A stretch of 64,000 nt of DNA from Akkermansiaceae bacterium (GTDB taxonomy: Bacteria > Verrucomicrobiota > Verrucomicrobiia > Verrucomicrobiales > Akkermansiaceae): the NCBI GenBank assembly GCA_028822935.1, contig JAPKCM010000003.1, forward strand, positions 62,001 to 126,000, written 5' to 3'. Of this stretch, positions 1 through 64,000 are shown one piece after another. Positions within the stretch are counted from its first letter, which is position 1. Each line of letters begins with the position of its first letter. The notes beneath the pieces are model-generated. The model was not told the DNA's origin and did no database searches. It saw only the letters and a list, made by a program, of their open reading frames with translations. Position numbers and translations under genes: made by a program.

Positions 1-348
1 CACGAAAAGAAACTCTCGCACATAAGTAATCATTCCCAAGCAAGCGAGCGGAACTCCCACCTGAAGGTAGGGCTTCATTTTCGAAAAGTCCGCAAAGTCC
101 ATGCTCAAGGCTCCAAGAAAAGAAAAGGTGCCCCGCAAATCCGGAGCAACCAAAAGCCAGAACCATATCATGCCAATCGACATCGTATAAATGCCTGCCT
201 GATGATGCCGTGGTAACTTCACCACCCACTCCTTGGCAGCAACTGGCTTCAAAAGCATCACGCCATAAAGCACCGTCAGGAATATCCCCAAGACGGTTCC
301 AGCAGAACTCAAAGTAATTTCCTGATAAGGATGAGGGCCTGATGTCAT
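1..348 (-). CDS. Partial integral membrane protein, unknown function
   Basis: A reading frame begins with ATG at 348 on the minus strand and stays open for 116 codons to the window edge, so the C-terminus is missing. It reads MTSGPHPYQEITLSSAGTVL at the start. Three strongly hydrophobic stretches are visible (about residues 12-35, 52-70 and 93-110), so this is an inner-membrane protein with at least three membrane segments. I recognise no family motif. No clear ribosome binding site precedes the ATG. Function unknown. Confidence 0.6.
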   Translation of the reverse strand, partial: MTSGPHPYQEITLSSAGTVLGIFLTVLYGVMLLKPVAAKEWVVKLPRHHQAGIYTMSIGMIWFWLLVAPDLRGTFSFLGALSMDFADFSKMKPYLQVGVPLACLGMITYVREFLFV

Positions 349-487
349 GCGGCGCTAAGCTAAGCTTCCTTTAGCATCGGTAAAGCCTAAACACGTCAAC
401 TTCCACGATCAAATTCCGCCGTAAAGTGGCCAATCACGAACATCGAATGGGATTTGCACTCACTGGAAAATTTCGCAAAGCTCTCTC

Positions 488-676
488 GTGCTCAGGAAAT
501 TCTGGCTGACTCTCATTCTCCTCCTCACCAATCTCGGCATCGAATGCGCCCAGGTTTCAGCCCTCGTCACCGCATGGATCGTGACCATCCCTTTGGCAAG
601 ACGTGAAGGGTATCAACCCTTCCGTAAATTAGGAAACCTGGCGATCCTGGCCCTCGCATTAAGTTGGACCATCTAA
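488..676 (+). CDS. Possible small hydrophobic protein
   Basis: A GTG-started frame of 62 codons encodes a mostly hydrophobic peptide with two potential membrane helices (about residues 5-35 and 47-62) separated by a basic, proline-containing loop (LARREGYQPFRKLG). It sits alone between the divergent partial membrane gene and the 3' end of miaB. No clear ribosome binding site was seen. It may be a real small membrane protein or the remnant of a larger one. No family recognised. Confidence 0.3.
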   Translation: MLRKFWLTLILLLTNLGIECAQVSALVTAWIVTIPLARREGYQPFRKLGNLAILALALSWTI

Positions 677-699
677 CGCATCATTGCAGTGCTCTAAAG

Positions 700-2130
700 T
701 CACTCAAGCATCGGTGTCCCATAAAGGGTAAATCCGGTGGAGTCCTCGATAATGACATCGAAGATTTCGCCCGTCATGCGCTCGGCATCGCCATCGAAGA
801 TCACGATCTTATTCTGCGAAGTCCGCCCACAGAGCCGTTCTTTATTTGTCTTACTCGGGCCTTCACAGAGCACGGCCTGCCTTGTCCCGATGAACGTCTC
901 ATTCTTCGCCATCGTCATCTCATCTTGCTGTGCCAGCATTTCCTGATTTCGACGCTCTTTGGTCGCCTCATCAAGCTGCCCCTCCATCTCGGCAGCAGGC
1001 GTATCCTTCCGTATTGAATAACGGAAGATAAAGCTATTATCGAAGCCAATCTCGCGCATGCACTTCATCGACTCTTGAAAGTCCTCCTCGGTCTCCCCCG
1101 GGAAACCCACGATGATATCCGTCGTGATCGAGAGATCCGGACGAGCCGCTTTCATCTTAGCGCAGATCGCGAGAAACTTCTCGTTCTTATACGGACGCCG
1201 CATCTTCTTTAAAATGCGATCCGAGCCACTTTGCATCGGGAAATGAATGTGCGAACAGAGCTTAGGGAGATAGGTAAACGCCGCCACGAGGTCGTCGCGG
1301 AAGCCGATCGGGTGTGGACTGGTGAAGCGGATGCGCTCGAGTCCTTCGATCGCATGCACCGCTTCGAGCAGCTGCACGAAGGGGCTTTTTCTATCCACAT
1401 TTTTAAATTCCGTCCGTCCGTAAAGATTCACGATCTGGCCGAGAAGCGTGACTTCTTTCACCCCTTCGGAAACGAGACCCTCGACCTCCTGCACGATATC
1501 GGCGATGGGCCGGCCCCGCTCTTTTCCGCGCGTGTCCGGCACGATGCAGAAGGAACAGCGCATATTGCAGCCCTGCATGATACTCACGAAGGCCTTGGCA
1601 CGACGCGTCTCTCGCGGGACGTGATCACGGATCGTGTTCTGGCTCCCGACTTCTTCATCGGTATCGACCACACGAGCCGAAATCACCTTATGCGCATTTA
1701 CCTGCACCACCTCGTCCTCCACCCGGTTGGTCACCATCTCGGCACCAACCTCATCCATACGGCCTCTAAGGCGCCGCGTCAACACGCTATCGACGTAGTC
1801 GAAAACACGATGATATTTCTGCGTTCCCACCACGACATCGAGGTGCGGGATGCGCTTAAAAAGTTCCTCACCACGGCTCTGCGCCATACAGCCCATGAAG
1901 CCAAAGACGACATGCGGGCGCTCCTCACGGTGCTTCCCCATGATGCCCATTTTACCCAAAGCTTTCTGCTCCGCCTGATCCCGCACACTGCAGGTATTGA
2001 TCAGAATCGCATCCGCATCGTGCTCCGTAGGTGTCAGCGTATAACCACGCTCCGAAAATGTCTGAGCGACCTGCTCAGAATCACGTTCGTTCATCTGTCA
2101 CCCGTAAGTTTTGATAAAGACCTTTGGCAC
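700..2130 (-). CDS. miaB: tRNA-2-methylthio-N6-dimethylallyladenosine synthase MiaB, candidate selenoprotein
   Basis: MiaB converts i6A37 of tRNAs reading UNN codons to ms2i6A37, using a radical-SAM 4Fe-4S cluster and an N-terminal auxiliary cluster. The radical-SAM motif GCNMRCSFC lies near residues 187-195, and a TRAM-like RNA-binding domain ends the protein. The auxiliary cluster needs three cysteines. The second (INTC, about residue 47) and third (MGC, about 81) are present. The first, in the family motif YGCQMN, is encoded by TGA at 2098-2100. Starting from GTG at 2130 the frame reads VPKVFIKTYG-(TGA)-QMNERDSE, a typical MiaB N-terminus, giving about 476 residues if TGA is read through. 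A hairpin follows the TGA (see the entry at 2061). If TGA terminates, translation could only restart at ATG 2094, without the first cluster ligand. No clear ribosome binding site precedes GTG 2130. miaA, which makes the substrate, is at 17329-18225. Function is sure; selenocysteine is inference. Confidence 0.9.
2061..2079 (-). promoter_or_regulatory. SECIS-like hairpin downstream of the miaB TGA
   Basis: On the coding (minus) strand, 18 bases after the TGA at 2098-2100, the sequence forms a perfect 7-bp stem, TCTGAGC / GCTCAGA, closed by the loop AGGTC. Bacterial SECIS elements lie just downstream of the UGA, with an apical loop roughly 16-37 bases from it and a G in the first loop positions. 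The E. coli fdhF element has the loop AGGUCU. Loop position (25 bases after TGA) and sequence fit this. A bulged U in the stem, as in E. coli fdhF, is not seen. The hairpin lies within codons for S-E-Q-V-A-Q, so part of it could be coding coincidence. Confidence 0.6.
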
Positions 2131-2330
2131 AGGCCGGAGGTAAGCGTGATTGGCGGGGATCTCAATCCTGAAATTCCACAGCTACTTTACTCCTCGCTTG
2201 GGGTGCTTGATGTAGGTCACCCCCGCTAATCCCTCCATGTCCGCATCTTGAGTGATCAGCTCTGCCAAAAACTATCACTACTAGGCCGAATTCGAGGATA
2301 CCCGTGAAGTGAGAAAAACTCTCTTAAGAG

Positions 2331-3554
2331 TCACTCGCCGATCACAGGGAAGGTGAATCGTGTCCCTTTCACAAAGAACTTCATCCCCAATTTTGGATGA
2401 CTCGCGGCCAACCCGAAGAGCATCGAGGAGTAATCGATCGCTTCGATTCGCGGCGCCCGCCAGTCGGGATTTTTCAGACTAAAACGTGGGAGCAATTTCC
2501 CTACCGGGCTGTCCACCGTGAGCTTGGAGCTTCGGTAGACCTTTAAAAGATCTCCTACTGCCTTTGGATAAACTGGAATGAACCCCGAGATAATATGCGG
2601 AGAAATCAAACGCTCCGGATTTTCAGAATAAAGGTTCGCTCGATAACCACCGCCCGGCAGCGTTCCTGCCCCATTCCCCCAATAGCGAGGGATGCCACTC
2701 CATCTCATTGAAGCTCCCTGATCCGCGACCGCTTGGGCCCGCACGAATTCTGCAAAACCCGGATCACTTGCTCCTTCATGACTCAGATAAAAGGGAAATT
2801 GGATGAGAAAAGAACAGTGCGGAACCTTCCGCCAATCCGAAAGCAAGGTCACTCCCTCGTTCTTCCATTTCGGAAGGTCCTGGAAACGAATAAGATCACT
2901 CTTCCCCCGCTTCTGAAGCTGAGCTTCGCGAATGAGGGCTGCGAGAAGGTAATATTCATTAAAAAGCGATGTCACCGTTTTCGCTTTCGGCTTCCCGTCC
3001 TCGATGACCATGTGGAGCTTCCACCCTCTGGGATCAGCAAGGGCCAACTCCCAATCAATCGACTGCCACAGCACGTCGGCCTCCTTCTTGATTGCGAGAT
3101 CATCAAAGGTATTTCGACAAAACAACGCCCCCACGACCATGATCGCGGTATCGATCGTCGAATGCTCCGAGTGGCCCTTTCCGGTATCACTTTGAAAAAA
3201 ATGGCGAAAGTATCCCGCCTCTTCACGATCGACCTGAAAACCTTCCACCTTTCCGTTGATCGCCCGAAGCGTTTCCAGCGCTTTCGCCCCAGCTTTCGGA
3301 TCTCGCTTGAGATCATGCTCCATACAGAGCGCAATCAGCCCTGCGCCCACCGCTGCCGTCGAGCACCTCTTATTTTCTCGCTCACTTCCCGGAAGCTCAT
3401 GCGCGTCAAGATACATTCCGTTCTCCGTCCGAAGCAACTTTCCATAGAAATCCAGTGTGCTTTGAAAAAGTGGCTCAAGCTGATGCCTCGGAGCCGCCTT
3501 CTCTTCCGCGAAAAGAAAGCCGACTAAAAGAAGACTAACAAAGAGGAATTTCAC
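2331..3554 (-). CDS. Secreted glycoamylase-like (alpha/alpha toroid) protein
   Basis: This 407-residue protein starts with a short signal peptide (MKFLFVSLLLVGFLFA). Its body resembles the glycoamylase-like/DUF3131 group of glycosidase-related proteins, with a C-terminal stretch containing GNGAGTLPGGGYRANLYSEN and SGFIPVYP. I assign it as a probable exported carbohydrate-active protein; the exact substrate cannot be told. Its ATG overlaps the stop of the upstream sulfatase gene in an ATGA arrangement, so the two are almost certainly co-transcribed and translationally coupled. That pairing suggests joint action on a sulfated glycan. The family assignment is from recall of motif appearance and moderately uncertain. 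Confidence 0.6.
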   Translation of the reverse strand: MKFLFVSLLLVGFLFAEEKAAPRHQLEPLFQSTLDFYGKLLRTENGMYLDAHELPGSERENKRCSTAAVGAGLIALCMEHDLKRDPKAGAKALETLRAINGKVEGFQVDREEAGYFRHFFQSDTGKGHSEHSTIDTAIMVVGALFCRNTFDDLAIKKEADVLWQSIDWELALADPRGWKLHMVIEDGKPKAKTVTSLFNEYYLLAALIREAQLQKRGKSDLIRFQDLPKWKNEGVTLLSDWRKVPHCSFLIQFPFYLSHEGASDPGFAEFVRAQAVADQGASMRWSGIPRYWGNGAGTLPGGGYRANLYSENPERLISPHIISGFIPVYPKAVGDLLKVYRSSKLTVDSPVGKLLPRFSLKNPDWRAPRIEAIDYSSMLFGLAASHPKLGMKFFVKGTRFTFPVIGE

Positions 3555-4924
3555 TTCTTCTTTTTCCCCTTCTTACGGCCTCTCCCCTGATGATTCTGCG
3601 CGTCCATCTCAGTAGCCTGACCTTGATCTCCCTGAGAAGTCATCCAATCATGCAATTCCTTTCGAAGCGACTTAATGATCTCTCCCTTGCCTTCCTCCTC
3701 CGCAAGATTCTTCGTTTCGAGCGGATCAGAAACAACATCGTAAAGCTCAATTACGGGCCGTTTTTTATAACGATTCACTAAATAGCTCGCGCGTTCATCT
3801 CCTTCGCTTGCGAGCGCCTCCCAGGAACGAAACGTGGGAGTCTTCATCGCGATATTTCGGAACTCCACCTCAGGCGTCAGATTCACGATCAATTTGTGAG
3901 TCTTCGAACGCACCGAGCGAATGCCATAGTGCTCGGATCCATTGAGAATCCCCCGGGTCGTCATCAGCCCAAAGACATGGTTTTTGTGCTGCTTTTTTTC
4001 CCCTTTTAAAACTGGTAGAAAGCTTACCCCATCGAGTCCATCAGGAAGTTCTCCGCCAGCCGCTTCGATAAAGGTGGGGCAGAGATCGACATACTCGACC
4101 ATCGCCTTGGTCTTCTTTCCTTTCGCAATCTTTCCCGGCCAGCGAGCGATCATCGCGCTTTGAAGTCCCGAGTCGTAACACGTCCACTTGGCAAACGGGA
4201 AGCCGTTCCCCTGCTCCGAGGTCACCACCACGAGAGTATTTCCCGCAAGTCCGTGCTTCTTAAGAAGCGCCAGGATATCGCCCACCTGCTGGTCATAATA
4301 AGTGATCTCCGCGAGATAGTTTGAGAACTCTGCGCGCGTCTCCGGGGTGTCGACCAGATAGGACGGAAGCTTCACTTCGGAGGGCGGATACTTTGAAGCA
4401 TCACCTTTATCCCAAGGAGAATGCGGTTCATTCGAGCAAGCGAAGAGACAAAAGGGCGTCCCCTTTTCCTTCGACTCCACCATCAAAGACTCAATCACCT
4501 CCATATCCGGGTTGTTCTTCCTTCCAGAATACTCAAAATCGAAAACCTCTTTCGGAGCAATGTGGGTCTTTCCACTCAGAGCCACGCGATATCCCAAGGG
4601 TTTTAGGTAATGCGTGAGGCTCTTTGTTCCCTTCTTCGCAAAAGTGTGATTCGGATAAGCCCCGCTTTTCACCGGATAAAGTCCCGTATAAATATTGTGC
4701 CTCGTCGGCGAGCACATCGGCGCCGCCTGAAAACAGCGCTCGAACAACATCCCTTCCGTGGCGAGTCCATCGATATGAGGAGTCTTTGCCTGCCCCCCGT
4801 AACAGCCCAAATCCCGAAAGGTGCAATCGTCCGCCATGATGTAGACGATGTTTGGACGTTCAACCGCCGAGGCGATGGAACCGAATAAAGAAAGAACGAT
4901 TAAAAAAGAGGCAAAGCGCATCAT
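3551..4924 (-). CDS. Secreted type I sulfatase
   Basis: A 457-residue member of the alkaline phosphatase/sulfatase superfamily. A signal peptide (MMRFASFLIVLSLFGSIASA) leads to the metal-binding start NIVYIMADD. The maturation motif CSPTR (C71) contains the cysteine converted to formylglycine by an anaerobic or FGE-type maturase, and GKTHIAPKE follows about 55 residues later. I chose the ATG at 4924 because it opens a proper signal peptide; the frame is open 31 codons further upstream but that extension is basic and not signal-like. It is the first gene of a two-gene operon with the glycoamylase-like protein. Predicted to remove sulfate esters from an extracellular polysaccharide. Close family members are numerous in Verrucomicrobiota and Planctomycetota. 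Confidence 0.92.
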   Translation of the reverse strand: MMRFASFLIVLSLFGSIASAVERPNIVYIMADDCTFRDLGCYGGQAKTPHIDGLATEGMLFERCFQAAPMCSPTRHNIYTGLYPVKSGAYPNHTFAKKGTKSLTHYLKPLGYRVALSGKTHIAPKEVFDFEYSGRKNNPDMEVIESLMVESKEKGTPFCLFACSNEPHSPWDKGDASKYPPSEVKLPSYLVDTPETRAEFSNYLAEITYYDQQVGDILALLKKHGLAGNTLVVVTSEQGNGFPFAKWTCYDSGLQSAMIARWPGKIAKGKKTKAMVEYVDLCPTFIEAAGGELPDGLDGVSFLPVLKGEKKQHKNHVFGLMTTRGILNGSEHYGIRSVRSKTHKLIVNLTPEVEFRNIAMKTPTFRSWEALASEGDERASYLVNRYKKRPVIELYDVVSDPLETKNLAEEEGKGEIIKSLRKELHDWMTSQGDQGQATEMDAQNHQGRGRKKGKKKK

Positions 4925-4940
4925 AGGAAAACTGGTTTCG

Positions 4941-4957
4941 CGTGAGAAAGTTTCACG
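4941..4957. promoter_or_regulatory. Small palindrome in the sulfatase/xerD divergent region
   Basis: CGTGA-N7-TCACG forms an inverted repeat, 16 bases upstream of the sulfatase ATG and in the spacer shared with the divergent recombinase gene. It could be an operator for a dimeric regulator. Only the symmetry is seen; no matching second copy was noticed. Confidence 0.25.
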
Positions 4958-5007
4958 AGAAGACGATTTTACTAAGCTTTTCACCACTTGGCATTTAAAA
5001 ACTACCT

Positions 5008-5895
5008 GTGGAATCACAAATCGACAGCTTCCTCCTCTACCTCGCTACCGAGCGAGGACTGTCGTCAGCCTATCAGCTCTCGGTCCGCCAGACGCTCGAC
5101 AAGCTTCCTCCATGGTCCCAAAAAAACGGGCACGCCCAGTGGCGCGATCTCGGCACCGATGAACTCTCGGCCTTCCTTTCCCATCTCCGAAAGTCCGGGC
5201 TCGAAGCCTCCTCGCTCCGCATCGCCCTCGTCCACCTAAAGGTCTTTTTCCGATTCCTCGTAAAACGAAACCACCTCGAGATCGATCCTGCCGAGCCCCT
5301 TCTCGCCCCCAAAACCGCCTCCAGGCTTCCCGAAACGTTAGGAGCCCAAGCCGTCGAAAAACTCCTCAACTCCATCAATCCCGACAAGCGCCTCGGCCGC
5401 CGCGACCTCGCCATCATGGAACTCTTCTACGCCTCAGGCCTCCGCCTCTCGGAAATTTGTAACGCCCGCCTCGAGACCCTCGACTTGGACGACCACTTTC
5501 TCCGCGTCACCGGCAAGGGGAACAAAACCCGTCTCGTTCCCGTCGGCGGACGCGCCCTCGATGCCCTCTCAAAATATCTCACCGGCGAACGTCCCGCACT
5601 CGTCTCCAAAAAAACCTCCTCCCACATCTTCCTCTCCGTGCGCGGCGGCCCCCTCTCAACCGTCCGCGTTCGCCAGATCGTCAAGGAACGCGCCAAGGCC
5701 GCCGGCATTGATCAGAACATCTACCCCCACCTTCTCCGCCACTCCTTTGCCACGCACCTCCTGGAAAATGGCGCCGACCTCCGGGTCATTCAGGAACTCC
5801 TCGGCCACGCCGATATTTCCACCACCCAGATTTACACTCACGTCGACCAGAAACGCCTCAAGACCGTCCACAAAAACTTCCACCCCCGAGGTTAG
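5008..5895 (+). CDS. xerD: Tyrosine recombinase XerD/XerC-like
   Basis: A 295-residue site-specific recombinase of XerC/XerD length, with an N-terminal SAM-like core-binding domain (residues 1-85) and a C-terminal catalytic domain. All catalytic residues of the family are visible: R146 (ASGLRLSE), K170 (TGKGNK), H241 and R244 (HLLRHS), H267 (LGHADIS) and the nucleophile Y276 (QIYTH). It likely resolves chromosome dimers at dif with a partner. The assignment to XerD rather than XerC is by overall look only. The start is GTG at 5008; an ATG in another frame nearby gives no sensible protein. No att site or integrated element is seen next to it, so a housekeeping rather than phage role is preferred. 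Confidence 0.9.
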   Translation: MESQIDSFLLYLATERGLSSAYQLSVRQTLDKLPPWSQKNGHAQWRDLGTDELSAFLSHLRKSGLEASSLRIALVHLKVFFRFLVKRNHLEIDPAEPLLAPKTASRLPETLGAQAVEKLLNSINPDKRLGRRDLAIMELFYASGLRLSEICNARLETLDLDDHFLRVTGKGNKTRLVPVGGRALDALSKYLTGERPALVSKKTSSHIFLSVRGGPLSTVRVRQIVKERAKAAGIDQNIYPHLLRHSFATHLLENGADLRVIQELLGHADISTTQIYTHVDQKRLKTVHKNFHPRG

Positions 5896-5950
5896 ACGCT
5901 GCCCTCCCGCTCCTAACGCAAGCCCTTCATCCTTCGAATCTCACTCTTCA

Positions 5951-6454
5951 GTGTTCAACGTTCCCAACCCTCACCTCCCAGATGCTCCCCCCGACCTCAA
6001 CCCGGAGCACACCCGCATTCATCGATCAGAATGCGGACTCAGGTTCCACCAAGCCTGCCTGGAATTCTCCCAATCCCTCTGGCTTCAGGGAAAGCCCGCC
6101 CAAGCACTCCTCCAGCTCAATAAATCGTCCTTCGCTGAAACCAAGGCCCCCTTTCCCTATGAGGCCCTAAAATGGTTCCTCGAAAACCGCGACGACTCCC
6201 TTTTCATCGGAAACCCCACCCGTCATTTCCAACACCTCGCCACCCGCATGTCCGGCCCGCGGGCAGAAATCCGCACTCTGCAAGCCTGGGCCTGCTACCA
6301 TCTGTCCAAGTCGATTCTCCCCGAGAATCAATTCCCCCCGGACCAACACCAGGTCGAAGAAGAGTCTCTCGTCATCCCTCCTCTCTCTGAAATTCAGCAT
6401 GCCCTCCCACTCTCCGATAAATCGGCCCTTCAATTCCTTGCCATTTCCTGCTGA
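5951..6454 (+). CDS. Conserved-looking hypothetical protein
   Basis: A 167-residue frame beginning with GTG at 5951 and ending shortly before the tRNA gene. It contains a helical central region (CGLRFHQACLEFSQSLWLQG, then KPAQALLQLNKS) that looks like a TPR-type or helical repeat scaffold, and an AWACYHLSKS stretch. Codon choice is like the surrounding genes (many C-ended codons), which supports it being real. I recognise no named family. The frame is open further upstream, but there it lies inside xerD in a shifted frame and is a shadow. A short GTTCAACGTTC-type repeat lies at its very start. Confidence 0.6.
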   Translation: MFNVPNPHLPDAPPDLNPEHTRIHRSECGLRFHQACLEFSQSLWLQGKPAQALLQLNKSSFAETKAPFPYEALKWFLENRDDSLFIGNPTRHFQHLATRMSGPRAEIRTLQAWACYHLSKSILPENQFPPDQHQVEEESLVIPPLSEIQHALPLSDKSALQFLAISC

Positions 6455-6477
6455 GAACCTTACATCCCTCCCCAGCA

Positions 6478-6554
6478 GCACCCATAGCTCAACTGGATAG
6501 AGCAACGCACTTCTAATGCGTAGGTTACAGGTTCAAGTCCTGTTGGGTGTGCCA
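6478..6554 (+). tRNA. tRNA-Arg (anticodon UCU)
   Basis: The cloverleaf is complete: acceptor stem GCACCCA pairing with TGGGTGT, anticodon stem ACGCA/TGCGT closing the loop CTTCTAA (anticodon TCT), T arm ACAGG-TTCAAGT-CCTGT, discriminator G and an encoded CCA end. It decodes AGA (and AGG by wobble). The thymidylate kinase ATG follows only 13 bases after CCA on the same strand, so the two may be co-transcribed and separated by 3' tRNA processing. Confidence 0.95.
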
Positions 6555-6567
6555 CTTTTTCTACTCC

Positions 6568-7134
6568 ATGTTTATCGTCTTCGAAGGAATCGACGGCACC
6601 GGGAAATCCACCCAGGTCCAGTTCCTTGCCGACGCGCTTCGCGCAAAAGGCCACGAAGTCATCACTTCTAAGGAGCCTACCGACGGCCCTCATGGAACCC
6701 GCCTTAGGAATTCCGCCGAGACCGGCCGCCTCTCCCCCCAAGAAGAGCTCGACCTCTTCCACCTCGATCGCCGCGAGCATGTCGAAACCCTCATCAAGCC
6801 CGCGCTCGCTCGCGGAGCCGCCGTCATTCTCGACCGCTACTACTTCTCCACCATGGCCTACCAAGGTCTGCGTGGATTCGATCCGCAAGAGATCCGCGAA
6901 ACCAACGAGAAATTCGCGCCCGTCCCCGATCACGTTTTCATTCTCGAGGTTCCCATCGACGTCGCGCTTTCCCGAATCGGAGCGCGCGACGGCGAGACCA
7001 ACGAGTTCGAACAACGCGGTGCGCTCGAAGGCTGCCACAAGATTTTCTCCGCCCTCCCCGATAATTTCATCCACCGGATTGACGCCACTGCGCCACCGGA
7101 GACAGTTCATTCAGCTGTCCTAAGCCACCTCTAG
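6568..7134 (+). CDS. tmk: Thymidylate kinase
   Basis: This 188-residue protein phosphorylates dTMP to dTDP in the cytoplasm. The P-loop is FEGIDGTGKST (residues 4-14), the DRY motif ILDRYYFST binds the substrate, and PTDGPHGTRLR matches the usual EP-GTxxGxxxR region. Length is slightly short for the family (usually about 205) because the C-terminal helices are compact. The ATG at 6568 gives the canonical N-terminus MFIVFEGIDG; longer reading would run into the tRNA gene. There is no visible Shine-Dalgarno sequence. Confidence 0.93.
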   Translation: MFIVFEGIDGTGKSTQVQFLADALRAKGHEVITSKEPTDGPHGTRLRNSAETGRLSPQEELDLFHLDRREHVETLIKPALARGAAVILDRYYFSTMAYQGLRGFDPQEIRETNEKFAPVPDHVFILEVPIDVALSRIGARDGETNEFEQRGALEGCHKIFSALPDNFIHRIDATAPPETVHSAVLSHL

Positions 7135-7180
7135 TCTCAAAATGCGAGACGCGGCGGGCTATTTTGCCCTTCCCCAATTG

Positions 7181-7197
7181 AAATCAGTCTGACAAAT
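7181..7197. promoter_or_regulatory. Shared 17-bp motif upstream of the mutarotase gene
   Basis: AAATCAGTCTGACAAAT lies 10 bases before the RbsD-like start. An almost identical copy (one mismatch) precedes the aldo/keto reductase at 13215. The core GTC-T-GAC is palindromic, like operators of GntR/FadR-type regulators. A shared regulator of the sugar genes is inference. Confidence 0.4.
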
Positions 7198-7207
7198 TCC
7201 GCCCGTC

Positions 7208-7618
7208 ATGCTTCAGAAAGGAATCCTCAATCCGCAAATCAACCATCTCCTCTCCCGCGTCCGTCACACCAACACTCTCGTTATCGCGGACTGGGCCTTT
7301 CCTCACTTCAAGGATCTCGAAATCATCGATATCTCCCTCACGCGCGGAATTCCCCTGATCACCGATCTCCTCGATCTCCTCGCTCCCAATTTTAAAGTCG
7401 GGCACATCTGGCAAGCCTCGCAATTCCTCGACACCAACCCGCAGGACGTCATCGAGACCTACGATTCAAAGTTCGAGGCCTTCAAACCCAACCAACCCAA
7501 CCTTCAGGTCACCCGCCTCGACCACGACGCGTTCAAAAAAATGGTCCCCAACGCCATTGGCCTCATCCGCACCGGCGACCCCACCGCCTACGGCAACCTC
7601 ATCCTGGAATCCGTCTAA
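7208..7618 (+). CDS. RbsD/FucU-family sugar mutarotase
   Basis: A 136-residue cytoplasmic protein of the D-ribose pyranase/L-fucose mutarotase family, which interconverts cyclic anomers of a sugar before catabolism. Family marks are KGILNPQINHLLSRVRHTNTL near the N-terminus (with the conserved His after R) and the C-terminal signature RTGDPTAYGNLIL, close to the RbsD form RTGE-TPYANVIL. Neighbouring genes include a TIM-barrel sugar isomerase, and, after an interruption of 4.5 kb, an aldo/keto reductase, a zinc dehydrogenase and UxaE. That context suggests a hexose such as L-galactose or L-fucose rather than ribose. A 17-bp motif shared with the reductase gene lies directly upstream. Confidence 0.85.
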   Translation: MLQKGILNPQINHLLSRVRHTNTLVIADWAFPHFKDLEIIDISLTRGIPLITDLLDLLAPNFKVGHIWQASQFLDTNPQDVIETYDSKFEAFKPNQPNLQVTRLDHDAFKKMVPNAIGLIRTGDPTAYGNLILESV

Positions 7619-7626
7619 ATCAAAAA

Positions 7627-7674
7627 GGAGTCGCGGCGCCCCCGCCGCTTAGCTTCGCATGCCTCCAACCAAGC
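7627..7674 (+). repeat. GC-rich hairpin repeat, copy A
   Basis: GGAG-N-GCGGCGCCCCCGCCGC-TTAGCTTCGCA-CTCC-AACCAAG. The inner part is a 6-bp stem GCGGCG/CGCCGC with a CCCC loop. Related copies lie at 14211 and 17273. This copy is 8 bases after the mutarotase stop and may act as a transcription end or REP-like element. Confidence 0.65.
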
Positions 7675-7742
7675 CTTCCTAAAAGTTCTCCTCGCCTCTG
7701 CGTGAGCCTCAAGCCATCAGCGGGAATCTGCGGATAAACCTC

Positions 7743-7799
7743 TCATCCCAGCCCCAACGGGGCGACCTAACGTTGCCCCAGACAAAACGCTTGGGGATT
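7743..7799. repeat. REP-like GCCCCAACGGGGC element
   Basis: The perfect hairpin GCCCC-AAC-GGGGC at 7751-7763 is followed by TTGCCCCAG and CTTGGGG, a second possible pairing. It resembles the dispersed REP-type palindromes associated with RAYT transposases in many bacteria. It fills the spacer between the mutarotase and the sugar isomerase genes. Only one copy is seen in the window, so the class is inference. Confidence 0.4.
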
Positions 7800-7859
7800 A
7801 TGACCCATCACTTCACAAGCCCTGAAGGATCGATCTAACCTTCCGCCAAACACTTTAAC

Positions 7860-8672
7860 ATGAAATCAGCCATCACTCTCTCCCAAGTCCCCGAAGCAGC
7901 CGCCGGCCCCTTCGTCTTTCACCAACCCCTCGCCGAAGGATTCGCCGCCGCTAAAAAACACGGCTACCACTCCGTCGAACTCTTCTTCCCCGGACCCGAC
8001 TTCATCACCGTCGCTGAAGTCAAAGCCCTCGCTGCAGAACACAATCTCGGCATCGCCGCCGTCGGCACCGGAGCAGGCATGGTAAAACACGGCCTCTCCC
8101 TCACCGACCCCGATCCCGCCAAGCGCGAGGCCGCCCTCGAGTTCGTCCTCAAGATGATCGACTTCGGAGGCCAGCTCGGCGCTCCCGCGATCCTCGGATC
8201 GATGCAGGGCAAATGGGGTGGCGACATCTCCCGCGACCAAGCCCTCTCATGGCTCGCCGACGCCCTCAAAGCAGCCGGTGCCGCCGCCGCAAAACACGGC
8301 GTTCCCTTCATCTACGAACCCCTCAACCGCTACGAGACGAACCTCATCAACCACCTCGCCGAAGGCGCGAAATACATCGAGGACAACAAGCTCGAGAACA
8401 TCGTGCTCCTCGCCGACCTCTTCCACATGAACATCGAAGAGTCCGACGTCGCCCAAGCGATCATCGATGCCGGCAAGCACACCGGCCACGTTCACTTCGC
8501 TGACTCTAACAGAAACGCCATGGGCATGGGCCACACCGACACCGCCCCCATCGTCGCAGCCCTCAAGCAAGTCGGCTACACTGGCTACCTCTCCGCCGAA
8601 GTCTTCCCCAAGCCCGACGCCGACGCCTGCGCCGCCCAGGAGATCAAGGCCATCAAAGAAGCCCTCGCTTAA
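7860..8672 (+). CDS. Sugar isomerase/epimerase, hydroxypyruvate isomerase-like TIM barrel
   Basis: A 270-residue protein of the AP-endonuclease-2-like TIM barrel family, which contains hydroxypyruvate isomerase and ketose 3-epimerases. The divalent-metal ligands expected for the fold are visible: Glu in IYEPLNRYETN, Asp in LLADLFHMNIEE, His in HVHFADSNR and Glu in LSAEVFPKP. MGMGHTD is another typical stretch. It is cytoplasmic with no signal peptide, in contrast to many secreted relatives in this phylum. The true substrate cannot be told from sequence. It stands between the mutarotase gene and a large exported sulfatase fusion. Confidence 0.85.
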   Translation: MKSAITLSQVPEAAAGPFVFHQPLAEGFAAAKKHGYHSVELFFPGPDFITVAEVKALAAEHNLGIAAVGTGAGMVKHGLSLTDPDPAKREAALEFVLKMIDFGGQLGAPAILGSMQGKWGGDISRDQALSWLADALKAAGAAAAKHGVPFIYEPLNRYETNLINHLAEGAKYIEDNKLENIVLLADLFHMNIEESDVAQAIIDAGKHTGHVHFADSNRNAMGMGHTDTAPIVAALKQVGYTGYLSAEVFPKPDADACAAQEIKAIKEALA

Positions 8673-8735
8673 ACTCTACCAGGCCAATAAAAATATTCAT
8701 TGGCCCTGGGCCTCGGATTCAGATGGGATGGCGGG

Positions 8736-11177
8736 ATGAAAGTCCTAGCCATCCTTCTTTTTGCCAGCTCCCTCGCTCACGCCGAGTGGATCAACCTCTT
8801 CGACGGCAAAACCACCAACGGCTGGACACCCCGCGCCAAGGTCGAAAGCTTCGAAGCCAAAGATGGAGAACTCCACCTCCTTTCGAAAACCAACGTCTGG
8901 GTCACCACCACGATCGAAATGGCCGACTTCGAAGCCGAACTCGAAGTCTTCCTCCCCGATGAACCCGGATTCAATTCCGGCCTCGCCTTCCGATGCCAGG
9001 GGGCCAAAGGAAAACCCAAAGGTTACCAAATTGAAATCGACCGCAAGATCCCCGGCGGAGTTTACGGTATTGGACTCGGCGGCTGGCTGAGCCAAAAAAA
9101 GGGCACGCTGAAGGAAGGACAGTGGAACCACTTCCGCGTCATCGCGAAAGGCGACCACGTCCAAACTTGGGTCAACGGAGAACCTGTCTCGGACCTCCGA
9201 GAAGAGAAGCAACTCAAAGGCTACTTCGCCATCCAGCACCACGGAAAAGGAGGCACTGTCAAATTCCGCAACATCCGCGCCCGCAAACTCGCCAAGGAGA
9301 CCACCTCTCTCGCTAAGCCCAACATCCTCTGGATTGTCGCCGAAGACATGAGCCCGACCCTCGGTTGCTACGGTGACGCCGATGCCTACACGCCCAATAT
9401 CGACGCCCTCGCCAAGGAAAGTCTCCTCTATACTCACGCCTTCGCCGCCTATCCCGTCTGCTCTCCATCCCGATCCTGCCTCATCACCGGAATGTATCCC
9501 ACCAGCACCGGCACGGGCCAAATGCGCTCCGCATTCCCGCTTCCCGCCGGCACCCGCGGCTTTCCCGAATACCTTCGCGACGCCGGTTACTACACCACCA
9601 ACAACGTCAAAACAGATTACAACTCCGCCGATGCCGACCGCCTCGTGGAAGATTGCTGGGACGAATCCAGCGCCAAAGCCCATTGGAGAAATCGCACAAA
9701 AAAAGAACCCTTTTTCGCCGTCTTCAACGACATGACCAGCCACCAATCCCGCACCATGGTCTGGCCACACCAAGTCTTCCAAAAAGAAATCCAATCAAAA
9801 CTCTCCCCCGGCGAAATTCACGACCCCTCCAAATTACGGGTCCCCTCTTACTATCCCGATACTAAGTCCATTCGTAAATCACTCGCCCGCTATCACGATT
9901 GCGTCTCGGTCATGGACCATAACGTTGGACGCCTCCTCAAAGAACTCGAGGAAGACGGACTAGCTCAAGACACCATCGTCTTCTTCTACTCCGACCACGG
10001 CTCGGGCATGCCCCGCCACAAGCGCGTCCTCACTGACTCGGGAATGCGTGTCCCTCTCATGATCCGTGTTCCCAAAAAATGGCAACACCTCGCAAACGCC
10101 AAACCCGGAGCAACAACCGACCGCCTCGTCTCCTTTATCGATTTCGCCCCCACCGTTCTCGACCTCGCCGGTATCACTCCTCCCGCCACCATGTCGAATC
10201 ATCGCGTCATCGGCAAAGCCCCCGCTCGCGAGTGGGTTTACGGCGCCCGTGATCGTGTCGATGAAGTCTTCGACTGCGCCCGCTCCGTCCGCAACGGTCG
10301 CTGGCTCTACATTCGCAACTTCTACCCCCACTACGGTTGGAACCAAACATCCACCTTCTCCGACCTCGGCGAAATCCGGAGCGAGCTTCACCGTTTCGAA
10401 TTCAGCGGCATGCGCATGAACCGGGCTCAAGCTCACTACCTTTCCGCCTATCGTGCTCCGGTTGAGTTCTACGACTGCCTTGCCGACCCAGAAAACTTGC
10501 GCAACATCGCTGAAGAAAAGCTCACCGAAGAAGATGCCAAGGCACTCGCAGAAGCCGCCCGCGCTTTCGAAAAACTGCGCAAGGAAACCCACGATACTCT
10601 CTTCATTCCAGAAGGCATGATGGCAAACTTGATTCAGAAGAACGGTAAAGCCATCGGCGATCAAAAACCGGACCTGAGAGGCGTCTGGAAAATAGCAGAC
10701 TCCGTCGGACGAGGCACAAAGATCGCCCGCAAAGCCATCAAATCTGACAACCCCATGGAAAGATTCTGGGGCCTCATCGCCCTACGCAACGACCGCTCAG
10801 AAAATCCCCCATTCGAACTTGCCGCCACCCTCCTCGACGATCCAAATGCCGAAATCCGCATCGAAGCCGCCAGCTGGCTCGCTGCACTGAAGCCTCATCG
10901 CGATCAATCATTCAAGATCCTCATCAAGGAACTCGACAACCCAACCTGGGCCATCGCCTTGCGGTCCTGCCGTGCCATCGAACTCCTCGGCAACTACGCC
11001 AAGCCAGCGATCCCCGCCATGAAGAAAGTCTACGCCCGCACCCGCAACACCCCCGGAGACGACTCCTTCTTCCTCGCCTTCTCCTCCGGAGCCTTCCTCC
11101 AAAAACTCGGCGAGAAAACCACTCGCTGGGATTTCACCCCCGGCGCCGGCAGCTTCATGCCAGCCAAGAAGAAGTAA
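8736..11177 (+). CDS. DUF1080-sulfatase fusion with C-terminal HEAT-like repeats, exported
   Basis: This 813-residue protein combines three parts. After a signal peptide (MKVLAILLFASSLAHA) come a DUF1080/3-keto-disaccharide hydrolase-like beta-sandwich (about 18-190: INLFDGKTTNGW, YQIEIDRKIPGGVYGIG, FRNIRARKL), then a sulfatase domain (about 195-620) starting PNILWIVAEDMSPTLGCYGD with maturation motif CSPSR near residue 242, and a C-terminal helical region (about 645-800: AIKSDNPMERFWGLIALRND, AEIRIEAASWLAALKPHRDQ) resembling HEAT repeats. I chose the start at 8736 because it opens the signal peptide. Each module is common in this phylum; the combination suggests binding or cleaving a glycan while removing sulfate. 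Substrate unknown. Confidence 0.88.
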   Translation: MKVLAILLFASSLAHAEWINLFDGKTTNGWTPRAKVESFEAKDGELHLLSKTNVWVTTTIEMADFEAELEVFLPDEPGFNSGLAFRCQGAKGKPKGYQIEIDRKIPGGVYGIGLGGWLSQKKGTLKEGQWNHFRVIAKGDHVQTWVNGEPVSDLREEKQLKGYFAIQHHGKGGTVKFRNIRARKLAKETTSLAKPNILWIVAEDMSPTLGCYGDADAYTPNIDALAKESLLYTHAFAAYPVCSPSRSCLITGMYPTSTGTGQMRSAFPLPAGTRGFPEYLRDAGYYTTNNVKTDYNSADADRLVEDCWDESSAKAHWRNRTKKEPFFAVFNDMTSHQSRTMVWPHQVFQKEIQSKLSPGEIHDPSKLRVPSYYPDTKSIRKSLARYHDCVSVMDHNVGRLLKELEEDGLAQDTIVFFYSDHGSGMPRHKRVLTDSGMRVPLMIRVPKKWQHLANAKPGATTDRLVSFIDFAPTVLDLAGITPPATMSNHRVIGKAPAREWVYGARDRVDEVFDCARSVRNGRWLYIRNFYPHYGWNQTSTFSDLGEIRSELHRFEFSGMRMNRAQAHYLSAYRAPVEFYDCLADPENLRNIAEEKLTEEDAKALAEAARAFEKLRKETHDTLFIPEGMMANLIQKNGKAIGDQKPDLRGVWKIADSVGRGTKIARKAIKSDNPMERFWGLIALRNDRSENPPFELAATLLDDPNAEIRIEAASWLAALKPHRDQSFKILIKELDNPTWAIALRSCRAIELLGNYAKPAIPAMKKVYARTRNTPGDDSFFLAFSSGAFLQKLGEKTTRWDFTPGAGSFMPAKKK

Positions 11178-11212
11178 ACGATCACGATCCAGACAAGTAG
11201 AGATCTGCGGAG

Positions 11213-11824
11213 ATGAAGAAAATCTTGCCCTCTGCCATTTGGCGTGTTAAATATACTCATATGGCGGCACAAGGAATAATTTCCAGCGGAGCGGGAACTC
11301 TTGAGAACGGAGACTTCCTCTTAGTGGAGTTCGTTCCGGTGGATGCGCCAAAGCTCCTGCGAAAGAAGCAGGTCTGGCTCATTAATCCTCTGAGCGGGCA
11401 CGGGTTTTATTACCCGCTGGTGCTGAGTAATCTCACGCGGCGCTACTGCGCGCCCGATGAGTCATCGGTCGAGACCGTGCGGCGTGCGATCCATGAGGGG
11501 CTTCCAAAGGCGGCCTTCGAGCAGCTTAAATCAATCACTGGGATCTCCGGAGACTTTCTCGCGAGCGTCGTCGGGATTCCGAGCCGGACCCTTGCACGGC
11601 GGACGACTTTCAAGCCAGATGAGACAGGAGCAATCCTCCGGGTGGCGGCCGCTTTTCAAAAAACGCTGGAGGTCTTTGAGGATCTCAAAAAAGCACGCAC
11701 TTGGTTCAAGAGCGGAAAGCGTGCTCTGGGTGGGGCAAGCCCCCTCGAATTCTGTGATACCGAGCCCGGAGCAGCGGAAGTCGTGAATCTCCTGGGCCGG
11801 ATCGAGCACGGGGTTTTCTCATGA
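11213..11824 (+). CDS. Xre/MbcA/ParS-type antitoxin of a RES toxin
   Basis: A 203-residue protein whose C-terminal half (about 95-203) has the features of DUF2384/MbcA-ParS antitoxins: a helix-turn-helix-like stretch LKSITGISGDFLASVVGIPSRTLARR and the toxin-binding end GGASPLEFCDTEPGAAEVVNLLGRIEHGVFS. The family binds and neutralises RES-domain toxins and usually represses its own operon. Its stop overlaps the toxin start (ATGA at 11821-11824), indicating translational coupling. A start at ATG 11261 is possible, giving 187 residues; neither has a good ribosome binding site. Confidence 0.88.
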   Translation: MKKILPSAIWRVKYTHMAAQGIISSGAGTLENGDFLLVEFVPVDAPKLLRKKQVWLINPLSGHGFYYPLVLSNLTRRYCAPDESSVETVRRAIHEGLPKAAFEQLKSITGISGDFLASVVGIPSRTLARRTTFKPDETGAILRVAAAFQKTLEVFEDLKKARTWFKSGKRALGGASPLEFCDTEPGAAEVVNLLGRIEHGVFS

Positions 11825-12285
11825 AGGTCACGGGTTTCCGGATCACGAAAACGAAGTATACCGAAAGCGCTTTTTCCGGCGAAGGCGCGCGTCTCACCGG
11901 AGGCCGATGGAACCCGGTCGGTTCGCGTGTGGTCTATCTCGGAAGCAGTCTCTCGCTCGCGACACTGGAGCTTTTTGTCCACATCGAGGATCACGCGACG
12001 CTCATGCGGCTCTTCAGTTATTTTCAGGTCACGATTGATCGAAAACTGATCGAAACTCCAAAGGTGAAAGATCTTCCCAAGGGCTGGGACCGACAAGAAA
12101 TCATGGCAAGCACCCAGATCTACGGTGGGGATTGGTTGCTGTCGAAAAGATCGGCGGTGCTTGCAGTGCCGAGCGCAGTCATGCAGATCGAAGAGAACTA
12201 TCTCCTGAATCCCGAACACCCTGATTTTTCGAAGATCAAATTCGGGAAGGCCACTCCCTTTGAACTCGATCCCAGATTGACCTGA
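11821..12285 (+). CDS. RES-domain toxin (NAD+-degrading)
   Basis: A 154-residue RES-domain protein. The name-giving residues are visible: Arg in LTGGRWNPVG (about residue 29), Glu in LATLELFVH (about 51) and Ser in AVPSAVM (about 119). Characterised RES toxins (MbcT, ParT and relatives) deplete NAD+ by phosphorolysis/hydrolysis or ADP-ribosylate a target, and are held inactive by the upstream-encoded antitoxin. The pair interrupts an otherwise sugar-related neighbourhood, consistent with a horizontally acquired module, though no flanking repeats mark its ends. Confidence 0.9.
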   Translation: MKVTGFRITKTKYTESAFSGEGARLTGGRWNPVGSRVVYLGSSLSLATLELFVHIEDHATLMRLFSYFQVTIDRKLIETPKVKDLPKGWDRQEIMASTQIYGGDWLLSKRSAVLAVPSAVMQIEENYLLNPEHPDFSKIKFGKATPFELDPRLT

Positions 12286-12308
12286 ACGCGAGCGACCAAG
12301 GAGCCTTT

Positions 12309-12812
12309 TTAGGAAAGCGAAATCAGCTTGGCCACCAGTTGATAAAACGGATGCTCACTTTGATCGGCGAGCTTCCGCGCGAACTCGGGAAGCCAGCTGA
12401 GGTTGTCTTTTTTAAACTGCCCCGCGTCTTCCCCGGCGAGCGTGGTTTGCACTAAAAGCAGAATGGCGATGTGGTCAGGCGAGAGCGTCTGAAAGCCCTC
12501 AGGGATTTCGAGGAGGCCGTTATCGAGCATGAACTGGATGCGGCTCGCGATCTCTAGTTCCTTCTCCTCAAAGTAAGCAGCCGCCCGTGCCGGAACCTTG
12601 GGCTCAAGAATGAAGAGGCGACAGAATTCGACCGCGGCGTCATCAAAATCTTTTTTGGTCCATTCCCTTCCTAACAATTCGGCACACGAGGGCTCGAGCT
12701 GCTTCAGAATGGCGGCGGTCGCTGGCTCCTGCAGGGTTGCTAGAAGCTCCGGGTTGACCTCGCGCGCGAGCAGCGTCGCTGCGAGTTGTTGCACAGCGGA
12801 TTCGGGATTCAT
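12309..12812 (-). CDS. TorD/DmsD-like molybdoenzyme chaperone
   Basis: A 167-residue all-helical protein resembling the TorD/DmsD/NarJ family, which binds twin-arginine leaders of molybdopterin oxidoreductases and helps cofactor insertion. Supporting stretches are the N-terminal YxxLF-like segment DAAVEFCRLFILEPKVPARA and the C-terminal KKDNLSWLPEFARKLADQSEHPFYQLVAKLI, close to the family pattern H-x-x-W-x-P-x-F ... FY. The expected partner enzyme is not in the window. The start ATG overlaps (ATGA) the end of a short upstream frame, see 12809. The family call is from pattern similarity and moderately certain. Confidence 0.6.
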   Translation of the reverse strand: MNPESAVQQLAATLLAREVNPELLATLQEPATAAILKQLEPSCAELLGREWTKKDFDDAAVEFCRLFILEPKVPARAAAYFEEKELEIASRIQFMLDNGLLEIPEGFQTLSPDHIAILLLVQTTLAGEDAGQFKKDNLSWLPEFARKLADQSEHPFYQLVAKLISLS

Positions 12813-12892
12813 GAAGTCACCTTCTCTATCTTACAGACATTGTCATACCAATTCTGTCCGCCGATGACCCCGCAGTGATTCGTGCAGGCAAA
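12809..12892 (-). pseudogene. 3' end remnant of an unknown gene coupled to the TorD-like gene
   Basis: The minus-strand frame ending with TGA at 12809-12811 overlaps the chaperone ATG by four bases, as in a coupled operon. Its last codons read FACTNHCGVIGGQNWYDNVC followed by KIEKVTS. The cysteine-rich tail and V-x-K-I-E-K end could be the C-terminus of an iron-sulfur or molybdopterin enzyme, but the frame is closed by stops about 50 codons upstream. I see no intact gene. Which enzyme it came from is not established. Confidence 0.35.
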
Positions 12893-13214
12893 GTAGATCG
12901 TCGAAGACAGGCGCATCTGTGGGGCAGTTATCGACGCAGTGCAGCAAATCAGAGGTCGAGATCGACCAGCATTCTTACCCTCTTATAAGACTTCTTAAAT
13001 TGGGGACCCACCTTTCCCCAAGGCATCAGAGTGCGTTGCTCCATATGGCATAGCCTCCAAAAATTCATCCCTCCTGCAAGGGAGGAATTACTGATCCCAG
13101 CTGATTCAATCGACCATTTCATTCCCCAAAAAATTGAAAAAAAACCTCTCTTTTCCGACATTGAACGTCTTCGCCCTATTCACACGCATTTTGCCGAATT
13201 TTCCTTCCCATTCA
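12893..13214. other. Spacer without a recognisable gene
   Basis: Between the remnant at 12809 and the shared motif at 13215 no frame with a convincing product is seen. A 70-codon minus-strand frame ending at 12949 has no family features. The A-rich run near 13138 may mark a promoter region for the aldo/keto reductase, but no convincing -35/-10 pair could be set. Confidence 0.4.
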
Positions 13215-13231
13215 AAATCAGTCAGACAAAT
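13215..13231. promoter_or_regulatory. Shared 17-bp motif upstream of the aldo/keto reductase gene
   Basis: AAATCAGTCAGACAAAT differs by one base from the motif at 7181-7197, and the similarity continues upstream (CCTTCCC then an AT-rich step). It ends 39 bases before the reductase ATG. The palindromic core GTC-A-GAC is kept despite the substitution, as expected of a protein-binding site. Confidence 0.4.
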
Positions 13232-13270
13232 CTCTCCCAGCCTTTTATCCTCAATCAATATTTCGTCCCT

Positions 13271-14209
<939 letters not shown>

Positions 14210-14210
14210 A

Positions 14211-14259
14211 GGAGCTGCGGCGCCCCCGCCGCCTCGCTTAGCAAGCTCCCTCAACCAAG
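14211..14259 (+). repeat. GC-rich hairpin repeat, copy B
   Basis: GGAGCTGCGGCGCCCCCGCC begins this copy, directly after the reductase stop codon. Here GGAGCT at the 5' side also pairs with AGCTCC near the 3' side, making an outer stem around the GCGGCG/CGCCGC hairpin, and CTCAACCAAG follows. Copies A and C are at 7627 and 17273. Confidence 0.65.
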
Positions 14260-14313
14260 TTTCGTTTCTTTCGTGGTTTCCATCATCCACGACCAAAGTC
14301 TCTCAACCAAGCA

Positions 14314-14346
14314 CGTTCAAATCTCACTGTTCGTGTTCAAATCTCA
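14314..14346. repeat. GTTCAAATCTCA repeat, two units
   Basis: Two direct units, CGTTCAAATCTCACTGTTC and GTTCGTGTTCAAATCTCA, overlap just before the dehydrogenase start. The second is identical over 18 bases with the right arm of the inverted-repeat element at 21621-21838. It belongs to the dispersed family also seen inside uvrA. Confidence 0.65.
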
Positions 14347-14353
14347 ATTCCCC

Positions 14354-15394
14354 ATGTCCTACGCAATCGAATTCACCGACGTCAAAAAAATCACCCCTGT
14401 CGATCTCCCCGACGTCGAAGCGCCCGCTCCCGGCGAGGCCCTCGTCCGCACCCATCGCATGGGCATCTGCGGAACCGACCTCTCCTGCTACCTCGGTAAA
14501 TTTCCCTTCTTCGCCTACCCACGCACTCCCGGTCACGAACTCGGCCTCGAAGTCGTCGCCGTCGGCGAGGGCGTCACCAACGTGAAGCCCGGCGACAAGT
14601 GCGCCCTTGAGCCCTACCTCAACGACCCCGAGTCCATCCCCTCGAAAAAAGGCCACTCCAATGCCTGCTCGAATGTCTCCGTCGTCGGCGTCCACCAATC
14701 AGGCGGACTCCGTAAATCGAACTGGACCGTCCCCGCACACAAGCTGCATCCCGGAAACGATCTTTCCTACGATGAACTCGCCCTCGTCGAGACCCTCGCC
14801 ATCGGCTACCACGCCGTAAAGCGCGGCAATCCACAACCCGGCGAAATCGTCATGGTAATCGGCGCCGGCCCCATCGGCCTCGCCGCCCTCGAGTTCCTCA
14901 AACTCATGGATCTCAAAGTCATCGTCGTCGATTTCGCCCAAAACCGCCTCGACTTCTGCTCCGAGAAACTCGGCATTGAGCACACCATCCAGCCTCAAGC
15001 CGATGGCTCCCACCTCGCCGAGATTGAAAAAATCACCGAAGGAGGATTCTGCGACGTCATCATCGACGCCACCGGACACGCCGGCTCCATGGTCCAGTGT
15101 TTCGAATATGCCGCCGTCGGCGGCCGCGTCGTCTACGTCGGCATCACCGCCCAGGACATCACCTTCCCGCAGGCCCCCCATTTCCACCGCCGCGAGCTCT
15201 CCGTCATCGCCAGCAGAAATGCCCTCCCAGCCGACTTCCCCGAAATCATCGACATCCTCGGCCAAAAGAAAATCAACCTTCAAAACTGGATCACCCACCG
15301 CCTCGACATCACCGAGGTCCCCGAAGGATTCGACAAGTTCACCGACCCCGCCACCGGAGCCATCAAAGCTCTAATAATAGTGAATGATGAGTAG
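14354..15394 (+). CDS. Zinc-type medium-chain dehydrogenase, probable sugar acid/polyol dehydrogenase
   Basis: A 346-residue MDR-family dehydrogenase. Catalytic zinc ligands are in MGICGTDLSCY (Cys) and TPGHELGLEV (His-Glu). The NAD-binding Rossmann motif is MVIGAGPIGLAALEF. The usual four-cysteine structural zinc lobe is replaced by a segment with only one cysteine (GHSNACSNVSV), so structural zinc is probably absent. Related enzymes oxidise polyols, threonine or L-galactonate (to D-tagaturonate). Because UxaE, which acts on tagaturonate, lies downstream, an L-galactonate 5-dehydrogenase role is proposed; this is inference. The ATG at 14354 directly follows repeat DNA, so the natural promoter may be further upstream with the reductase gene. 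Confidence 0.85.
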   Translation: MSYAIEFTDVKKITPVDLPDVEAPAPGEALVRTHRMGICGTDLSCYLGKFPFFAYPRTPGHELGLEVVAVGEGVTNVKPGDKCALEPYLNDPESIPSKKGHSNACSNVSVVGVHQSGGLRKSNWTVPAHKLHPGNDLSYDELALVETLAIGYHAVKRGNPQPGEIVMVIGAGPIGLAALEFLKLMDLKVIVVDFAQNRLDFCSEKLGIEHTIQPQADGSHLAEIEKITEGGFCDVIIDATGHAGSMVQCFEYAAVGGRVVYVGITAQDITFPQAPHFHRRELSVIASRNALPADFPEIIDILGQKKINLQNWITHRLDITEVPEGFDKFTDPATGAIKALIIVNDE

Positions 15395-15408
15395 AGAGTG
15401 ATAAATTT

Positions 15409-15719
15409 ATGACTGAGTAACCAACAGAAATTCGTGAACGATCATTCGATTTTGCAGTTCGGATCGTAAAGCTCTGTCAACAACTTAAAAACCAACCTGG
15501 AGTTTCCCGAACCCTTGCAAATCAACTCCTTCGCTCGGGAACATCTATCGGAGTAAACATCGAGGAAGCACGCGAAACCCACTACTGGCTCCGCCTCCTC
15601 ATCAAAACCGAAATCGTCCCCGAACAAAACTCACCTCCCTCCTCGACGAATCAAATAGCCCCCTCAACCAAGAAATTCACAACTCAAAATTCGCCGACGC
15701 TTCACCAAAAAAATTCTAA
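15409..15719 (+). pseudogene. Four-helix bundle (S23/23S rRNA intervening-sequence family) pseudogene
   Basis: The frame reads R-E-R-SFDFAVRIVKLCQQL, then NQLLRSGTSIGVNIEEA, then RETHYWLRLLIKTEIVPE, which are the hallmark segments of the S23 family. Three lesions are seen: TAA at codon 4 (15418-15420) after ATG 15409, an internal in-frame loss of the roughly 20-25 residues that normally separate NIEEA from the ARETHYWL motif, and a frame change near 15625 after which the family-like tail KLTSLLDESN appears in the next frame. The gene is therefore non-functional in family terms. It lies between the zinc dehydrogenase and uxaE. Confidence 0.85.
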
Positions 15720-15741
15720 AACCAAACCATCAATTACACTC

Positions 15742-16992
15742 ATGAAAATCTGCCCAAAGTACACCTTCGGCGTCGGCGATCGCTTCGCCCACGGCGCCCA
15801 CGCCCAACTCCAAGCCTTCATCGCCGCCAAAGAACTCGGCGTCGACATCTGCCCCACTTGGAACAAGTCCAACCGCGAGCACGAAATTATTGGCTCCGAG
15901 CCCCAGACCACCCGCGTCGCCGCTGACGTCGCCGTCAAAGACCTCGGCTGGACCGGCGAATACCTCCTCGATGCCGACCACATCAACCTCTCCACCGTCG
16001 ACCGCTTCGTCGCTCCGTGTAACTTCTTCACCCTCGACGTCGCAGACGACATCGGCTCACCCGCCGCTCCTGCCGACGTCGAAACCTTCATCGCCAATCA
16101 CCCCGAGCTCATCGGCTCCGTGAAAGTCGAAGGCATCGACGCCCCACTTGAAATCTCAAAAGAGCTTGTCGAAAAAACCGCCAACCAATTCCTCAAAGCC
16201 ACCCAAAAGGCCCGAGCGATCTACGACCACATTGTCGCAGCAAAAGGCGGCACCGATGACTTCGTCACCGAAGTCTCCATGGACGAAACCGACGATCCTC
16301 AGGTCCCCGCCGAGATGCTCATCATCCTCGCCGCCATCTCCGACCAAGGCATCCCCATCCAAACCATCGCGCCCAAGTTCACCGGCCGCTTTAATAAGGG
16401 TGTTGATTACGTCGGCGACGTGGCCCAATTCGAGCAAGAATTCAACGACGACCTCGCAGTCCTCGCGCACGCCATCAAAGCCTACGGCCTCCCCGAGACC
16501 CTCAAGCTCAGCGTGCACTCCGGCTCCGATAAATTCTCGATCTACGGCCCGATCAGAAAAGCGATCGCCCGCTCCGGCGCCGGCCTCCACATCAAGACCG
16601 CTGGCACCAACTGGCTCGAAGAAGTCATCGGCCTCGCCACCGCAGGTGGAGACGCACTCGACCTCGCCAAAGAAATCTACGCCAAGGCCCTCGAGAAAAA
16701 GGAAGCCCTCTGCGAGCCCTACGCCACCGTCATCGACATCGACCACTCCCAGCTCCCAACTGCCGAGGAAGTCAATCGCTGGACCAGCGAGCAATACGTC
16801 AGCGCCTTAACGCACGACCAAAGCAACCCCGGCTACAACGCCAACGTCCGCCAGCTCCTCCACGTCGGATTCAAAATCGCCGCCCAAATGGGAGACCGCT
16901 ACCTCGACGCCCTCAAAGCAAATGAAGCAGTCATCTCCAAGTGCGTCACCAGCAACCTCCTCGACCGCCACATGAAACCTCTGTTCGCGTAG
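15742..16992 (+). CDS. uxaE: UxaE-type tagaturonate epimerase family protein
   Basis: A 416-residue cytoplasmic protein matching the tagaturonate epimerase (UxaE) family, which interconverts D-tagaturonate and D-fructuronate by C4 epimerisation in hexuronate catabolism. Typical segments are YTFGVGDRFAHGAHAQLQAF at the start, EYLLDADHINL, IAPKFTGRFNKGVDYVGD and LKLSVHSGSDKFSIYGPI; His and Asp in DADHIN and His in LSVHSGSDK are likely metal or catalytic residues. It follows the dehydrogenase gene after an S23 pseudogene and ends in a strong terminator (17015). In this context it would pass D-fructuronate to the Ashwell/UxuA-UxuB steps, which are not in the window. Confidence 0.85.
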   Translation: MKICPKYTFGVGDRFAHGAHAQLQAFIAAKELGVDICPTWNKSNREHEIIGSEPQTTRVAADVAVKDLGWTGEYLLDADHINLSTVDRFVAPCNFFTLDVADDIGSPAAPADVETFIANHPELIGSVKVEGIDAPLEISKELVEKTANQFLKATQKARAIYDHIVAAKGGTDDFVTEVSMDETDDPQVPAEMLIILAAISDQGIPIQTIAPKFTGRFNKGVDYVGDVAQFEQEFNDDLAVLAHAIKAYGLPETLKLSVHSGSDKFSIYGPIRKAIARSGAGLHIKTAGTNWLEEVIGLATAGGDALDLAKEIYAKALEKKEALCEPYATVIDIDHSQLPTAEEVNRWTSEQYVSALTHDQSNPGYNANVRQLLHVGFKIAAQMGDRYLDALKANEAVISKCVTSNLLDRHMKPLFA

Positions 16993-17014
16993 GCGAAACA
17001 ACATTCATTCTTCC

Positions 17015-17045
17015 AAAACGGCTTCGGGAAACCGAAGCCGTTTTC
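17015..17045 (+). terminator. Strong intrinsic terminator after uxaE
   Basis: AAAACGGCTTCGG-GAAA-CCGAAGCCGTTTT is a perfect 13-bp stem with a GAAA tetraloop, 23 bases after the uxaE stop. The A and T flanks would let it work in both directions. Confidence 0.92.
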
Positions 17046-17272
17046 TATGGAATCCAAGCCTTTACCATTCACTCCTCACTATTCTTCGCGCAGCGATCCT
17101 CCGGACGATCCCTCTGGGCTTTCAACAGTATCTCACCATGTTTGGGTCATCGGCATGTCCGTGGGAGCGATGGCGAGCGCTACGCCTTACCCCCAAGCGC
17201 CACGCTAGTGGGCTCCGAAAAACGCAACGACAATTTCTTTGGCGGCACCCGCCACCACAACCCTTTCAAAAA

Positions 17273-17310
17273 GGAGCCGTGGCGCCCCGCCGCTTAGCTT
17301 CGCAGGCGGA
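17273..17310 (+). repeat. GC-rich hairpin repeat, copy C
   Basis: GGAGCCGTGGCGCCCCGCCG followed by CTTAGCTTCGCAGGCGGA. It is the most diverged of three copies (one base shorter loop) and lies in the spacer of about 280 bases between uxaE and miaA, which holds no other recognisable gene. Confidence 0.6.
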
Positions 17311-17328
17311 TCAACTCCCAGCAGTTCC

Positions 17329-18225
17329 TCAAAGAGAGGCAAACTTCGCATCAAAGGGAAACGGGCAAGTCACATCCTTAAGCCAAGCTTCCTTCTTCAA
17401 CCAAGAGCGCTGCCTCTTCGCAAACCTCCGCGTGCTCGTATGAAGCCCCTTGTGACACTCCTTCAGCGTCAACTTGCCATCGAGGTGCTCTTCAATCTCC
17501 GAAAATCCAATCGTCTTCCGGCACGTCTCCGACGCCGTCTCACGAAGCGCTTTCACCTCATCAACTCCACCCTTTTCCAAAATCTGCATCGAGCGCGAAC
17601 TAATCCGCTGCTTCGCGTTGTCATTATCCCACAAAAGATAAAGCCCCCGGAGACCCAGCGTGATCTCATCAAACTTCTTAAACTGCTCCGCCTTCAGAAC
17701 CGACATCTTCTGCCCCGAGAGCAAACAAATCTCCAGCGCCCGAATCAGATAACGACGATTCTTCAAATCAGTCGCCGCCGCCCCTTCCGGATCGAGCCCC
17801 TTCAGCTCCTCTGCCAAATCATCATTGCTCCGTTCCTCGAACTTAGCACGCAGCGCATCATCCCGCTCCGGAATCGATGACGGCCCATGCGTCAACGTCT
17901 TCAAATAAACTCCAGAACCACCCACCACAATCGGCACTTTGCCCCGCGATTGAATCTCCGCAACCACCGGAACCGCCAAATTACGAAACGCCAAGGGATC
18001 ACAATTCTCAGTCGCCTCAATTACCCCATACAAATGATGCGCCGCATCTGCCTGCTTCCAATCAGCGGCTGTCCCACTCAAACGCTCAAGCCCCTTATAA
18101 GCCTGCGCGACATCTCCATTCACAATCTCCCCCCCTAACTCCTTAGCCAGAGAGATCGCCAAAGCAGATTTCCCCGAAGCCATCGGCCCGCAGATATAGA
18201 GAGGAGTCGTAGAAGATTCAGACAT
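17329..18225 (-). CDS. miaA: tRNA dimethylallyltransferase
   Basis: This 298-residue protein adds a dimethylallyl group to A37 of tRNAs reading UNN codons, making the i6A substrate of MiaB (700-2130). Family marks are the P-loop ICGPMASGKSALAISLAKEL (residues 10-29), the substrate loop NGDVAQAYKGLERLSGT (the usual S-D-S-x-Q-x-Y is changed to GDVAQAY), PIVVGGSGVYLKTLTHG and RRYLIRALEICLLSG. The C-terminal region has TRRFAKRQRSWLKK, the tRNA-binding signature. ATG 18225 gives the usual short N-terminus; an extension of 19 codons is open but unlike the family. Confidence 0.93.
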   Translation of the reverse strand: MSESSTTPLYICGPMASGKSALAISLAKELGGEIVNGDVAQAYKGLERLSGTAADWKQADAAHHLYGVIEATENCDPLAFRNLAVPVVAEIQSRGKVPIVVGGSGVYLKTLTHGPSSIPERDDALRAKFEERSNDDLAEELKGLDPEGAAATDLKNRRYLIRALEICLLSGQKMSVLKAEQFKKFDEITLGLRGLYLLWDNDNAKQRISSRSMQILEKGGVDEVKALRETASETCRKTIGFSEIEEHLDGKLTLKECHKGLHTSTRRFAKRQRSWLKKEAWLKDVTCPFPFDAKFASL

Positions 18226-18299
18226 GGCCGGAGAAGAGCAGAAGCCCCCCCAAAAGTCCACATATCCCGAAACCGATTCCAAATATCGCGCGTGGCTCG

Positions 18300-18598
18300 G
18301 TGTGCCCCCTTGGGTATTCTAAGCCTACGTCCCCAACCACCTGTCGCACCGTAGCCTTGCGGAGGAGGAAGCCCCCAAGGACAGGCGATTGCCGTATCGC
18401 CTACTCAACCCAAGCCCCTCGACTGGAACGACATCGTCATTACCGTCAAAGGCACCACCGCCCACCGCCCACTGCACCTGCAACGGCGAAGTCCTCGAAG
18501 CAGCTCTAGAAATCCCCAAGAACGGCCCCCTCGGCCTCGAAGGTAACCGCGGGCAGATGGAATACCGCCACATCCAGATTCAGCACGCTCCTGAGTAG
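18300..18598 (+). pseudogene. DUF1080 (3-keto-disaccharide hydrolase-like) 3' fragment
   Basis: One frame reads DWNDIVITVKGTTAH and, after a shift near 18462, the next reads CTCNGEVLEAALEIP then LGLEGNRGQMEYRHIQIQH. Together this is the C-terminal strand pattern of a DUF1080 domain (W-N ... G ... NG ... G-x-I-x-LQ-x-x-G-x-x-x-x-F-R-N-I). The upstream two thirds of the gene are not found, and the frame is broken, so it is a remnant. A terminator follows at 18643. Confidence 0.7.
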
Positions 18599-18642
18599 TC
18601 ATGGCTAAGCCGAGGCGATCAGATTCACCCCAATCCCATAAC

Positions 18643-18670
18643 AACGATCCTCGGATCGTTATTGTTTTTT
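18643..18670 (+). terminator. Intrinsic terminator after the DUF1080 remnant
   Basis: AACGATC-CTCG-GATCGTT is a 7-bp stem followed by ATTGTTTTTT. Confidence 0.8.
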
Positions 18671-19002
18671 CCTATGCATCCAACTCCCCGCCAATTTCGT
18701 TACCAATATTGTCCGACTCATCACCCCCGGGCTTCGTCATCCCGGCAAACTTCTTGGAGGCCGACTTGGGAAACTACCTTGATTTCGATGGTCAAGATTT
18801 TCTGGATATCGACTCGCTTCCGCTCGACGGCACGCAGTCTCTTGACGGTCTGATCGGGAACACTGACCGCACCGCCTTCACGATCAACTCCAACGCGACT
18901 CCCACCAATTTCTCTGGCCAAACTGCCACCATTCCTGAACCCGCGACTGGACTTCTGGCACTTCTCGGCCTGAGCGCTCTCGTTGCGCGCCGGAGAAGCT
19001 AG
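18671..19002 (+). pseudogene. PEP-CTERM protein 3' fragment
   Basis: The frame ends with a clear PEP-CTERM sorting signal: PEPATGLLALLGLSALVARR, comprising the PEP motif, a hydrophobic helix and a basic tail. Such proteins are exported and processed by exosortase. The part before it (LPLDGTQSLDGLIGNTDRTA) looks like the end of a secreted domain, but no signal peptide or proper start exists; the frame runs back into the terminator at 18643, and a better-looking stretch (ANFVTNIVRLITPG) is in another frame. I read it as a 5'-truncated, frame-shifted remnant. Confidence 0.65.
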
Positions 19003-19036
19003 AAGAATCATAGGGATTTCAGCCCCGAACGAAAAG

Positions 19037-19062
19037 GCGACCTCACAGGAGGTCGCTTTTTT
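19037..19062 (+). terminator. Intrinsic terminator after the PEP-CTERM remnant
   Basis: GCGACCTC-ACAG-GAGGTCGC is an 8-bp perfect stem followed by TTTTTT. Confidence 0.9.
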
Positions 19063-19141
19063 GTGTCCCTTTGTAAGCAATCAGCGCAATCCCTCCATTT
19101 TTTTTCCTGCTTTCCCCCTCCAAATTTGTCACAACCTTCCC

Positions 19142-21616
19142 ATGAAATCATGCGCCTTCCTGCTCCTTCTTCCGCTTCCGGTCTTTGGCGAAGTCGATTT
19201 CAACCGCGATATCCGCCCCATCCTCTCCGATAAGTGCTTCCATTGCCACGGCCCGGACGAAAAACACCGCGAATCCGACCTCCGTCTCGACACCTATGAG
19301 GGGGCGACCGAAGGAGGCGAATTCGAAATCCCCATCGAACCAGGAAAGCCCGATGCCTCGGAAGTCATCGCCCGCATCCTCGACTCTGATCCCGATGAGA
19401 TCATGCCTCCACCGGAGACTCACAAAAAGATCACTCCTAAAGAAATATCACTGCTCCGGCAATGGATCACCGAAGGAGCAAAATACGACGAGCCCTGGAC
19501 TTACAAATCTCCCATCGCGCACCCAACTCCCGAAGTAAAAACGAAAGACTGGCCCGTCAACTGGGTCGATCAATTCATTCTCGCACGACTTGAGGATGAA
19601 AAAACTCCACCTTCCCCGGATGCCGATCTGGTCACTTTGCTCAGACGGCTCCATTTTGACCTCACCGGACTTCCACCAAAGCCCGACGACCTTCGCCGCT
19701 TTAAAACGGCCTACCAAATTACTCCTCAATCCGCCATCGAGGCCGAAGTCGATCTCCTCCTCGCCTCTCCGCATTTCGGTGAACGCATGGCCATTTATTG
19801 GCTCGATCTCGTCCGCTACGCCGACACCGTGGGCTACCACGGTGATCAAGATCAGCGGATCTCGCCCTACCGCGATTACGTCATCAATTCCTTCAACGAG
19901 AACAAGTCCTTCGACCAATTCACTCGCGAACAACTCGCCGGCGATCTCCTTCCAAACCCCACCGAAGACCAACGCGTCGCCACCGGCTATAATCGCCTGC
20001 TTCAAACCACTCACGAAGGTGGGCTTCAGAAAAAAGAATACCGCGCCATTTACCAAGCCGACCGCGTCCGTAACGTCTCTGCCGTCTGGATGGGAGCCAC
20101 CGTGGGCTGCGCGCAATGCCACGATCACAAATACGATCCCTACACCGCCAAGGACTTCCATACCCTGGGAGCCTTCTTTGCCGACATCGACGACGAACAG
20201 CATTTCAGCGCCGGAACCAACTCCCTCCCCACCAATCGCCCTCCGGAAATCCCCGTCCTAACCGCCGCAGAGAATCAGCAACTCGACTCCCTTAACAAGA
20301 AACTCACCGACCTCTCAAAAGGCGAGCGCAACGAAATCGCCCGTCTCGTTGCGAAATCCGCCAGCCGGGACGCACACGCAAAACGAGAGAAAAATTCCAA
20401 AAAGAAAACGGACGCCGAAGCCGCCCTCAAACGAACCAACGACGCCCTCACCAAATTCATCTCTGGCGACCAACTCGCTGAATGGAAGAAAGCCGAAGCC
20501 CAACGCAAGAAGGTCGAATCCTCCGCCCGGCGCACCATGATTACCGTCGCGCTCAAGGAGCCCCGCGAATCCCGCATCTTCCCCCGAGGCAACTGGCTCG
20601 ATGAATCAGGCGAGATCGTGCAAGCTTCCGTCCCCCACTTCATGCCCCAGATCAAAAAAGAGGAGCGCCAGACGCGCCTCGATCTCGCCAATTGGCTCAC
20701 TGATACAAAAAACGGCACGGGAGGACTCACCGCTCGTGTCACCGCCAATCGTTTCTTCTACCTCTTCTTCGGCACGGGAATCTCTCGCTCCCTAGGAGAC
20801 TTTGGAGGGCAGGGCCAACCACCCTCCAACCCTCAACTCTTGGATCGTCTTGCGGTCGACTTCTACGAATCAGGCTGGGACATGAAGCACCTCGTCAAAA
20901 CCTTGGTCACCTCGCGAGCCTATCGCCAATCATCTTTCGAAACATCCATTCTCCGCGAGCAGGACCCCTACAACGAGCTCGTTGCCCGCCAATCACGCTT
21001 TCGCCTCCCAGCAGAAATGATCCGCGATAACGCACTCGCAATTTCCGGCCTTCTTGTCCCCGATATCGGAGGTGATTCCGTGAAACCCTATCAGCCTTCC
21101 GGCTACTACCGTCACCTCAACTTTCCGCCTCGAAAGTATCAACAGCATAGCGATGAACGGATCTATCGTCGTAGCGTGTATATCCATTGGCAGCGCCAAT
21201 TCCTTCATCCCATGCTCAAAGCTTTCGATGCACCCAGCCGCGAGGAATGCACCGCCGAGCGCCCTCAATCCAACACCCCGGTGGCTGCGATGAACCTCCT
21301 CAACGACCCCACCTTTGTCGAAGCTGCAAGAGTTCTCGCCGAGCGTGTTCTAAAAGAAGCCCAACCCAACGACCGCCTCAATCACGCCTTCCTGATCGTC
21401 CTCAACCGGCCGCCGACCGAAGAAGAAATATCGACTCTCGGCTCCCTCTACACCTACGCCGAGAACGACTTTAAAAAGAATCCCAAGTCAGCCACCGCTC
21501 TAATCAACATCGGTCAAACAAAACCGGCCGCAGACTTCAATCACATCGAACTCGCCACCTGGACCACCATTTCTCGTGCCCTCCTCAACCTCTCTGAAAC
21601 CACTACAAGGAACTGA
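19142..21616 (+). CDS. PSD1 and planctomycete cytochrome C domain protein (PSCyt1-DUF1549-DUF1553)
   Basis: An 824-residue exported protein. After a signal peptide (MKSCAFLLLLPLPVFG) comes a PSCyt1 haem-type domain with CFHCHG (C-x2-CH, about residue 31) and the MPP motif IMPPPETHKKIT, then a DUF1549 domain (WVDQFILARLEDEKTPPSPD, LRRLHFDLTGLPP), a second CAQCHDHKYDP motif, and a C-terminal DUF1553/PSD1 domain (ANRFFYLFFGTGISRSLGDF, SRAYRQSS). Such proteins are abundant in Planctomycetes and Verrucomicrobia, usually paired with a DUF1501 gene as here (21845). Their biochemical role is not settled; a role in oxidative polysaccharide use is often suggested. The start at 19142 opens the signal peptide. 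Confidence 0.92.
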   Translation: MKSCAFLLLLPLPVFGEVDFNRDIRPILSDKCFHCHGPDEKHRESDLRLDTYEGATEGGEFEIPIEPGKPDASEVIARILDSDPDEIMPPPETHKKITPKEISLLRQWITEGAKYDEPWTYKSPIAHPTPEVKTKDWPVNWVDQFILARLEDEKTPPSPDADLVTLLRRLHFDLTGLPPKPDDLRRFKTAYQITPQSAIEAEVDLLLASPHFGERMAIYWLDLVRYADTVGYHGDQDQRISPYRDYVINSFNENKSFDQFTREQLAGDLLPNPTEDQRVATGYNRLLQTTHEGGLQKKEYRAIYQADRVRNVSAVWMGATVGCAQCHDHKYDPYTAKDFHTLGAFFADIDDEQHFSAGTNSLPTNRPPEIPVLTAAENQQLDSLNKKLTDLSKGERNEIARLVAKSASRDAHAKREKNSKKKTDAEAALKRTNDALTKFISGDQLAEWKKAEAQRKKVESSARRTMITVALKEPRESRIFPRGNWLDESGEIVQASVPHFMPQIKKEERQTRLDLANWLTDTKNGTGGLTARVTANRFFYLFFGTGISRSLGDFGGQGQPPSNPQLLDRLAVDFYESGWDMKHLVKTLVTSRAYRQSSFETSILREQDPYNELVARQSRFRLPAEMIRDNALAISGLLVPDIGGDSVKPYQPSGYYRHLNFPPRKYQQHSDERIYRRSVYIHWQRQFLHPMLKAFDAPSREECTAERPQSNTPVAAMNLLNDPTFVEAARVLAERVLKEAQPNDRLNHAFLIVLNRPPTEEEISTLGSLYTYAENDFKKNPKSATALINIGQTKPAADFNHIELATWTTISRALLNLSETTTRN

Positions 21617-21620
21617 ACTC

Positions 21621-21838
21621 TGAACAGTGAGATTTGAACACGAACGATGAACGTCAAGACTTCCTCTCCGCCCGATTTAAGCGAACGACTCCAGCAAGTC
21701 CCACTCATTGCAAATCCTAAAAACCTCTTCCCTCTCATCGACGAAACCGATCAACTCGAGCGCATCCTCAACACTTCAATTTCCACCGTAAAAGGTCGCA
21801 AATAGCCTGCATCGTTCGTGTTCAAATCTCACTATTCA
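21621..21838. mobile_element. 218-bp inverted-repeat element carrying an S23 gene fragment
   Basis: The left arm (21621-21649) and right arm (21810-21838) are 29-base inverted repeats with a single mismatch; the right arm reads CATCGTTCGTGTTCAAATCT and continues CACTATTCA. Between them lies a 3' fragment of a four-helix-bundle gene. The arms belong to the dispersed GTTCAAATCTCA family. The structure is MITE-like; mobility is inference, and no target duplication was recognised. Confidence 0.6.
21647..21805 (+). pseudogene. S23/four-helix-bundle family 3' fragment
   Basis: A 52-residue frame ending LFPLIDETDQLERILNTSIS-TVKGRK resembles the last helix of S23-family four-helix-bundle proteins. 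The first three helices, including the RSGTSIG-NIEEA motif, are absent. The ATG lies inside the left arm of the inverted repeat, so translation as a small protein cannot be excluded but seems accidental. Confidence 0.5.
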
Positions 21839-21844
21839 AAGCTC

Positions 21845-23263
21845 ATGTCTCCTGCCTCAAATTTCATCTCCCGCCGCACCTTCCTCAACAACGCAGGAAT
21901 GTCCTTCGGCACCACCGCGCTCTTGTCGCAACTCATGCGCGCCGAGGGGATCGGCTCTGACCACAAAGGTCTCTCCGGCTTCCCTCACCATCCGCCCAAG
22001 GCAAAACGCGTCATCTTTCTCTGCATGGCCGGCGGTCCTTCTCATCTCGAGACCTTCGACTACAAACCCCAGCTCGATAAACTCGATGGCAAACCCATGC
22101 CCGAGTCCTTCACCAAGGGCCAGCCCATCGCCCAGCTTCAGGGAAAGGAACTCAAAGTCCTCGGCCACACCACCAAGTTCAAGCAATACGGTAAGTCCGG
22201 GCAGTATATCTCCGACTACCTTCCCCACCACGCGAAAATGGCGGACGACATGACCGTCATCCGCTCCATGGTCACCGAGCAGATCAATCACGATCCCGCC
22301 CACACTTTCATGAACACCGGCACCGCGATCAGCGGTCGCCCTTCCATGGGATCATGGATCAACTACGGCCTCGGGTCCGAAACCGAAGACCTTCCCGGAT
22401 TCGTCGTCCTTTCCTCCGTCGGTGGCCGCAATCCTCAACCCATCGCGAGTCGCCAATGGGCCTCAGGCTTCTTACCCTCGCGCTTTCAAGGCGTCGAATT
22501 CAACTCCACCGGCGATCCAGTTCACTACGTTTCCAATCCCGCCGGAGTGGATCGGACGCACCAAAGCGCTCTGATCAAGACGATCCAAAAACTCGACGCC
22601 CAGCGTAATGAACTCGTCGACAACCCCGAAATCGCCACCCGCATCAGCGCCTATGAAATGGCCTTTCGCATGCAAGCCTCCGTCCCCGAACTCACCGATC
22701 TCTCCGGCGAGTCAAAAAAGACCCTCGAAATGTATGGCGCTACTCCCGGCGATGGCTCCTATGCTTCAAACTGCCTTCTCGCCCGCCGATTGGTCGAAAA
22801 AGGCAGCCGCTTTGTGCAACTCTATCATCGAGGCTGGGACCATCATGGCGACCTCGATAAATACATGAAGGTCTGCTGCCAGCACACGGACCAAGCGACC
22901 TACGCCCTCCTCACCGATCTCAAACAACGCGGGCTCCTCCAGGACACTCTCGTCGTCTGGGGAGGCGAATTTGGACGCACCCCCATGTTCCAGGGCAAAG
23001 GCGGCCCCGGACGCGATCACCATATCAAAGGCTTCTCCATGTGGATGGCCGGAGGCGGCGTAAAGCCCGGCCTCAGTTATGGCGCGACCGACGAACTCGG
23101 CTACAACGCCCAAAAAGACATCGTCCACGTTCGCGACTTCCACGCCACCCTCCTCCACCTCCTCGGCATCGACCACCATCGCTTCTCCAAGAAGTTCCAA
23201 GGCCTCGACATGCGACTCACCGGGGTCGAACCGGCAAAGGTGGTCAAAGGAATTCTTTCTTAA
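21845..23263 (+). CDS. DUF1501 family exported protein
   Basis: A 472-residue DUF1501 protein, related in fold to sulfatases/alkaline phosphatases. The N-terminus carries a twin-arginine-like signal (FISRRTFLNNAGMSFGTTAL). Family segments include FLCMAGGPSHLETFDYKP, DMTVIRSMVTEQINHDPAH, VVWGGEFGRTPMFQGKGGPG and GRDHHIKGFSMWMAGGGVKPG. It is encoded just downstream of the PSD1 gene, the standard pairing in this group of bacteria; here an inverted-repeat element has entered the spacer. Exported function unknown. ATG 21845 directly abuts the repeat arm; a start nine codons upstream would lie inside the repeat and is not preferred. Confidence 0.92.
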   Translation: MSPASNFISRRTFLNNAGMSFGTTALLSQLMRAEGIGSDHKGLSGFPHHPPKAKRVIFLCMAGGPSHLETFDYKPQLDKLDGKPMPESFTKGQPIAQLQGKELKVLGHTTKFKQYGKSGQYISDYLPHHAKMADDMTVIRSMVTEQINHDPAHTFMNTGTAISGRPSMGSWINYGLGSETEDLPGFVVLSSVGGRNPQPIASRQWASGFLPSRFQGVEFNSTGDPVHYVSNPAGVDRTHQSALIKTIQKLDAQRNELVDNPEIATRISAYEMAFRMQASVPELTDLSGESKKTLEMYGATPGDGSYASNCLLARRLVEKGSRFVQLYHRGWDHHGDLDKYMKVCCQHTDQATYALLTDLKQRGLLQDTLVVWGGEFGRTPMFQGKGGPGRDHHIKGFSMWMAGGGVKPGLSYGATDELGYNAQKDIVHVRDFHATLLHLLGIDHHRFSKKFQGLDMRLTGVEPAKVVKGILS

Positions 23264-23265
23264 AA

Positions 23266-23708
23266 CTACCAAACAGGCTTGTCATCCTGATCGTAAGGCA
23301 GCCAAACCAGTGAGACGGACTTCACATCGATGTCTTTCTTGTAAGACTTGATCGACTCGGTATCGAAACGGGGGCTGTTCACGTCGAACTTCTCTTCAAG
23401 CTCCCCGACTTCCTCGGCAAGCTCGGCTTCCAGTTCGGCAACATCCTGCTCGATCCCCTTCACCTTGTCTTCCGCAATCCCGACATCACGACGTTACTTA
23501 AAGGCGCGGGTAGCCGAAGTAACACTGGAGGAACGTGATTTACGTCCCCCGAAGAGTCCACCCAGGAGCCCGCCTAAAACCGAAGCTCCAGCCTGCCAAG
23601 TGCGCTTGAGGCTTCTGATTTTTCTTTATCGAGTGCCCGCCCAGCACGCTCGAGTTGATCCGTTTTCATGCGGAGCTTTTTCTCGTAATTGCTCACACTT
23701 GTTGGCAT
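23266..23708 (-). pseudogene. C-terminal remnant of a HerA/DUF853-like ATP-binding protein
   Basis: Three pieces follow each other on the minus strand: NYEKKLRMKTDQLERAGRAL then DKEKSEASS in one frame; after a shift, GASVLGGLLGGLFGGRKSRS then TRAFK followed by TAA; and, in the same frame after that stop, RRDVGIAEDKVKGIEQDVAE with a coiled coil, ending KDIDVKSVSLVWLPY. This order (coiled coil, Gly-rich LFGGRK, coiled coil, beta strands with V-x-LVW-P) is the recalled C-terminus of a family of HerA-like or DUF853-type ATPases. The ATPase part is missing. With at least one frameshift and one nonsense codon it is a decayed fragment. A short protein from ATG 23463 is possible but unlikely. Confidence 0.55.
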
Positions 23709-23771
23709 GAAGAATCCATCGTGGAAGAATTGGGAATTTCTAATTCCTAAATTCCATTTATCATCGGTTCC

Positions 23772-24872
23772 GTGACTGAGTCCCCTCCCCGCGCTTGGGC
23801 TGAAATCAACTTCGAGGCCATGAGGCACAATCTCCGCTTTGCCCGCCAACAAAGCGAGGGACAGGACGTCATGGTCATGATCAAAGCGGGGGCTTACGGA
23901 CACGGCTTGATCAAAACTGCGAAAGCCCTAGAGAGCGAAAACCCCAAATTTTTCGGGGTCGCCGATGCTGGAGAAGCACGCCTCCTTTTTGGAGCAGGAA
24001 TCAAAATAACTCCTTACATTCTCGGTGCCACTCTCCCCTGCGAGCGAGAGGAAATCGCCGCGCGGGGATGGACGCCCTGCCTTTGTTCGCTCGACGAGAT
24101 GAAACACTTCGACGCCCTTGGCAGTGATCAGCCCATCAGTGCCCACTTAGCCTTAGATACCGGAATGGGCCGTGGGGGCTTTTTACCGCATCAAATTGAA
24201 GGCGCCTTGGAAACGCTCAAACGATGCCAGGGCATTCGGCTCACCGGTATTGGATCCCACCTCCCGGTCGCTGACGAAGACCCGGTCTTCACTCAGGAGC
24301 AGTTTTTTCGATTCGATCAATCGGTCGATCGCATCCTGCAAGATTTAGAAACGGTGCCCGATGATTTTTCGGTCAACCTCAGCAATTCGGCCGGCCTGCT
24401 CAATTTTCACAGTCGCACCACGAATCTCGTCCGTCCCGGACTCATGCTCTACGGCATATCCCCGATTCCTGAATACCAAGATAAGCTCCGACCGGCCATG
24501 ACCCTAAAGACGCGCATCTCATTAATTCACGAACTTCCTGAAGGTCATGGAGTATCTTACGGGCGAACCCTTCTCAGCAGAGACACTCGTGCCGCCGTTT
24601 TAGGAATCGGCTATGGCGATGGATATCCAAGAGCCCTCTCGGATCGAGGGACGGACGTCTTGATCCACGGGACCCGCTGCCCGCTCATCGGCCGGGTCAT
24701 GATGGACCAAATCATCGTCGATGTCACCGACCTCAAAAATTGCGCACCCGGCGACGAAGCGATCCTCTTTGGTGAAGACCTCCTCGTTTCAGAACTCGCG
24801 CAAAAAGCAGGCACCATTTCATGGGAACTCCTCACCCAGATCACTCCCCGGGTCGCCCGGCGTTATTCCTAA
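23772..24872 (+). CDS. alr: Alanine racemase
   Basis: A 366-residue PLP enzyme making D-alanine for peptidoglycan. The PLP lysine is in VMVMIKAGAYGHG (family VVKAxAYGHG), the second catalytic base Tyr in GVSYGRTLL, and GIGYGDGYPR and GRVMMDQIIVDV are typical of the C-terminal barrel/domain. The start is GTG at 23772. It converges with comEC, whose stop overlaps its own by a few bases on the opposite strand. Confidence 0.94.
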   Translation: MTESPPRAWAEINFEAMRHNLRFARQQSEGQDVMVMIKAGAYGHGLIKTAKALESENPKFFGVADAGEARLLFGAGIKITPYILGATLPCEREEIAARGWTPCLCSLDEMKHFDALGSDQPISAHLALDTGMGRGGFLPHQIEGALETLKRCQGIRLTGIGSHLPVADEDPVFTQEQFFRFDQSVDRILQDLETVPDDFSVNLSNSAGLLNFHSRTTNLVRPGLMLYGISPIPEYQDKLRPAMTLKTRISLIHELPEGHGVSYGRTLLSRDTRAAVLGIGYGDGYPRALSDRGTDVLIHGTRCPLIGRVMMDQIIVDVTDLKNCAPGDEAILFGEDLLVSELAQKAGTISWELLTQITPRVARRYS

Positions 24873-27103
24873 CGCTCGAGCACGACGATCCGCTCGGGAT
24901 CTAAAAACGATTTCACACGGAGTTCGGAGGTTTCGAAATCCATCAGCACAGCTCCGGTCTCACCCTGCACGAAGAGTTTGATCCCAAGTTCGCGAACGGC
25001 CTTTCTCCAAATTTCCGTGGGATTCTGCTTCTTAGGATAGATCGCCGAGCTCGCGATCACTACTTTAGCGCCCGTCGCTTTTAAAAACTCAATCGACCCC
25101 GAATAAGTGCGACCATGCCGTCCGATAAGGACAACATCAGCTTCAAGATCGATCCCATTGGAGATCATTTCCCGCTCTTCTTCCACGCCCAGATCTCCCA
25201 TCACGAGAACCTTCCACCCCTTCCAATGAACACGAGTGACCATTCCTCGACTGTCGGCAAGAGTGTCAAGGTCTTCCTGGCCCGCACGAAGAATTTGAAG
25301 CCAAACATCATCGAAAAGTGGATAAATTGATCCCAACTTAGCCACCTTCACGGCAGAGTTCTGCGCATCAATGAACTCGCGATAGCTTGGACTACGAGAC
25401 CAAACGACCGGAATAATGACCCGCTCAGGGTTCATGTGCCCGACAACTTCCGAGATCGCCCCACTATGTTTCGCATCCGGATGGCTCAGCACAATCGTTT
25501 CGGGAGACCAATGCCATCGTCGCATCGCCGGGCGGATCATTTGGTAGTAGCGGCGCTCGCTGCCCACATCAATTAGCGCACCGTCACCTGCAGCGAGAAA
25601 GGAGGCGCTCCCTCCGTCGGAGAAATCAAAGACCACCCAATCCGCCGCTTCCTTGGATCCCACAAATTGGTGTCCTAGAGGCACTGCTGAAAAAGCACGA
25701 GCCGCGTGGAAGGCCGTTCGCGCGACAAAGGCATTCGCATGATTCATCACTTCGCCAAGCCCCGGACTGAGAGACCCAAAAACGAGCGCGCTGAGTCCCA
25801 ATGCCAAGACTAGGAAGGTAGCCGGAATCAGCACAAGACTCGCCAGCACTGCAATAGGCGTCACGAGCCCAAAGTGGTAAGCCATCCATGGCAGCGACCC
25901 CAGCCAAGCCGCAAGCGATGTCGCTGCCATCGCCGCAATCTTCCCTCGAAAGCCAAGCTGCATCTTCTGCGGCTTGCTCAGTAAGCGACGTGGAAAGAAC
26001 TCATCAAGCTCCGCCATTTTACCCGTCCAACGGTAGCAAAGAGCAAAGCCCAAACCAATCGAAGCAATCACTCCATAAGAGAGCTGAAAACCGATCTCCA
26101 TGGCTTGAGAAGGCCGCCAGAGAAGAACGATAATCATGCTCATTGAGAGCGAATTAAAAAGAGAAGGTCTCCTTCGCAGCAAAAAAGCACTCAGAAAAGT
26201 GGTCGCCATGAGCGTCGCTCTCATCGCGGGAGCCCTTCCACCAGTGATGAGTGCATAGGCGACCATTGTAAAAATGATGAGCAGAACCGCTGGGCGTCGA
26301 GGAATCCGACACAACAACAAAATCCCCCAAACGAGACCTCCGACAATCGTGACATGCAACCCACTGACAGCGAAGACATGCATCGCGCCGCTATAGCGAA
26401 ACGCTTCCGTGATCTCGGAAGTCGAAGCAGGAGTTTCCCCCAGCATCATCGCAACAATGATGGGAGCAGCAATTTCATCGTCTTCGATCCCTCGTGTGAT
26501 CAACTTCTTGAACGAAATCTTCGCACGCTCCGAGTAACGCCAAATCCCCTGCTGCCAATCGCCCCCAATTTTCTTGGCCGAGTGCAGATCCAGCCCTGCC
26601 TTCAATGAGTGCTGACCCCAATGCCTTAACAAGGAAAACTCCGCGGGATTCCGCGCAGGTGCTGGCGAAAACAATCTCCCATCAATAAACAAGAGATCAC
26701 CGGGCTCGTAATTCGCCGCCTCTTGCACCGCCACCCGGATCTCCTCTCCTTGAACCAAGGTCAACCATCCCAGCCGCTCGCCATCTCCCATCCCAGTGAG
26801 ACGACCCAGAAGCAACTCCCCGGTCGCTGATCGTGTCATCCGCTGAGAAGCCGGTGCCTCAAGCTTAAGTTGGTTCGCCCGCCACGCCGTAAGTGCCAGA
26901 AATCCAAGGAGCGCCAATTTCCACCTGACTCCGCTTCGAACAAATAAAATTCCGATTGCCAAAAAGCCAATCGCCCATCGCCAATGATCAATTCCAAGTG
27001 CCCCTGCGAGAACGCCAAAGGCAATTGCCACCAGCGGTGCCGAGGCACGCAGTCGGGAGAGACGCTCGTCGAGCATTCCCCAAAGACTCCGAATCAATCC
27101 CAT
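24869..27103 (-). CDS. comEC: ComEC/Rec2 family DNA-uptake channel
   Basis: A 744-residue membrane protein with an N-terminal OB-like region, the central Competence domain with many hydrophobic helices (YSGAMHVFAVSGLHVTIVGG, ITGGRAPAMRATLMATTFL) and a C-terminal metallo-beta-lactamase-like domain (GDGALIDVGSERRYYQMIRP, MVTRVHWKGWKVLVMGDLG). ComEC transports single-stranded DNA across the inner membrane in natural transformation. The usual metal motif H-x-D-x-D-H appears as SHPDAKHSG, with Lys in place of the second Asp, which may affect nuclease activity. The start is ATG 27103, 10 bases from the stop of a TPR gene upstream on the same strand order. Confidence 0.9.
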   Translation of the reverse strand: MGLIRSLWGMLDERLSRLRASAPLVAIAFGVLAGALGIDHWRWAIGFLAIGILFVRSGVRWKLALLGFLALTAWRANQLKLEAPASQRMTRSATGELLLGRLTGMGDGERLGWLTLVQGEEIRVAVQEAANYEPGDLLFIDGRLFSPAPARNPAEFSLLRHWGQHSLKAGLDLHSAKKIGGDWQQGIWRYSERAKISFKKLITRGIEDDEIAAPIIVAMMLGETPASTSEITEAFRYSGAMHVFAVSGLHVTIVGGLVWGILLLCRIPRRPAVLLIIFTMVAYALITGGRAPAMRATLMATTFLSAFLLRRRPSLFNSLSMSMIIVLLWRPSQAMEIGFQLSYGVIASIGLGFALCYRWTGKMAELDEFFPRRLLSKPQKMQLGFRGKIAAMAATSLAAWLGSLPWMAYHFGLVTPIAVLASLVLIPATFLVLALGLSALVFGSLSPGLGEVMNHANAFVARTAFHAARAFSAVPLGHQFVGSKEAADWVVFDFSDGGSASFLAAGDGALIDVGSERRYYQMIRPAMRRWHWSPETIVLSHPDAKHSGAISEVVGHMNPERVIIPVVWSRSPSYREFIDAQNSAVKVAKLGSIYPLFDDVWLQILRAGQEDLDTLADSRGMVTRVHWKGWKVLVMGDLGVEEEREMISNGIDLEADVVLIGRHGRTYSGSIEFLKATGAKVVIASSAIYPKKQNPTEIWRKAVRELGIKLFVQGETGAVLMDFETSELRVKSFLDPERIVVLER

Positions 27104-27113
27104 TGAGACTCAC

Positions 27114-27803
27114 TTAAATTTCGCCAAATTCACGCAACTTATGTGTCGCATTCGCAGCATGCCTCGTGTCGGGAAGGACCTCTTGAACCTGCTTCAACAT
27201 CTCGATCGCACCCTCGTGGTTATCGAGATCGTTCTCATAGATATCGGCGATGCGGAACATAAAAAAGGCGGTGTCATTCTCGCGCCACTCGTGAGCTTCG
27301 AGAGCCTCACGGAGAGTCTCAACAGCCACGGCCGGACTGTTCAGATTCCCCCGCTGAATTTTCGCAATCTCAACCATCGGGAAGCGATCCGCCTCATTCT
27401 CCATATAAACCTGACGGTAAATTCGAATCGCTTCCGGATAATCACCCTGCGCAAAGGCTGCACGAGCATCGTGGAGAGGGTCGTCCTCCACTTCCGCACT
27501 GGAACCATACATTTCCTCGGACATCTTATCGACGAATGACGGAAGAACATAAGTGATCACGAGAAAGCCGGCATAAATAACAGTGACCAAGAGCGGTATT
27601 ACCGTCGCCATCATCATATCCACAGTGTTATCCGTCTCCTCCGTGAGTTGCACGTCATCATAATCCTCATCGTAATTCTCGTCATAGACTTGTTCCTCGG
27701 CGGCAGGCTTGGCCGCATCGCTCTTGGCGCTGGAATACTTGATGAAGGTCACGCAAACGAGCACGAGGAGAATGCTAAGGTGGATGAGTAATTTTGAATT
27801 CAT
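27114..27803 (-). CDS. TPR-containing membrane protein, unknown function
   Basis: A 229-residue protein with a hydrophobic N-terminus (MNSKLLIHLSILLVLVCVTF), an acidic low-complexity stretch (YDENYDEDYDDVQLTEETD), a second hydrophobic helix (MMMATVIPLLVTVIYAGFLV) and C-terminal tetratricopeptide repeats (ARAAFAQGDYPEAIRIYRQV, ADIYENDLDNHEGAIEMLKQ). It probably faces the cytoplasm or periplasm as a scaffold. ATG 27803 opens the first hydrophobic helix; the longer frame adds a basic stretch unlike a leader. It is followed by comEC at 10 bases, so the two are likely co-transcribed. Confidence 0.75.
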   Translation of the reverse strand: MNSKLLIHLSILLVLVCVTFIKYSSAKSDAAKPAAEEQVYDENYDEDYDDVQLTEETDNTVDMMMATVIPLLVTVIYAGFLVITYVLPSFVDKMSEEMYGSSAEVEDDPLHDARAAFAQGDYPEAIRIYRQVYMENEADRFPMVEIAKIQRGNLNSPAVAVETLREALEAHEWRENDTAFFMFRIADIYENDLDNHEGAIEMLKQVQEVLPDTRHAANATHKLREFGEI

Positions 27804-27865
27804 ATGATGATTTTCTAGGTTAAAGCAACATGGAGGTCGATGAAAAGGCCGGAATATCAGAAGAC

Positions 27866-27897
27866 AAAAAAAGGACCGCGAAAATTCGCAGCCCTTT
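27866..27897 (-). terminator. Intrinsic terminator after the first small lipoprotein gene
   Basis: On the minus strand AAAGG-GCT-GCGAA-TT-TTCGC-GGT-CCTTT is followed by more T, giving a long imperfect stem and T tract 29 bases after the lipoprotein stop. Confidence 0.7.
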
Positions 27898-27925
27898 GAA
27901 AATTTTTGGGTCGTGTGCTTTCGCA

Positions 27926-28111
27926 CTACTTAGCGTCATCAACCACGATCTCCTGCTCAACAACGATATCCTGCTCAACAACGATATCCTTAAACTGAGG
28001 AAGAGGACGAAGTGAGGGCACAGAAGCTTCTCCGGTGCAGCATCCGCAAGAGGAGAGACCGAGGGAGCCGACGCTGAAAGCGAGGAGAGAGAGGACTTTG
28101 AACAATTTCAT
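27926..28111 (-). CDS. Small lipoprotein 1 with DIVVEQ repeats
   Basis: A 61-residue predicted lipoprotein: basic start MKLFKV, hydrophobic core LLAFSVGSLG, lipobox LSSC, then CGCCTGEAS. The mature part ends in a short tandem repeat DIVVEQ-DIVVEQ-EIVVDD. It is the last of three tandem genes of similar layout (28202 and 28365), each with its own likely terminator. Outer-membrane or periplasmic anchoring is expected; function unknown. The repeat is also visible at DNA level as three near-identical 18-base units. Confidence 0.7.
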   Translation of the reverse strand: MKLFKVLSLLAFSVGSLGLSSCGCCTGEASVPSLRPLPQFKDIVVEQDIVVEQEIVVDDAK

Positions 28112-28133
28112 AACGATGGATTTAAATAGGATT

Positions 28134-28175
28134 AAAAAAGGCCCAAAGAGATGACGGAGGCCACCTGCTCCGGGC
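28134..28175 (-). terminator. Probable intrinsic terminator between lipoprotein genes
   Basis: On the minus strand GCCC-GGAG ... CTCC ... GGGC is followed by CTTTTTT. The stem is interrupted, so moderate confidence. Confidence 0.55.
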
Positions 28176-28201
28176 GAAACTTTTTTAGTTACTCTTCCTG
28201 A

Positions 28202-28324
28202 CTACTTCGAAGGAACTTCGAAGGTAGGAGTGGGAGCAGCAGCAGGCTCAGGAGCACTTCCACAAGAAGTGAGTGAGAAACCAGCAAGTGCTGCAATAAG
28301 GCCGAGGATAGTTGCAATTTTCAT
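28202..28324 (-). CDS. Small lipoprotein 2
   Basis: A 40-residue frame, MKIATILGLIAALAGFSLTS followed by CGSAPEPAAAPTPTFEVPSK. It has a classic lipoprotein leader with lipobox LTSC and a short proline/alanine-rich mature part of about 19 residues. The layout and the ending (EVPSK) match the neighbour at 28365 (EAPAK), so they look like paralogues. Its small size would lead many annotations to miss it. Similar small lipoproteins of entericidin-like size are known in many bacteria, but no specific relation is claimed. Confidence 0.65.
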   Translation of the reverse strand: MKIATILGLIAALAGFSLTSCGSAPEPAAAPTPTFEVPSK

Positions 28325-28364
28325 TATATTTTTCTGTTTATTAGTTTGGTTAGAGAGATTCTAG

Positions 28365-28490
28365 TTACTTAGCAGGCGCTTCATAGGCGGGGGCTGGTGC
28401 TTGGGCTGGCGGCGTGTCGCAGCATGCGCTTAGACCGAAAAGAGCGAACACAGATGCGGCCACGGCGAGGAATTTGAACGATGCTTTCAT
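28365..28490 (-). CDS. Small lipoprotein 3
   Basis: A 41-residue frame, MKASFKFLAVAASVFALFGL then SACCDTPPAQAPAPAYEAPAK, with lipobox LSAC. It is paralogous in layout with the gene at 28202. A longer frame is open upstream but would add a non-leader segment, so ATG 28490 is preferred. Upstream at about 28540-28570 TTGCCT and TATCCT stand 16 bases apart on the minus strand, a possible promoter. It is divergent from asd. Confidence 0.65.
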   Translation of the reverse strand: MKASFKFLAVAASVFALFGLSACCDTPPAQAPAPAYEAPAK

Positions 28491-28672
28491 AACGATTGTA
28501 GTAATCTGAGGACGCTTGAACACCGCTAATGCCATGCTAAGAGACCGATAGGATACGGATCTCTGTTTTAGAGGCAAGTGGTTATCTTGGAAATCTAACT
28601 TTTTCTCAGAAGTCGATTTCCCCGTAAACAGAGCGTTGCATCGCATCATCAAGACGCTATCTTCCGCCCCCC

Positions 28673-29674
28673 ATGAAAAGTCAGCCTCATCTTGCCATCG
28701 TCGGCGCGACCGGAGCGGTCGGCCGCGAAATGCTCGTCTGCCTCGAAGAACGAGATTTCCCGCTGGGAAAATTGACTCTTCTTGCCTCAGCTCGCTCGGC
28801 TGGCCAGAAACTTACTTTCCGGGGTGAAGAAGTCACGATTCAGGAACTCACGAAGGAGAGCTTCGGTGGGATCGACATCGCTCTCTTTTCGGCCGGCGGA
28901 GGAATCTCAGAGGAGTTTGGGCCAGTCGCTGCCAAAGCGGGATGCGTGGTCATCGATAATTCTTCGGCCTTTCGCATGGATCCGGACGTCCCTCTGGTGG
29001 TCCCCGAAATCAATCCCGAAGCGGCTGCCCATCATCCCCGGGGCATCATCGCCAATCCGAACTGCTCGACTATCATCACCCTGATGGGGCTTTATCCTCT
29101 GCACCAAGCCTTCGGGCTTACAGGAATCATTGCCTCTACCTACCAAGCCGTGTCCGGAAGTGGGGCGCAGGGGATTGCTGAACTCGAGGGCCAGATTAAA
29201 GCACTCGCCGACGGCAGCCCCATCGTCAAAAACATCTATCCTCACCAAATCGCGCACAACGTCATCCCCCACGTCGACCGATTCCTCGACGATGGATACA
29301 CCAAGGAAGAACAGAAGATGCTCCACGAAGGACGCAAAATTCTTGGCCTTCCCGACCTCAAGGTGACTTGCACCTGCGTCCGCGTTCCTGTGATGCGCTC
29401 CCATTCGATCTCCCTCACCGCTATTTTTGAAAAAACGCCCTCGGTTGCAGAAGCGCAAGCCGCTTTTGCCAACACCCCGGGCATCCGTCTCGCCGATGAT
29501 CCAGCCAAGGGCATTTATCCCACCCCACTTGATACCACCGGAAAAGACGACTGCCTCGTCGGACGCATCCGCGAAGACCAGGTCCTCCCCAATGCTCTCG
29601 CAATCTGGGTCGTCGGAGACCAAGTAAAGAAAGGCGCCGCCTTAAATGCCGTGCAAATCGCTGAAATCCTCTAG
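28673..29674 (+). CDS. asd: Aspartate-semialdehyde dehydrogenase
   Basis: A 333-residue enzyme reducing aspartyl phosphate to aspartate semialdehyde for lysine, diaminopimelate, threonine and methionine synthesis. The NADP-binding motif is VGATGAVGREML (residues 10-21), the active-site cysteine is in ANPNCSTI (about 126), TYQAVSGSGAQG follows, and the catalytic His is expected in RVPVMRSHSISL. Length and order fit the family well. Divergent from the lipoprotein genes. Confidence 0.95.
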   Translation: MKSQPHLAIVGATGAVGREMLVCLEERDFPLGKLTLLASARSAGQKLTFRGEEVTIQELTKESFGGIDIALFSAGGGISEEFGPVAAKAGCVVIDNSSAFRMDPDVPLVVPEINPEAAAHHPRGIIANPNCSTIITLMGLYPLHQAFGLTGIIASTYQAVSGSGAQGIAELEGQIKALADGSPIVKNIYPHQIAHNVIPHVDRFLDDGYTKEEQKMLHEGRKILGLPDLKVTCTCVRVPVMRSHSISLTAIFEKTPSVAEAQAAFANTPGIRLADDPAKGIYPTPLDTTGKDDCLVGRIREDQVLPNALAIWVVGDQVKKGAALNAVQIAEIL

Positions 29675-29787
29675 GCCTTCGTGCAATTCCCGGTGATTTT
29701 TTCTCCTAACCCCTCGTTAAAGAGCGGATGAGGCAGGTCTTGATTATCTAAGTTTTCTTAGACATTCTTAAAAAAGTCATCATTTTC

Positions 29788-32385
29788 ATGTCTAAGGAAT
29801 CCGAAATCTCATCTTCGTTTATCGCTCCCAGTGTGGAAGAGCTCTCTCCGCTTTTTTCTGCCTACAGGATCGAAGGCTTCATCGCTCAAGGTGGAATGGG
29901 GGCTGTCTACAAGGCCAATCAGAAATCTCTCGATCGGCCTGTCGCAATCAAGATTCTTCCACGCGAGTTCGGCGACGACGCCCAATTTCGAGCATCCTTT
30001 GAAGCCGAGGCAAAAGCCATGGCTCGCCTCAATCACCCCAATTTAATTGGGGTTTACGACTTTGGAGACGTCGATGGCATGCTCTTCATCATCATGGAAT
30101 ACGTTCAGGGAAAGGCCCTCTTTTATTCCATTCATAAAAAGGCAATTGATCCCACTATCGCCATCAACCTGATCTGCAAGGTTTCGCGAGGTATCGCGCA
30201 CGCGCACAAGGGCGGCATCCTTCATCGTGATATTAAGCCCGCTAACATCCTCCTTGATATCGATGCGGAACCCAAAGTGGGAGACTTCGGCCTGGCTCGT
30301 CCAATCAATGCCAAACGTGGAGAAGGCCTCGCCTTTGGAACACCGGGCTATACCGCTCCAGAGGTTTTCAATCATCAATACGACATCGATCAGCGCTCCG
30401 ACATTTTCTCGGTAGGAGCCATGCTCTTCGAACTCATCAAAGGACGGGCTCCGGAAAGTAACTCTACGAGCATGAAGACCGGACTCGACACCCGACTCGA
30501 CGCGATCTTGTCAAAAGCGACCCATCCCGACCCGAACCAACGCCACAAAGATGTCGACCAATTGGCCGATCAACTCGAAGCGCTGGCCCCAAAACTATCT
30601 GGCCCTCGATTCGCCACCGCGGAACGCCCCACTTCCGCCTCCCCCCAGGCGCCCATCACTCAGCTCAAGAGTTCCAAATCATCTCCGGTTCCCGCTCTCA
30701 TAGTCATCGCACTTCTCCTTGGAGGCGGTGCCTTCGCGCTCTTTAAGGGCCTGAACGAGGACGAGCCAGAAACAATCACGCCTAAGACTCCCGAAAAGCC
30801 GATCGTCGACAAAAAATCTTCCAAGCCCAAGAAGGATCCTAAAAAGGACCGTCAAAAACCAAAGGTTGCGAAAAACAATCCCAAACCTTCTCCAAAACCC
30901 AAGCCGGATCCCGATCCGGTCGTCACGCGCGAGAAGCCTCTCGATTCTCTCCTTCGTTTGCAGGGTGCTCTTGCTGCGGGAAAACTTGGAGAGCTCCCGG
31001 TCGGCGCGATCAAGCGGGGTGACTCCGCTTTTTTCCTCTATCGCCCTTCGAAGACTTGGCCTGAAGCACAAGCCCTTGCCGAGAACTTTGGCGCCTCGCT
31101 CGCCTCGGCGAAGAATAGCGACGATCTCCGTTTTTTCCGTAATTCTTTCAAATCAGAAAAAACCGTCTGGCTGGGAGCCTCAGATTCTGGCGTAGAAGGA
31201 AAATGGTATTGGATGGACGGTGAACCCGTTTCGGAATCCTTCTGGGCAAAAGCCTCGCCTGACAACGATCCGGAAGCCGCACGCTTTGGCGAGGACTTTG
31301 CAGGACTGACCTCGAATGGAATCGAAGATTTCAGCGGCACCGGAAAATGCCCCGCTATTTTTGAATGGACGCTCACCGAGCCTAATCCTGGCTCTCTCGA
31401 TGCCCAGCTCGCACGCACAGCAGCAAGCCTCGCAACCAAGTCCCCTCCGATCTTTCCTGCCTCAGCCTTCGAGTTCAATGGCTCACGCTACCTTCTCCTG
31501 AAACGAAAGCTGAATTATGAAGATGCCTCCCAAGTTGCCACTCAAGCTGGAGGCCACCTCGCTGTTCCCTCCTCGCAAGAAGAAGCTAATCATTTTGTGA
31601 GCCTCATGAACGCCACCCTCAAAGAGGATGAATCCTGCTGGTTCGGTGGCCGTCGCAGCGAAAAAGACTCTGAAATTTGGGAAACTCCCACGGCAGAGGC
31701 CTTCGCCTTCCACAAATGGCTTCCTGATAATCCCGACTACAGCCACGGAAAAGAGTCCGCTCTTGAATACGCTCACGCCACTTGGGCCGGAAAGAAGGGC
31801 TTCAACGATAGAGTTCCTGAAGATGCCATTTCATATACCCTGATCGAATGGTCTCACCCCGACCTCCGCAACATGGCTCCCGTCGCGGCAGATCTCAGCC
31901 CCATTCTGGAGAAAATCGAAGTCATCAGGACGGCCATTCGTGATCGTCATAACCGGGACTACGAACGCTACCGCCGGAAAAAGAATAAAATCATTTCCGA
32001 TTGGGTGAAAAATTCCATCAAGCGGATTGAACTCGATCGAACTTTTCCCGACGCCCTCAAGGCTCCCGTCATCGCGACACTTAAGGGATACGACAAAAAG
32101 CACGTGCTTCCGAAAGATCTTCCTCCGGGAGCCCCTAGTAAGATCCAACGAACTTTCAAAGAGGCCAAAGCAGATATTTTGGAACTCTGGGAAGAATACG
32201 AAGAAGAATACGATGAAGCCAAGGCCGACTACATTGAAGCACTCACTAGAGCGATGAAAACAGCCCTATCCCAGGGCGACGCGACCTTCCCCAAGTTCTG
32301 CCAAAAGGAAATCGATGCCCTTGAAGAAAAAGGCCGTTTTGGAAAGATCCTCGCTGGAAAAGACGTTGTTGCCCTTCCTGAATAA
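29788..32385 (+). CDS. Receptor-like Ser/Thr protein kinase with two C-type-lectin-like domains
   Basis: An 865-residue protein. An N-terminal Hanks-type kinase (about 24-270) shows the Gly loop IAQGGMGAVYKA, the ATP lysine VAIKIL, catalytic loop HRDIKPANILL, DFGLARP and APE. A Lys/Pro-rich linker surrounds a membrane helix near residue 301 (VPALIVIALLLGGGAFALF). The rest is extracytoplasmic: two lectin-like (CTLD) domains, at about 405-530 (WPEAQALAENFGASLASAKN, WLGASDSGVEGKWYWMDGEP) and 555-685 (YEDASQVATQAGGHLAVPSS, FHKWLPDNPDY), followed by a charged helical region. The lectin domains lack most disulphide cysteines of animal ones. Probably senses a surface or cell-wall ligand; target unknown. 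Confidence 0.9.
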   Translation: MSKESEISSSFIAPSVEELSPLFSAYRIEGFIAQGGMGAVYKANQKSLDRPVAIKILPREFGDDAQFRASFEAEAKAMARLNHPNLIGVYDFGDVDGMLFIIMEYVQGKALFYSIHKKAIDPTIAINLICKVSRGIAHAHKGGILHRDIKPANILLDIDAEPKVGDFGLARPINAKRGEGLAFGTPGYTAPEVFNHQYDIDQRSDIFSVGAMLFELIKGRAPESNSTSMKTGLDTRLDAILSKATHPDPNQRHKDVDQLADQLEALAPKLSGPRFATAERPTSASPQAPITQLKSSKSSPVPALIVIALLLGGGAFALFKGLNEDEPETITPKTPEKPIVDKKSSKPKKDPKKDRQKPKVAKNNPKPSPKPKPDPDPVVTREKPLDSLLRLQGALAAGKLGELPVGAIKRGDSAFFLYRPSKTWPEAQALAENFGASLASAKNSDDLRFFRNSFKSEKTVWLGASDSGVEGKWYWMDGEPVSESFWAKASPDNDPEAARFGEDFAGLTSNGIEDFSGTGKCPAIFEWTLTEPNPGSLDAQLARTAASLATKSPPIFPASAFEFNGSRYLLLKRKLNYEDASQVATQAGGHLAVPSSQEEANHFVSLMNATLKEDESCWFGGRRSEKDSEIWETPTAEAFAFHKWLPDNPDYSHGKESALEYAHATWAGKKGFNDRVPEDAISYTLIEWSHPDLRNMAPVAADLSPILEKIEVIRTAIRDRHNRDYERYRRKKNKIISDWVKNSIKRIELDRTFPDALKAPVIATLKGYDKKHVLPKDLPPGAPSKIQRTFKEAKADILELWEEYEEEYDEAKADYIEALTRAMKTALSQGDATFPKFCQKEIDALEEKGRFGKILAGKDVVALPE

Positions 32386-32426
32386 GGACCGCTTGCGCAC
32401 TCCGGCTGCCGCGCTAGTTTCGGGGC

Positions 32427-35400
32427 GTGCCGAAGAAAGCTGCTAAGAAAAAGACTGCCTCCGCAAACAAGCGCGTCGAAAAAAACGCCATTCGGATCCA
32501 CGGCGCCCGGCAGCACAACCTCAAGAGCCTCGATCTTGAGATCCCTGTTGGCGAACTCACCGTCATCACCGGCCCCTCAGGCTCCGGCAAATCCTCCCTC
32601 GCCTTTCACACGCTCTATGCGGAAGGCCAGCGACGCTACGTCGAGACATTTTCCCCCTACGTGCGGCAGTTTTTCGACCGTATGGACAAGCCGGAAGTCG
32701 ACCGAATCGATGGCATCCCTCCCGCCATCGCGATCGAGCAAAAAAACACCATCCGCACCACCCGCTCGACCGTCGGCACCCTCACCGAGGTCAACGACTA
32801 CCTCAAACTCCTCTACCCCCGTCTTGCCACCGGCTATCACCCCGCCACCGGTGAGCCAGTCCAGCCGGATTCGCCGGACTCCATCCTCACTTGGTGCGAA
32901 AAAAACTTCGCCGATGACACCATTCTCATCCTCTTTCCCATCCCGATTCCCCAGGACACCGCTCCCGAAGAACTCTTCCCCTTCCTAAACTCGCAGGCCT
33001 ATCTCCGCATTCTCTTGGATGGCGAAATCATCCGCACCGATTCCCCTCCCAAGCTCAAAAAACTCCCCACCGAAGTCCTCATCATCCAAGATCGGATCAA
33101 GGTCTCCCCCCGCAACCGCGCCCGCCTCACCGAAGCCGCCGAAAATTCCCTCCGCCTCGGAAAAGGCAAAGCCATCGTTCAAAGTTCAGATCTCACTGTT
33201 CCCAGTTCAGAGTTCACCTCCTCCTGGGCCCCCCTCCGTCAACCCACCTCTTCTCTCTTCTCCTTCAATTCCCCTCTCGGTGCCTGCCAAAGTTGCCGAG
33301 GCTTCGGACGCATCGTCGGAATCGATCTCGAGAAGGCCGTCCCAAATCACCTCCTCTCGCTCAAGCAAGGCGCTATCAAACCATTCACCGGGGAACGCGG
33401 GGAACAGAGCCAGCAGGACCTCCTCAAGGCCTGCAAGGAAGCGCAAATAGATCCCAAAATTCCCTGGAACAAACTCAGCCCGAAGCAGCAACATTGGGTC
33501 AAGTATGGCGAGCGCAGTCCGAAATCTTCCCTCACTTCTCTGGAGCAATCAGAGTCCCTTTGGAGCGAAAGCCGATGGTATGGCATCCAGGGCTTCTTCG
33601 ATTGGCTCGAAACAAAAGCCTACAAGATGCACGTCCGCGTCTTCCTCGCCCGCTACCGTGCTTATACCACCTGCCCCGACTGCCAAGGCAGCCGACTCCA
33701 GCCCGACGCCCTTCATTTTAAAATCCTCGGCAAAACGCTCCCCGAGCTTTGGCACATCCCCCTCGATCAACTCATCTTCTTCTTCGACAGCGTCGCCAGC
33801 ACCCACGCCCCTCTCGATAAATCCTGCGAGCTCGTCCACCACGAAATCACTTCCCGTTTAAAATACCTCAACGAAGTAGGCCTCGGCTACCTCACTCTCG
33901 ATCGACCCGCCCGGACGCTCAGTGGCGGAGAAATCGCCCGCGTCAATCTCACCACCTGCCTCGGCTCCGCGCTCACTCACACCCTCTTCGTTTTGGATGA
34001 GCCCACCGTGGGACTGCATCACCGCGACATCAACCGCCTCACCAAGGTGATGCACGCGCTCCGCGATAAGGGGAACACCCTCGTTGTCGTCGAGCATGAT
34101 GAAGCCGTCATGCGCGAGGCCGACAACCTCATCGACATGGGCCCACATGCTGGCGAAGGCGGCGGCTCCATCGTGGCAGAGACCTCCGGCGCCCCTCCCA
34201 AATCAGCCCTCAAAAAATTCCCCCAATCCAACACCCTCCCCTACCTCCTTGGCCAAAGGACGATTCCTGTTCCGAAAAAATACCGTAAGCCCAAGGCCCA
34301 TCTTAAAATCTCGCGCGCCTCGGCAAACAACATCGAAGAACTAGAGGTCGATCTTCCCCTCGGCGTCTTCGTCGCTCTCACTGGCGTCTCTGGATCGGGC
34401 AAGTCCACCCTCGCTCACCCCATCATTTACAACAACCTCGCGCGCCATTTCGGCATCGTCACTGATGAGGCACCCGCCGCTGCTAAGATCGAGAATATCG
34501 AGGAACTTAATGGCGTCCAACTCATCGACCAATCACCTCTCTCCCGTACTCCAAGGTCGACTCCGGCCGTCCTCCTCGGGGCCTTTGAGCATCTCCGGAT
34601 TCTTCTCTCACTCACACCCGCTGCCAAGATTCGCGAACTCACGCCCGGCTACTTTTCCTTCAACTCCGGTCCCGGTCGCTGTCAGCGCTGCTCCGGAAAT
34701 GGTTTCGAAAAAGTAGAGATGCAGTTCCTCTCCGATCTCTACCTCACCTGCCCCGAGTGCAGCGGCTCCCGCTTCACGCGCGCCGCCCAGGAAATCAAAT
34801 TCCACGGCAAGTCAGTCACCGACCTCCTCCGCTGCACCTCGACCGAGGCCATCGGTTTCCTCGACACCGTGAAGCCCGCTTCGCGGAAAGAAGAACTCCT
34901 CATTTCCAAAATCCGCTTCGCTCTCCAGCCCCTCATCGACACCGGACTCGGCTACCTCCGCCTCGGACAGCCCCTCAACACCCTCTCCGGCGGTGAAGCC
35001 CAACGGCTCAAACTTTGCCAACTTCTCACGAGCACCAAAGGAAGCATCAACAGCCTCCTCATCCTCGATGAGCCCACCACCGGGCTCCACTTCGTCGACA
35101 TCGAGCGCCTCCTCACGATCTTCCATCGCCTCGCCGATGCGGGCTATTCCCTCCTGGTCATCGAGCACCAACTCGACGTCATCCGCAATGCCGACCACGT
35201 CATCGAACTCGGCCCCGAAGCCGGAATCAACGGCGGTCAGGTCATCTTCGAAGGAACCCCGAAAGAACTCGCCAAAGCGAAAACCCACACTGCCCAAGCC
35301 GCGGCCGCGATCTCCGGTCGCGTTGCCAAGAAAGCTCCAAAAAAGAAGCAACCTCATTTCAGATCTCAAATCTCTCTTCACGGTCTCCGACATCACAACC

Positions 35401-38021
35401 TCAAAAACATCTCCCTCGATATCCCACTCCACGAGTTCGTTGTCATCTCCGGTCTTTCTGGCTCCGGGAAATCGACCCTCGCCTTCGACGTCCTGTTCGC
35501 CGAAGGACAGCGCCGCTTTCTCGACTCGATGTCTCCCTACGCCCGCCAGTTTGCGAGCCAATTGGAAAAGCCGGACCTCGACCATATCGAAGGCCTCCCA
35601 CCCACTGTCGCCATCGAGCAGCGCATTTCCCGTGGCGGCGGAAAATCTACCGTCGGAACCGTCACCGAGATCTTCCATTTCCTCCGACTCCTCTTTGCCA
35701 AAGTGGGCATCCAGCACTGTCCGCAGTCAGGTGAGGCCGTCGTATCACAAACCCCGGAAGCGATCGGAAACCAACTCGGCAAGCTCCTCAAAAAACACAA
35801 AACCCTCAAGCTTCTCTCGCCCGTCCTCCGCGGCCGAAAAGGCTTCCACAAGGAATACGCCCAAGCCGCAGCGAAGGCCAACCTCAAGGAAATGTTCATC
35901 GATGGTGCCCTCATCCAAACCGAGGACTTCCAACCCCTCGCGCGCCACAAGGCCCACGACATCGACTTCGTCATCGCCGAGATCTCCAAAGGTGACAAAG
36001 ACATCAACGGACACCTAGCCACCGCCCTCCAATATGGCAAAGGCACCTTCCGGGTCCTCCCCGACTCTCAAGGTTCAAATCTCAAATCTCAAAACTCAGA
36101 TCTCAAAACCTTCTCCACTGCCCGCGTCTCCCCCACCACCGGCGAATCCTTCGAAGCGCTCGACCCCCACCACTTCTCCTTCAACTCTCCTCGCGGATGG
36201 TGCAAAACCTGCCGCGGCTACGGTCACATCACCTCTGGCTCCCTTGATATAAAGAGCTTCAATTCAGAAGCCGAAGCCGAGATCCACGAAGAAAAAAAAG
36301 TCGCCAAAGCCGACCCCGATGAAATACGCACCTGCCCCGATTGCCACGGCGCGCGTCTTCGCGAGTCCAGCTGCCACGTCCTTCTTCCTGGAGTCGAAAT
36401 CAGCCTTCCCGCCCTCTCAGCCCTCACCGTAAAAGACGGCCTCAATCTCATTAAGATTCTCAAATTCAAAGGGCGCGACCATCTCGTCGCCCGCGACATC
36501 ATCCCCGAAATCGTCCAGCGTCTCGAATTCCTCGATCACGTCGGCCTCGGCTACCTCCAACTCGATCGCTCCGCCACCACCCTCTCCGGCGGCGAGTCCC
36601 AGCGCATTCGCCTGGCCGCCCAACTCGGATCGAACCTTCAAGGCGTTCTCTACATTCTCGACGAACCCACCATCGGACTCCACCCACGCGACAACGCCGC
36701 CCTTCTGAAAACTCTCCAAGCGCTCAAGGCAAAAGGCAACTCGCTCATTCTCGTCGAGCACGATGAAGACACCATCAAAGCCGCCACCCACCTCATCGAC
36801 CTCGGTCCCGGCGCTGGAGTCGAAGGCGGCGAAGTCGTCTTCGAAGGCAACGTTCAACGCTCAGAGTTCAACGTTCAGAGTTTAGCGTTCAAATCTTCCC
36901 CCACTATCCAAGCCCTCAAAAACCCGCTCATCCACCCCTCACGCGGCGAACGACGCAAAATCCTTAAAGCGAAGAAGAACTGGCTCGAGCTCAAAGGCTG
37001 CACCATCAACAACCTGAAGAATCTCGACGTAAAGATCCCCCTTGGCCGCCTCACCGTTCTCACCGGCGTCTCGGGATCTGGAAAATCCTCACTCATGCGG
37101 GGCTGCCTCTCCGTGGCCGCGACCTCCGGTCGCGAAGCCAAAAAGTCATCTCAGACCGTCCAACTCCCCTATCAAAAAGCAAGCGGTTTCGATACCTTCA
37201 AGTATCGCTACGAAGTCGACCAAACTCCAATCGGCAAAACCTCCCGCTCCTGCCCCGCCACTTACGTCAAACTCTTCGACCACATCCGCGCCCTCTATGC
37301 CCAGCTTCCCGAAGCGCGCATGCGCGGCTACACCGCCTCCCGCTTCTCCTTCAATAACAAAGAAGGCCAATGCCCCGAGTGCAGGGGCAACGGACGCATC
37401 AAGCTCGAGATGGACTTCCTCCCGACGACTTGGATCGATTGCGAAGCCTGCCACGGCGACCGCTACAATTCCGCGACCCTCGAAATCCGCTACAACGGCC
37501 TGAGCATCGGAGACGTCCTCAATCTCAATATCAAAACCGCGGCCGAGTTCTTCGACGCCCACCCCAAGCTTCAAAAACCCCTCTCCCTCCTCGCCGAAAC
37601 CGGCCTCGGCTACCTCACCCTCGGCCAACCCAGCCCCACCGTTTCCGGCGGCGAAGCGCAGCGACTCAAGCTCGTCACGCAACTCACCAAAGGTCGCCCC
37701 AAGATCACCGACGTCGGCCCCATCAATACGAATCTCTATCTCATCGAAGAGCCCACCATCGGACTCCACCAACAAGACGTCGCCCGTCTCACCGACGTCC
37801 TCCATCGACTCGTCGACGAAGGCCACACCGTCGTCGTCATCGAGCACCACATGGACCTCGCGGCGGAAGCCGACTACCTCATCGACCTCGGCCCCGAAGC
37901 CGGCCCCGCAGGCGGCCAAATCATCGCCCAAGGCACGCCGGAAGAAGTGGCCAAAAATAAAAAATCCGTCACCGCTCCTTTCATCAAAGCAGTGCTAACA
38001 AATTCCTACTACCAACAATGA
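32427..38021 (+). CDS. uvrA: Double-length UvrA (two fused UvrA units)
   Basis: UvrA recognises DNA lesions for nucleotide excision repair. A normal UvrA has about 940 residues and two ABC ATPases; this protein has 1864 residues and four. Walker A motifs lie near residues 49, 653, 1009 and 1548; signatures LSGGE near 498, 853, 1386 and VSGGE near 1738; Walker B as [30 protein letters not shown] and, in the last, [10 protein letters not shown]. Four C-x2-C zinc modules are present (CQSCRGFG ... CPDCQGSR and the like). The two units are about residues 20-960 and 985-1864. The GTG start opens a Lys-rich leader. Four repeat-derived tracts (33177, 35358, 36072, 36851) are in frame in linkers. Long UvrAs of this kind are known in this phylum; whether it replaces or adds to a normal UvrA cannot be seen. 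Confidence 0.92.
33177..33218. repeat. GTTCA/TCTCA repeat tract inside uvrA (1)
   Basis: GTTCAAAGTTCAGATCTCAC and CAGTTCAGAGTTCACC lie in frame, coding [14 protein letters not shown] (about residues 251-264). The tract stands just before the FSFNSP/zinc segment of unit 1. Confidence 0.65.
35358..35381. repeat. GTTCA/TCTCA repeat tract inside uvrA (2)
   Basis: TTCAGATCTCAAATCTCTCT lies in frame (FRSQISL, about residues 978-985) in the linker between the two UvrA units. It is the shortest of the four tracts and could be chance. Confidence 0.4.
36072..36110. repeat. GTTCA/TCTCA repeat tract inside uvrA (3)
   Basis: GGTTCAAATCTCAAATCTCA followed by AAACTCAGATCTCAAAACC lies in frame ([13 protein letters not shown], about residues 1216-1229). 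It is at the position in unit 2 that corresponds to tract 1 in unit 1. Confidence 0.65.
36851..36895. repeat. GTTCA/TCTCA repeat tract inside uvrA (4)
   Basis: CGTTCAACGCTCAGAGTTCA, ACGTTCAGAG and GCGTTCAAATC lie in frame ([15 protein letters not shown], about residues 1475-1490), in the linker between the two ATPase modules of unit 2. Confidence 0.65.
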
Positions 38022-38100
38022 AGAGAATTAGGTTCACGTTAATCCCCTTACAACAGGCGCGTGAACGCGCTCGAATAGGTCACGCCTCCGGGCCTGTGCC

Positions 38101-40185
38101 TTAATCTTCGATCATCACCCGCAGGCGCAGGTATCTCACAGGTGCCTGCCCGGCAGGTTCGTTGAGCAACCGGGCGGTGACAATTTCAACGCCCCAGTCT
38201 GTTGTTTTATTCACAGTTGGGATTTCGAGATCGGCGGCGTGACACGGCCGCCAATCCTGCAGGTCGGTGGATTTTTCAATCATGGTGCTGACGCCCCGCG
38301 GCAGTGACCGGCGGCGATATCTTAAGATTTTTTCACCGGGGGTCGCACCACGCAGCACTTCGATCGGAGCGGTGCTCTCGACGCTCCTCGGATCAAGGCC
38401 CGAGCCGAACTCCAGGGTGTTGCTCAACCCATCCGCGTCGGGATCGGCCAGCAGGGCGGTCATCACGCCCGAGGCACGTTCCACTTCTGAGAAGTGCTCG
38501 GCAAGCCACGCCTCATAAGGGCTCACCGGCTCTGTCACTTCGAGCACTTGATCGACGGCAACGTTGAAAAATCGCTGTTCGATGCCGCTCGGCCAACGCA
38601 CTTTCACGAGATGGACGGGGGCAGCGGACGCGCCAAGGCCGAAGTGGGCGAGCTTCTCGCTTTGCGTCAGGTAGTGACTACCGCCGCTGATCTCGCGGTG
38701 CTGCACGGGCGCACCATCACCCGACATAATTGTCACCACCGCACCAATGCCGTCGCGGTTCGAGTATCGGCCGCGTGGCTTGACCCGCAGCCAGTGATTG
38801 CCGTTGGCCAAATCGTTGCGATAGAGAATCGGGGCACCAGAGTTGTTGACGATAAAAAGATCGAGGTCACCATCCTTGTCGTAATCAAAAACCAGCAGCC
38901 CCTTTCCGGTTCCAGTATCGGTGATGCCCACGGAGGAGGAGATATCAGTGAAAGTCCCGCCGTCGTTGCGCCACAGTTTCGTGGGGTCGGTGTTGAATGG
39001 TGCTTCGCTTTCCCACCGGTCGGTCTCGAAGCCGTTGGTCATCGCCAGATCGAGATCGCCGTCGTTGTCGTAATCGAAAAACGCCGCACCCCATCCCCAA
39101 CCGCCATCACGCACGCCGGCGATATCCGTGGTGTCTTCGAAAACGCGATCCCCACGGTTTCGATAGAGTCGGTTACCGCTCACGCCCCATCCGAGAATCG
39201 GTACCTCCGGTCGACGGGATTCGTAGATCGAAGTGAAGAACAGATCCGGCAATCCGTCGCCGTCGTAGTCACCCACCGCCAAACCCATACCATTTTCTTC
39301 ACCCCCGATCCGCGCCTGTTCGGTGCCATCGGCAAATGTTCCGTCGCGCTTGTTCCAAAAAATACGACTAGTCTCGAAATCGCCGGCAACCACCAGATCC
39401 GGCCAACCGTCGAGATCGAGATCGGTCAACCTGGAAGTGAAGGCCTGCGTCGTAAACTCCGGTGGCCCTCCCACCTGCGGGTCATCCCACATCTCCACCC
39501 CGGCACCGGTGGTGACGTCGATAAACCCTCCCGGCAATCCAGTGTTCATGAGGAGAACAGAACGGTTTTCGGGCCCGGTCACCGCCCATTGGCAGGTATG
39601 AAGATCGAGTCTACCGTCACGATTGTAGTCACCGAAGCAAACGCTAAACCCGGAGTGCCAGTTCGGCGACTCAAGGTCGGCACCCCACAGCTGGGATTGC
39701 TCGAAAAAAGTCCCGTCCCCACCGTTCACATACAGTAAATTGCGCAAGGGATCCCCCGATTCGTCAGCGACGCTGATATACAAATCAGCATCTCCATCGT
39801 TGTCGATATCTCCCCACCCGGCGCCGTTGCTCGGTGCAACCAGATTAATGCCCGCAAGTTGGCTGGCATTTTCAAATGTCCCGTCGCCGCGATTGCGAAA
39901 AAGGATATCCGTATCACGGTAGCGTGTGACGAGCAGGTCACTCCAACCGTCATTGTCGTAATCCGCGACCGCCGCTCCGCCCGTCATCACCTGGGGCGTA
40001 AGCTTTACCCATCCTGCAGGTGGCGCCCATTGTATGTAGTCAATCCCGGCGGCGGCGGTCACATCAACGAAGGATTCTTCCGCCGTGGCTTCCGGGCGGC
40101 ATACAACCAGTGAAACAAACGTGAACACGCCAACAACGCTCGCTCGGAGCGACTTCAACTCTAGCCATTGGCAACTCAAAAGCAT
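38101..40185 (-). CDS. Secreted FG-GAP/VCBS repeat protein with ASPIC/UnbV domain
   Basis: A 694-residue exported protein of the CRTAC1-like group. After a hydrophobic leader (VVGVFTFVSLVVC) come several FG-GAP/VCBS calcium-binding repeats (VADYDNDGWSDLLVTRYRDT, DIDNDGDADLYISVADESGD, FDYDKDGDLDLFIVNNSG) forming a beta propeller, then an ASPIC/UnbV domain (GRYSNRDGIGAVVTIMSGDG, ISGGSHYLTQSEKLAHFGLG) and a C-terminal DADGLSNTLEFGSGLDP motif typical of extracellular proteins in this phylum. Likely surface adhesion or carbohydrate-related; function unknown. More G-ended codons (CTG, CCG) appear than in the neighbours, also in the next gene. It is divergent from the CotH protein. Confidence 0.85.
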   Translation of the reverse strand: MLLSCQWLELKSLRASVVGVFTFVSLVVCRPEATAEESFVDVTAAAGIDYIQWAPPAGWVKLTPQVMTGGAAVADYDNDGWSDLLVTRYRDTDILFRNRGDGTFENASQLAGINLVAPSNGAGWGDIDNDGDADLYISVADESGDPLRNLLYVNGGDGTFFEQSQLWGADLESPNWHSGFSVCFGDYNRDGRLDLHTCQWAVTGPENRSVLLMNTGLPGGFIDVTTGAGVEMWDDPQVGGPPEFTTQAFTSRLTDLDLDGWPDLVVAGDFETSRIFWNKRDGTFADGTEQARIGGEENGMGLAVGDYDGDGLPDLFFTSIYESRRPEVPILGWGVSGNRLYRNRGDRVFEDTTDIAGVRDGGWGWGAAFFDYDNDGDLDLAMTNGFETDRWESEAPFNTDPTKLWRNDGGTFTDISSSVGITDTGTGKGLLVFDYDKDGDLDLFIVNNSGAPILYRNDLANGNHWLRVKPRGRYSNRDGIGAVVTIMSGDGAPVQHREISGGSHYLTQSEKLAHFGLGASAAPVHLVKVRWPSGIEQRFFNVAVDQVLEVTEPVSPYEAWLAEHFSEVERASGVMTALLADPDADGLSNTLEFGSGLDPRSVESTAPIEVLRGATPGEKILRYRRRSLPRGVSTMIEKSTDLQDWRPCHAADLEIPTVNKTTDWGVEIVTARLLNEPAGQAPVRYLRLRVMIED

Positions 40186-40513
40186 TCGAGGTCAAGCTGC
40201 CGTCGGCCCGCTTGCTTGTCTATGTATTTTTGCAGCGTCGATTTCTGCGCCACCGCGGTCGCAGCCCCAAGTGAATTCAAGAAACACAGGTCTGAGCAGC
40301 TGACACCAAAGGCACAACTCCCCTCGCTGTAAAGCCACGCAGGCCTCAACAAGGTGGAGCAACGATGGGGCCGATGGCTCGGCAATATGACCAACGGCAA
40401 CTCATTCAAACGGTCCCGATTCCATCTTCCAGACAATCCTTCATTGATTCGCCTTCCAGAATCCGTAGGCTTAGGTTTCTTCCAACTTCTCAGCTGCCAC
40501 CATTTAACACCCC
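40186..40513. other. Divergent spacer without a recognisable gene
   Basis: This 328-base spacer separates two divergent secreted-protein genes and probably holds both promoters. A minus-strand frame across it ends with TLQKYIDKQAGRRQ, faintly like the C-terminus of IS200-type transposases, but the upstream part has no transposase motif. I do not call a gene or element here. Confidence 0.35.
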
Positions 40514-43500
40514 ATGACTGCAAGAGCATCCGTTTTTTCGCTCCCCTTCGCTATTACCGTCCTCGCGATTACGTCGTTCGCCGTGCCCAACGCGCACGCC
40601 GCGACCTTGACTGACGCCAAAATCAGCGAATTCGTCGCCACCAACAACGGCGGTATCGTCGATGAGGACGGCGACCGCGAGGATTGGATCGAAATTTGGA
40701 ACACCTCAGGGGTCGCCGGGGATCTCGGCGGCTGGTATTTGACCGACGATCCGACCATTCCCACCAAGTGGGAGTTTCCAGCAATCGAGATGACGAGCGG
40801 CGGGTATTCGGTGATTTTCGCTTCCGGCAAAGACCGGGCGAACGTAGCGGGCGATTCTCACACCAACTTCCGCCTGCAACAAGAGGCTGGCGGATACCTC
40901 GCACTGGTAAAGCCTGACGGGGTCACCATCGCCAGCGAATTTACTGACTACCCGGAGCAATCCAAAGACATCGCCTACGGAGTTGGCATTGAGGGCGAAA
41001 CTCCGGTCACCTTTTTCTCCGCCGGGGCTCAGGCAAAATGGCACGTACCCACGAGACCAGTGGCCAATTGGACAAGAACTGACTTTGACGACTCGACATG
41101 GAACGCTGGTGCCACGGGAATCGGCTATGACAGCCCCGGGGGTGCCTATGAATCGCTGCTGGGAGAAGACGGCAACGTCCGCTCTGAAATGCTCTCCCAG
41201 AACGCCACGCTCTACATCAGGATCCCGTTCGAAGTCGCCGACCCGACGGGCATCAGCAACCTGAGCTTGCGCCTGAAATGGGAGGATGGCTTCGTTGCCC
41301 ACCTGAACGGCACGGAATTCCACAAAGAATCCGCGCCAACGAATCCTGTGTGGAACTCCACCGCGGAGAGTAACCGGAACGAGGTCAACGCGCAGACCTT
41401 CTTCGAATACGCCGTGGACGAAGGCGGGCTGGTGGCAGGCAACAACGTGTTGACCATCCAAGGTCTCAACAGTAGCTCCAGCAGCTCGGACCTCCTCTTT
41501 GTTCCTGAACTAGTGGGCATCTTCAAAGACACCACCAACCTAGTTGAAGGCTACTTCGTCGATCCGACACCGGATGCGGAGAACGGCGAGCGGGTGAACG
41601 GCATTGTCGAAGACACCAAGTTCAGCATCGATCGCGGCTTCTTCGAAGCGCCCATCGAAGTCGCCATCACGACCAACGTGCCCGACGCGGAAATCCGCTA
41701 CACAACGGACGGGACGCCGCCCAGCGAGACTGCGGGAACACTTTACAGCGGGCCAGTCAGGATCAGCGGGACGTCGGTGCTGCGGGCGATCGGATACAAG
41801 CCCGGTTTCCGCTCGACCAGTGTCGATACGCACACCTATATTTTTGCAGCCGATGTCTACGGTCCGGACGTGGTCGATGGGCTCAAGGCGGTGCCGACGA
41901 TCTCGTTGGTCACCGAGAATACTAATTTCTTAAACGAGAACGCGGCCAACGACTACGGCGAATATAAATCCTCCATCGAGATGATCTACGCCGATGACTC
42001 GCCGGGCTTTCAGGAAGATGCAGGGATGACCAATTTCGGCGGGCGCTTCACCCGCTTCGATAAGAAAAGTTTCCGCCTCTACTTCCGTAAGGAGTATGGC
42101 GCGGGCAAGCTGCGCCACCCCATCTTCGACGGCCACGAATACAAAAATTTCCAACCAGCAGAAGAGTTCGATGCCATCAACCTGCGCAGCGGCTCGCACG
42201 ACATGACGAATCGCGGTGCCTACATGGGCCCTCGCTTTGCCGATGACTCGATGCTGGAGATGGGCCAGATTGCGCCGCACGGACGTTTCGTGCATGTCTA
42301 TCTCAACGGTCAATACTGGGGGCAGTACCACTTGCGTGAACGCTGGAACGCCGAAATGGCATCCAGCTACTTCGGAGGCGAAAAGGAAGACTATGACGCG
42401 ATCAGCGCCAACAACTCTGGCGAGCAATTTCTGGCGGGAACAGCCTACGATGGCACAGCAGCATTCTGGACCGAGACGCGGAACCTTGTGCGGGGTCCTG
42501 ACCCGTTCGTCAACTCGGCCGAGAACATCGACATCGCCAACCTGATCGATTTCATGTTGCTGTGGACGAGTGGCGAATGCGAAAGCGAGTTCCGCGCCTT
42601 TGGTTCGGAATCACGTGGGGTGCCTTTCAAGTTCATGGTCAGGGATCCCGACGGCTTCATGCCGAACGGGGGCTGGAATCATGACCACGCCGTCACCCAT
42701 AATGGCCCGCTCAACGCCATGCCCGAACTGCGGACCGGCGGAAACCCCGACTACGACATCCTGGTGGCGGACCGGATCCACAAACATTTCTTCAATGACG
42801 GTGCCTTGACCGCCGAAATGAGCGTCGAGCGCTTGCGCAAGCGCTTCGAGGAGATGCGGCCCGGGTTCGAAGCCGAGGCACGCCGGTGGGATTATCAGAC
42901 GGTCAATTCATGGGAGGCCTACGTGAACGGTTGGCTCAACAGCAAGTTACCGCAGCGCTCAACAAGTATGCTCCAGAGGCTCCGGCAGGCCGGCATGTAC
43001 CCCAACCTCATTGCGCCCGCCCTCAGCCAACACGGGGGCTCCATTCCAGGAGGAGGTGGTGTTACTATGAACACTAATACTACCGCGATCTACTACACCA
43101 TCGATGGCTCGGACCCCCGGCTTTCGGGTGGCTCCGTGAGCCCCACTGCCGCCAATGCCACCTTTTCCAATGATGTCCGCGATCCAGAGGACTTCATCAC
43201 TACCGGCGACGTCTGGAAGTTTCTCGATGATGGCAGCAACCAAGGAACAGACTGGCGAACAGTGGCCTTTGATGACGCCTCTTGGAAAAGCGGACCTTCC
43301 CGGTTGGGCTACGGCGAGTCCGGTCTCGGAACAATCGTGGAGTCAATCGACACCGATCTCGTTTCGGATGGTAAACAAAAAAATGCCACAACCTACTTCC
43401 GCAAGCAGGTCATGATTACCGACCCCGCCGACTTTTCCTCCTTCGCCGTCCGGTTGCGCTATGACGATGGCGCCATCGTTTATCTTAATGGAGTTGCAGT

Positions 43501-44743
43501 TGCTAATACCGGTAACCTGCCCTCCAATCCAAGCTTTGACACCTTTGCCTCAACCCGGACCCCCAGCGAGAGCGTCTACTATGATTATCCTGTCCCCTCG
43601 GCGCAATTCATCAATGGGATGAACACCATTGCGGTGGAGATTCACAACCAAACCGCCGGAAGTTCCGACATCCAATTTGACCTCGTCCTGGCCGGTGTAA
43701 TCGATCTCACCAATGGTAACAATGTCACCGAACCGGTCATGTTTGATGGCCCAACAGTATTCAACGCGCGTAGCTTCAACAGCAGCACCAACGAATGGAG
43801 TGCTTTAACCACCACCTTCTTCACTCTCGATACCATTCCGGCTGATGACACGAACCTTGTCGTCTCGGAAATTCACTACCGCCCCGCCGATCCCACCTCG
43901 GCAGAAGAGATCGCGATTTCCTCCGACCGAGACGACTACGAATTCATCGAACTCCTCAATACCTCCGCTCAAGCGATTGATCTCTCCGGAGTTTCATTCG
44001 CGACCGGAATCGACTTCCGCTTCGCCGAAAACACCATCATCGAAGGCGGAGGGCGCATTGTCCTAGCCAAAGATCTTGCCGCATTTAGCGCTCGGTATAA
44101 AGACCTTCCTGCGGGGACAATCGCAGGAGAATACTCCGGAAGGCTCAACAACGACGGAGAACAAGTCGTCCTCCGCAAAACCGGCGGACTCATTATTCAG
44201 GACTTCGCCTACAATGACCAAGAGCCTTGGCCCCTCCTTGCCGATGGTCAGGGATACTCCATGATTTATACTGGAACCGATCCGACAATGGGCTCCGATT
44301 GGTCGGAGCATGCCCTCATTGGAGGAGCTCCCGGAGAAGCCGACACCGCACTCGTAACCGGCTACGATGCCTGGAAACTCGCCAACAATATTACCGACGA
44401 TCAGAGCGACGACGACAAGGATGGCCTGTCCGCCTTTGCCGAGTATGCCACTGGAAACGATCCTTCCGTTCCAAACCACGGCCCTGCCACGACAGCCGGA
44501 TTGGTAACCGTCGATGCTGATGGATTCTTCTCGATCACCTACCAGCAAAACCTCGCTGCGTCGGATGTCTCTTTCACAATTCAAGAATCACCTGATCTCC
44601 TAAGCTGGACAGATGCCGCCAACCCCGTCTTGGTCGAGGAGGTTCTCAATGCTGAAAACCAGACCAAGAAAGTCACCGAACGGCTTTCCACTCCGCTGAC
44701 TTCCGGTTCCCCCCGCTTCCTGCGAGTGCTCATGGTTCGATAG
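40514..44743 (+). CDS. Large secreted LTD/CotH-type multidomain protein
   Basis: A 1409-residue exported protein. After the signal peptide (ending AVPNAHA) come a lamin-tail domain (ISEFVATNNGGIVDEDGDRE, DWIEIWNTS), a jelly-roll-like region (WNAGATGIGYDSPGGAYESL), a chitobiase C-terminal-like domain (IRYTTDGTPPSETAGTLYSG), a CotH kinase-like domain (GGRFTRFDKKSFRLYFRKEY, VHVYLNGQYWGQYHLRERWN), a second chitobiase-like (YYTIDGSDPRLSGG) and jelly-roll region, a second lamin-tail domain (VVSEIHYRPADPTSAEE) and a C-terminal DDKDGLSAFAEYATGNDP motif. Relatives are common in Verrucomicrobiota. The catalytic Lys/Asp state of the CotH domain was not verified. Codon choice appears to change near 43.1-43.8 kb from G-ended to the C-ended host pattern, suggesting a mosaic gene. 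Confidence 0.88.
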   Translation: MTARASVFSLPFAITVLAITSFAVPNAHAATLTDAKISEFVATNNGGIVDEDGDREDWIEIWNTSGVAGDLGGWYLTDDPTIPTKWEFPAIEMTSGGYSVIFASGKDRANVAGDSHTNFRLQQEAGGYLALVKPDGVTIASEFTDYPEQSKDIAYGVGIEGETPVTFFSAGAQAKWHVPTRPVANWTRTDFDDSTWNAGATGIGYDSPGGAYESLLGEDGNVRSEMLSQNATLYIRIPFEVADPTGISNLSLRLKWEDGFVAHLNGTEFHKESAPTNPVWNSTAESNRNEVNAQTFFEYAVDEGGLVAGNNVLTIQGLNSSSSSSDLLFVPELVGIFKDTTNLVEGYFVDPTPDAENGERVNGIVEDTKFSIDRGFFEAPIEVAITTNVPDAEIRYTTDGTPPSETAGTLYSGPVRISGTSVLRAIGYKPGFRSTSVDTHTYIFAADVYGPDVVDGLKAVPTISLVTENTNFLNENAANDYGEYKSSIEMIYADDSPGFQEDAGMTNFGGRFTRFDKKSFRLYFRKEYGAGKLRHPIFDGHEYKNFQPAEEFDAINLRSGSHDMTNRGAYMGPRFADDSMLEMGQIAPHGRFVHVYLNGQYWGQYHLRERWNAEMASSYFGGEKEDYDAISANNSGEQFLAGTAYDGTAAFWTETRNLVRGPDPFVNSAENIDIANLIDFMLLWTSGECESEFRAFGSESRGVPFKFMVRDPDGFMPNGGWNHDHAVTHNGPLNAMPELRTGGNPDYDILVADRIHKHFFNDGALTAEMSVERLRKRFEEMRPGFEAEARRWDYQTVNSWEAYVNGWLNSKLPQRSTSMLQRLRQAGMYPNLIAPALSQHGGSIPGGGGVTMNTNTTAIYYTIDGSDPRLSGGSVSPTAANATFSNDVRDPEDFITTGDVWKFLDDGSNQGTDWRTVAFDDASWKSGPSRLGYGESGLGTIVESIDTDLVSDGKQKNATTYFRKQVMITDPADFSSFAVRLRYDDGAIVYLNGVAVANTGNLPSNPSFDTFASTRTPSESVYYDYPVPSAQFINGMNTIAVEIHNQTAGSSDIQFDLVLAGVIDLTNGNNVTEPVMFDGPTVFNARSFNSSTNEWSALTTTFFTLDTIPADDTNLVVSEIHYRPADPTSAEEIAISSDRDDYEFIELLNTSAQAIDLSGVSFATGIDFRFAENTIIEGGGRIVLAKDLAAFSARYKDLPAGTIAGEYSGRLNNDGEQVVLRKTGGLIIQDFAYNDQEPWPLLADGQGYSMIYTGTDPTMGSDWSEHALIGGAPGEADTALVTGYDAWKLANNITDDQSDDDKDGLSAFAEYATGNDPSVPNHGPATTAGLVTVDADGFFSITYQQNLAASDVSFTIQESPDLLSWTDAANPVLVEEVLNAENQTKKVTERLSTPLTSGSPRFLRVLMVR

Positions 44744-44751
44744 TAACCCGA

Positions 44752-45669
44752 TTATTCGATCACTTCGTAATCTTCTTTCTCATCGAAGTTGATGTAGATC
44801 CGCTCGTTATTCTCTTTCTTGCTGTAGCCGAGCTTACCCTTGAGCTTGACCGTCTTGCCAACGAGTTCCTTGAGAGTTTCCTCGGTCACCTCGTCCTTCT
44901 TGAGCTTGTCGATTTTTCCGCTTCCGTAGAAGTCGTGACTCTCGCCCTCGAAGATCACGTAGATATTCTTCTTATCCCCTGAGATGCGGACTTCTTTCAC
45001 CTTCCCCTGGAAAGTGGCCTTCTTGTTCCTAAGTGAGACCAATTGCTCCCCGTCGGCTGAAGTATAAACGTCTTTTTTCGGAAGAAGATCAACCGGATTC
45101 ACGAAGGTGATATCGAAGACGCCATCGATTTGGATCTTCTTTTCGGTGAGCATCCAGCCGATCACCTTGACATGTTTCCCGGTGATGTGCTCGGCCGATC
45201 CTTTGATCAATTGCCCGGTCACTCCAGCGGGTGACTTAAATTCCAAAACACCCTCCGCATCACCGCTGCGCACTTCGCCAAAGAGCAGGACCCACTTACC
45301 CACGTTCTCTTCAAACTGACTGCGATTTTTCGAGGACAGCTCGGCCATCTCTTTTTTAAGTGGACGCTCGTCCGTTTTCACCGCTTCGCGCTTCTTGGCA
45401 CGCGGCTTGGGAGCCACCGTGGCAACTACCTCTGGCGAAACTTCCTTAGGCACATCGTCCTTCGTCATCGCCATCATTCCCCCCACCGCGAGACCCAGTA
45501 ACGCGATCAAGCCAACAATAATGATCCAGGTCTTGTTTCCCCCTCCTGGAGTCGGAGCCAGGGAAACCCGAGTTGGCGGAACTTGTCCAGCGCCCGGAGA
45601 TCCGGGTGGAGGGGTCTGTAACTGAGGTTTCGCGGGAGTGCCTTGGGGAGCTTGCTGGCCGACGGTCAT
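44752..45669 (-). CDS. Membrane-anchored protein with OB-like repeats, unknown function
   Basis: A 305-residue protein with a Pro/Gly-rich cytoplasmic N-terminus (QQAPQGTPAKPQLQTPPPGS), one membrane helix (TWIIIVGLIALLGLAVGGMM) and an extracytoplasmic part of three beta-rich segments with similar starts (GKWVLLFGEVRSGDAEGVLE, NKKATFQGKVKEVRISGDKK, GKTVKLKGKLGYSKKENNER), which look like OB-fold nucleic-acid- or ligand-binding repeats of the tRNA_anti-like kind. No enzyme motif is visible. ATG 45669 is preferred; the longer frame begins in a poorer context. It converges on the CotH gene. Confidence 0.7.
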   Translation of the reverse strand: MTVGQQAPQGTPAKPQLQTPPPGSPGAGQVPPTRVSLAPTPGGGNKTWIIIVGLIALLGLAVGGMMAMTKDDVPKEVSPEVVATVAPKPRAKKREAVKTDERPLKKEMAELSSKNRSQFEENVGKWVLLFGEVRSGDAEGVLEFKSPAGVTGQLIKGSAEHITGKHVKVIGWMLTEKKIQIDGVFDITFVNPVDLLPKKDVYTSADGEQLVSLRNKKATFQGKVKEVRISGDKKNIYVIFEGESHDFYGSGKIDKLKKDEVTEETLKELVGKTVKLKGKLGYSKKENNERIYINFDEKEDYEVIE

Positions 45670-45730
45670 GAACTTCCTTTTATAAACCAGCGCAAAAAAA
45701 AGCGATATTCTTCCTGAACAAATGAGCACC

Positions 45731-45755
45731 AAAAACCCCCACTTAAAAAGTGAGG
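45731..45755 (-). terminator. Intrinsic terminator after the Gly/His-rich lipoprotein remnant
   Basis: On the minus strand CCTCACTT-TTT-AAGTGGGG (8 bp with one G-U) is followed by GTTTTT. Confidence 0.8.
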
Positions 45756-45779
45756 CTTTCTCGTTGAAAAAGTCAGAAT

Positions 45780-46044
45780 CTAGTAACCAGAGTGCCCTCG
45801 GTGTGAGCGCTGATTGTGGTGGCCTTGATTGCCATAATGCCGCCCACGATTGTAGTAACCGTAATGATTATCCTGCTTATGACGGGGTTTCGAGATGCTA
45901 TACCCGATGAGTCCGGCCGCAGCCACTCCGATGAGCGCACCTTCAGGAGTCACGCTCTTCGCCGCGCGCCCTTGTTGATCGTGGGTTCTGGTGCAGCTCA
46001 CGCTCAGAGTTGCGGCGAGAGAAATGGCAGTAACTTTTAAACAT
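45780..46044 (-). pseudogene. Lipoprotein gene with a one-base frameshift after codon 3
   Basis: From ATG 46044 the sequence is ATG TTT AAA then an extra A. Removing one A of the run gives MFKVTAISLAATLSVSCTRT, a clear lipoprotein leader with lipobox LSVSC, continuing VTPEGALIGVAAAGLIGYSI (a glycine-zipper-like helix) and a His/Gly/Arg-rich tail ending HRGHSGY. As it stands the leader frame has no standard start codon before a GTG at 46001, inside the lipobox. The lesion in an A-run could be a true mutation, a slippage switch or a sequence error. Confidence 0.6.
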
Positions 46045-46122
46045 GATTTATTTGTGGGATCTCACGAGACCACGAACCCCTCGGGTTTATTCAACGGACA
46101 ATGAAATTCTCATGAATTGAAA

Positions 46123-46707
46123 TCACTTCTTTTTCTCGGGAGCTTCTTTTTTGAGTTCCTCTTTTTTTTCGGCCACTGGAGCATCAGGAACGAATTTCAG
46201 CACGGTGCCGTTGATGCAGAAACGCTTGTCGGTAGGGGTCTTAAAACCCTCACCTTTAAAAACATGGCCGAGGTGGCCATCACAAATCGCGCAACGAATT
46301 TCGGTGCGAGCGTAGCCAAGATGGAAGTCGGTCGTGCTCTTGATGTTTTTCGCTTTCGAAGGGTCATAAAACGAAGGCCAGCCGCAGTGGGAATCAAATT
46401 TCTCTTTCGATGAGAAGAGCTCCGCATTGCAGCCCGCACAGTGGTAAGTGCCAGCGCCTTGCTTCTTGAACTGATCATAAACTTTTCCATTCGCTCGCTC
46501 CGTTCCGTCCTCGCGCAGAATGCGATACTGCTCGGGCGTGAGGATTTTCTTCCACTCCTCATCAGTTTTCTTCACCGGCTTCGCAGGCTCCTCGGGCTTT
46601 TTCTCCAAGGTGACCATCGGCTTCTTCTCTTGGGAATGGACATCGCACGTCAGAAACGCCAGCACGGTGAGACAGCTGAGAAACTTAAGGAGGTTTTTCT
46701 TCTTCAT
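46123..46707 (-). CDS. msrB: Exported methionine-R-sulfoxide reductase
   Basis: A 194-residue protein with an N-terminal signal peptide (LLKFLSCLTVLAFLTC; possibly a lipoprotein through LTC) followed by the MsrB domain (about 50-170). It reduces R-methionine sulfoxide in periplasmic proteins. Zinc cysteines are in YHCAGCNAELF and IRCAICDGHLGHVF, the signature DSHCGWPSF is intact, and the catalytic cysteine is in KRFCINGTVLKF. The C-terminus has an unusual charged tail EKKEELKKEAPEKKK. Confidence 0.93.
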   Translation of the reverse strand: MKKKNLLKFLSCLTVLAFLTCDVHSQEKKPMVTLEKKPEEPAKPVKKTDEEWKKILTPEQYRILREDGTERANGKVYDQFKKQGAGTYHCAGCNAELFSSKEKFDSHCGWPSFYDPSKAKNIKSTTDFHLGYARTEIRCAICDGHLGHVFKGEGFKTPTDKRFCINGTVLKFVPDAPVAEKKEELKKEAPEKKK

Positions 46708-46761
46708 GATGCTAGGAGGCTAGCCTCAAAAGATTCTTCAGTCAAATCTCCCACGCGTGCC

Positions 46762-49695
46762 TCAGCCAAACAAGCCCATCAGTTCATTCTCTTCCAATCC
46801 GGGCACGAGCGCGCTGCCTCCATCGAGAACGGATTCCATCATCGCCTTCTTCTCTTCTTGAAGGGCCAGGATCTTTTCTTCGACCGTCCCCCTGGTGATG
46901 AACTTGTAGCTGTTCACGACCCTGGTCTGACCAATGCGGTGGGCGCGGTCGGTCGCCTGCGCTTCCACAGCCGGGTTCCACCATGGGTCGAGGTGGATGA
47001 CGGTATCGGCTGCCGTGAGGTTGAGCCCCACGCCGCCCGCTTTCAGGGAAATGAGAAAGACAGGCGCCTTCCCCTCCTGGAAACGTTCCACCACCTCGCC
47101 CCGCTTACGAGTCTGACCATCGAGATAGCAGTAGTCCCAGCCCCTTCCGAGAAGCATGGGAACGACACCTTGGAGAAGTTGCACAAACTGACTAAAGACG
47201 AGCACGCGATGGCCGCCCGCGACCGCTTCTTCGAGAAGGCTCTCGAGTTCATCGAGTTTGATTCCAGCGTCTTTATCCTCGACCTTGATCCCCGGTAAAA
47301 GACGGAGATCACAGCAGGCTTGGCGAAGTCGAAGAAGCGCGGTGAGCGCGACCATGCGCTTCTTGCCGTCGTCCGCGGCATCGACTTGACTGCGACTCTC
47401 AACGAGGAGCTGTCGGTAGATCCCGGATTGTTTCGGAGTGAGATCACAGTAGCGCACTTGCTCAATGCGGGCCGGAAGATCTTTCGCGACCTCCGTTTTC
47501 AAGCGACGCAAAACGACCGGTTTGAGTCGACGCGCAAGGCGGCGCCCCAGCGCGGGATCGCCCCCTTTTCGAAGCGGTTTCTCGAAGCGTTCGATGAAGG
47601 CTTTTCGCGGTCCAAGATATCCTGGAAGAGCGAAGTGCATGATAGACCAGAGATCGAGAAGCGAGTTCTCCACCGGGGTTCCGGACAGCGCGAAACGATG
47701 ACGGGCCTTGAGAGCATGCACCGCTTTACTAACCTGCGCTTCGGGATTCTTGATCTGCTGCGCTTCGTCGAGCACCGCGATATCGAACTCGGCGGCATTA
47801 AATTTTTCGGAATCAATGCGGAGAATGGCGTAGCTCGTGATAACGAGATCCGCTTGGGGCAGTTCACCTCGTTTAGAGCCGACATGAAGGGCGACCTTTA
47901 AATCAGAAACCCATTTTTGCGCTTCTGCAGCCCAGTTGAAGACCAGGGAAGAAGGACAAACAACGAGCGCTCTTCCGCCACGCGCCTGAATAAAGGTGAG
48001 CGTCTGAATCGTCTTACCAAGGCCCATGTCATCGGCCAAAATACCGCCCATCTTCAACTCACTGAGCTTCCACATCCAGCGGACACCATCGGCTTGGTAG
48101 GGTCGCAGAACATCAGGAAGCGCCGGAATTTCAACGCTCTCTTCCGGCTCCAGGGACATCCCAAAGTCACGAGCGCTTTGGCGAAGATAAGCAGCTTGTT
48201 GAGTGCTCACCTCGAAAATCCCGGGAGCGGCCTGAGTCGGATCGCAGTCGCTTAAAGTGTCGCTAACCTCATCGATAAATCCGGAATCGATCACGGCAAT
48301 CTTCCCGCGTCCATAAGCTTGCTCGGAACTCCCCATGCGCAGCATGCGCTGGACCTGATCACGACCGAGTTCGTCGTTACCCACTTGAAAACGAGTCTCT
48401 ACGGTGAACCAATCCTGTCCGCTCCCCTGCTGAACATCCCAATCGGGTCGCACCGCCACCACCTGCTTCGCGGCCGCATCAAAGCGCTCCCCTTTTTCGA
48501 CCTGCCAGAGAGGAGGCAGTTCGGCAAAGGCGTGGAACTTGAGAATCTCTTCACGCTCCCGCAGGGCCATGCGCCCGCCCTTAGCAGGACCTTCAAAATT
48601 CCACGAGCGGAAGAATTCGATCACGGCGTTTTCCTTCGAAACTGACGTAAGAAGCCCGGTGTCGCCCACCAGCTGGGCTTCTCCATCGACACAAGAAGCC
48701 CGCTGGCCCTCATAACGAAATTCCAAGCGTGCTTCGAGATGACGGAGTGAGCCTTCGAGATGGATGAGGACTTCGGGAATCCCCTCATGGGGAAGCGCAT
48801 CCCAGATTCGTTCGGGCACCTCGAACCAGCGCTCGAGCTGACCGAGCACGAATTGCGCATCGCCCGCACTCACGCGAAGACTCTTTTCTAAAACAGCGGC
48901 ATACTTGGCCGGCAAGCCAAGAGCGACAGGTGAAAAATCGGCTTTCTCGAGAATCCACGATCCCAGTGGATTGACTCCGGCTGGCCAGCGAAGGGCGATG
49001 CGCTCACCCACCATGCGGAGGGGCAATCTGGGGCCTTGCGCGGAAATGGTGACGTCGGTCTTCTTGCCAAACTGAATCCGCGGATGACCAATGAGACCTT
49101 CGAGAAGGTCGAGGAACTGAGGGCGATCAAGATTGACGATTCCGGGCGCTTCACCAGGAAAAAGTTCGCGAAGGACGCGCCAGAGCTCTTCATCGTGCGC
49201 ATCGAGCCGATAGGACTCCGTGAGAGCCGAAAGGAGAGTTTCTTCGCCATCGACCACCGCGCCGAAGCCGACCATGAGCTGACCGCGCTCCCAGGCGGGC
49301 TCGACCTTGAGGGGAAGCATCACCTGGAGTGTCGCTTCCTTTCCCTCCTCGGAAAGCGTGGGCCATTTGTCTTCGAGAGGCACTGCGGTGGCCACTGGAG
49401 CGGCAGACTGCTGAGGATCGATGACTTCCAACCCAATCGCGATGACATGAGCGCAAACCCGACCATCACGTCGCACCATGAGGCAGGTGCATTTATTTTC
49501 CATGTGGCTGCGCGAGATAATCTCCATCGAGATCTTCTTCATCTTCCCACCAATGCGAATTTCGCCGGAGAGGAGGCCTTCCTTGTATCCCGCTGATTTC
49601 ACGCCCCCTTCACGATGGATGGAGCGCGCTTTTTTCATCTCTTGCCAGCCTCCGGCATCCATCAGGAGATCGCGTGTCAGTTCGAGATGGCTCAT
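46762..49695 (-). CDS. SWIM zinc-finger SNF2-family helicase
   Basis: A 977-residue SNF2/RapA-type DNA translocase. An N-terminal SWIM finger (CTCLMVRRDGRVCAHVIAIG, about residues 73-92) binds nucleic acid. A beta-rich middle region precedes the helicase core: Walker A in ADDMGLGKTIQT, motif II LDEAQQIKN, motif III FALSGTPVENSLLDLWSIMH, and C-terminal VFSQFVQLLQ, LISLKAGGVGLNLTAADTVI, DRAHRIGQTR. Such proteins are widespread in bacteria; their role in transcription or DNA repair is not well defined. ATG 49695 gives a usual start; longer reading lies in the divergent neighbour's upstream DNA. Confidence 0.92.
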   Translation of the reverse strand: MSHLELTRDLLMDAGGWQEMKKARSIHREGGVKSAGYKEGLLSGEIRIGGKMKKISMEIISRSHMENKCTCLMVRRDGRVCAHVIAIGLEVIDPQQSAAPVATAVPLEDKWPTLSEEGKEATLQVMLPLKVEPAWERGQLMVGFGAVVDGEETLLSALTESYRLDAHDEELWRVLRELFPGEAPGIVNLDRPQFLDLLEGLIGHPRIQFGKKTDVTISAQGPRLPLRMVGERIALRWPAGVNPLGSWILEKADFSPVALGLPAKYAAVLEKSLRVSAGDAQFVLGQLERWFEVPERIWDALPHEGIPEVLIHLEGSLRHLEARLEFRYEGQRASCVDGEAQLVGDTGLLTSVSKENAVIEFFRSWNFEGPAKGGRMALREREEILKFHAFAELPPLWQVEKGERFDAAAKQVVAVRPDWDVQQGSGQDWFTVETRFQVGNDELGRDQVQRMLRMGSSEQAYGRGKIAVIDSGFIDEVSDTLSDCDPTQAAPGIFEVSTQQAAYLRQSARDFGMSLEPEESVEIPALPDVLRPYQADGVRWMWKLSELKMGGILADDMGLGKTIQTLTFIQARGGRALVVCPSSLVFNWAAEAQKWVSDLKVALHVGSKRGELPQADLVITSYAILRIDSEKFNAAEFDIAVLDEAQQIKNPEAQVSKAVHALKARHRFALSGTPVENSLLDLWSIMHFALPGYLGPRKAFIERFEKPLRKGGDPALGRRLARRLKPVVLRRLKTEVAKDLPARIEQVRYCDLTPKQSGIYRQLLVESRSQVDAADDGKKRMVALTALLRLRQACCDLRLLPGIKVEDKDAGIKLDELESLLEEAVAGGHRVLVFSQFVQLLQGVVPMLLGRGWDYCYLDGQTRKRGEVVERFQEGKAPVFLISLKAGGVGLNLTAADTVIHLDPWWNPAVEAQATDRAHRIGQTRVVNSYKFITRGTVEEKILALQEEKKAMMESVLDGGSALVPGLEENELMGLFG

Positions 49696-49747
49696 TGCGG
49701 CGCAGACTAGTCTTGCACCTTCCGGCTTGTCTCGCAAAATTGCACCT

Positions 49748-50209
49748 GTGACGAAAAGCGAGGCCATTTCCCAACTCAAAGCGCAACTGGACAAACAGAT
49801 CTCAGTGATGAAATCGGCCTTGGCTGATTCTGAGGAAAGTGCGTCAGGAGACGAAACGAAGTCGGAAGGAAAATACGACACCCGCGCAGTCGAGGCTTCC
49901 TACCTCGCGCAAGCTCAGGACGCGCAACTAGCTCTCGCAGAAGTAGCTGCGACTACCTTTTCCCGCTTCGAGGCAGAAGACTACACCCTCGATGATGAAA
50001 TTGGCGTCGGTGCATTCGTGGAAGTCGATGAAGACGGAGAGATTCGCTTTTTCTTCCTCGCCCCCACTGGCGGAGGACAAACATTGGATTATCTTGGCTG
50101 TGAGCTGACCGTCATCACCCCAGATTCACGTCTTTATCAGGAACTGGTGGGAAAAAAGATGGGCGCTGAAATTGAGAATCCTGCTCTTCTGGTGACCGGA
50201 CTGGAGTAA
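49748..50209 (+). CDS. GreA/GreB-like elongation-factor family protein
   Basis: A 153-residue protein with an N-terminal helical region (EAISQLKAQLDKQISVMKSA, YLAQAQDAQLALAEVAATTF) and a C-terminal segment EIGVGAFVEVDEDGEIRFFF ... ITPDSRLYQELVGKKMGAEI, matching the GreA/GreB C-terminal domain (LG-x-x-V ... SP-x-x-x-ALLGK-x-x-GD). Such factors bind the RNA polymerase secondary channel. The acidic loop (D-x-E at the coiled-coil tip) needed for transcript cleavage is not clear, so it may be a Gre-domain regulator. The start is GTG 49748, divergent from the SNF2 gene. Confidence 0.7.
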   Translation: MTKSEAISQLKAQLDKQISVMKSALADSEESASGDETKSEGKYDTRAVEASYLAQAQDAQLALAEVAATTFSRFEAEDYTLDDEIGVGAFVEVDEDGEIRFFFLAPTGGGQTLDYLGCELTVITPDSRLYQELVGKKMGAEIENPALLVTGLE

Positions 50210-50275
50210 GGCGTGAGGAAGCCAAGCCGGTGGTTCGACGTTGATTTGTCAAACAGAGCTCCATAGAGTGGGAGC

Positions 50276-50947
50276 GTGAAATTGATTCTGAGTGCCCTGA
50301 TTTTCTCGATGGGGGCTTATCTGCCTGTGGGAGCGGAAGAGTCGATCAAAGAGCTCATCGCTAAAATTGGCGAAGGCACTTCAGCAGATCGAAATCAAAC
50401 CACTGAGGCCATCCTCAACCGCTTGGGCGAAGATCCTGATCATGCGGCAAAGGTTTTGAGCATTGCCAATCAAAGCAGCGACGATCCCGAAGTTCGGGCT
50501 CGGACACGCTCCCTCTTGGAACAGACTTACCGTATCTACGAATTAGGCGAAGGAGTGGGTGTTTTTGGAATCGTGGTCGGTTGGTTCCTTGATCACAACG
50601 GAACGGAACTCACCTCCTGGCCTTTAGTTGTCCAAGTAGCCGAAGGAACGCCAGCGAAATCCGCAGGATTCCGGGCAGGCGACGTCATCATCAACTGCAA
50701 CGGAGAGGACTGCCGCGGCAGCAATTCCCGCAACGATCTCATCAAGAGGCTTTCTAAAATCAGTCCTGGAACGGAAACCACTTTCCAAGTCCGTTTCTCC
50801 GATCAAGCGAGCGCTAGTTCCACCGATCTGAAGGACCAAAAACGAGATCTCAAAGCCGCCCCCATGATACGAAAAGACCTCGATATTCCTAGCCGATTCG
50901 AAAACAAGAAATTCAAGAAATGGCTCCGAAGTCAAAATCCTAACTAG
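50276..50947 (+). CDS. Exported PDZ-domain protein
   Basis: A 223-residue protein with a signal peptide (LILSALIFSMGAYLPVGA), a helical region (SIKELIAKIGEGTSADRNQT, ARTRSLLEQTYRIYELG) and a C-terminal PDZ domain (VVQVAEGTPAKSAGFRAGDV then IINCNGEDCRG). PDZ domains bind C-termini of partner proteins; no protease domain is present. GTG 50276 start. Function unknown; it stands alone between a Gre-like gene and a convergent Sel1 gene. Confidence 0.75.
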   Translation: MKLILSALIFSMGAYLPVGAEESIKELIAKIGEGTSADRNQTTEAILNRLGEDPDHAAKVLSIANQSSDDPEVRARTRSLLEQTYRIYELGEGVGVFGIVVGWFLDHNGTELTSWPLVVQVAEGTPAKSAGFRAGDVIINCNGEDCRGSNSRNDLIKRLSKISPGTETTFQVRFSDQASASSTDLKDQKRDLKAAPMIRKDLDIPSRFENKKFKKWLRSQNPN

Positions 50948-50998
50948 CGCATCGCGAAGGAAAGAAGTAGGTAAGATGCCTTTATCTCTTCCGTTCTG

Positions 50999-52441
50999 CT
51001 ACTTGGTATAAGCAGCGTCTGGAGGTAAATCGCCGTATTCCTTGAGAGTCTCAATGGCAGCCTTTTGAAACTCTTCTTTAAGCGGGTAGCCTCGTTTAAT
51101 GAGATCTTTCGCTTCTTTCATCTGCTCCGGGCTCAGAAGTTTTTCGATGCGCTTTTGCAAATTCATCAGCTGGGTTCGATCACTTCCTTGATTCCTCCTA
51201 ATAGCCGCATAGTTCACGGCATAGGCGCTCACTAGATCTCCCTTTTCCAGAGCATCCCTGGGAGCGAGATCCTGAACCAAACCATACAGGGCACCGCCTT
51301 GTTTAGACGCACTGTAAAAAAAGTGAGCATGCCCCCTTTTCCGATCGAAATACCGATTGTTCTTTTGCATGCAGAAGAAGACTCCATAGAGAACGTGAGC
51401 GGGCGCACTCTGGGTCTCGGCGAGCGCATCGATGATTGGTTTCGCTTTCTCCGGTTGAACTTCGTCATTCTCCCAAGGATAAAGATAGGACTTTGCGACT
51501 GAGTGCAGCACACGAAAATGACGGTTCCCTTTCGAATAAGCTTCCCGCGCTAGCCGATAAATAGTGGGCGTCTCTCCAATCGTGCCAGCTCTTCTGAGGT
51601 TATATTCCCCTATCGCAAAGTCGTGCGCCACCGTGGAGGCAAAGAAATGGGGATTCTGCGCGGCTTCTAAAATGAGCGGCATTCCCTCATCAGCCCGTCC
51701 CACTTGAGAATAGTATCGCCCCAAAGCAACCATCGAGTTGAGATGCTTGACCTTCACTCCCATTTTCAACCTTTCCTCGGCTTTCTTGATCAGTTCCTCT
51801 TGAACTGGATTTTGAAAAGCCCTCTCTCCGGCATATTGTAAAATAAATTCGGCGGCCACGTTGCTGTGTTTTTCCATTAAAATTGGAATGGCCATCTCAA
51901 AGGCGATTTTCTTATTCCTGACGTGCCCATCGAATCCGAAGAAAATTCTGCGGACGCAGTTTTCCCTCGCGATGACGCAACCTCTATCCATCGCTTCTTG
52001 CTCAAATCCGTTTCCTTTTTTAAGATCAACTTCGAGGCCCGCCTGTCCTCCAAAATGGCAATTTGCGAGATTCTTCAATCCCAGGGGATGGCCCGCCTCA
52101 GCCGCTTGGTGGGCCAGCTTGAGTCCACCCTCTTCGTCCTTTGCCACTCCTTCTCCTTCGAGATAGCAACGCGCCAAAATGGCCTGCCCCATCGGGTTCT
52201 CCAGAGCGGCCGAGCGCTCAGCATAAAGAAAGAGCTTCTCTTGATCGGGTTTCACGCCTCCCCAAGCGACCCGGGACCAGTAAGCCCATTCGGCAAGAGC
52301 CTGCGCATCTCCAAAGGCGACTGCTTCTTCAAGCTCCGCTTTCTCCCATGGCTTTCCATTCCAAAGTCCGTCAGCAATCTCTTCCGCAAAAGAAAGAGTC
52401 GCGAGACAGATTGAAAAAATGGCGATCGTCACTCGAAGCAT
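50999..52441 (-). CDS. Exported Sel1-like repeat protein
   Basis: A 480-residue protein with a signal peptide (MLRVTIAIFSICLATLSFA) and Sel1-like helical repeats, for example PMGQAILARCYLEGEGVAKD followed by EEGGLKLAHQAAEAGHPLGL, and later less regular units. Sel1 proteins are scaffolds for protein-protein contacts. ATG 52441 is chosen for the signal peptide; the frame continues 29 codons upstream without a leader. Target unknown. Confidence 0.8.
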   Translation of the reverse strand: MLRVTIAIFSICLATLSFAEEIADGLWNGKPWEKAELEEAVAFGDAQALAEWAYWSRVAWGGVKPDQEKLFLYAERSAALENPMGQAILARCYLEGEGVAKDEEGGLKLAHQAAEAGHPLGLKNLANCHFGGQAGLEVDLKKGNGFEQEAMDRGCVIARENCVRRIFFGFDGHVRNKKIAFEMAIPILMEKHSNVAAEFILQYAGERAFQNPVQEELIKKAEERLKMGVKVKHLNSMVALGRYYSQVGRADEGMPLILEAAQNPHFFASTVAHDFAIGEYNLRRAGTIGETPTIYRLAREAYSKGNRHFRVLHSVAKSYLYPWENDEVQPEKAKPIIDALAETQSAPAHVLYGVFFCMQKNNRYFDRKRGHAHFFYSASKQGGALYGLVQDLAPRDALEKGDLVSAYAVNYAAIRRNQGSDRTQLMNLQKRIEKLLSPEQMKEAKDLIKRGYPLKEEFQKAAIETLKEYGDLPPDAAYTK

Positions 52442-52514
52442 TCCCACTAAATAGCGTTCTGCCAGGATCACCACAAGCCTCCCGTTGTCACGGGTCCTCC
52501 ACTCAAGCAACAGC

Positions 52515-53105
52515 CTACTCGTCGGCAATCCCGATGGCCTCTTTGAGCATCAGCTGATATTCATCGCGCTCCACCTCATAACCACCAAACTGCTTGAGGT
52601 GCTCCGTCATCCACTGGGTGTCCAATAAGATCACCTCTTCGTCGCGCAGCCACTCGACCAATTTCACTATCGCAATCTTACTTGCATCAGTCTTGCGACT
52701 GAACATGCTTTCTCCAAAAAAAGCCCCCTCGATCCGAATCCCGTAGAGTCCCCCTTGAAGACCCTCCTCATCCCAGCATTCGACCGAGTGTGCGAAGCCG
52801 AGATCATGAAGATCACAGTAACTCTCGACAATCGATTCATCGATCCAGGTCTCCGCTCGATCCGAGCAGCCCTGCATCACTTCGCGAAAAGCGGTGTTCC
52901 ATCGGATTTCGAAAGGGCGCTTCTTGAGGCTCCGACGTAGGCCCTTCGGAATGTGGAAACTTTCATCGAGCGGAATAATTCCTCGTAAGGTAGGAGAAAA
53001 CCAATAGATTTCCCCATCTTCCGCCATCGGGAAAACGCCTTCGGTATAAGCACCGAGGAGAACTTGCGGGGGAATTTTCTCCACGGGCGGAATTTCACGA
53101 TACAA
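52515..53105 (-). CDS. aat: Leucyl/phenylalanyl-tRNA-protein transferase
   Basis: A 196-residue Aat transfers Leu or Phe from tRNA to N-terminal Lys or Arg of proteins, marking them for ClpAP degradation (N-end rule). Family segments are GAYTEGVFPMAEDGEIYWFS, LHDLGFAHSVECWDEEGLQG, GLYGIRIEGAFFGESMFSRK and DASKIAIVKLVEWL. The start is TTG 53105, the only usual start after an in-frame stop. It is divergent from yceD by 28 bases. Confidence 0.93.
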   Translation of the reverse strand: MYREIPPVEKIPPQVLLGAYTEGVFPMAEDGEIYWFSPTLRGIIPLDESFHIPKGLRRSLKKRPFEIRWNTAFREVMQGCSDRAETWIDESIVESYCDLHDLGFAHSVECWDEEGLQGGLYGIRIEGAFFGESMFSRKTDASKIAIVKLVEWLRDEEVILLDTQWMTEHLKQFGGYEVERDEYQLMLKEAIGIADE

Positions 53106-53133
53106 AACGATATTTTCAAACTACAATCCGCTC

Positions 53134-53616
53134 ATGAAAATTGAACTTGTTCACCTTCCCGACGAAGGGGAGTCCCTCACCGGCGAGATCCCAAAAGAAG
53201 TTTTCGACCTCAACGAAGACCACACCAAAGCCACCGGCCCCTTGCGCTACGACCTTTTCGCTCAGCGCTTTGACGGCGAATTACTCCTCACTGGAGCCAT
53301 CTCTACGACCTTTGAACTTACGTGCATGAGGACCCTCCATAAGTTCCTCCAAACCATCGAATTACCCAGCGTCGCAATCAGCGTTGAGATCGGAGATAAT
53401 GGGATTATCGACGCCTCCGCCGCGCTCCGAGAGGAACTTGTCATCGAACTTCCGAACAATCCATACTGCGAAGATGGGGACGACCCGACGACCTGTGAGA
53501 TCGATACTCGATATTTAGCAGTGGACAATCCACCGGATGTTGGAGTAGACAACGCCCCCGCGCAGGACGAACCCAACCCTTGGGATGCACTCGACGCGCT
53601 AAAATCTACCGATTAA
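53134..53616 (+). CDS. yceD: YceD/DUF177 family protein
   Basis: A 160-residue DUF177 protein. The family is encoded upstream of rpmF and plsX in most bacteria and is linked to 23S rRNA accumulation. Typical segments are LRYDLFAQRFDGELLLTGAI, FELTCMRTLHKFLQTIELP and the conserved end NPWDALDALKS. The usual zinc-like CxRCL is here LTCMRTL with a single cysteine, so zinc binding is unlikely. ATG 53134. It opens the yceD-rpmF-plsX cluster. Confidence 0.88.
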   Translation: MKIELVHLPDEGESLTGEIPKEVFDLNEDHTKATGPLRYDLFAQRFDGELLLTGAISTTFELTCMRTLHKFLQTIELPSVAISVEIGDNGIIDASAALREELVIELPNNPYCEDGDDPTTCEIDTRYLAVDNPPDVGVDNAPAQDEPNPWDALDALKSTD

Positions 53617-53636
53617 CCGCCAACACTCTGTAAACC

Positions 53637-53819
53637 ATGGCCGTACCAAAAAGACGCACCTCCAAGCACAAGCAAAAGCTTCGTCGTGGAGCAAACCGGT
53701 GGCGCAAGCCCCAGCTAAAGACCTGCCCTGAATGCGAAAGCCGCATTCCGGGACACATCGCATGCCCTTCTTGCGGAACTTACCGCGAGCGCCAGGTCAT
53801 CGAAGTAGACCTCGTCTAA
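53637..53819 (+). CDS. rpmF: 50S ribosomal protein L32
   Basis: A 60-residue L32, MAVPKRRTSKHKQKLRRGAN at the start, of the zinc-binding type with C-x2-C pairs CPECESRIPGHIACPSCGTY. It begins 20 bases after yceD and precedes plsX by 52 bases, the standard operon order. Confidence 0.97.
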   Translation: MAVPKRRTSKHKQKLRRGANRWRKPQLKTCPECESRIPGHIACPSCGTYRERQVIEVDLV

Positions 53820-53871
53820 TTCCTTTTACACAGAGGCGCGGATTAATTTCCGTGCCTTTTTGTATCCTCAC

Positions 53872-54924
53872 ATGAAGATTGCTCTTGATTGCATGGGCGG
53901 TGATTACGCTCCCAGCGTGAACCTTATTGGTGCCCGCGATCTTCTGAAGGAGAATAAGGAGATCGAGACCATCTTCTTAACCGGTCCTGAGGAACTTCTT
54001 AGAAAAGAAGCTGCAAAATGTGATCTCACGGACCCGCGGATTCAATTCGTCGAGGCTCCCGAAGTCGTCGGCATGGAAGAGTCCGGCGCTAAAGCTCTTC
54101 GGCGGAAAAAAAATTCCTCCATCGCCGTCGCCGCTGATCTGGTAAAGCGCAAGGAAGCGGGAGCAATGGTTTCCGCCGGAAATACCGGTGCCGCCGTCGC
54201 CGCCGCGACTGTGAAACTTCGCCTTTTAAAAGGGGTCGCCCGAGCCGGAATCGCCTCTCCTCTCCCCAACGAATACGGGATCTGCAACCTTCTCGATGCC
54301 GGGGCGAATCCCGAAGCCAAACCGAGCCACCTTCTCACCTACGCCATCATGGGCAGCGTCTACGCCCGCGAAGTGCTCAAGGTCGAAAATCCTCACGTCG
54401 GAATGATGTCCAACGGCGGGGAAGACGAAAAAGGAACCACCTTTACCAAGGAAACCATGGTTCTCCTAAGACACCTCGTGGATCGCGGCCACGCCCCCTT
54501 CACCCTCCTCGGAAACGTTGAGGGCCACGATCTTTTCCAAACCAAGCTCGACGTCTGCCTCTGCGATGGCTTCACCGGAAACATCGTCCTCAAGAGCTGC
54601 GAGGCAACCGCCAAGGCGATGTCCAAGTGGATGAAGTCCGAATTTAAAAAGAATCCCGTCCGCATCGCCGGAGCCCTCTTGGGCAAGGGAGCCTTCCAAG
54701 CGGTGAAAGACCGCACCAACTACGAATCTTACGGTGGCAGCCCCCTTCTCGGCGTCAATGGCGTCGTCATCATCGCCCACGGCGGCTCTTCCGCCCTCGC
54801 AATCAAGAACGCCTTGCGGATGTCCGCAGAAGCACTGAAGCACGAAATCAATCCCAAGATTGAAGAGATGCTCAGAAAAATCGCTACCTCAGCCCCTCCC
54901 AAAAAAGAGGAACCCTCCGAATAG
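53872..54924 (+). CDS. plsX: Phosphate acyltransferase PlsX
   Basis: A 350-residue PlsX turns acyl-ACP and phosphate into acyl-phosphate, the first step of the PlsX/PlsY phospholipid route. Family segments are MKIALDCMGGDYAPSVNLIG at the N-terminus, AVAADLVKRKEAGAMVSAGN-TGA, LLDAGANPEAKP, NVEGHDLFQ, DVCLCDGFTGNIVLKSCEAT and VVIIAHGGSSALAIKNALR. ATG 53872 gives the family start. It follows rpmF in the usual operon; fabH is not next to it. Confidence 0.95.
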   Translation: MKIALDCMGGDYAPSVNLIGARDLLKENKEIETIFLTGPEELLRKEAAKCDLTDPRIQFVEAPEVVGMEESGAKALRRKKNSSIAVAADLVKRKEAGAMVSAGNTGAAVAAATVKLRLLKGVARAGIASPLPNEYGICNLLDAGANPEAKPSHLLTYAIMGSVYAREVLKVENPHVGMMSNGGEDEKGTTFTKETMVLLRHLVDRGHAPFTLLGNVEGHDLFQTKLDVCLCDGFTGNIVLKSCEATAKAMSKWMKSEFKKNPVRIAGALLGKGAFQAVKDRTNYESYGGSPLLGVNGVVIIAHGGSSALAIKNALRMSAEALKHEINPKIEEMLRKIATSAPPKKEEPSE

Positions 54925-55124
54925 CGCGAGAAAAATACGTTGCCAAAAATGGCTGCGACAGCCTGCCGCAAGCGGCCCCACAAAATCCATCTAATTTGCA
55001 CAATCGCGACGTTCACTCCTCGTCCGGCCATTTTAGCCTTCCCTAACAGGCCCCTTTCGCAATAAATTATCTCCCCTTTCAGCTAGGACCATAGGCCGCA
55101 AGGTTCCCACTCATATTTAGAATT

Positions 55125-56732
55125 ATGCTTACCGTAGTATCCTTTATCCTCTTCACCGCATTTGCCGCTGGACTGACGTGGTGGATCACTCGCCGCGATG
55201 AAACGAACAGCTCCGAAGGATTCTTCCTTGGAGGTCGTAGCCTCACCTTCCCCATCATTGCCGGATCACTCCTCCTGACGAATCTTTCGACCGAGCAAAT
55301 GGTGGGACTCAACGGAGCTGCCTTCAAGCACGGCCTCAGCGTTATGGCCTGGGAAGTCAATGCCGTCATCGCCCTTATTCTCATGGCGATCTACTTCCTT
55401 CCGAAGTTTCTCAAAAGCGGAATCACGACCGTCCCCCAGTTCCTTGAGCAGCGCTTTGACAAGCGCACGCAAACCTTGGCTAACTCAATTTTTCTGGCCG
55501 CCTATGCCCTCCTTTTGATTCCCATCATTCTCTACAGCGGAGCCAAGGGCCTCATCAACATCATGGACCTTAAGTCCATGACCGGAATTGAAAACGACTA
55601 CACCCTTCTCCAGATCGCTTGCGTCGGCATCGGCGTCGCAGGAATGATTTACGCACGTCTCGGCGGCCTGCGAACACTCGCCGTTCTTGACACCATCAAT
55701 GGAATCGGACTCCTGATCGGAGGATTCATGATTGCCTGGTTTGCCCTAGGCCACCTCGGCGGTGATGCTGGAGTCTCCGGCGGATGGGACACCCTCAAAA
55801 ATGTCCACCCCGAGCGAATGGACTCCACCGGAGAACCCGGGTCGGAAGTTCCTTTCTCCACTCTCTTCACCGGAGTCGCGCTCCTCAACCTCTTCTACTG
55901 GTGCACCAACCAGCAAATCATCCAGCGAACTTTCGGAGCCAGCTCACTTGCCGAAGGTCAAAAAGGAGTTCTCCTTACCGGTGCGCTCAAACTTCTTGGA
56001 CCCGTCTACCTCGTCCTTCCAGGCCTCATCGCCTACCACATCTTCTTCGGTCAGGAAGTTGGCAATGACGACGCCTACGGAAAACTCGTCTCCCTTGTTC
56101 TCCCATCTCACCTCACCGGGTTCTTCGCCGCCGTCATGGTGGGAGCCATCCTCAGCTCCTTCAATGCGGCACTGAACTCTACCTCCGCCCTTTTCTCGAT
56201 CGGCCTCTACAAGCACATGATCAATCCAAGTGCGGACGATCAACAAACGGTCAAGACAGCCAAACTCTTCGTCACCGTGATCGCGATTGCCGCAATGCTC
56301 GGAGCACCTCTTCTCTCGAAGACAGGAAGCCTCTTTGGCTACCTTCAGACGATGAATGCAATCTACTTCATCCCGATCTTCGCAGTTGTCGTCATGGGCA
56401 TGCTGAACAAGCGCGTCCCCTCTATTTCGGCATTCGTTAGCATGGTCGTCGGACTGATCATTCTGATCTCCACTCTCATTGCCTTCCCACTCTTGAACGG
56501 AGGAGACAGCGTCGAAACCGTCACTGGATTCAGCAATTTCCACCTGATGGGAATTACCTTTGCCCTGCTCATCGTGATCATGTTCGTCGCATCCAAAGTC
56601 GCACCACGTGCCAAAGCTTGGGAGCTAAAGACCAACACGCCGATCGACATGACGCCCTGGAAAGGCGCTCCAATCGTGAGCGCGATCCTCGTCATCATCG
56701 TGCTCATCATCTACGTAACCTTCCACCAGTAA
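55125..56732 (+). CDS. Sodium:solute symporter (SSS/SLC5 family)
   Basis: A 535-residue transporter with about 13-14 hydrophobic helices. SSS marks: EGFFLGGRSLTFPIIAGSLL-LTNLSTEQMVGLNGAAFKHG near the N-terminus and FFAAVMVGAILSSFNAALNS (the sodium-site Ser/Thr region) in the middle. The TM1 unwound region and the SSF signature fit sugar or solute/sodium symport. Because galK follows after one terminator on the same strand, galactose or a related sugar is a plausible substrate; this is inference. No clear promoter seen in the 200-base spacer upstream. Confidence 0.88.
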   Translation: MLTVVSFILFTAFAAGLTWWITRRDETNSSEGFFLGGRSLTFPIIAGSLLLTNLSTEQMVGLNGAAFKHGLSVMAWEVNAVIALILMAIYFLPKFLKSGITTVPQFLEQRFDKRTQTLANSIFLAAYALLLIPIILYSGAKGLINIMDLKSMTGIENDYTLLQIACVGIGVAGMIYARLGGLRTLAVLDTINGIGLLIGGFMIAWFALGHLGGDAGVSGGWDTLKNVHPERMDSTGEPGSEVPFSTLFTGVALLNLFYWCTNQQIIQRTFGASSLAEGQKGVLLTGALKLLGPVYLVLPGLIAYHIFFGQEVGNDDAYGKLVSLVLPSHLTGFFAAVMVGAILSSFNAALNSTSALFSIGLYKHMINPSADDQQTVKTAKLFVTVIAIAAMLGAPLLSKTGSLFGYLQTMNAIYFIPIFAVVVMGMLNKRVPSISAFVSMVVGLIILISTLIAFPLLNGGDSVETVTGFSNFHLMGITFALLIVIMFVASKVAPRAKAWELKTNTPIDMTPWKGAPIVSAILVIIVLIIYVTFHQ

Positions 56733-56756
56733 TAGGGCCGTCCTCTTAAGTTGCTC

Positions 56757-56792
56757 AAAAGCCCCCGCGTCACTGCCGGGGCTTTTTTTTTT
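56757..56792 (+). terminator. Intrinsic terminator between the symporter and galK
   Basis: AAAAGCCCC ... GGGGCTTTT with a 12-base loop is followed by a T tract of ten. Confidence 0.9.
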
Positions 56793-56838
56793 GCAATTCA
56801 TTCAGTTTCTTTACATTTCCCCTGCACCATCTCCTTCT

Positions 56839-58005
56839 ATGCTTCAGGACAACCAAACCATCAACGATCTCGTCGCCCTCGCCAACGCCGACATGCGCCG
56901 TTTTTATGGGAACGATGGCTCCGTCGTCGCGGCCGCTCCCGGTCGCGTCAATCTCATCGGTGAGCACATCGATTACTGCGATGGCTTCGTCCTCCCGCTC
57001 GCCATCGAGCGCTACATCGTGGTCTCGGCCAAGCCAAACGGCACTTCCGAAGCCCGACTGCGCAGCGGCGACCAACCAGAGGCTGTCATCGATCTTTCCG
57101 CGCCTCAGAAAATCTCAAACCTCAAGTGGTCCAACTACATCCGTGGAGTTGTAAAGGGCTTCAACGACCTCGGCCATGAGATCCCGGGCTTCGACGCCTG
57201 CATTGTATCTTCGGTTCCCTCAGGAGGAGGACTCTCGTCCTCCGCGGCCCTCGAATGTGCCATAGCCACTCTCTTCGAAGGCTTGCTCAATATCACCCTC
57301 GATATCCGGAAAAAAGCCCTCCTCGCGCAAAAAGCCGAGCACGAATTTGCCGGAGTCCCCTGCGGCATCATGGATCAGTTCGCCTCCGCCTTCGGCGAGG
57401 TAGATCAGCTCATTAAGATCGACTGCCGCACAGGCGAACCCGAGATAGTCCCCTTTTCCAATCCCGACCTCTCCATCATCGTCGCAAATACCTGCGTCTC
57501 GCACGACCTCTCCGACGGCGGATACGCCTCACGCCGCAAAGCAACCGAGGACGGCATCGCCATCATCGGCAAGGAAAGTTGGCGAGAAGCCACCATCGAA
57601 GACATCCTCGCTCAGAAGACGAAAATGGGGGACATCACTTTCCGCCGCTCACGCCACGTCGTGGGCGAGATCCAACGAACAATGGACGCGGTCACCGCTT
57701 TCAAAACAGGCGACTTGTCCAATATCAACCAACTCATGACCGACTCACATTCTTCTCTCCGAGACGACTTCGAAGTCTCCTGCGTAGAACTCGACCTCAT
57801 GGTCGAAATCGCCACCGCCCTCCCTGGAGTCCTTGGAGCCCGAATGACCGGCGGCGGCTTCGGTGGATCTACGGTGACCCTTTGCGAAACAAATTACGCT
57901 CAAGAGGTTGGCAAAACGATGCATGAGCGATATCTCACCAAGACCGGCATCACGCCCGTCATCTTCGCCACCCGCCCCGCAAAAGGCGCTCATCTCATTT
58001 CTTAA
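56839..58005 (+). CDS. galK: Galactokinase
   Basis: A 388-residue GHMP kinase. The galactose-binding signature GRVNLIGEHIDYCDGFVLPL (residues 35-54) has the GalK-type GEHxDY, the ATP loop is PSGGGLSSSAALE (about 130-142), CGIMDQFAS contains the catalytic Asp, and GARMTGGGFGGSTV is the third GHMP motif. It phosphorylates D-galactose at C1 for the Leloir pathway; galT and galE are not in the window. ATG 56839 chosen; the frame runs back into the terminator upstream. Confidence 0.94.
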   Translation: MLQDNQTINDLVALANADMRRFYGNDGSVVAAAPGRVNLIGEHIDYCDGFVLPLAIERYIVVSAKPNGTSEARLRSGDQPEAVIDLSAPQKISNLKWSNYIRGVVKGFNDLGHEIPGFDACIVSSVPSGGGLSSSAALECAIATLFEGLLNITLDIRKKALLAQKAEHEFAGVPCGIMDQFASAFGEVDQLIKIDCRTGEPEIVPFSNPDLSIIVANTCVSHDLSDGGYASRRKATEDGIAIIGKESWREATIEDILAQKTKMGDITFRRSRHVVGEIQRTMDAVTAFKTGDLSNINQLMTDSHSSLRDDFEVSCVELDLMVEIATALPGVLGARMTGGGFGGSTVTLCETNYAQEVGKTMHERYLTKTGITPVIFATRPAKGAHLIS

Positions 58006-58044
58006 GAAGCGTCCCTTCCTTGAGAAATTTAGATCGGCGGCGGC

Positions 58045-59580
58045 CTAGGACAACAGACTCTTGCCCGTCATCTCCTTCGGAGCATCGAGGCCCATCATAT
58101 CAAGCAGAGTGGGTGCGATGTCGGCTAGTATGCCGTCATTGACCTTCTTCTTTTTTTCATCAGCTGAGACATACCAACAATGCACCAGATTTGTGGTGTG
58201 CGCGGTGTGGGGAGAACCATCGGCATTGATCATGAATTCGCAATTTCCATGGTCTGCGGTAATGAGAAGCTTTCCACCGAGGCGGAAAGTCTCTTCAGTG
58301 ACTGCTCTGACTGCGTCATCGATCCGCTCAACCGCTTTGACGGCCGCATTCACCACCCCAGTATGGCCGACCATATCGGGGTTGGCAAAATTGATGATCA
58401 CGAGATCGTAATCCTTGAGATGGTTGACGACGTATTCCTCAACTTCGTGCGAACTCATCTCAGGTTTAAGATCGTAGGTCGCGACGTCTTTTGGCGAGGG
58501 AATGACCTTGCGGTCTTCGCCCTTGTAAGCCTTTTCGAGGCCTCCATTAAAAAAGTAAGAAACGTGAGGATATTTCTCAGTCTCAGCAATGCGAAGCTGC
58601 TTTTTACCAGCCTCTGAAACCACTTCACCGAGAACCTTATCCAGAGTCTCGGGTGGGAAGACGACGGGACAAGTGTAGGTCTCGTCATATTCCGTGAGAG
58701 TGAGGAAATCGACCTTAGGACGCTCGCCTGTCTCGAACGCCTCAAAAGTGGGCTGACTCAAAAAGGTCTCGCAAAGCTGGCGGGCACGGTCGGCACGGAA
58801 ATTGAAAAAGAAAACGACATCGCCATCACGCACGCGCTTCTGCTCGTGGCTAAAAAAGGTCATTGGAAGAATGAACTCATCAGTCTTCTCATTCGCGTAT
58901 TGTTGGGCCACCGCTTCACTGGCGAGCACGCTGTGCTGCTCACCCTTTCCCCAGACGATGGCATCCCAAGCGAGCTTGGTGCGCTCCCAGCGCTTATCAC
59001 GATCCATCGCGTAGTAGCGGCCGATCACGGTAGCAATACGGGCGTTATATTTGGCGAGCTCGTCCTCGACCTCACTCAGGTAACCCTGACCACCGGTCGG
59101 CGAAGTGTCGCGACCATCGGTGATGGCGTGAACCATCATGTCTTCGCAGCCGCTCTCACGAGCCGCTTTTGCAAGCGCTACAAGATGGTTCTGGTGACTG
59201 TGCACTCCCCCATCTGAGACGAGACCGATGAAGTGAAGACGCTTTCCTTTCGCTTTCGCAAAGGCGGATTTGAGATTCTCGATCTCGGCGAGTTCGCCGT
59301 CTTTGATCGATTTATTGATGCGGGTAAGATCTTGATAGACGACCCGACCCGCTCCGAGATTCAAGTGACCCACTTCGGAGTTTCCCATCTGCCCCTCCGG
59401 AAGTCCTACGTCCAAGCCCGAAGCAGAAACGAGACCCTTGGAATATTTTTTCTCCATCTCTTCGTGAAAGGGAGTCTCCGCGAGTTCGACAGCGTTGCCG
59501 TCTTTTTTTGCGGTCGTCTTTCCACCGGGATTCACTCCCCAGCCATCGCGAATAATGAGAACTGTCGGTTGATGCGCCAT
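58045..59580 (-). CDS. gpmI: 2,3-bisphosphoglycerate-independent phosphoglycerate mutase
   Basis: A 511-residue cofactor-independent phosphoglycerate mutase interconverting 3- and 2-phosphoglycerate. Marks: VLIIRDGWG at the N-terminus, nucleophile Ser in GQMGNSEVGHLNLGAGRVVY, ITDGRDTSPTGG, GRYYAMDRDKRWERT, NFRADRARQL, NFANPDMVGHTG and ITADHGNCE for the two manganese ions. It is convergent with galK. Confidence 0.96.
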   Translation of the reverse strand: MAHQPTVLIIRDGWGVNPGGKTTAKKDGNAVELAETPFHEEMEKKYSKGLVSASGLDVGLPEGQMGNSEVGHLNLGAGRVVYQDLTRINKSIKDGELAEIENLKSAFAKAKGKRLHFIGLVSDGGVHSHQNHLVALAKAARESGCEDMMVHAITDGRDTSPTGGQGYLSEVEDELAKYNARIATVIGRYYAMDRDKRWERTKLAWDAIVWGKGEQHSVLASEAVAQQYANEKTDEFILPMTFFSHEQKRVRDGDVVFFFNFRADRARQLCETFLSQPTFEAFETGERPKVDFLTLTEYDETYTCPVVFPPETLDKVLGEVVSEAGKKQLRIAETEKYPHVSYFFNGGLEKAYKGEDRKVIPSPKDVATYDLKPEMSSHEVEEYVVNHLKDYDLVIINFANPDMVGHTGVVNAAVKAVERIDDAVRAVTEETFRLGGKLLITADHGNCEFMINADGSPHTAHTTNLVHCWYVSADEKKKKVNDGILADIAPTLLDMMGLDAPKEMTGKSLLS

Positions 59581-59622
59581 ATCTCCCTTGGTCCTAAGGC
59601 CTTCAGCTCGGGACGGAAAGCC

Positions 59623-60045
59623 TTAATCGGCCTCGGCTTCGCTTTGCCAACGCCCTTTCCATTCCTGAGGAAGCCGTTGAGGACGGCCCGCTGGCATTTG
59701 AACCATCGCGAGAGCCTGCCGACAGGTCACCAATGGACGCTCCTCTCCTTTCCGAACCATTTTAAATTCGCACCAAAACCGAACTCGTTCGATCTCGGCC
59801 AAAACGCCATGGATTTCAAGGTGATCGCCCAGCTTTGCGGGGCTCCGGTAATCGATCTCCGTCCTCACCACGACCGGAAACAGCTGGGTCTTCGCCATTT
59901 CAGCAAGATCCATCCCCATGAGAGCCGCCAGTCTCGTTCGACACGTCTCGATCATGCGCAGATAAGCGATGTTGTGCACCACCCCTCCGCAGTCGGTGTC
60001 AAAAAACATGACCTCTTCTTCAGTGGTGAGCTTCGGGATCTCCAT
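59623..60045 (-). CDS. Acyl-CoA thioesterase, 4HBT/YbgC family
   Basis: A 140-residue hot-dog-fold protein. The catalytic motif FFDTDCGGVVHNIAYLRMIE matches the YbgC/FadM D-x-D-x-x-G-x-V-x-x-x-x-Y pattern (catalytic Asp), and PVVVRTEIDYRSPAKLGDHL and ITLR-like strands follow. Such enzymes hydrolyse short or aromatic acyl-CoA or acyl-ACP. ATG 60045 gives the family N-terminus; the long open frame upstream is a non-coding extension. Confidence 0.85.
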   Translation of the reverse strand: MEIPKLTTEEEVMFFDTDCGGVVHNIAYLRMIETCRTRLAALMGMDLAEMAKTQLFPVVVRTEIDYRSPAKLGDHLEIHGVLAEIERVRFWCEFKMVRKGEERPLVTCRQALAMVQMPAGRPQRLPQEWKGRWQSEAEAD

Positions 60046-60205
60046 CAACAAAAAGTCGGAGCACTTGGTGGAATTGACCAGACAAAAAAGGCCGGACAAA
60101 TATCCCGCCTTCCATAACAGCGCGAATGCCGTAGCTATGGGGACTACTGAAGTAAAATGGACAATCTTGCCATTCAGACTCCCGCATACGATCTTTTCTC
60201 TAACA

Positions 60206-60562
60206 ATGGAGAGTAACCTGTTCGAACTACGAATCACCCCGCACAGCATCGTCACGCTTACCGCGTCCGTCCTTCCCGGTTCAGCGAACCACTTTTCCGA
60301 ACACGAAGCAGCCGGCCTTATTGCCCTCGCCATCCGCCCGTTCCGCCTCCGTCTCCCCCAATCCATCAAGAACTGGGAAGAAGCAAGCGGATCATTTTCT
60401 CTCCAAGCCAAAAGCCAAGCCGACCTGCGCACTTCCACTTTGAATCCAAGCAGTTCCATCCCATCGACTCCCCTCGGTCAAACCGCCCACCTACCCACAA
60501 ACCGCTGCGGCACCTCCGGTAACAGTGAAAGAACCGATCTATTGACCGGTAGTATTCCCTAA
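60206..60562 (+). CDS. Possible hypothetical protein
   Basis: A 118-residue frame from ATG 60206. The first two thirds use host-like codons (ALIALAIRPFRLRLP region), with a helix KNWEEASGSFSLQAKS and a Ser/Thr/Pro-rich tail. No family recognised, no clear ribosome binding site. A competing frame on the other strand looks worse. It may be a remnant. Confidence 0.35.
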   Translation: MESNLFELRITPHSIVTLTASVLPGSANHFSEHEAAGLIALAIRPFRLRLPQSIKNWEEASGSFSLQAKSQADLRTSTLNPSSSIPSTPLGQTAHLPTNRCGTSGNSERTDLLTGSIP

Positions 60563-60655
60563 ATCTGTCCGATAACCTCTTTTGAACCCCATCCGAGCCA
60601 ATCGCGCTCCGCAAGTGCCCAAAAATTCTGATAGACGCACCACCGACCTTCACTC

Positions 60656-60850
60656 ATGCCTACTAACTCCCAGATCGCTTTTTTCTTCGCGAATTCCCTC
60701 CTGCTTGGGGTTGGCCTTTCCACTGCGGCGCCCCTCCAGGAATACCATGAGGACCATTGCATCGATTGCCACGACTCCGCGACCGCCAAGGGAGATTTTG
60801 ACATGGAAATTCTTTCCATCGATATGACACGGGATCTCCTTTCAGCATAG
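60656..60850 (+). pseudogene. 3'-truncated planctomycete-type cytochrome fragment
   Basis: A 64-codon frame with a signal peptide-like start and the sequence YHEDHCIDCHDSATAKGDFD-MEILSIDM, a PSCyt1 haem motif (C-x2-CH) and the start of its next helix. It stops after residue 64, where intact relatives continue for hundreds of residues. The intact paralogue starts 42 bases downstream (60892), so this is probably a truncated duplicate. Confidence 0.6.
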
Positions 60851-60891
60851 CTCACACCGTCAGACTTCCTAAACCTCTAGATCATTCCACC

Positions 60892-63408
60892 GTGAAAATT
60901 CTACCCCAACAGCCCTCTCGAACCCATCATCGATTCGTCGGGACTGCTGCGCTCTTGAACCTCCTCTTCGCCGGAGCTGCCTTGACCTCTTCCTCTCTTC
61001 GCGCGGAAGAACCATTCACCTCCACCAATCCCGCTGAATTCAAAGCCGAAATTCAACCCTTCCTCGAACAGCGCTGCGTCAAGTGCCACGGCGAGAAAAA
61101 GAAAAAGGCCAAGTTCTTCCTGCACGACATTGACGGAGTGATCACTGATGGAAAGGACGTCGTTCGTTGGGAAAAAATTCTCGAAATGGTCAGCCTTTAT
61201 GACATGCCACCCGAGGACGAAGATCAACCGTCTAAAACCGAACGCAGTAAGGTGCTCGGATGGATCACCGCCGAGCTGCGCAAGATCGGCCGCGGCCAGG
61301 ACGAAGGAAAACTTCGGCTCCCCCACCAAGCAAATCGCATCAACCACGAAGAACTCTTCAGCGGCGAACATACCGGCCCGGCCTTCTCCCCCTCCCGCCT
61401 TTGGCGCAAGAGCCCCTACATCTACGACCGCTTCGCCCGGGAAATGCGTACTCAGGTTTCCCAACCACTCCTCGGATTGGGTGGGAAGGGAATCCAGGAT
61501 TACACCAGCCTCTTTGCGGATGAATCGACCATCAAGACGATGCTGCGCAACAGCAACGTCATCGCTGAAAACCTCTTATCCTCGGAAAGAAGCCACATCA
61601 ACCGCTCACTCAACCCGCTGTTTAAAGAAGATGCGGAAATCAACGAGGAGACCGTTCAGAAGGCAATGAATAGTCTCTTCCAAATGATCTTTCAGCGACT
61701 CCCCTCCGAGGACGACCGGGCTCGCTACATCGACGGCCTCTTTAACAAGAACCGGAAAATCAGCGACCTCAAGCGTGCCATGCAAACCTTGATCGTGAGC
61801 ATGCTCATGTCCCAGGAATTCGTCTACCGGCTCGAAGTCGGATTGGGAGAAGAACAACCCGACGGACGCCGGATGCTCAGCCCCACAGAAACCGCCTACG
61901 CCCTTTCCTTTGCCTTCCATGACATGCCAGACCAAAACCTGCTCAAAGCGGCGTCTGAAGGAACGCTCGCGACCAAAAAAGACGTGGCACTCGAGCTGCG
62001 ACGCATCCTCGACCTTAAGGACACCGACAAGAGGTATTGGAACTACCCAATGTATCATCGCTGGGGCGAAGACTACTACCAGCGCCAACCCCGCGTCCTG
62101 CGCTTCTTCCAGGAATTCTTCGGCTACACCGCCGTCGCCGATGTCTTCAAGGACAAAAAACGCAACGGAACCCACCACGCCAATCGACTGCGCAAGGATG
62201 CCGACATGCTGGTGCTGAGTATCTTGGAGAAGGACCAAAATGTCTTGGCTGAGCTCCTAACCACGAACGATTACCCGATGGACTATTCGAACCGGGACCG
62301 GCTGAAGCACCTCTTCGAAGGCAACAACCTGAAAGCGAAGGACCACTTCAAGGCCAAGTATGAAGGCCAAGTCGCCGCCATCATCAAAGCGGGCAAGTGG
62401 CCGGGGGTCGAGTCAAGCCATGTCAGCGCCTATAACCTTGATCGCGAGCAAGCGGCCGCCATTCGCCGTGGACCCGGAGAGTATATCTCCCTGCCCAAGA
62501 ACCAACGAGCCGGCATGCTCACCCACCCGGCCTGGTTGGTCGCGCACAGTGGAAACTTTGACAACGATCCGATCCGCCGCGGCAAATGGATTCGTGAGCA
62601 CCTCCTCGCCGACATGGTTCCCGACGTCCCCATCGGGGTGGATGCCAAGATCCCGGAAGACCCTCACCGCACCCTGCGGGAACGCCTTGATGTGATCCGC
62701 CCCGCCGAGTGCTGGCGTTGTCACAAACAAATGAACCCCCTCGGCGAGCCCTTCGAGGCCTACGACGATTTCGGCCGATACCGCACACAGATCGTCTTGG
62801 GCGATGCCGATGCCTACTTCAAGGAGAAGCGCAGATACGAAGGACAGAAAGCCGGGTGGAAAAAAGAACTCAAAGAATGGCGCGGCTACGATGCCAAGGG
62901 ACGCGCCAAGAAGGTCGCGGAAGCTCAAAAAAAACTCGCCGAACTCAAACCTCCGGCGAAGGACGTTAAAAATTACACTGCCGCGCAACGCGGATATGAA
63001 AAAAATGTCAGCCGCTGGACCAAGGAAGTAGAAACCTGGTCCAAGATGGAAGACGCCGAGCAACATCGCCGCATCGCAGACCTGGAGCGTCGTCTTGCCG
63101 CGATGGTCGCTCCAGTCCCCGAGGCCAAGCCAGTCGATACGAGTGGTGTCCTGTCCGGAACCGGCAACCCGGCTTTGGATGGCCCAGTGAAGAATGCCAT
63201 CGACCTCACCCAACGCCTCGCAAAATCTGAGCGAGCCCGCCAATCCTTCATTCGCCACGCCTTCCGCTACTGGATGGGGCGCAACGAAACCTTCACTGAC
63301 TCACCCACCCTCATCGCCGCCGACAAGGCCTATCTTGAAAATGGTGGAAGCTTCAAAGAAATGCTAATCTCCCTCCTGACCTCCGATTCCTTCCTCTACC
63401 GCAAATAA
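60892..63408 (+). CDS. DUF1592/DUF1588/DUF1585-type planctomycete cytochrome protein
   Basis: An 838-residue exported protein. After the leader (LLNLLFAGAALTSSSLRA) is a PSCyt1 domain with CVKCHGEKKKKAKFFLHDID (C-x2-CH, about residue 62) and a YDMPPEDEDQP motif, then DUF1587/DUF1595/DUF1592-like helices (ANRINHEELF, SMLMSQEFVYRLE, LSPTETAYALSFAFHDMPD), a DUF1588 segment (NQRAGMLTHPAWLVAHSGNF, RGKWIREHLLADMVPDVP, CWRCHKQMNPLGEPFEAYDD) and a coiled coil. A C-terminal DUF1585 part (QSFIRHAFRYWMGRNE) ends it. It forms an operon with the DUF1552 gene 4 bases downstream, the usual pairing. GTG start at 60892. Role in carbohydrate oxidation suspected, not shown. Confidence 0.92.
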   Translation: MKILPQQPSRTHHRFVGTAALLNLLFAGAALTSSSLRAEEPFTSTNPAEFKAEIQPFLEQRCVKCHGEKKKKAKFFLHDIDGVITDGKDVVRWEKILEMVSLYDMPPEDEDQPSKTERSKVLGWITAELRKIGRGQDEGKLRLPHQANRINHEELFSGEHTGPAFSPSRLWRKSPYIYDRFAREMRTQVSQPLLGLGGKGIQDYTSLFADESTIKTMLRNSNVIAENLLSSERSHINRSLNPLFKEDAEINEETVQKAMNSLFQMIFQRLPSEDDRARYIDGLFNKNRKISDLKRAMQTLIVSMLMSQEFVYRLEVGLGEEQPDGRRMLSPTETAYALSFAFHDMPDQNLLKAASEGTLATKKDVALELRRILDLKDTDKRYWNYPMYHRWGEDYYQRQPRVLRFFQEFFGYTAVADVFKDKKRNGTHHANRLRKDADMLVLSILEKDQNVLAELLTTNDYPMDYSNRDRLKHLFEGNNLKAKDHFKAKYEGQVAAIIKAGKWPGVESSHVSAYNLDREQAAAIRRGPGEYISLPKNQRAGMLTHPAWLVAHSGNFDNDPIRRGKWIREHLLADMVPDVPIGVDAKIPEDPHRTLRERLDVIRPAECWRCHKQMNPLGEPFEAYDDFGRYRTQIVLGDADAYFKEKRRYEGQKAGWKKELKEWRGYDAKGRAKKVAEAQKKLAELKPPAKDVKNYTAAQRGYEKNVSRWTKEVETWSKMEDAEQHRRIADLERRLAAMVAPVPEAKPVDTSGVLSGTGNPALDGPVKNAIDLTQRLAKSERARQSFIRHAFRYWMGRNETFTDSPTLIAADKAYLENGGSFKEMLISLLTSDSFLYRK

Positions 63409-63412
63409 TACC

Positions 63413-64000
63413 ATGATTCCTAGAAGAGACTTCCTCCGCAATATCGGGGCCGGCTCGCTGGCTCTTGCTCCCTTCATGCAACACATGCGCGCCCACGCCG
63501 CAGGCACGGTTGAGGCATTGCCCAAACGCTTTGTCTTCGTGGTGCGCGGCAACGGCCTGCGGCCCTTCGGAATCGTCCCTAAAGGACTGGAGAAATACGG
63601 TGTGGATCGCTTCAAATCAGAAACGATGGTCGACGAACCCCTTGCGAACCACTCCCTCGACCCGAGCATGAAATCGCTGGAACCCTTCAAGGATCAACTG
63701 ACCATCATGCAGGGCCTCTCCAGCAAGATTTGCAAGGGCCCCCACGGCGGACACTACGGCATCCTTGGCTCCTACACCTCCGGTGACCATGCCCCACCAC
63801 GCAAAGAAACCCTCGACGCAACCCTCGCCAAACAGTTCCCCGGCATCTTCCCTCAACTCGCCTTCCACATCGGCACCAAACCCGGCGAACTCTTCCGCTA
63901 CCTCAATATCTCCGCCCAAGGAAAAAACACTCGGACCGCGGCCTACGCCTCCGCCATGCTGGCCTACAAGGACATCTTCGGAACCATCCTCACCGGGGAC
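63413..64000 (+). CDS. DUF1552 family protein, partial
   Basis: The frame from ATG 63413 stays open to the window end (196 codons), so the C-terminus is missing. The N-terminus has a twin-arginine-like signal (IPRRDFLRNIGAGSLALAPF) and family segments RFVFVVRGNGLRP, PFKDQLTIMQGLSSKI, GGHYGILGSYTSG and TLDATLAKQFPGIFPQLAF. DUF1552 proteins are exported partners of DUF1592-type cytochromes in Planctomycetes and Verrucomicrobia; function unknown. It starts 4 bases after the preceding gene. Confidence 0.9.
   Translation, partial: MIPRRDFLRNIGAGSLALAPFMQHMRAHAAGTVEALPKRFVFVVRGNGLRPFGIVPKGLEKYGVDRFKSETMVDEPLANHSLDPSMKSLEPFKDQLTIMQGLSSKICKGPHGGHYGILGSYTSGDHAPPRKETLDATLAKQFPGIFPQLAFHIGTKPGELFRYLNISAQGKNTRTAAYASAMLAYKDIFGTILTGD

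What the first reader, a model, noticed from the sequence alone, without database searches (positions are those of the whole stretch)
21621..21838. 218-bp element with 29-bp near-perfect inverted arms enclosing an S23 gene fragment
Seen: the arms at 21621-21649 and 21810-21838 are inverted with one mismatch, and belong to the GTTCAAATCTCA family. Between them is the last helix of a four-helix-bundle (S23) gene. It lies in the spacer of a PSD1-DUF1501 pair that is normally close. A second S23 pseudogene at 15409 also has repeat-like DNA near it (14314, and TTCACAACTCAAAATTC at about 15674-15691). Inferred: S23 genes and these repeats travel together as a small mobile unit of unknown mechanism.
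Basis: partly seen in the sequence, partly recalled or inferred. Interest (0 to 1): 0.62.

Follow-up and report, generated by a model that had tools for sequence, protein, structure and literature searches.

The report
Decayed S23 gene in heptamer arms
The feature is the wreck of a small gene (S23) bracketed by mirror-image DNA arms built of seven-letter words; intact genes with the same layout but other words occur in many bacterial phyla, which may tie a protein family of unknown function to long-unexplained heptamer repeats.

Summary
Arms 21614-21649/21810-21845 (36 nt, 92%) enclose an S23 (PF05635) remnant: an in-frame-deleted 52-aa ORF filling the gap between the PSD1 stop codon and the DUF1501 start. 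A congener has the intact S23 there with nearly the same left arm; three others have a 4-nt gap. The general pattern is more surprising. Of 150 Verrucomicrobiota S23 loci, 97 have inverted arms (score >=14), against 29 of 2000 mismatched pairs and 0 of 15 for a vertical S23-like paralog. Arms have a 7-base period (7-8 in other phyla), are ordered copies of each other, differ between S23 paralogs of one genome, often change at a fixed site while left and right stay matched, and resemble each other at unrelated sites when the S23 proteins are similar. Named cyanobacterial plasmids show the same layout. Best reading: an S23 element resembling 23S-rRNA IVSs and REP/RAYT loci, a member of neither by test; S23 probably recognises its word. 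That mechanism is inferred, not shown.

The parts
21614..21649 (+). left arm; heptads TGAACTC TGAACAG TGAGATT TGAACAC GAACGAT; begins with the TGA stop codon of the PSD1 gene and ends with the ATG of the S23 remnant
21647..21805 (+). decayed S23 gene: 52-aa in-frame internal deletion derivative (about 15 N-terminal and 37 C-terminal residues kept)
21810..21845 (+). right arm, near-exact reverse complement of the left arm; its last base is the A of the DUF1501 ATG (21845)
18983..21616 (+). upstream host gene: PSCyt1/PSCyt2/PSD1 (DUF1549/DUF1553) protein
21845..23263 (+). downstream host gene: DUF1501 protein
15380..15408 (+). left arm (decayed) of the second S23 element, word family GTGAATG/GAGAGTG
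   Evidence: alignment with L070
15409..15690 (+). second S23 pseudogene, with an internal deletion and a later change of frame
15676..15692 (+). remnant of the right arm of the second element (TTCACAACTCAAAATTC)
14315..14346 (+). solo array of the first element's word, no S23 beside it
36068..36105 (+). solo heptad array lying in frame in a long UvrA-like gene (name recalled from its sequence, not searched)
36848..36889 (+). solo heptad array of another word (AACGTTC type), in frame in the same gene
33177..33195 (+). solo copies of the GTTCAAATCTCA word (1-2 mismatches), in frame in the same gene

Best explanation
Identity (shown): 21614-21845 is a decayed S23 element, an S23 gene between two inverted arrays of a 7-base word, lying between the stop codon of one operon gene and the start of the next. 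Here the S23 gene has lost about 72 codons in frame, and the right arm copies the left arm in reverse, including the S23 start. General architecture (shown by comparison): such arms surround many S23 genes of Verrucomicrobiota, Bacteroidota, Planctomycetota, Desulfobacterota, Nitrospirae, Cyanobacteria and others; S23 is under purifying selection while the arms change quickly and, at many sites, in concert. Mechanism (inferred): S23, a ring of five four-helix bundles (as stated for Xanthomonas S23p in PMC4990558), recognises its own word in the arrays; the inverted arms let DNA copying switch strands within the element, so that a change in one arm is copied to the other, and with enzymes supplied in trans the unit and solo arrays are now and then copied to new intergenic sites. 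That is the layout of a REP/RAYT locus (recalled: protein gene between inverted copies of a repeat that is also scattered singly), with an S23 protein in place of the transposase.
For: Arms at S23: score >=14 in 97 of 150 loci vs 29 of 2000 mismatched pairs; vertical S23-like paralog 0 of 15. Within-locus control: inverted repeats >=16 enclose S23 in 64 of 155 and 42 of 80 loci; elsewhere 16 and 21 hits in 494 and 256 kb. Period 7: lags 7/14/21 at 1.45/1.38/1.23 upstream and 1.47/1.33/1.21 downstream of the shuffled level, about 1.0 in S23 coding sequence. Ordered copies: 124 loci, identity 0.89 in register, 0.56 shifted by one word, 0.24 at other shifts. Concerted turnover: 134 same-site pairs, left~right within an element 16.3 vs left~left between orthologs 10.7; within higher in 107 pairs. 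Element-specific: same-genome paralogs share arms in 1 of 53 pairs; own arms match in 20 of 48 of those loci. Share of pairs with similar arms at non-homologous sites rises with S23 similarity from 0.5% to 45% (22,913 pairs). AGGCA inverted on both sides in 40 of 80 loci of one S23 subfamily over several phyla vs 3 of 155 in the broad set. Scattered copies: GTTCAAATCTCA exact 20 in G000 and 6 in G009 (owner of the intact element), 0-3 in 25 other congeners; the GTAGC word has 12 separate places in G032, owner of that S23, the most of 117 genomes. dN/dS 0.04-0.29 in the 12 of 17 computed pairs with a defined value. Empty sites. Plasmids: 12 of 14 fetched S23 loci.
Against: 53 of 150 Verrucomicrobiota and 24 of 77 cross-phylum loci score below 14, so arms are not universal; of this genome's other S23 loci in the 461-kb scan none reached 16. 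At 8 of 16 shared sites, many of them with close relatives, left arms match between orthologs better than left matches right, and 66 of the 134 pairs come from one site. Binding of the word by S23 is untested. Most solo arrays have no S23 nearby. G012 has a decayed element of the window word but only 2 scattered copies. A cross-phylum correlation over all pairs was null (rho -0.02). The reversed control of the AGAC test rang in more genomes than the pattern, and that of the GTAGC test in 4 genomes. One cyanobacterial locus has arrays in direct, not inverted, orientation (L369). No enzyme that would copy the unit is identified. Co-inheritance of gene and arms could give the word-protein link without recognition.
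Confidence: 0.5

Rival explanations
1. RNA reading: the arms pair in the operon transcript to a long stem that RNase III cuts, as in 23S rRNA intervening sequences; the arms stay matched because the RNA stem is selected.
For: 23S rRNA IVSs carry S23 ORFs and terminal inverted stems, in Coxiella also tandem heptamers before the ORF, and are cut by RNase III (PMC4990558, passages). The downstream gene runs with S23 in 127 of 148 loci (no baseline for ordinary gene pairs was computed).
Against: A stem under RNA selection should tolerate G-U: wobble-compatible transitions between arms are fewer than the others (69 vs 106; cross-phylum 32 vs 43, the latter not significant), though arm base composition may bias this. 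Direct-orientation arrays occur (L369).
Confidence: 0.2
2. Retro-type reading: S23 acts like the related Avd protein of diversity-generating retroelements (kinship recalled) as partner of a reverse transcriptase in trans, and the unit is copied through RNA into transcribed intergenic sites.
For: Arms begin near upstream stop codons and mostly run in operon sense. In 27 congeners reverse-transcriptase matches occur in 8 of 13 genomes with mobile-type S23 and 1 of 14 without (p 0.004; table made by hand, test).
Against: The association may reflect general load of mobile DNA; 5 S23-bearing genomes have no RT match; drafts are incomplete. RT types were not determined.
Confidence: 0.12
3. Conventional MITE-like cargo element moved by an ordinary transposase through shared terminal inverted repeats.
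For: Inverted ends, empty sites in the genus, no own transposase between the arms.
Against: Arms differ between elements of one genome (1 of 53 pairs alike), so there is no common end for a transposase; no target duplication seen at two sites; S23 often tracks the site.
Confidence: 0.06
4. Passive reading: heptamer arrays spread by polymerase slippage and strand switching for reasons unrelated to S23, and S23 genes merely sit among them.
For: Solo arrays abound and can lie inside coding genes.
Against: Inverted pairs are rare away from S23 (one in 461 kb, the window element itself) and words follow S23 similarity.
Confidence: 0.12

Closest known systems
23S rRNA intervening sequence (IVS) with S23 ORF
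   Same: S23 gene between near-perfect inverted ends; the Coxiella IVS has a 28-bp stem and tandem heptamers before the ORF (PMC4990558, passages)
   Different: Here the host is a protein-coding operon, not rRNA; arm words differ between elements and often change in concert; no sign of G-U tolerance; RNase III not tested
REP / RAYT (REP-associated tyrosine transposase) loci (recalled)
   Same: Gene between inverted copies of a repeat that is also scattered through the genome
   Different: No Y1 transposase; repeats are 7-8-base tandem words, not REP palindromes
Heptamer repeats of unknown role: three heptanucleotides of Calothrix, GGGAATC of Xanthomonas and GGGGA(C/T)T of Nostoc (PMC4692102, passages); TAACTGA of Beggiatoaceae, cyanobacteria and Bacteroidetes (PMC4679880, passages)
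   Same: Tandem heptamers, mostly intergenic; in Xanthomonas 70 and 75 cases of two repeats in convergent orientation
   Different: The term S23 occurs 0 times in both papers; I did not test Xanthomonas or Beggiatoaceae
Avd protein of diversity-generating retroelements (recalled)
   Same: Four-helix-bundle pentamer of the S23 kind
   Different: No RT, template or variable repeat between the arms

Membership tests
23S rRNA IVS | lies in a 23S rRNA gene | tested here: not met
23S rRNA IVS | S23 ORF | tested here: met
   intact relative L043 has PF05635 at 60.6 bits and matches 2rld_A at E 1.7e-15; the window copy is an in-frame deletion of it
23S rRNA IVS | terminal inverted repeats | tested here: met
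23S rRNA IVS | excision by RNase III | not testable with these tools
   needs RNA
REP/RAYT | Y1 (HUH) transposase gene between the repeats | tested here: not met
   only an S23 remnant, or intact S23 in the relative, lies between the arms
REP/RAYT | inverted repeat copies flank the gene and single copies are scattered | tested here: met
REP/RAYT | repeat is a REP-type palindrome | not tested
   units seen are tandem 7-base words
MITE / IS-derived element | same terminal repeats in all copies | tested here: not met
   arms of same-genome elements alike in 1 of 53 pairs
MITE / IS-derived element | target-site duplication | tested here: inconclusive
   none seen by eye at PSD1-DUF1501 or metK-ahcY, but empty gaps are short and diverged
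Diversity-generating retroelement | reverse transcriptase with template and variable repeats | tested here: not met
   none between the arms; RT matches elsewhere in the genome not typed
Heptamer tandem arrays (STRR-like) | tandem ~7-base units in intergenic DNA | tested here: met

The most novel reading that the evidence does not exclude
S23 proteins are word-specific nucleic-acid-binding rings, and the heptamer repeats reported piecemeal in cyanobacteria and other bacteria are their binding arrays: a widespread two-part genetic element (S23 gene + inverted word arrays + scattered solo arrays) in which protein and word co-evolve, outside rRNA and without a transposase, with the two arms rewritten in concert.
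Probability: 0.35. Interest if true: 0.92.

Novelty: new variant of a known kind. Interest (0 to 1): 0.74.

Why it matters
S23 (PF05635) is common in this phylum (140 of 194 genomes), is known mainly from rRNA intervening sequences and has no established function; heptamer tandem repeats are a separate old puzzle. If S23 genes and heptamer arrays are two halves of one system, both become directly testable: bind each S23 to its own and to foreign words. Two arms rewritten together at a fixed site, around a conserved protein, is itself an unusual evolutionary pattern.

Tried and rejected
One mobile unit with GTTCAAATCTCA arms at all S23 genes: rejected, words differ between elements. RNA-stem selection by G-U tolerance: not supported. 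Correlation of arm and protein similarity over all pairs between the Verrucomicrobiota set and other phyla: null; the link appears only among similar proteins. S23 at PSD1-DUF1501 as one inherited insertion: rejected for the whole set, those proteins are not monophyletic. AGAC-word enrichment: inconclusive; the pattern matched in 19 genomes, the reversed control in 25 (my count of the table); 5 of 29 distinct array places (hand count) lie within about 200 nt of an S23 of the capped list. GTAGC test: the control matched in 4 genomes, 36 times in G059; G079, whose S23 L099 has a related word, had no match. Phage records: no S23 match. Target duplications: none seen. At the window site G003, G007, G002, G017 and G026 have longer spacers (88-89 nt measured to the RRTF anchor; G026 read by eye because the script found no PSD1 end) without S23 or heptads that I could see, and G008 one of 40 nt; L306 (G009) failed the script's anchors and was read from L043, and L307 (G013) was left out.

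Rows dropped: 6 of 171 Verrucomicrobiota loci too near contig ends; 2 of 150 without a neighbour call; 3 of 80 cross-phylum loci; 307 homologous-flank pairs set aside on purpose; 1 of 18 dN/dS pairs with an internal stop, and 5 of 17 saturated; 14 of 33 plasmid records fetched. No mismatched-pair control was run for the plasmid and viral sets. Literature: 9 searches of open-licence PMC papers; in those listings I saw no paper linking S23 genes outside rRNA with heptamer arms. Only passages of PMC4990558, PMC4692102 and PMC4679880 were seen. The original STRR papers and the REP/RAYT and Avd literature are recalled.

Full report
Observation. The window (contig C138:62001-126000 of a 4.59-Mb draft genome) holds an inverted repeat at 21614-21649 / 21810-21845, 36 nt at 92% complementarity with 160 nt between. 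The arms run from the TGA stop codon of an 877-aa PSCyt1-PSCyt2-PSD1 gene to the ATG of a DUF1501 gene. It is the only inverted repeat of score 16 or more with a loop of 60-800 nt in the 461 kb of this genome that I scanned, and a 3-mer-shuffled control had none. The other S23 loci of this genome inside that scan did not reach 16.

What lies between. The 52-aa ORF at 21647-21805 is an S23 gene with an in-frame internal deletion. The intact ortholog is in a congener, G009 (locus L043): 124 aa, PF05635 at 60.6 bits, matching the solved protein 2rld_A (deposited as uncharacterized protein) at E 1.7e-15. The left arms of the two genomes are almost identical although the flanks are only 73-76% identical; in the window the right arm copies the left arm in reverse as far as the S23 start, in L043 it does not. 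G012 carries a third state, a remnant with the N-terminal part; G019, G015 and G016 have a 4-nt gap between stop and start codon (read from the printed sequences). A DUF1501 tree puts G000, G012 and G019 together (0.974) and G009 outside, so the order of gain and loss is not settled. The second S23 pseudogene (15409) is likewise a decayed form of an intact element at the same site in G018 (L070).

Collection. S23 genes are common in this lineage: 26 of 27 congeners, 86 of 117 family members and 140 of 194 phylum members sampled have a PF05635 match (the congener figure includes the vertical S23-like gene). I held 171 Verrucomicrobiota S23 loci with flanks, 80 loci from named genomes of many phyla chosen by S23 protein similarity alone, 13 from viral contigs and 14 from named plasmids.

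Arms. Comparing 165 nt upstream with the reverse complement of 165 nt downstream, 97 of 150 non-vertical loci score at least 14, against 29 of 2000 pairs made from different loci (orthologs not removed from that control); a vertically kept S23-like paralog gives 0 of 15; the same 150 loci in direct orientation give 11. In the cross-phylum set 53 of 77 reach 14 against 211 of 2000 mismatched pairs; that background is higher because unrelated genomes share the same word. As a within-locus control, inverted repeats of at least 16 enclose S23 in 64 of 155 and 42 of 80 loci, and occur elsewhere 16 and 21 times in 494 and 256 kb, several of these as repeated hits in one locus; for the 16 vertical loci none.

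Seven-base words. Identity at lags 7, 14 and 21 is raised in both flanks (1.45/1.38/1.23 and 1.47/1.33/1.21 of the shuffled level), not in S23 coding sequence and not 500-900 nt upstream; 111 of 150 loci have a strong periodic run, with best lag 7 or 14 in 83; shuffled 2 of 150, far flank 9 of 146, vertical paralog 1 of 15. The cross-phylum set shows 7 and 8. Left and right consensus words agree in 44 of 81 loci with arrays on both sides, against 53 of 1172 random pairs. The window arm reads TGAACTC TGAACAG TGAGATT TGAACAC GAACGAT.

Arms are copies of each other. In 124 loci the arms are 0.89 identical in register, 0.56 when shifted by one 7-base word and 0.24 at other shifts: they share the order of word variants, not only the word. 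For 134 pairs of the same site in two species the match within an element (16.3) exceeds the match of left arms between orthologs (10.7; right arms 12.1, crossed 9.2), in 107 pairs; 66 of the pairs are from metK-ahcY, and at 8 of 16 sites, many with close relatives, the ortholog match is the higher one. S23 paralogs in one genome have different arms: 1 of 53 pairs in 18 genomes alike, whereas 20 of 48 of these loci have matching own arms. So arms belong to the element, and over longer times they change together.

Arms follow the protein. Over 22,913 pairs at non-homologous sites the share of pairs with similar arms (>=14) rises from 0.5% (S23 similarity below 0.3) to 45% (above 0.7), and rises in both collections taken separately. 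In the subfamily used for the cross-phylum search, AGGCA stands inverted on both sides in 40 of 80 loci; in the broad Verrucomicrobiota set in 3 of 155, which are the three query loci themselves (phyla assigned by record titles). An all-pairs correlation between the two sets was null. Either gene and arms are inherited together or the protein constrains the word; fast arm turnover elsewhere makes the second attractive, but it is not shown.

Sites. metK-ahcY gaps in congeners are 15-43 nt in 13 genomes without S23 and 258-450 nt in four with it (20 of 27 genomes had the query match; G024 has S23 there but could not be measured, G017's upstream end was miscalled by the script and looks empty by eye, G023 has 155 nt with no S23 assigned). 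Left arms begin at or a few bases after the upstream stop codon in many loci. Neighbours: both with S23 in 93, downstream only in 34, upstream only in 12, neither in 9 of 148; no baseline was computed. At 11 of 21 shared sites S23 proteins form an exclusive clade, at 4 more with one or two extra tips, at 6 not. S23 evolves under constraint, dN/dS 0.04-0.29 in 12 pairs with a defined value; 5 pairs were saturated.

Scattered arrays. Exact GTTCAAATCTCA: 20 in this genome, 6 in G009, 0-3 in the other 25 congeners, among them 2 in G012, which has a decayed element. GTAGCnAGTAGCnnGTAGC: 14 matches at 12 places in G032, two of them the arms of its S23 (L107), the most separate places of 117 genomes, 109 of which have none; the reversed control matched in 4 genomes, 36 times in one. 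Solo arrays also lie in frame inside a long UvrA-like gene of the window (that they were inserted is inferred, no relative was compared). Solo copies mostly read in the sense of nearby open frames, but the test used favours that orientation.

Named records. On plasmids of Nostoc, Anabaena, Calothrix, Geminocystis, Picosynechococcus, Aulosira, Trichormus, Stanieria and Azospirillum 12 of 14 fetched S23 loci have arms of score 14.5 or more; Pseudanabaena has arrays on both sides in direct orientation; Nostoc HK-01 scores 10. Three sit between CRISPR genes (cas10/cmr3, cas6/cas4 twice). Eleven of 13 viral-contig loci score 15 or more, three of them with identical arms. No mismatched control was run for these two sets.

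Mechanism. The Coxiella IVS has an S23 ORF, a 28-bp terminal stem, tandem heptamers before the ORF and RNase III excision (PMC4990558, passages), so the layout has a precedent in rRNA. An RNA stem should tolerate G-U pairs; I found no sign of it (69 wobble-compatible against 106 other transitions; 32 against 43), with a composition caveat. The ordered copying points to DNA-level strand switching between inverted arms. My preferred reading is a REP/RAYT-like partnership of S23 with its word; the steps 'S23 binds the word' and 'something copies the unit in trans' are inference. Reverse-transcriptase matches co-occur with mobile-type S23 in the genus (8 of 9 RT genomes vs 5 of 18 without; p 0.004), a weak lead in draft genomes.

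Known or new. Heptamer arrays have been described before without an agreed role (PMC4692102, PMC4679880; passages; term S23 counted 0 in both). In nine searches of open papers I saw no report linking them to S23 genes outside rRNA; that library is partial. I therefore rate the class a new variant of a known kind (IVS-like S23 element), and the window feature itself a decayed member.

Noticed in passing
window 33177-33195, 36068-36105, 36848-36889: Heptad arrays of two word families lie in frame inside a 1864-aa UvrA-like ORF (name recalled) and encode peptides such as [11 protein letters not shown] and [11 protein letters not shown].
   Followed up: partly
L364, L365, L369 (Picosynechococcus, Anabaena 90, Pseudanabaena plasmids): S23 genes flanked by heptamer arrays lie between CRISPR genes (cas10/cmr3; cas6/cas4).
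   Followed up: no
L045-L059, L078: A conserved S23-like gene (MATEIGHR..., about 40-52 bits) present in many congeners lies opposite to both neighbours in 14 of 15 loci and has no arms; probably a separate, vertically kept function.
   Followed up: partly
genus genomes: Reverse-transcriptase matches co-occur with mobile-type S23 genes across 27 congeners (8 of 9 vs 5 of 18).
   Followed up: partly
L350 15339-15412 (G000:C126 about 75339): Long heptamer array (CTCTGAC repeated) with no S23 assigned beside it.
   Followed up: no
own genome and congeners: Very large DUF1501 family: up to 66 matches per genome in this genus.
   Followed up: no
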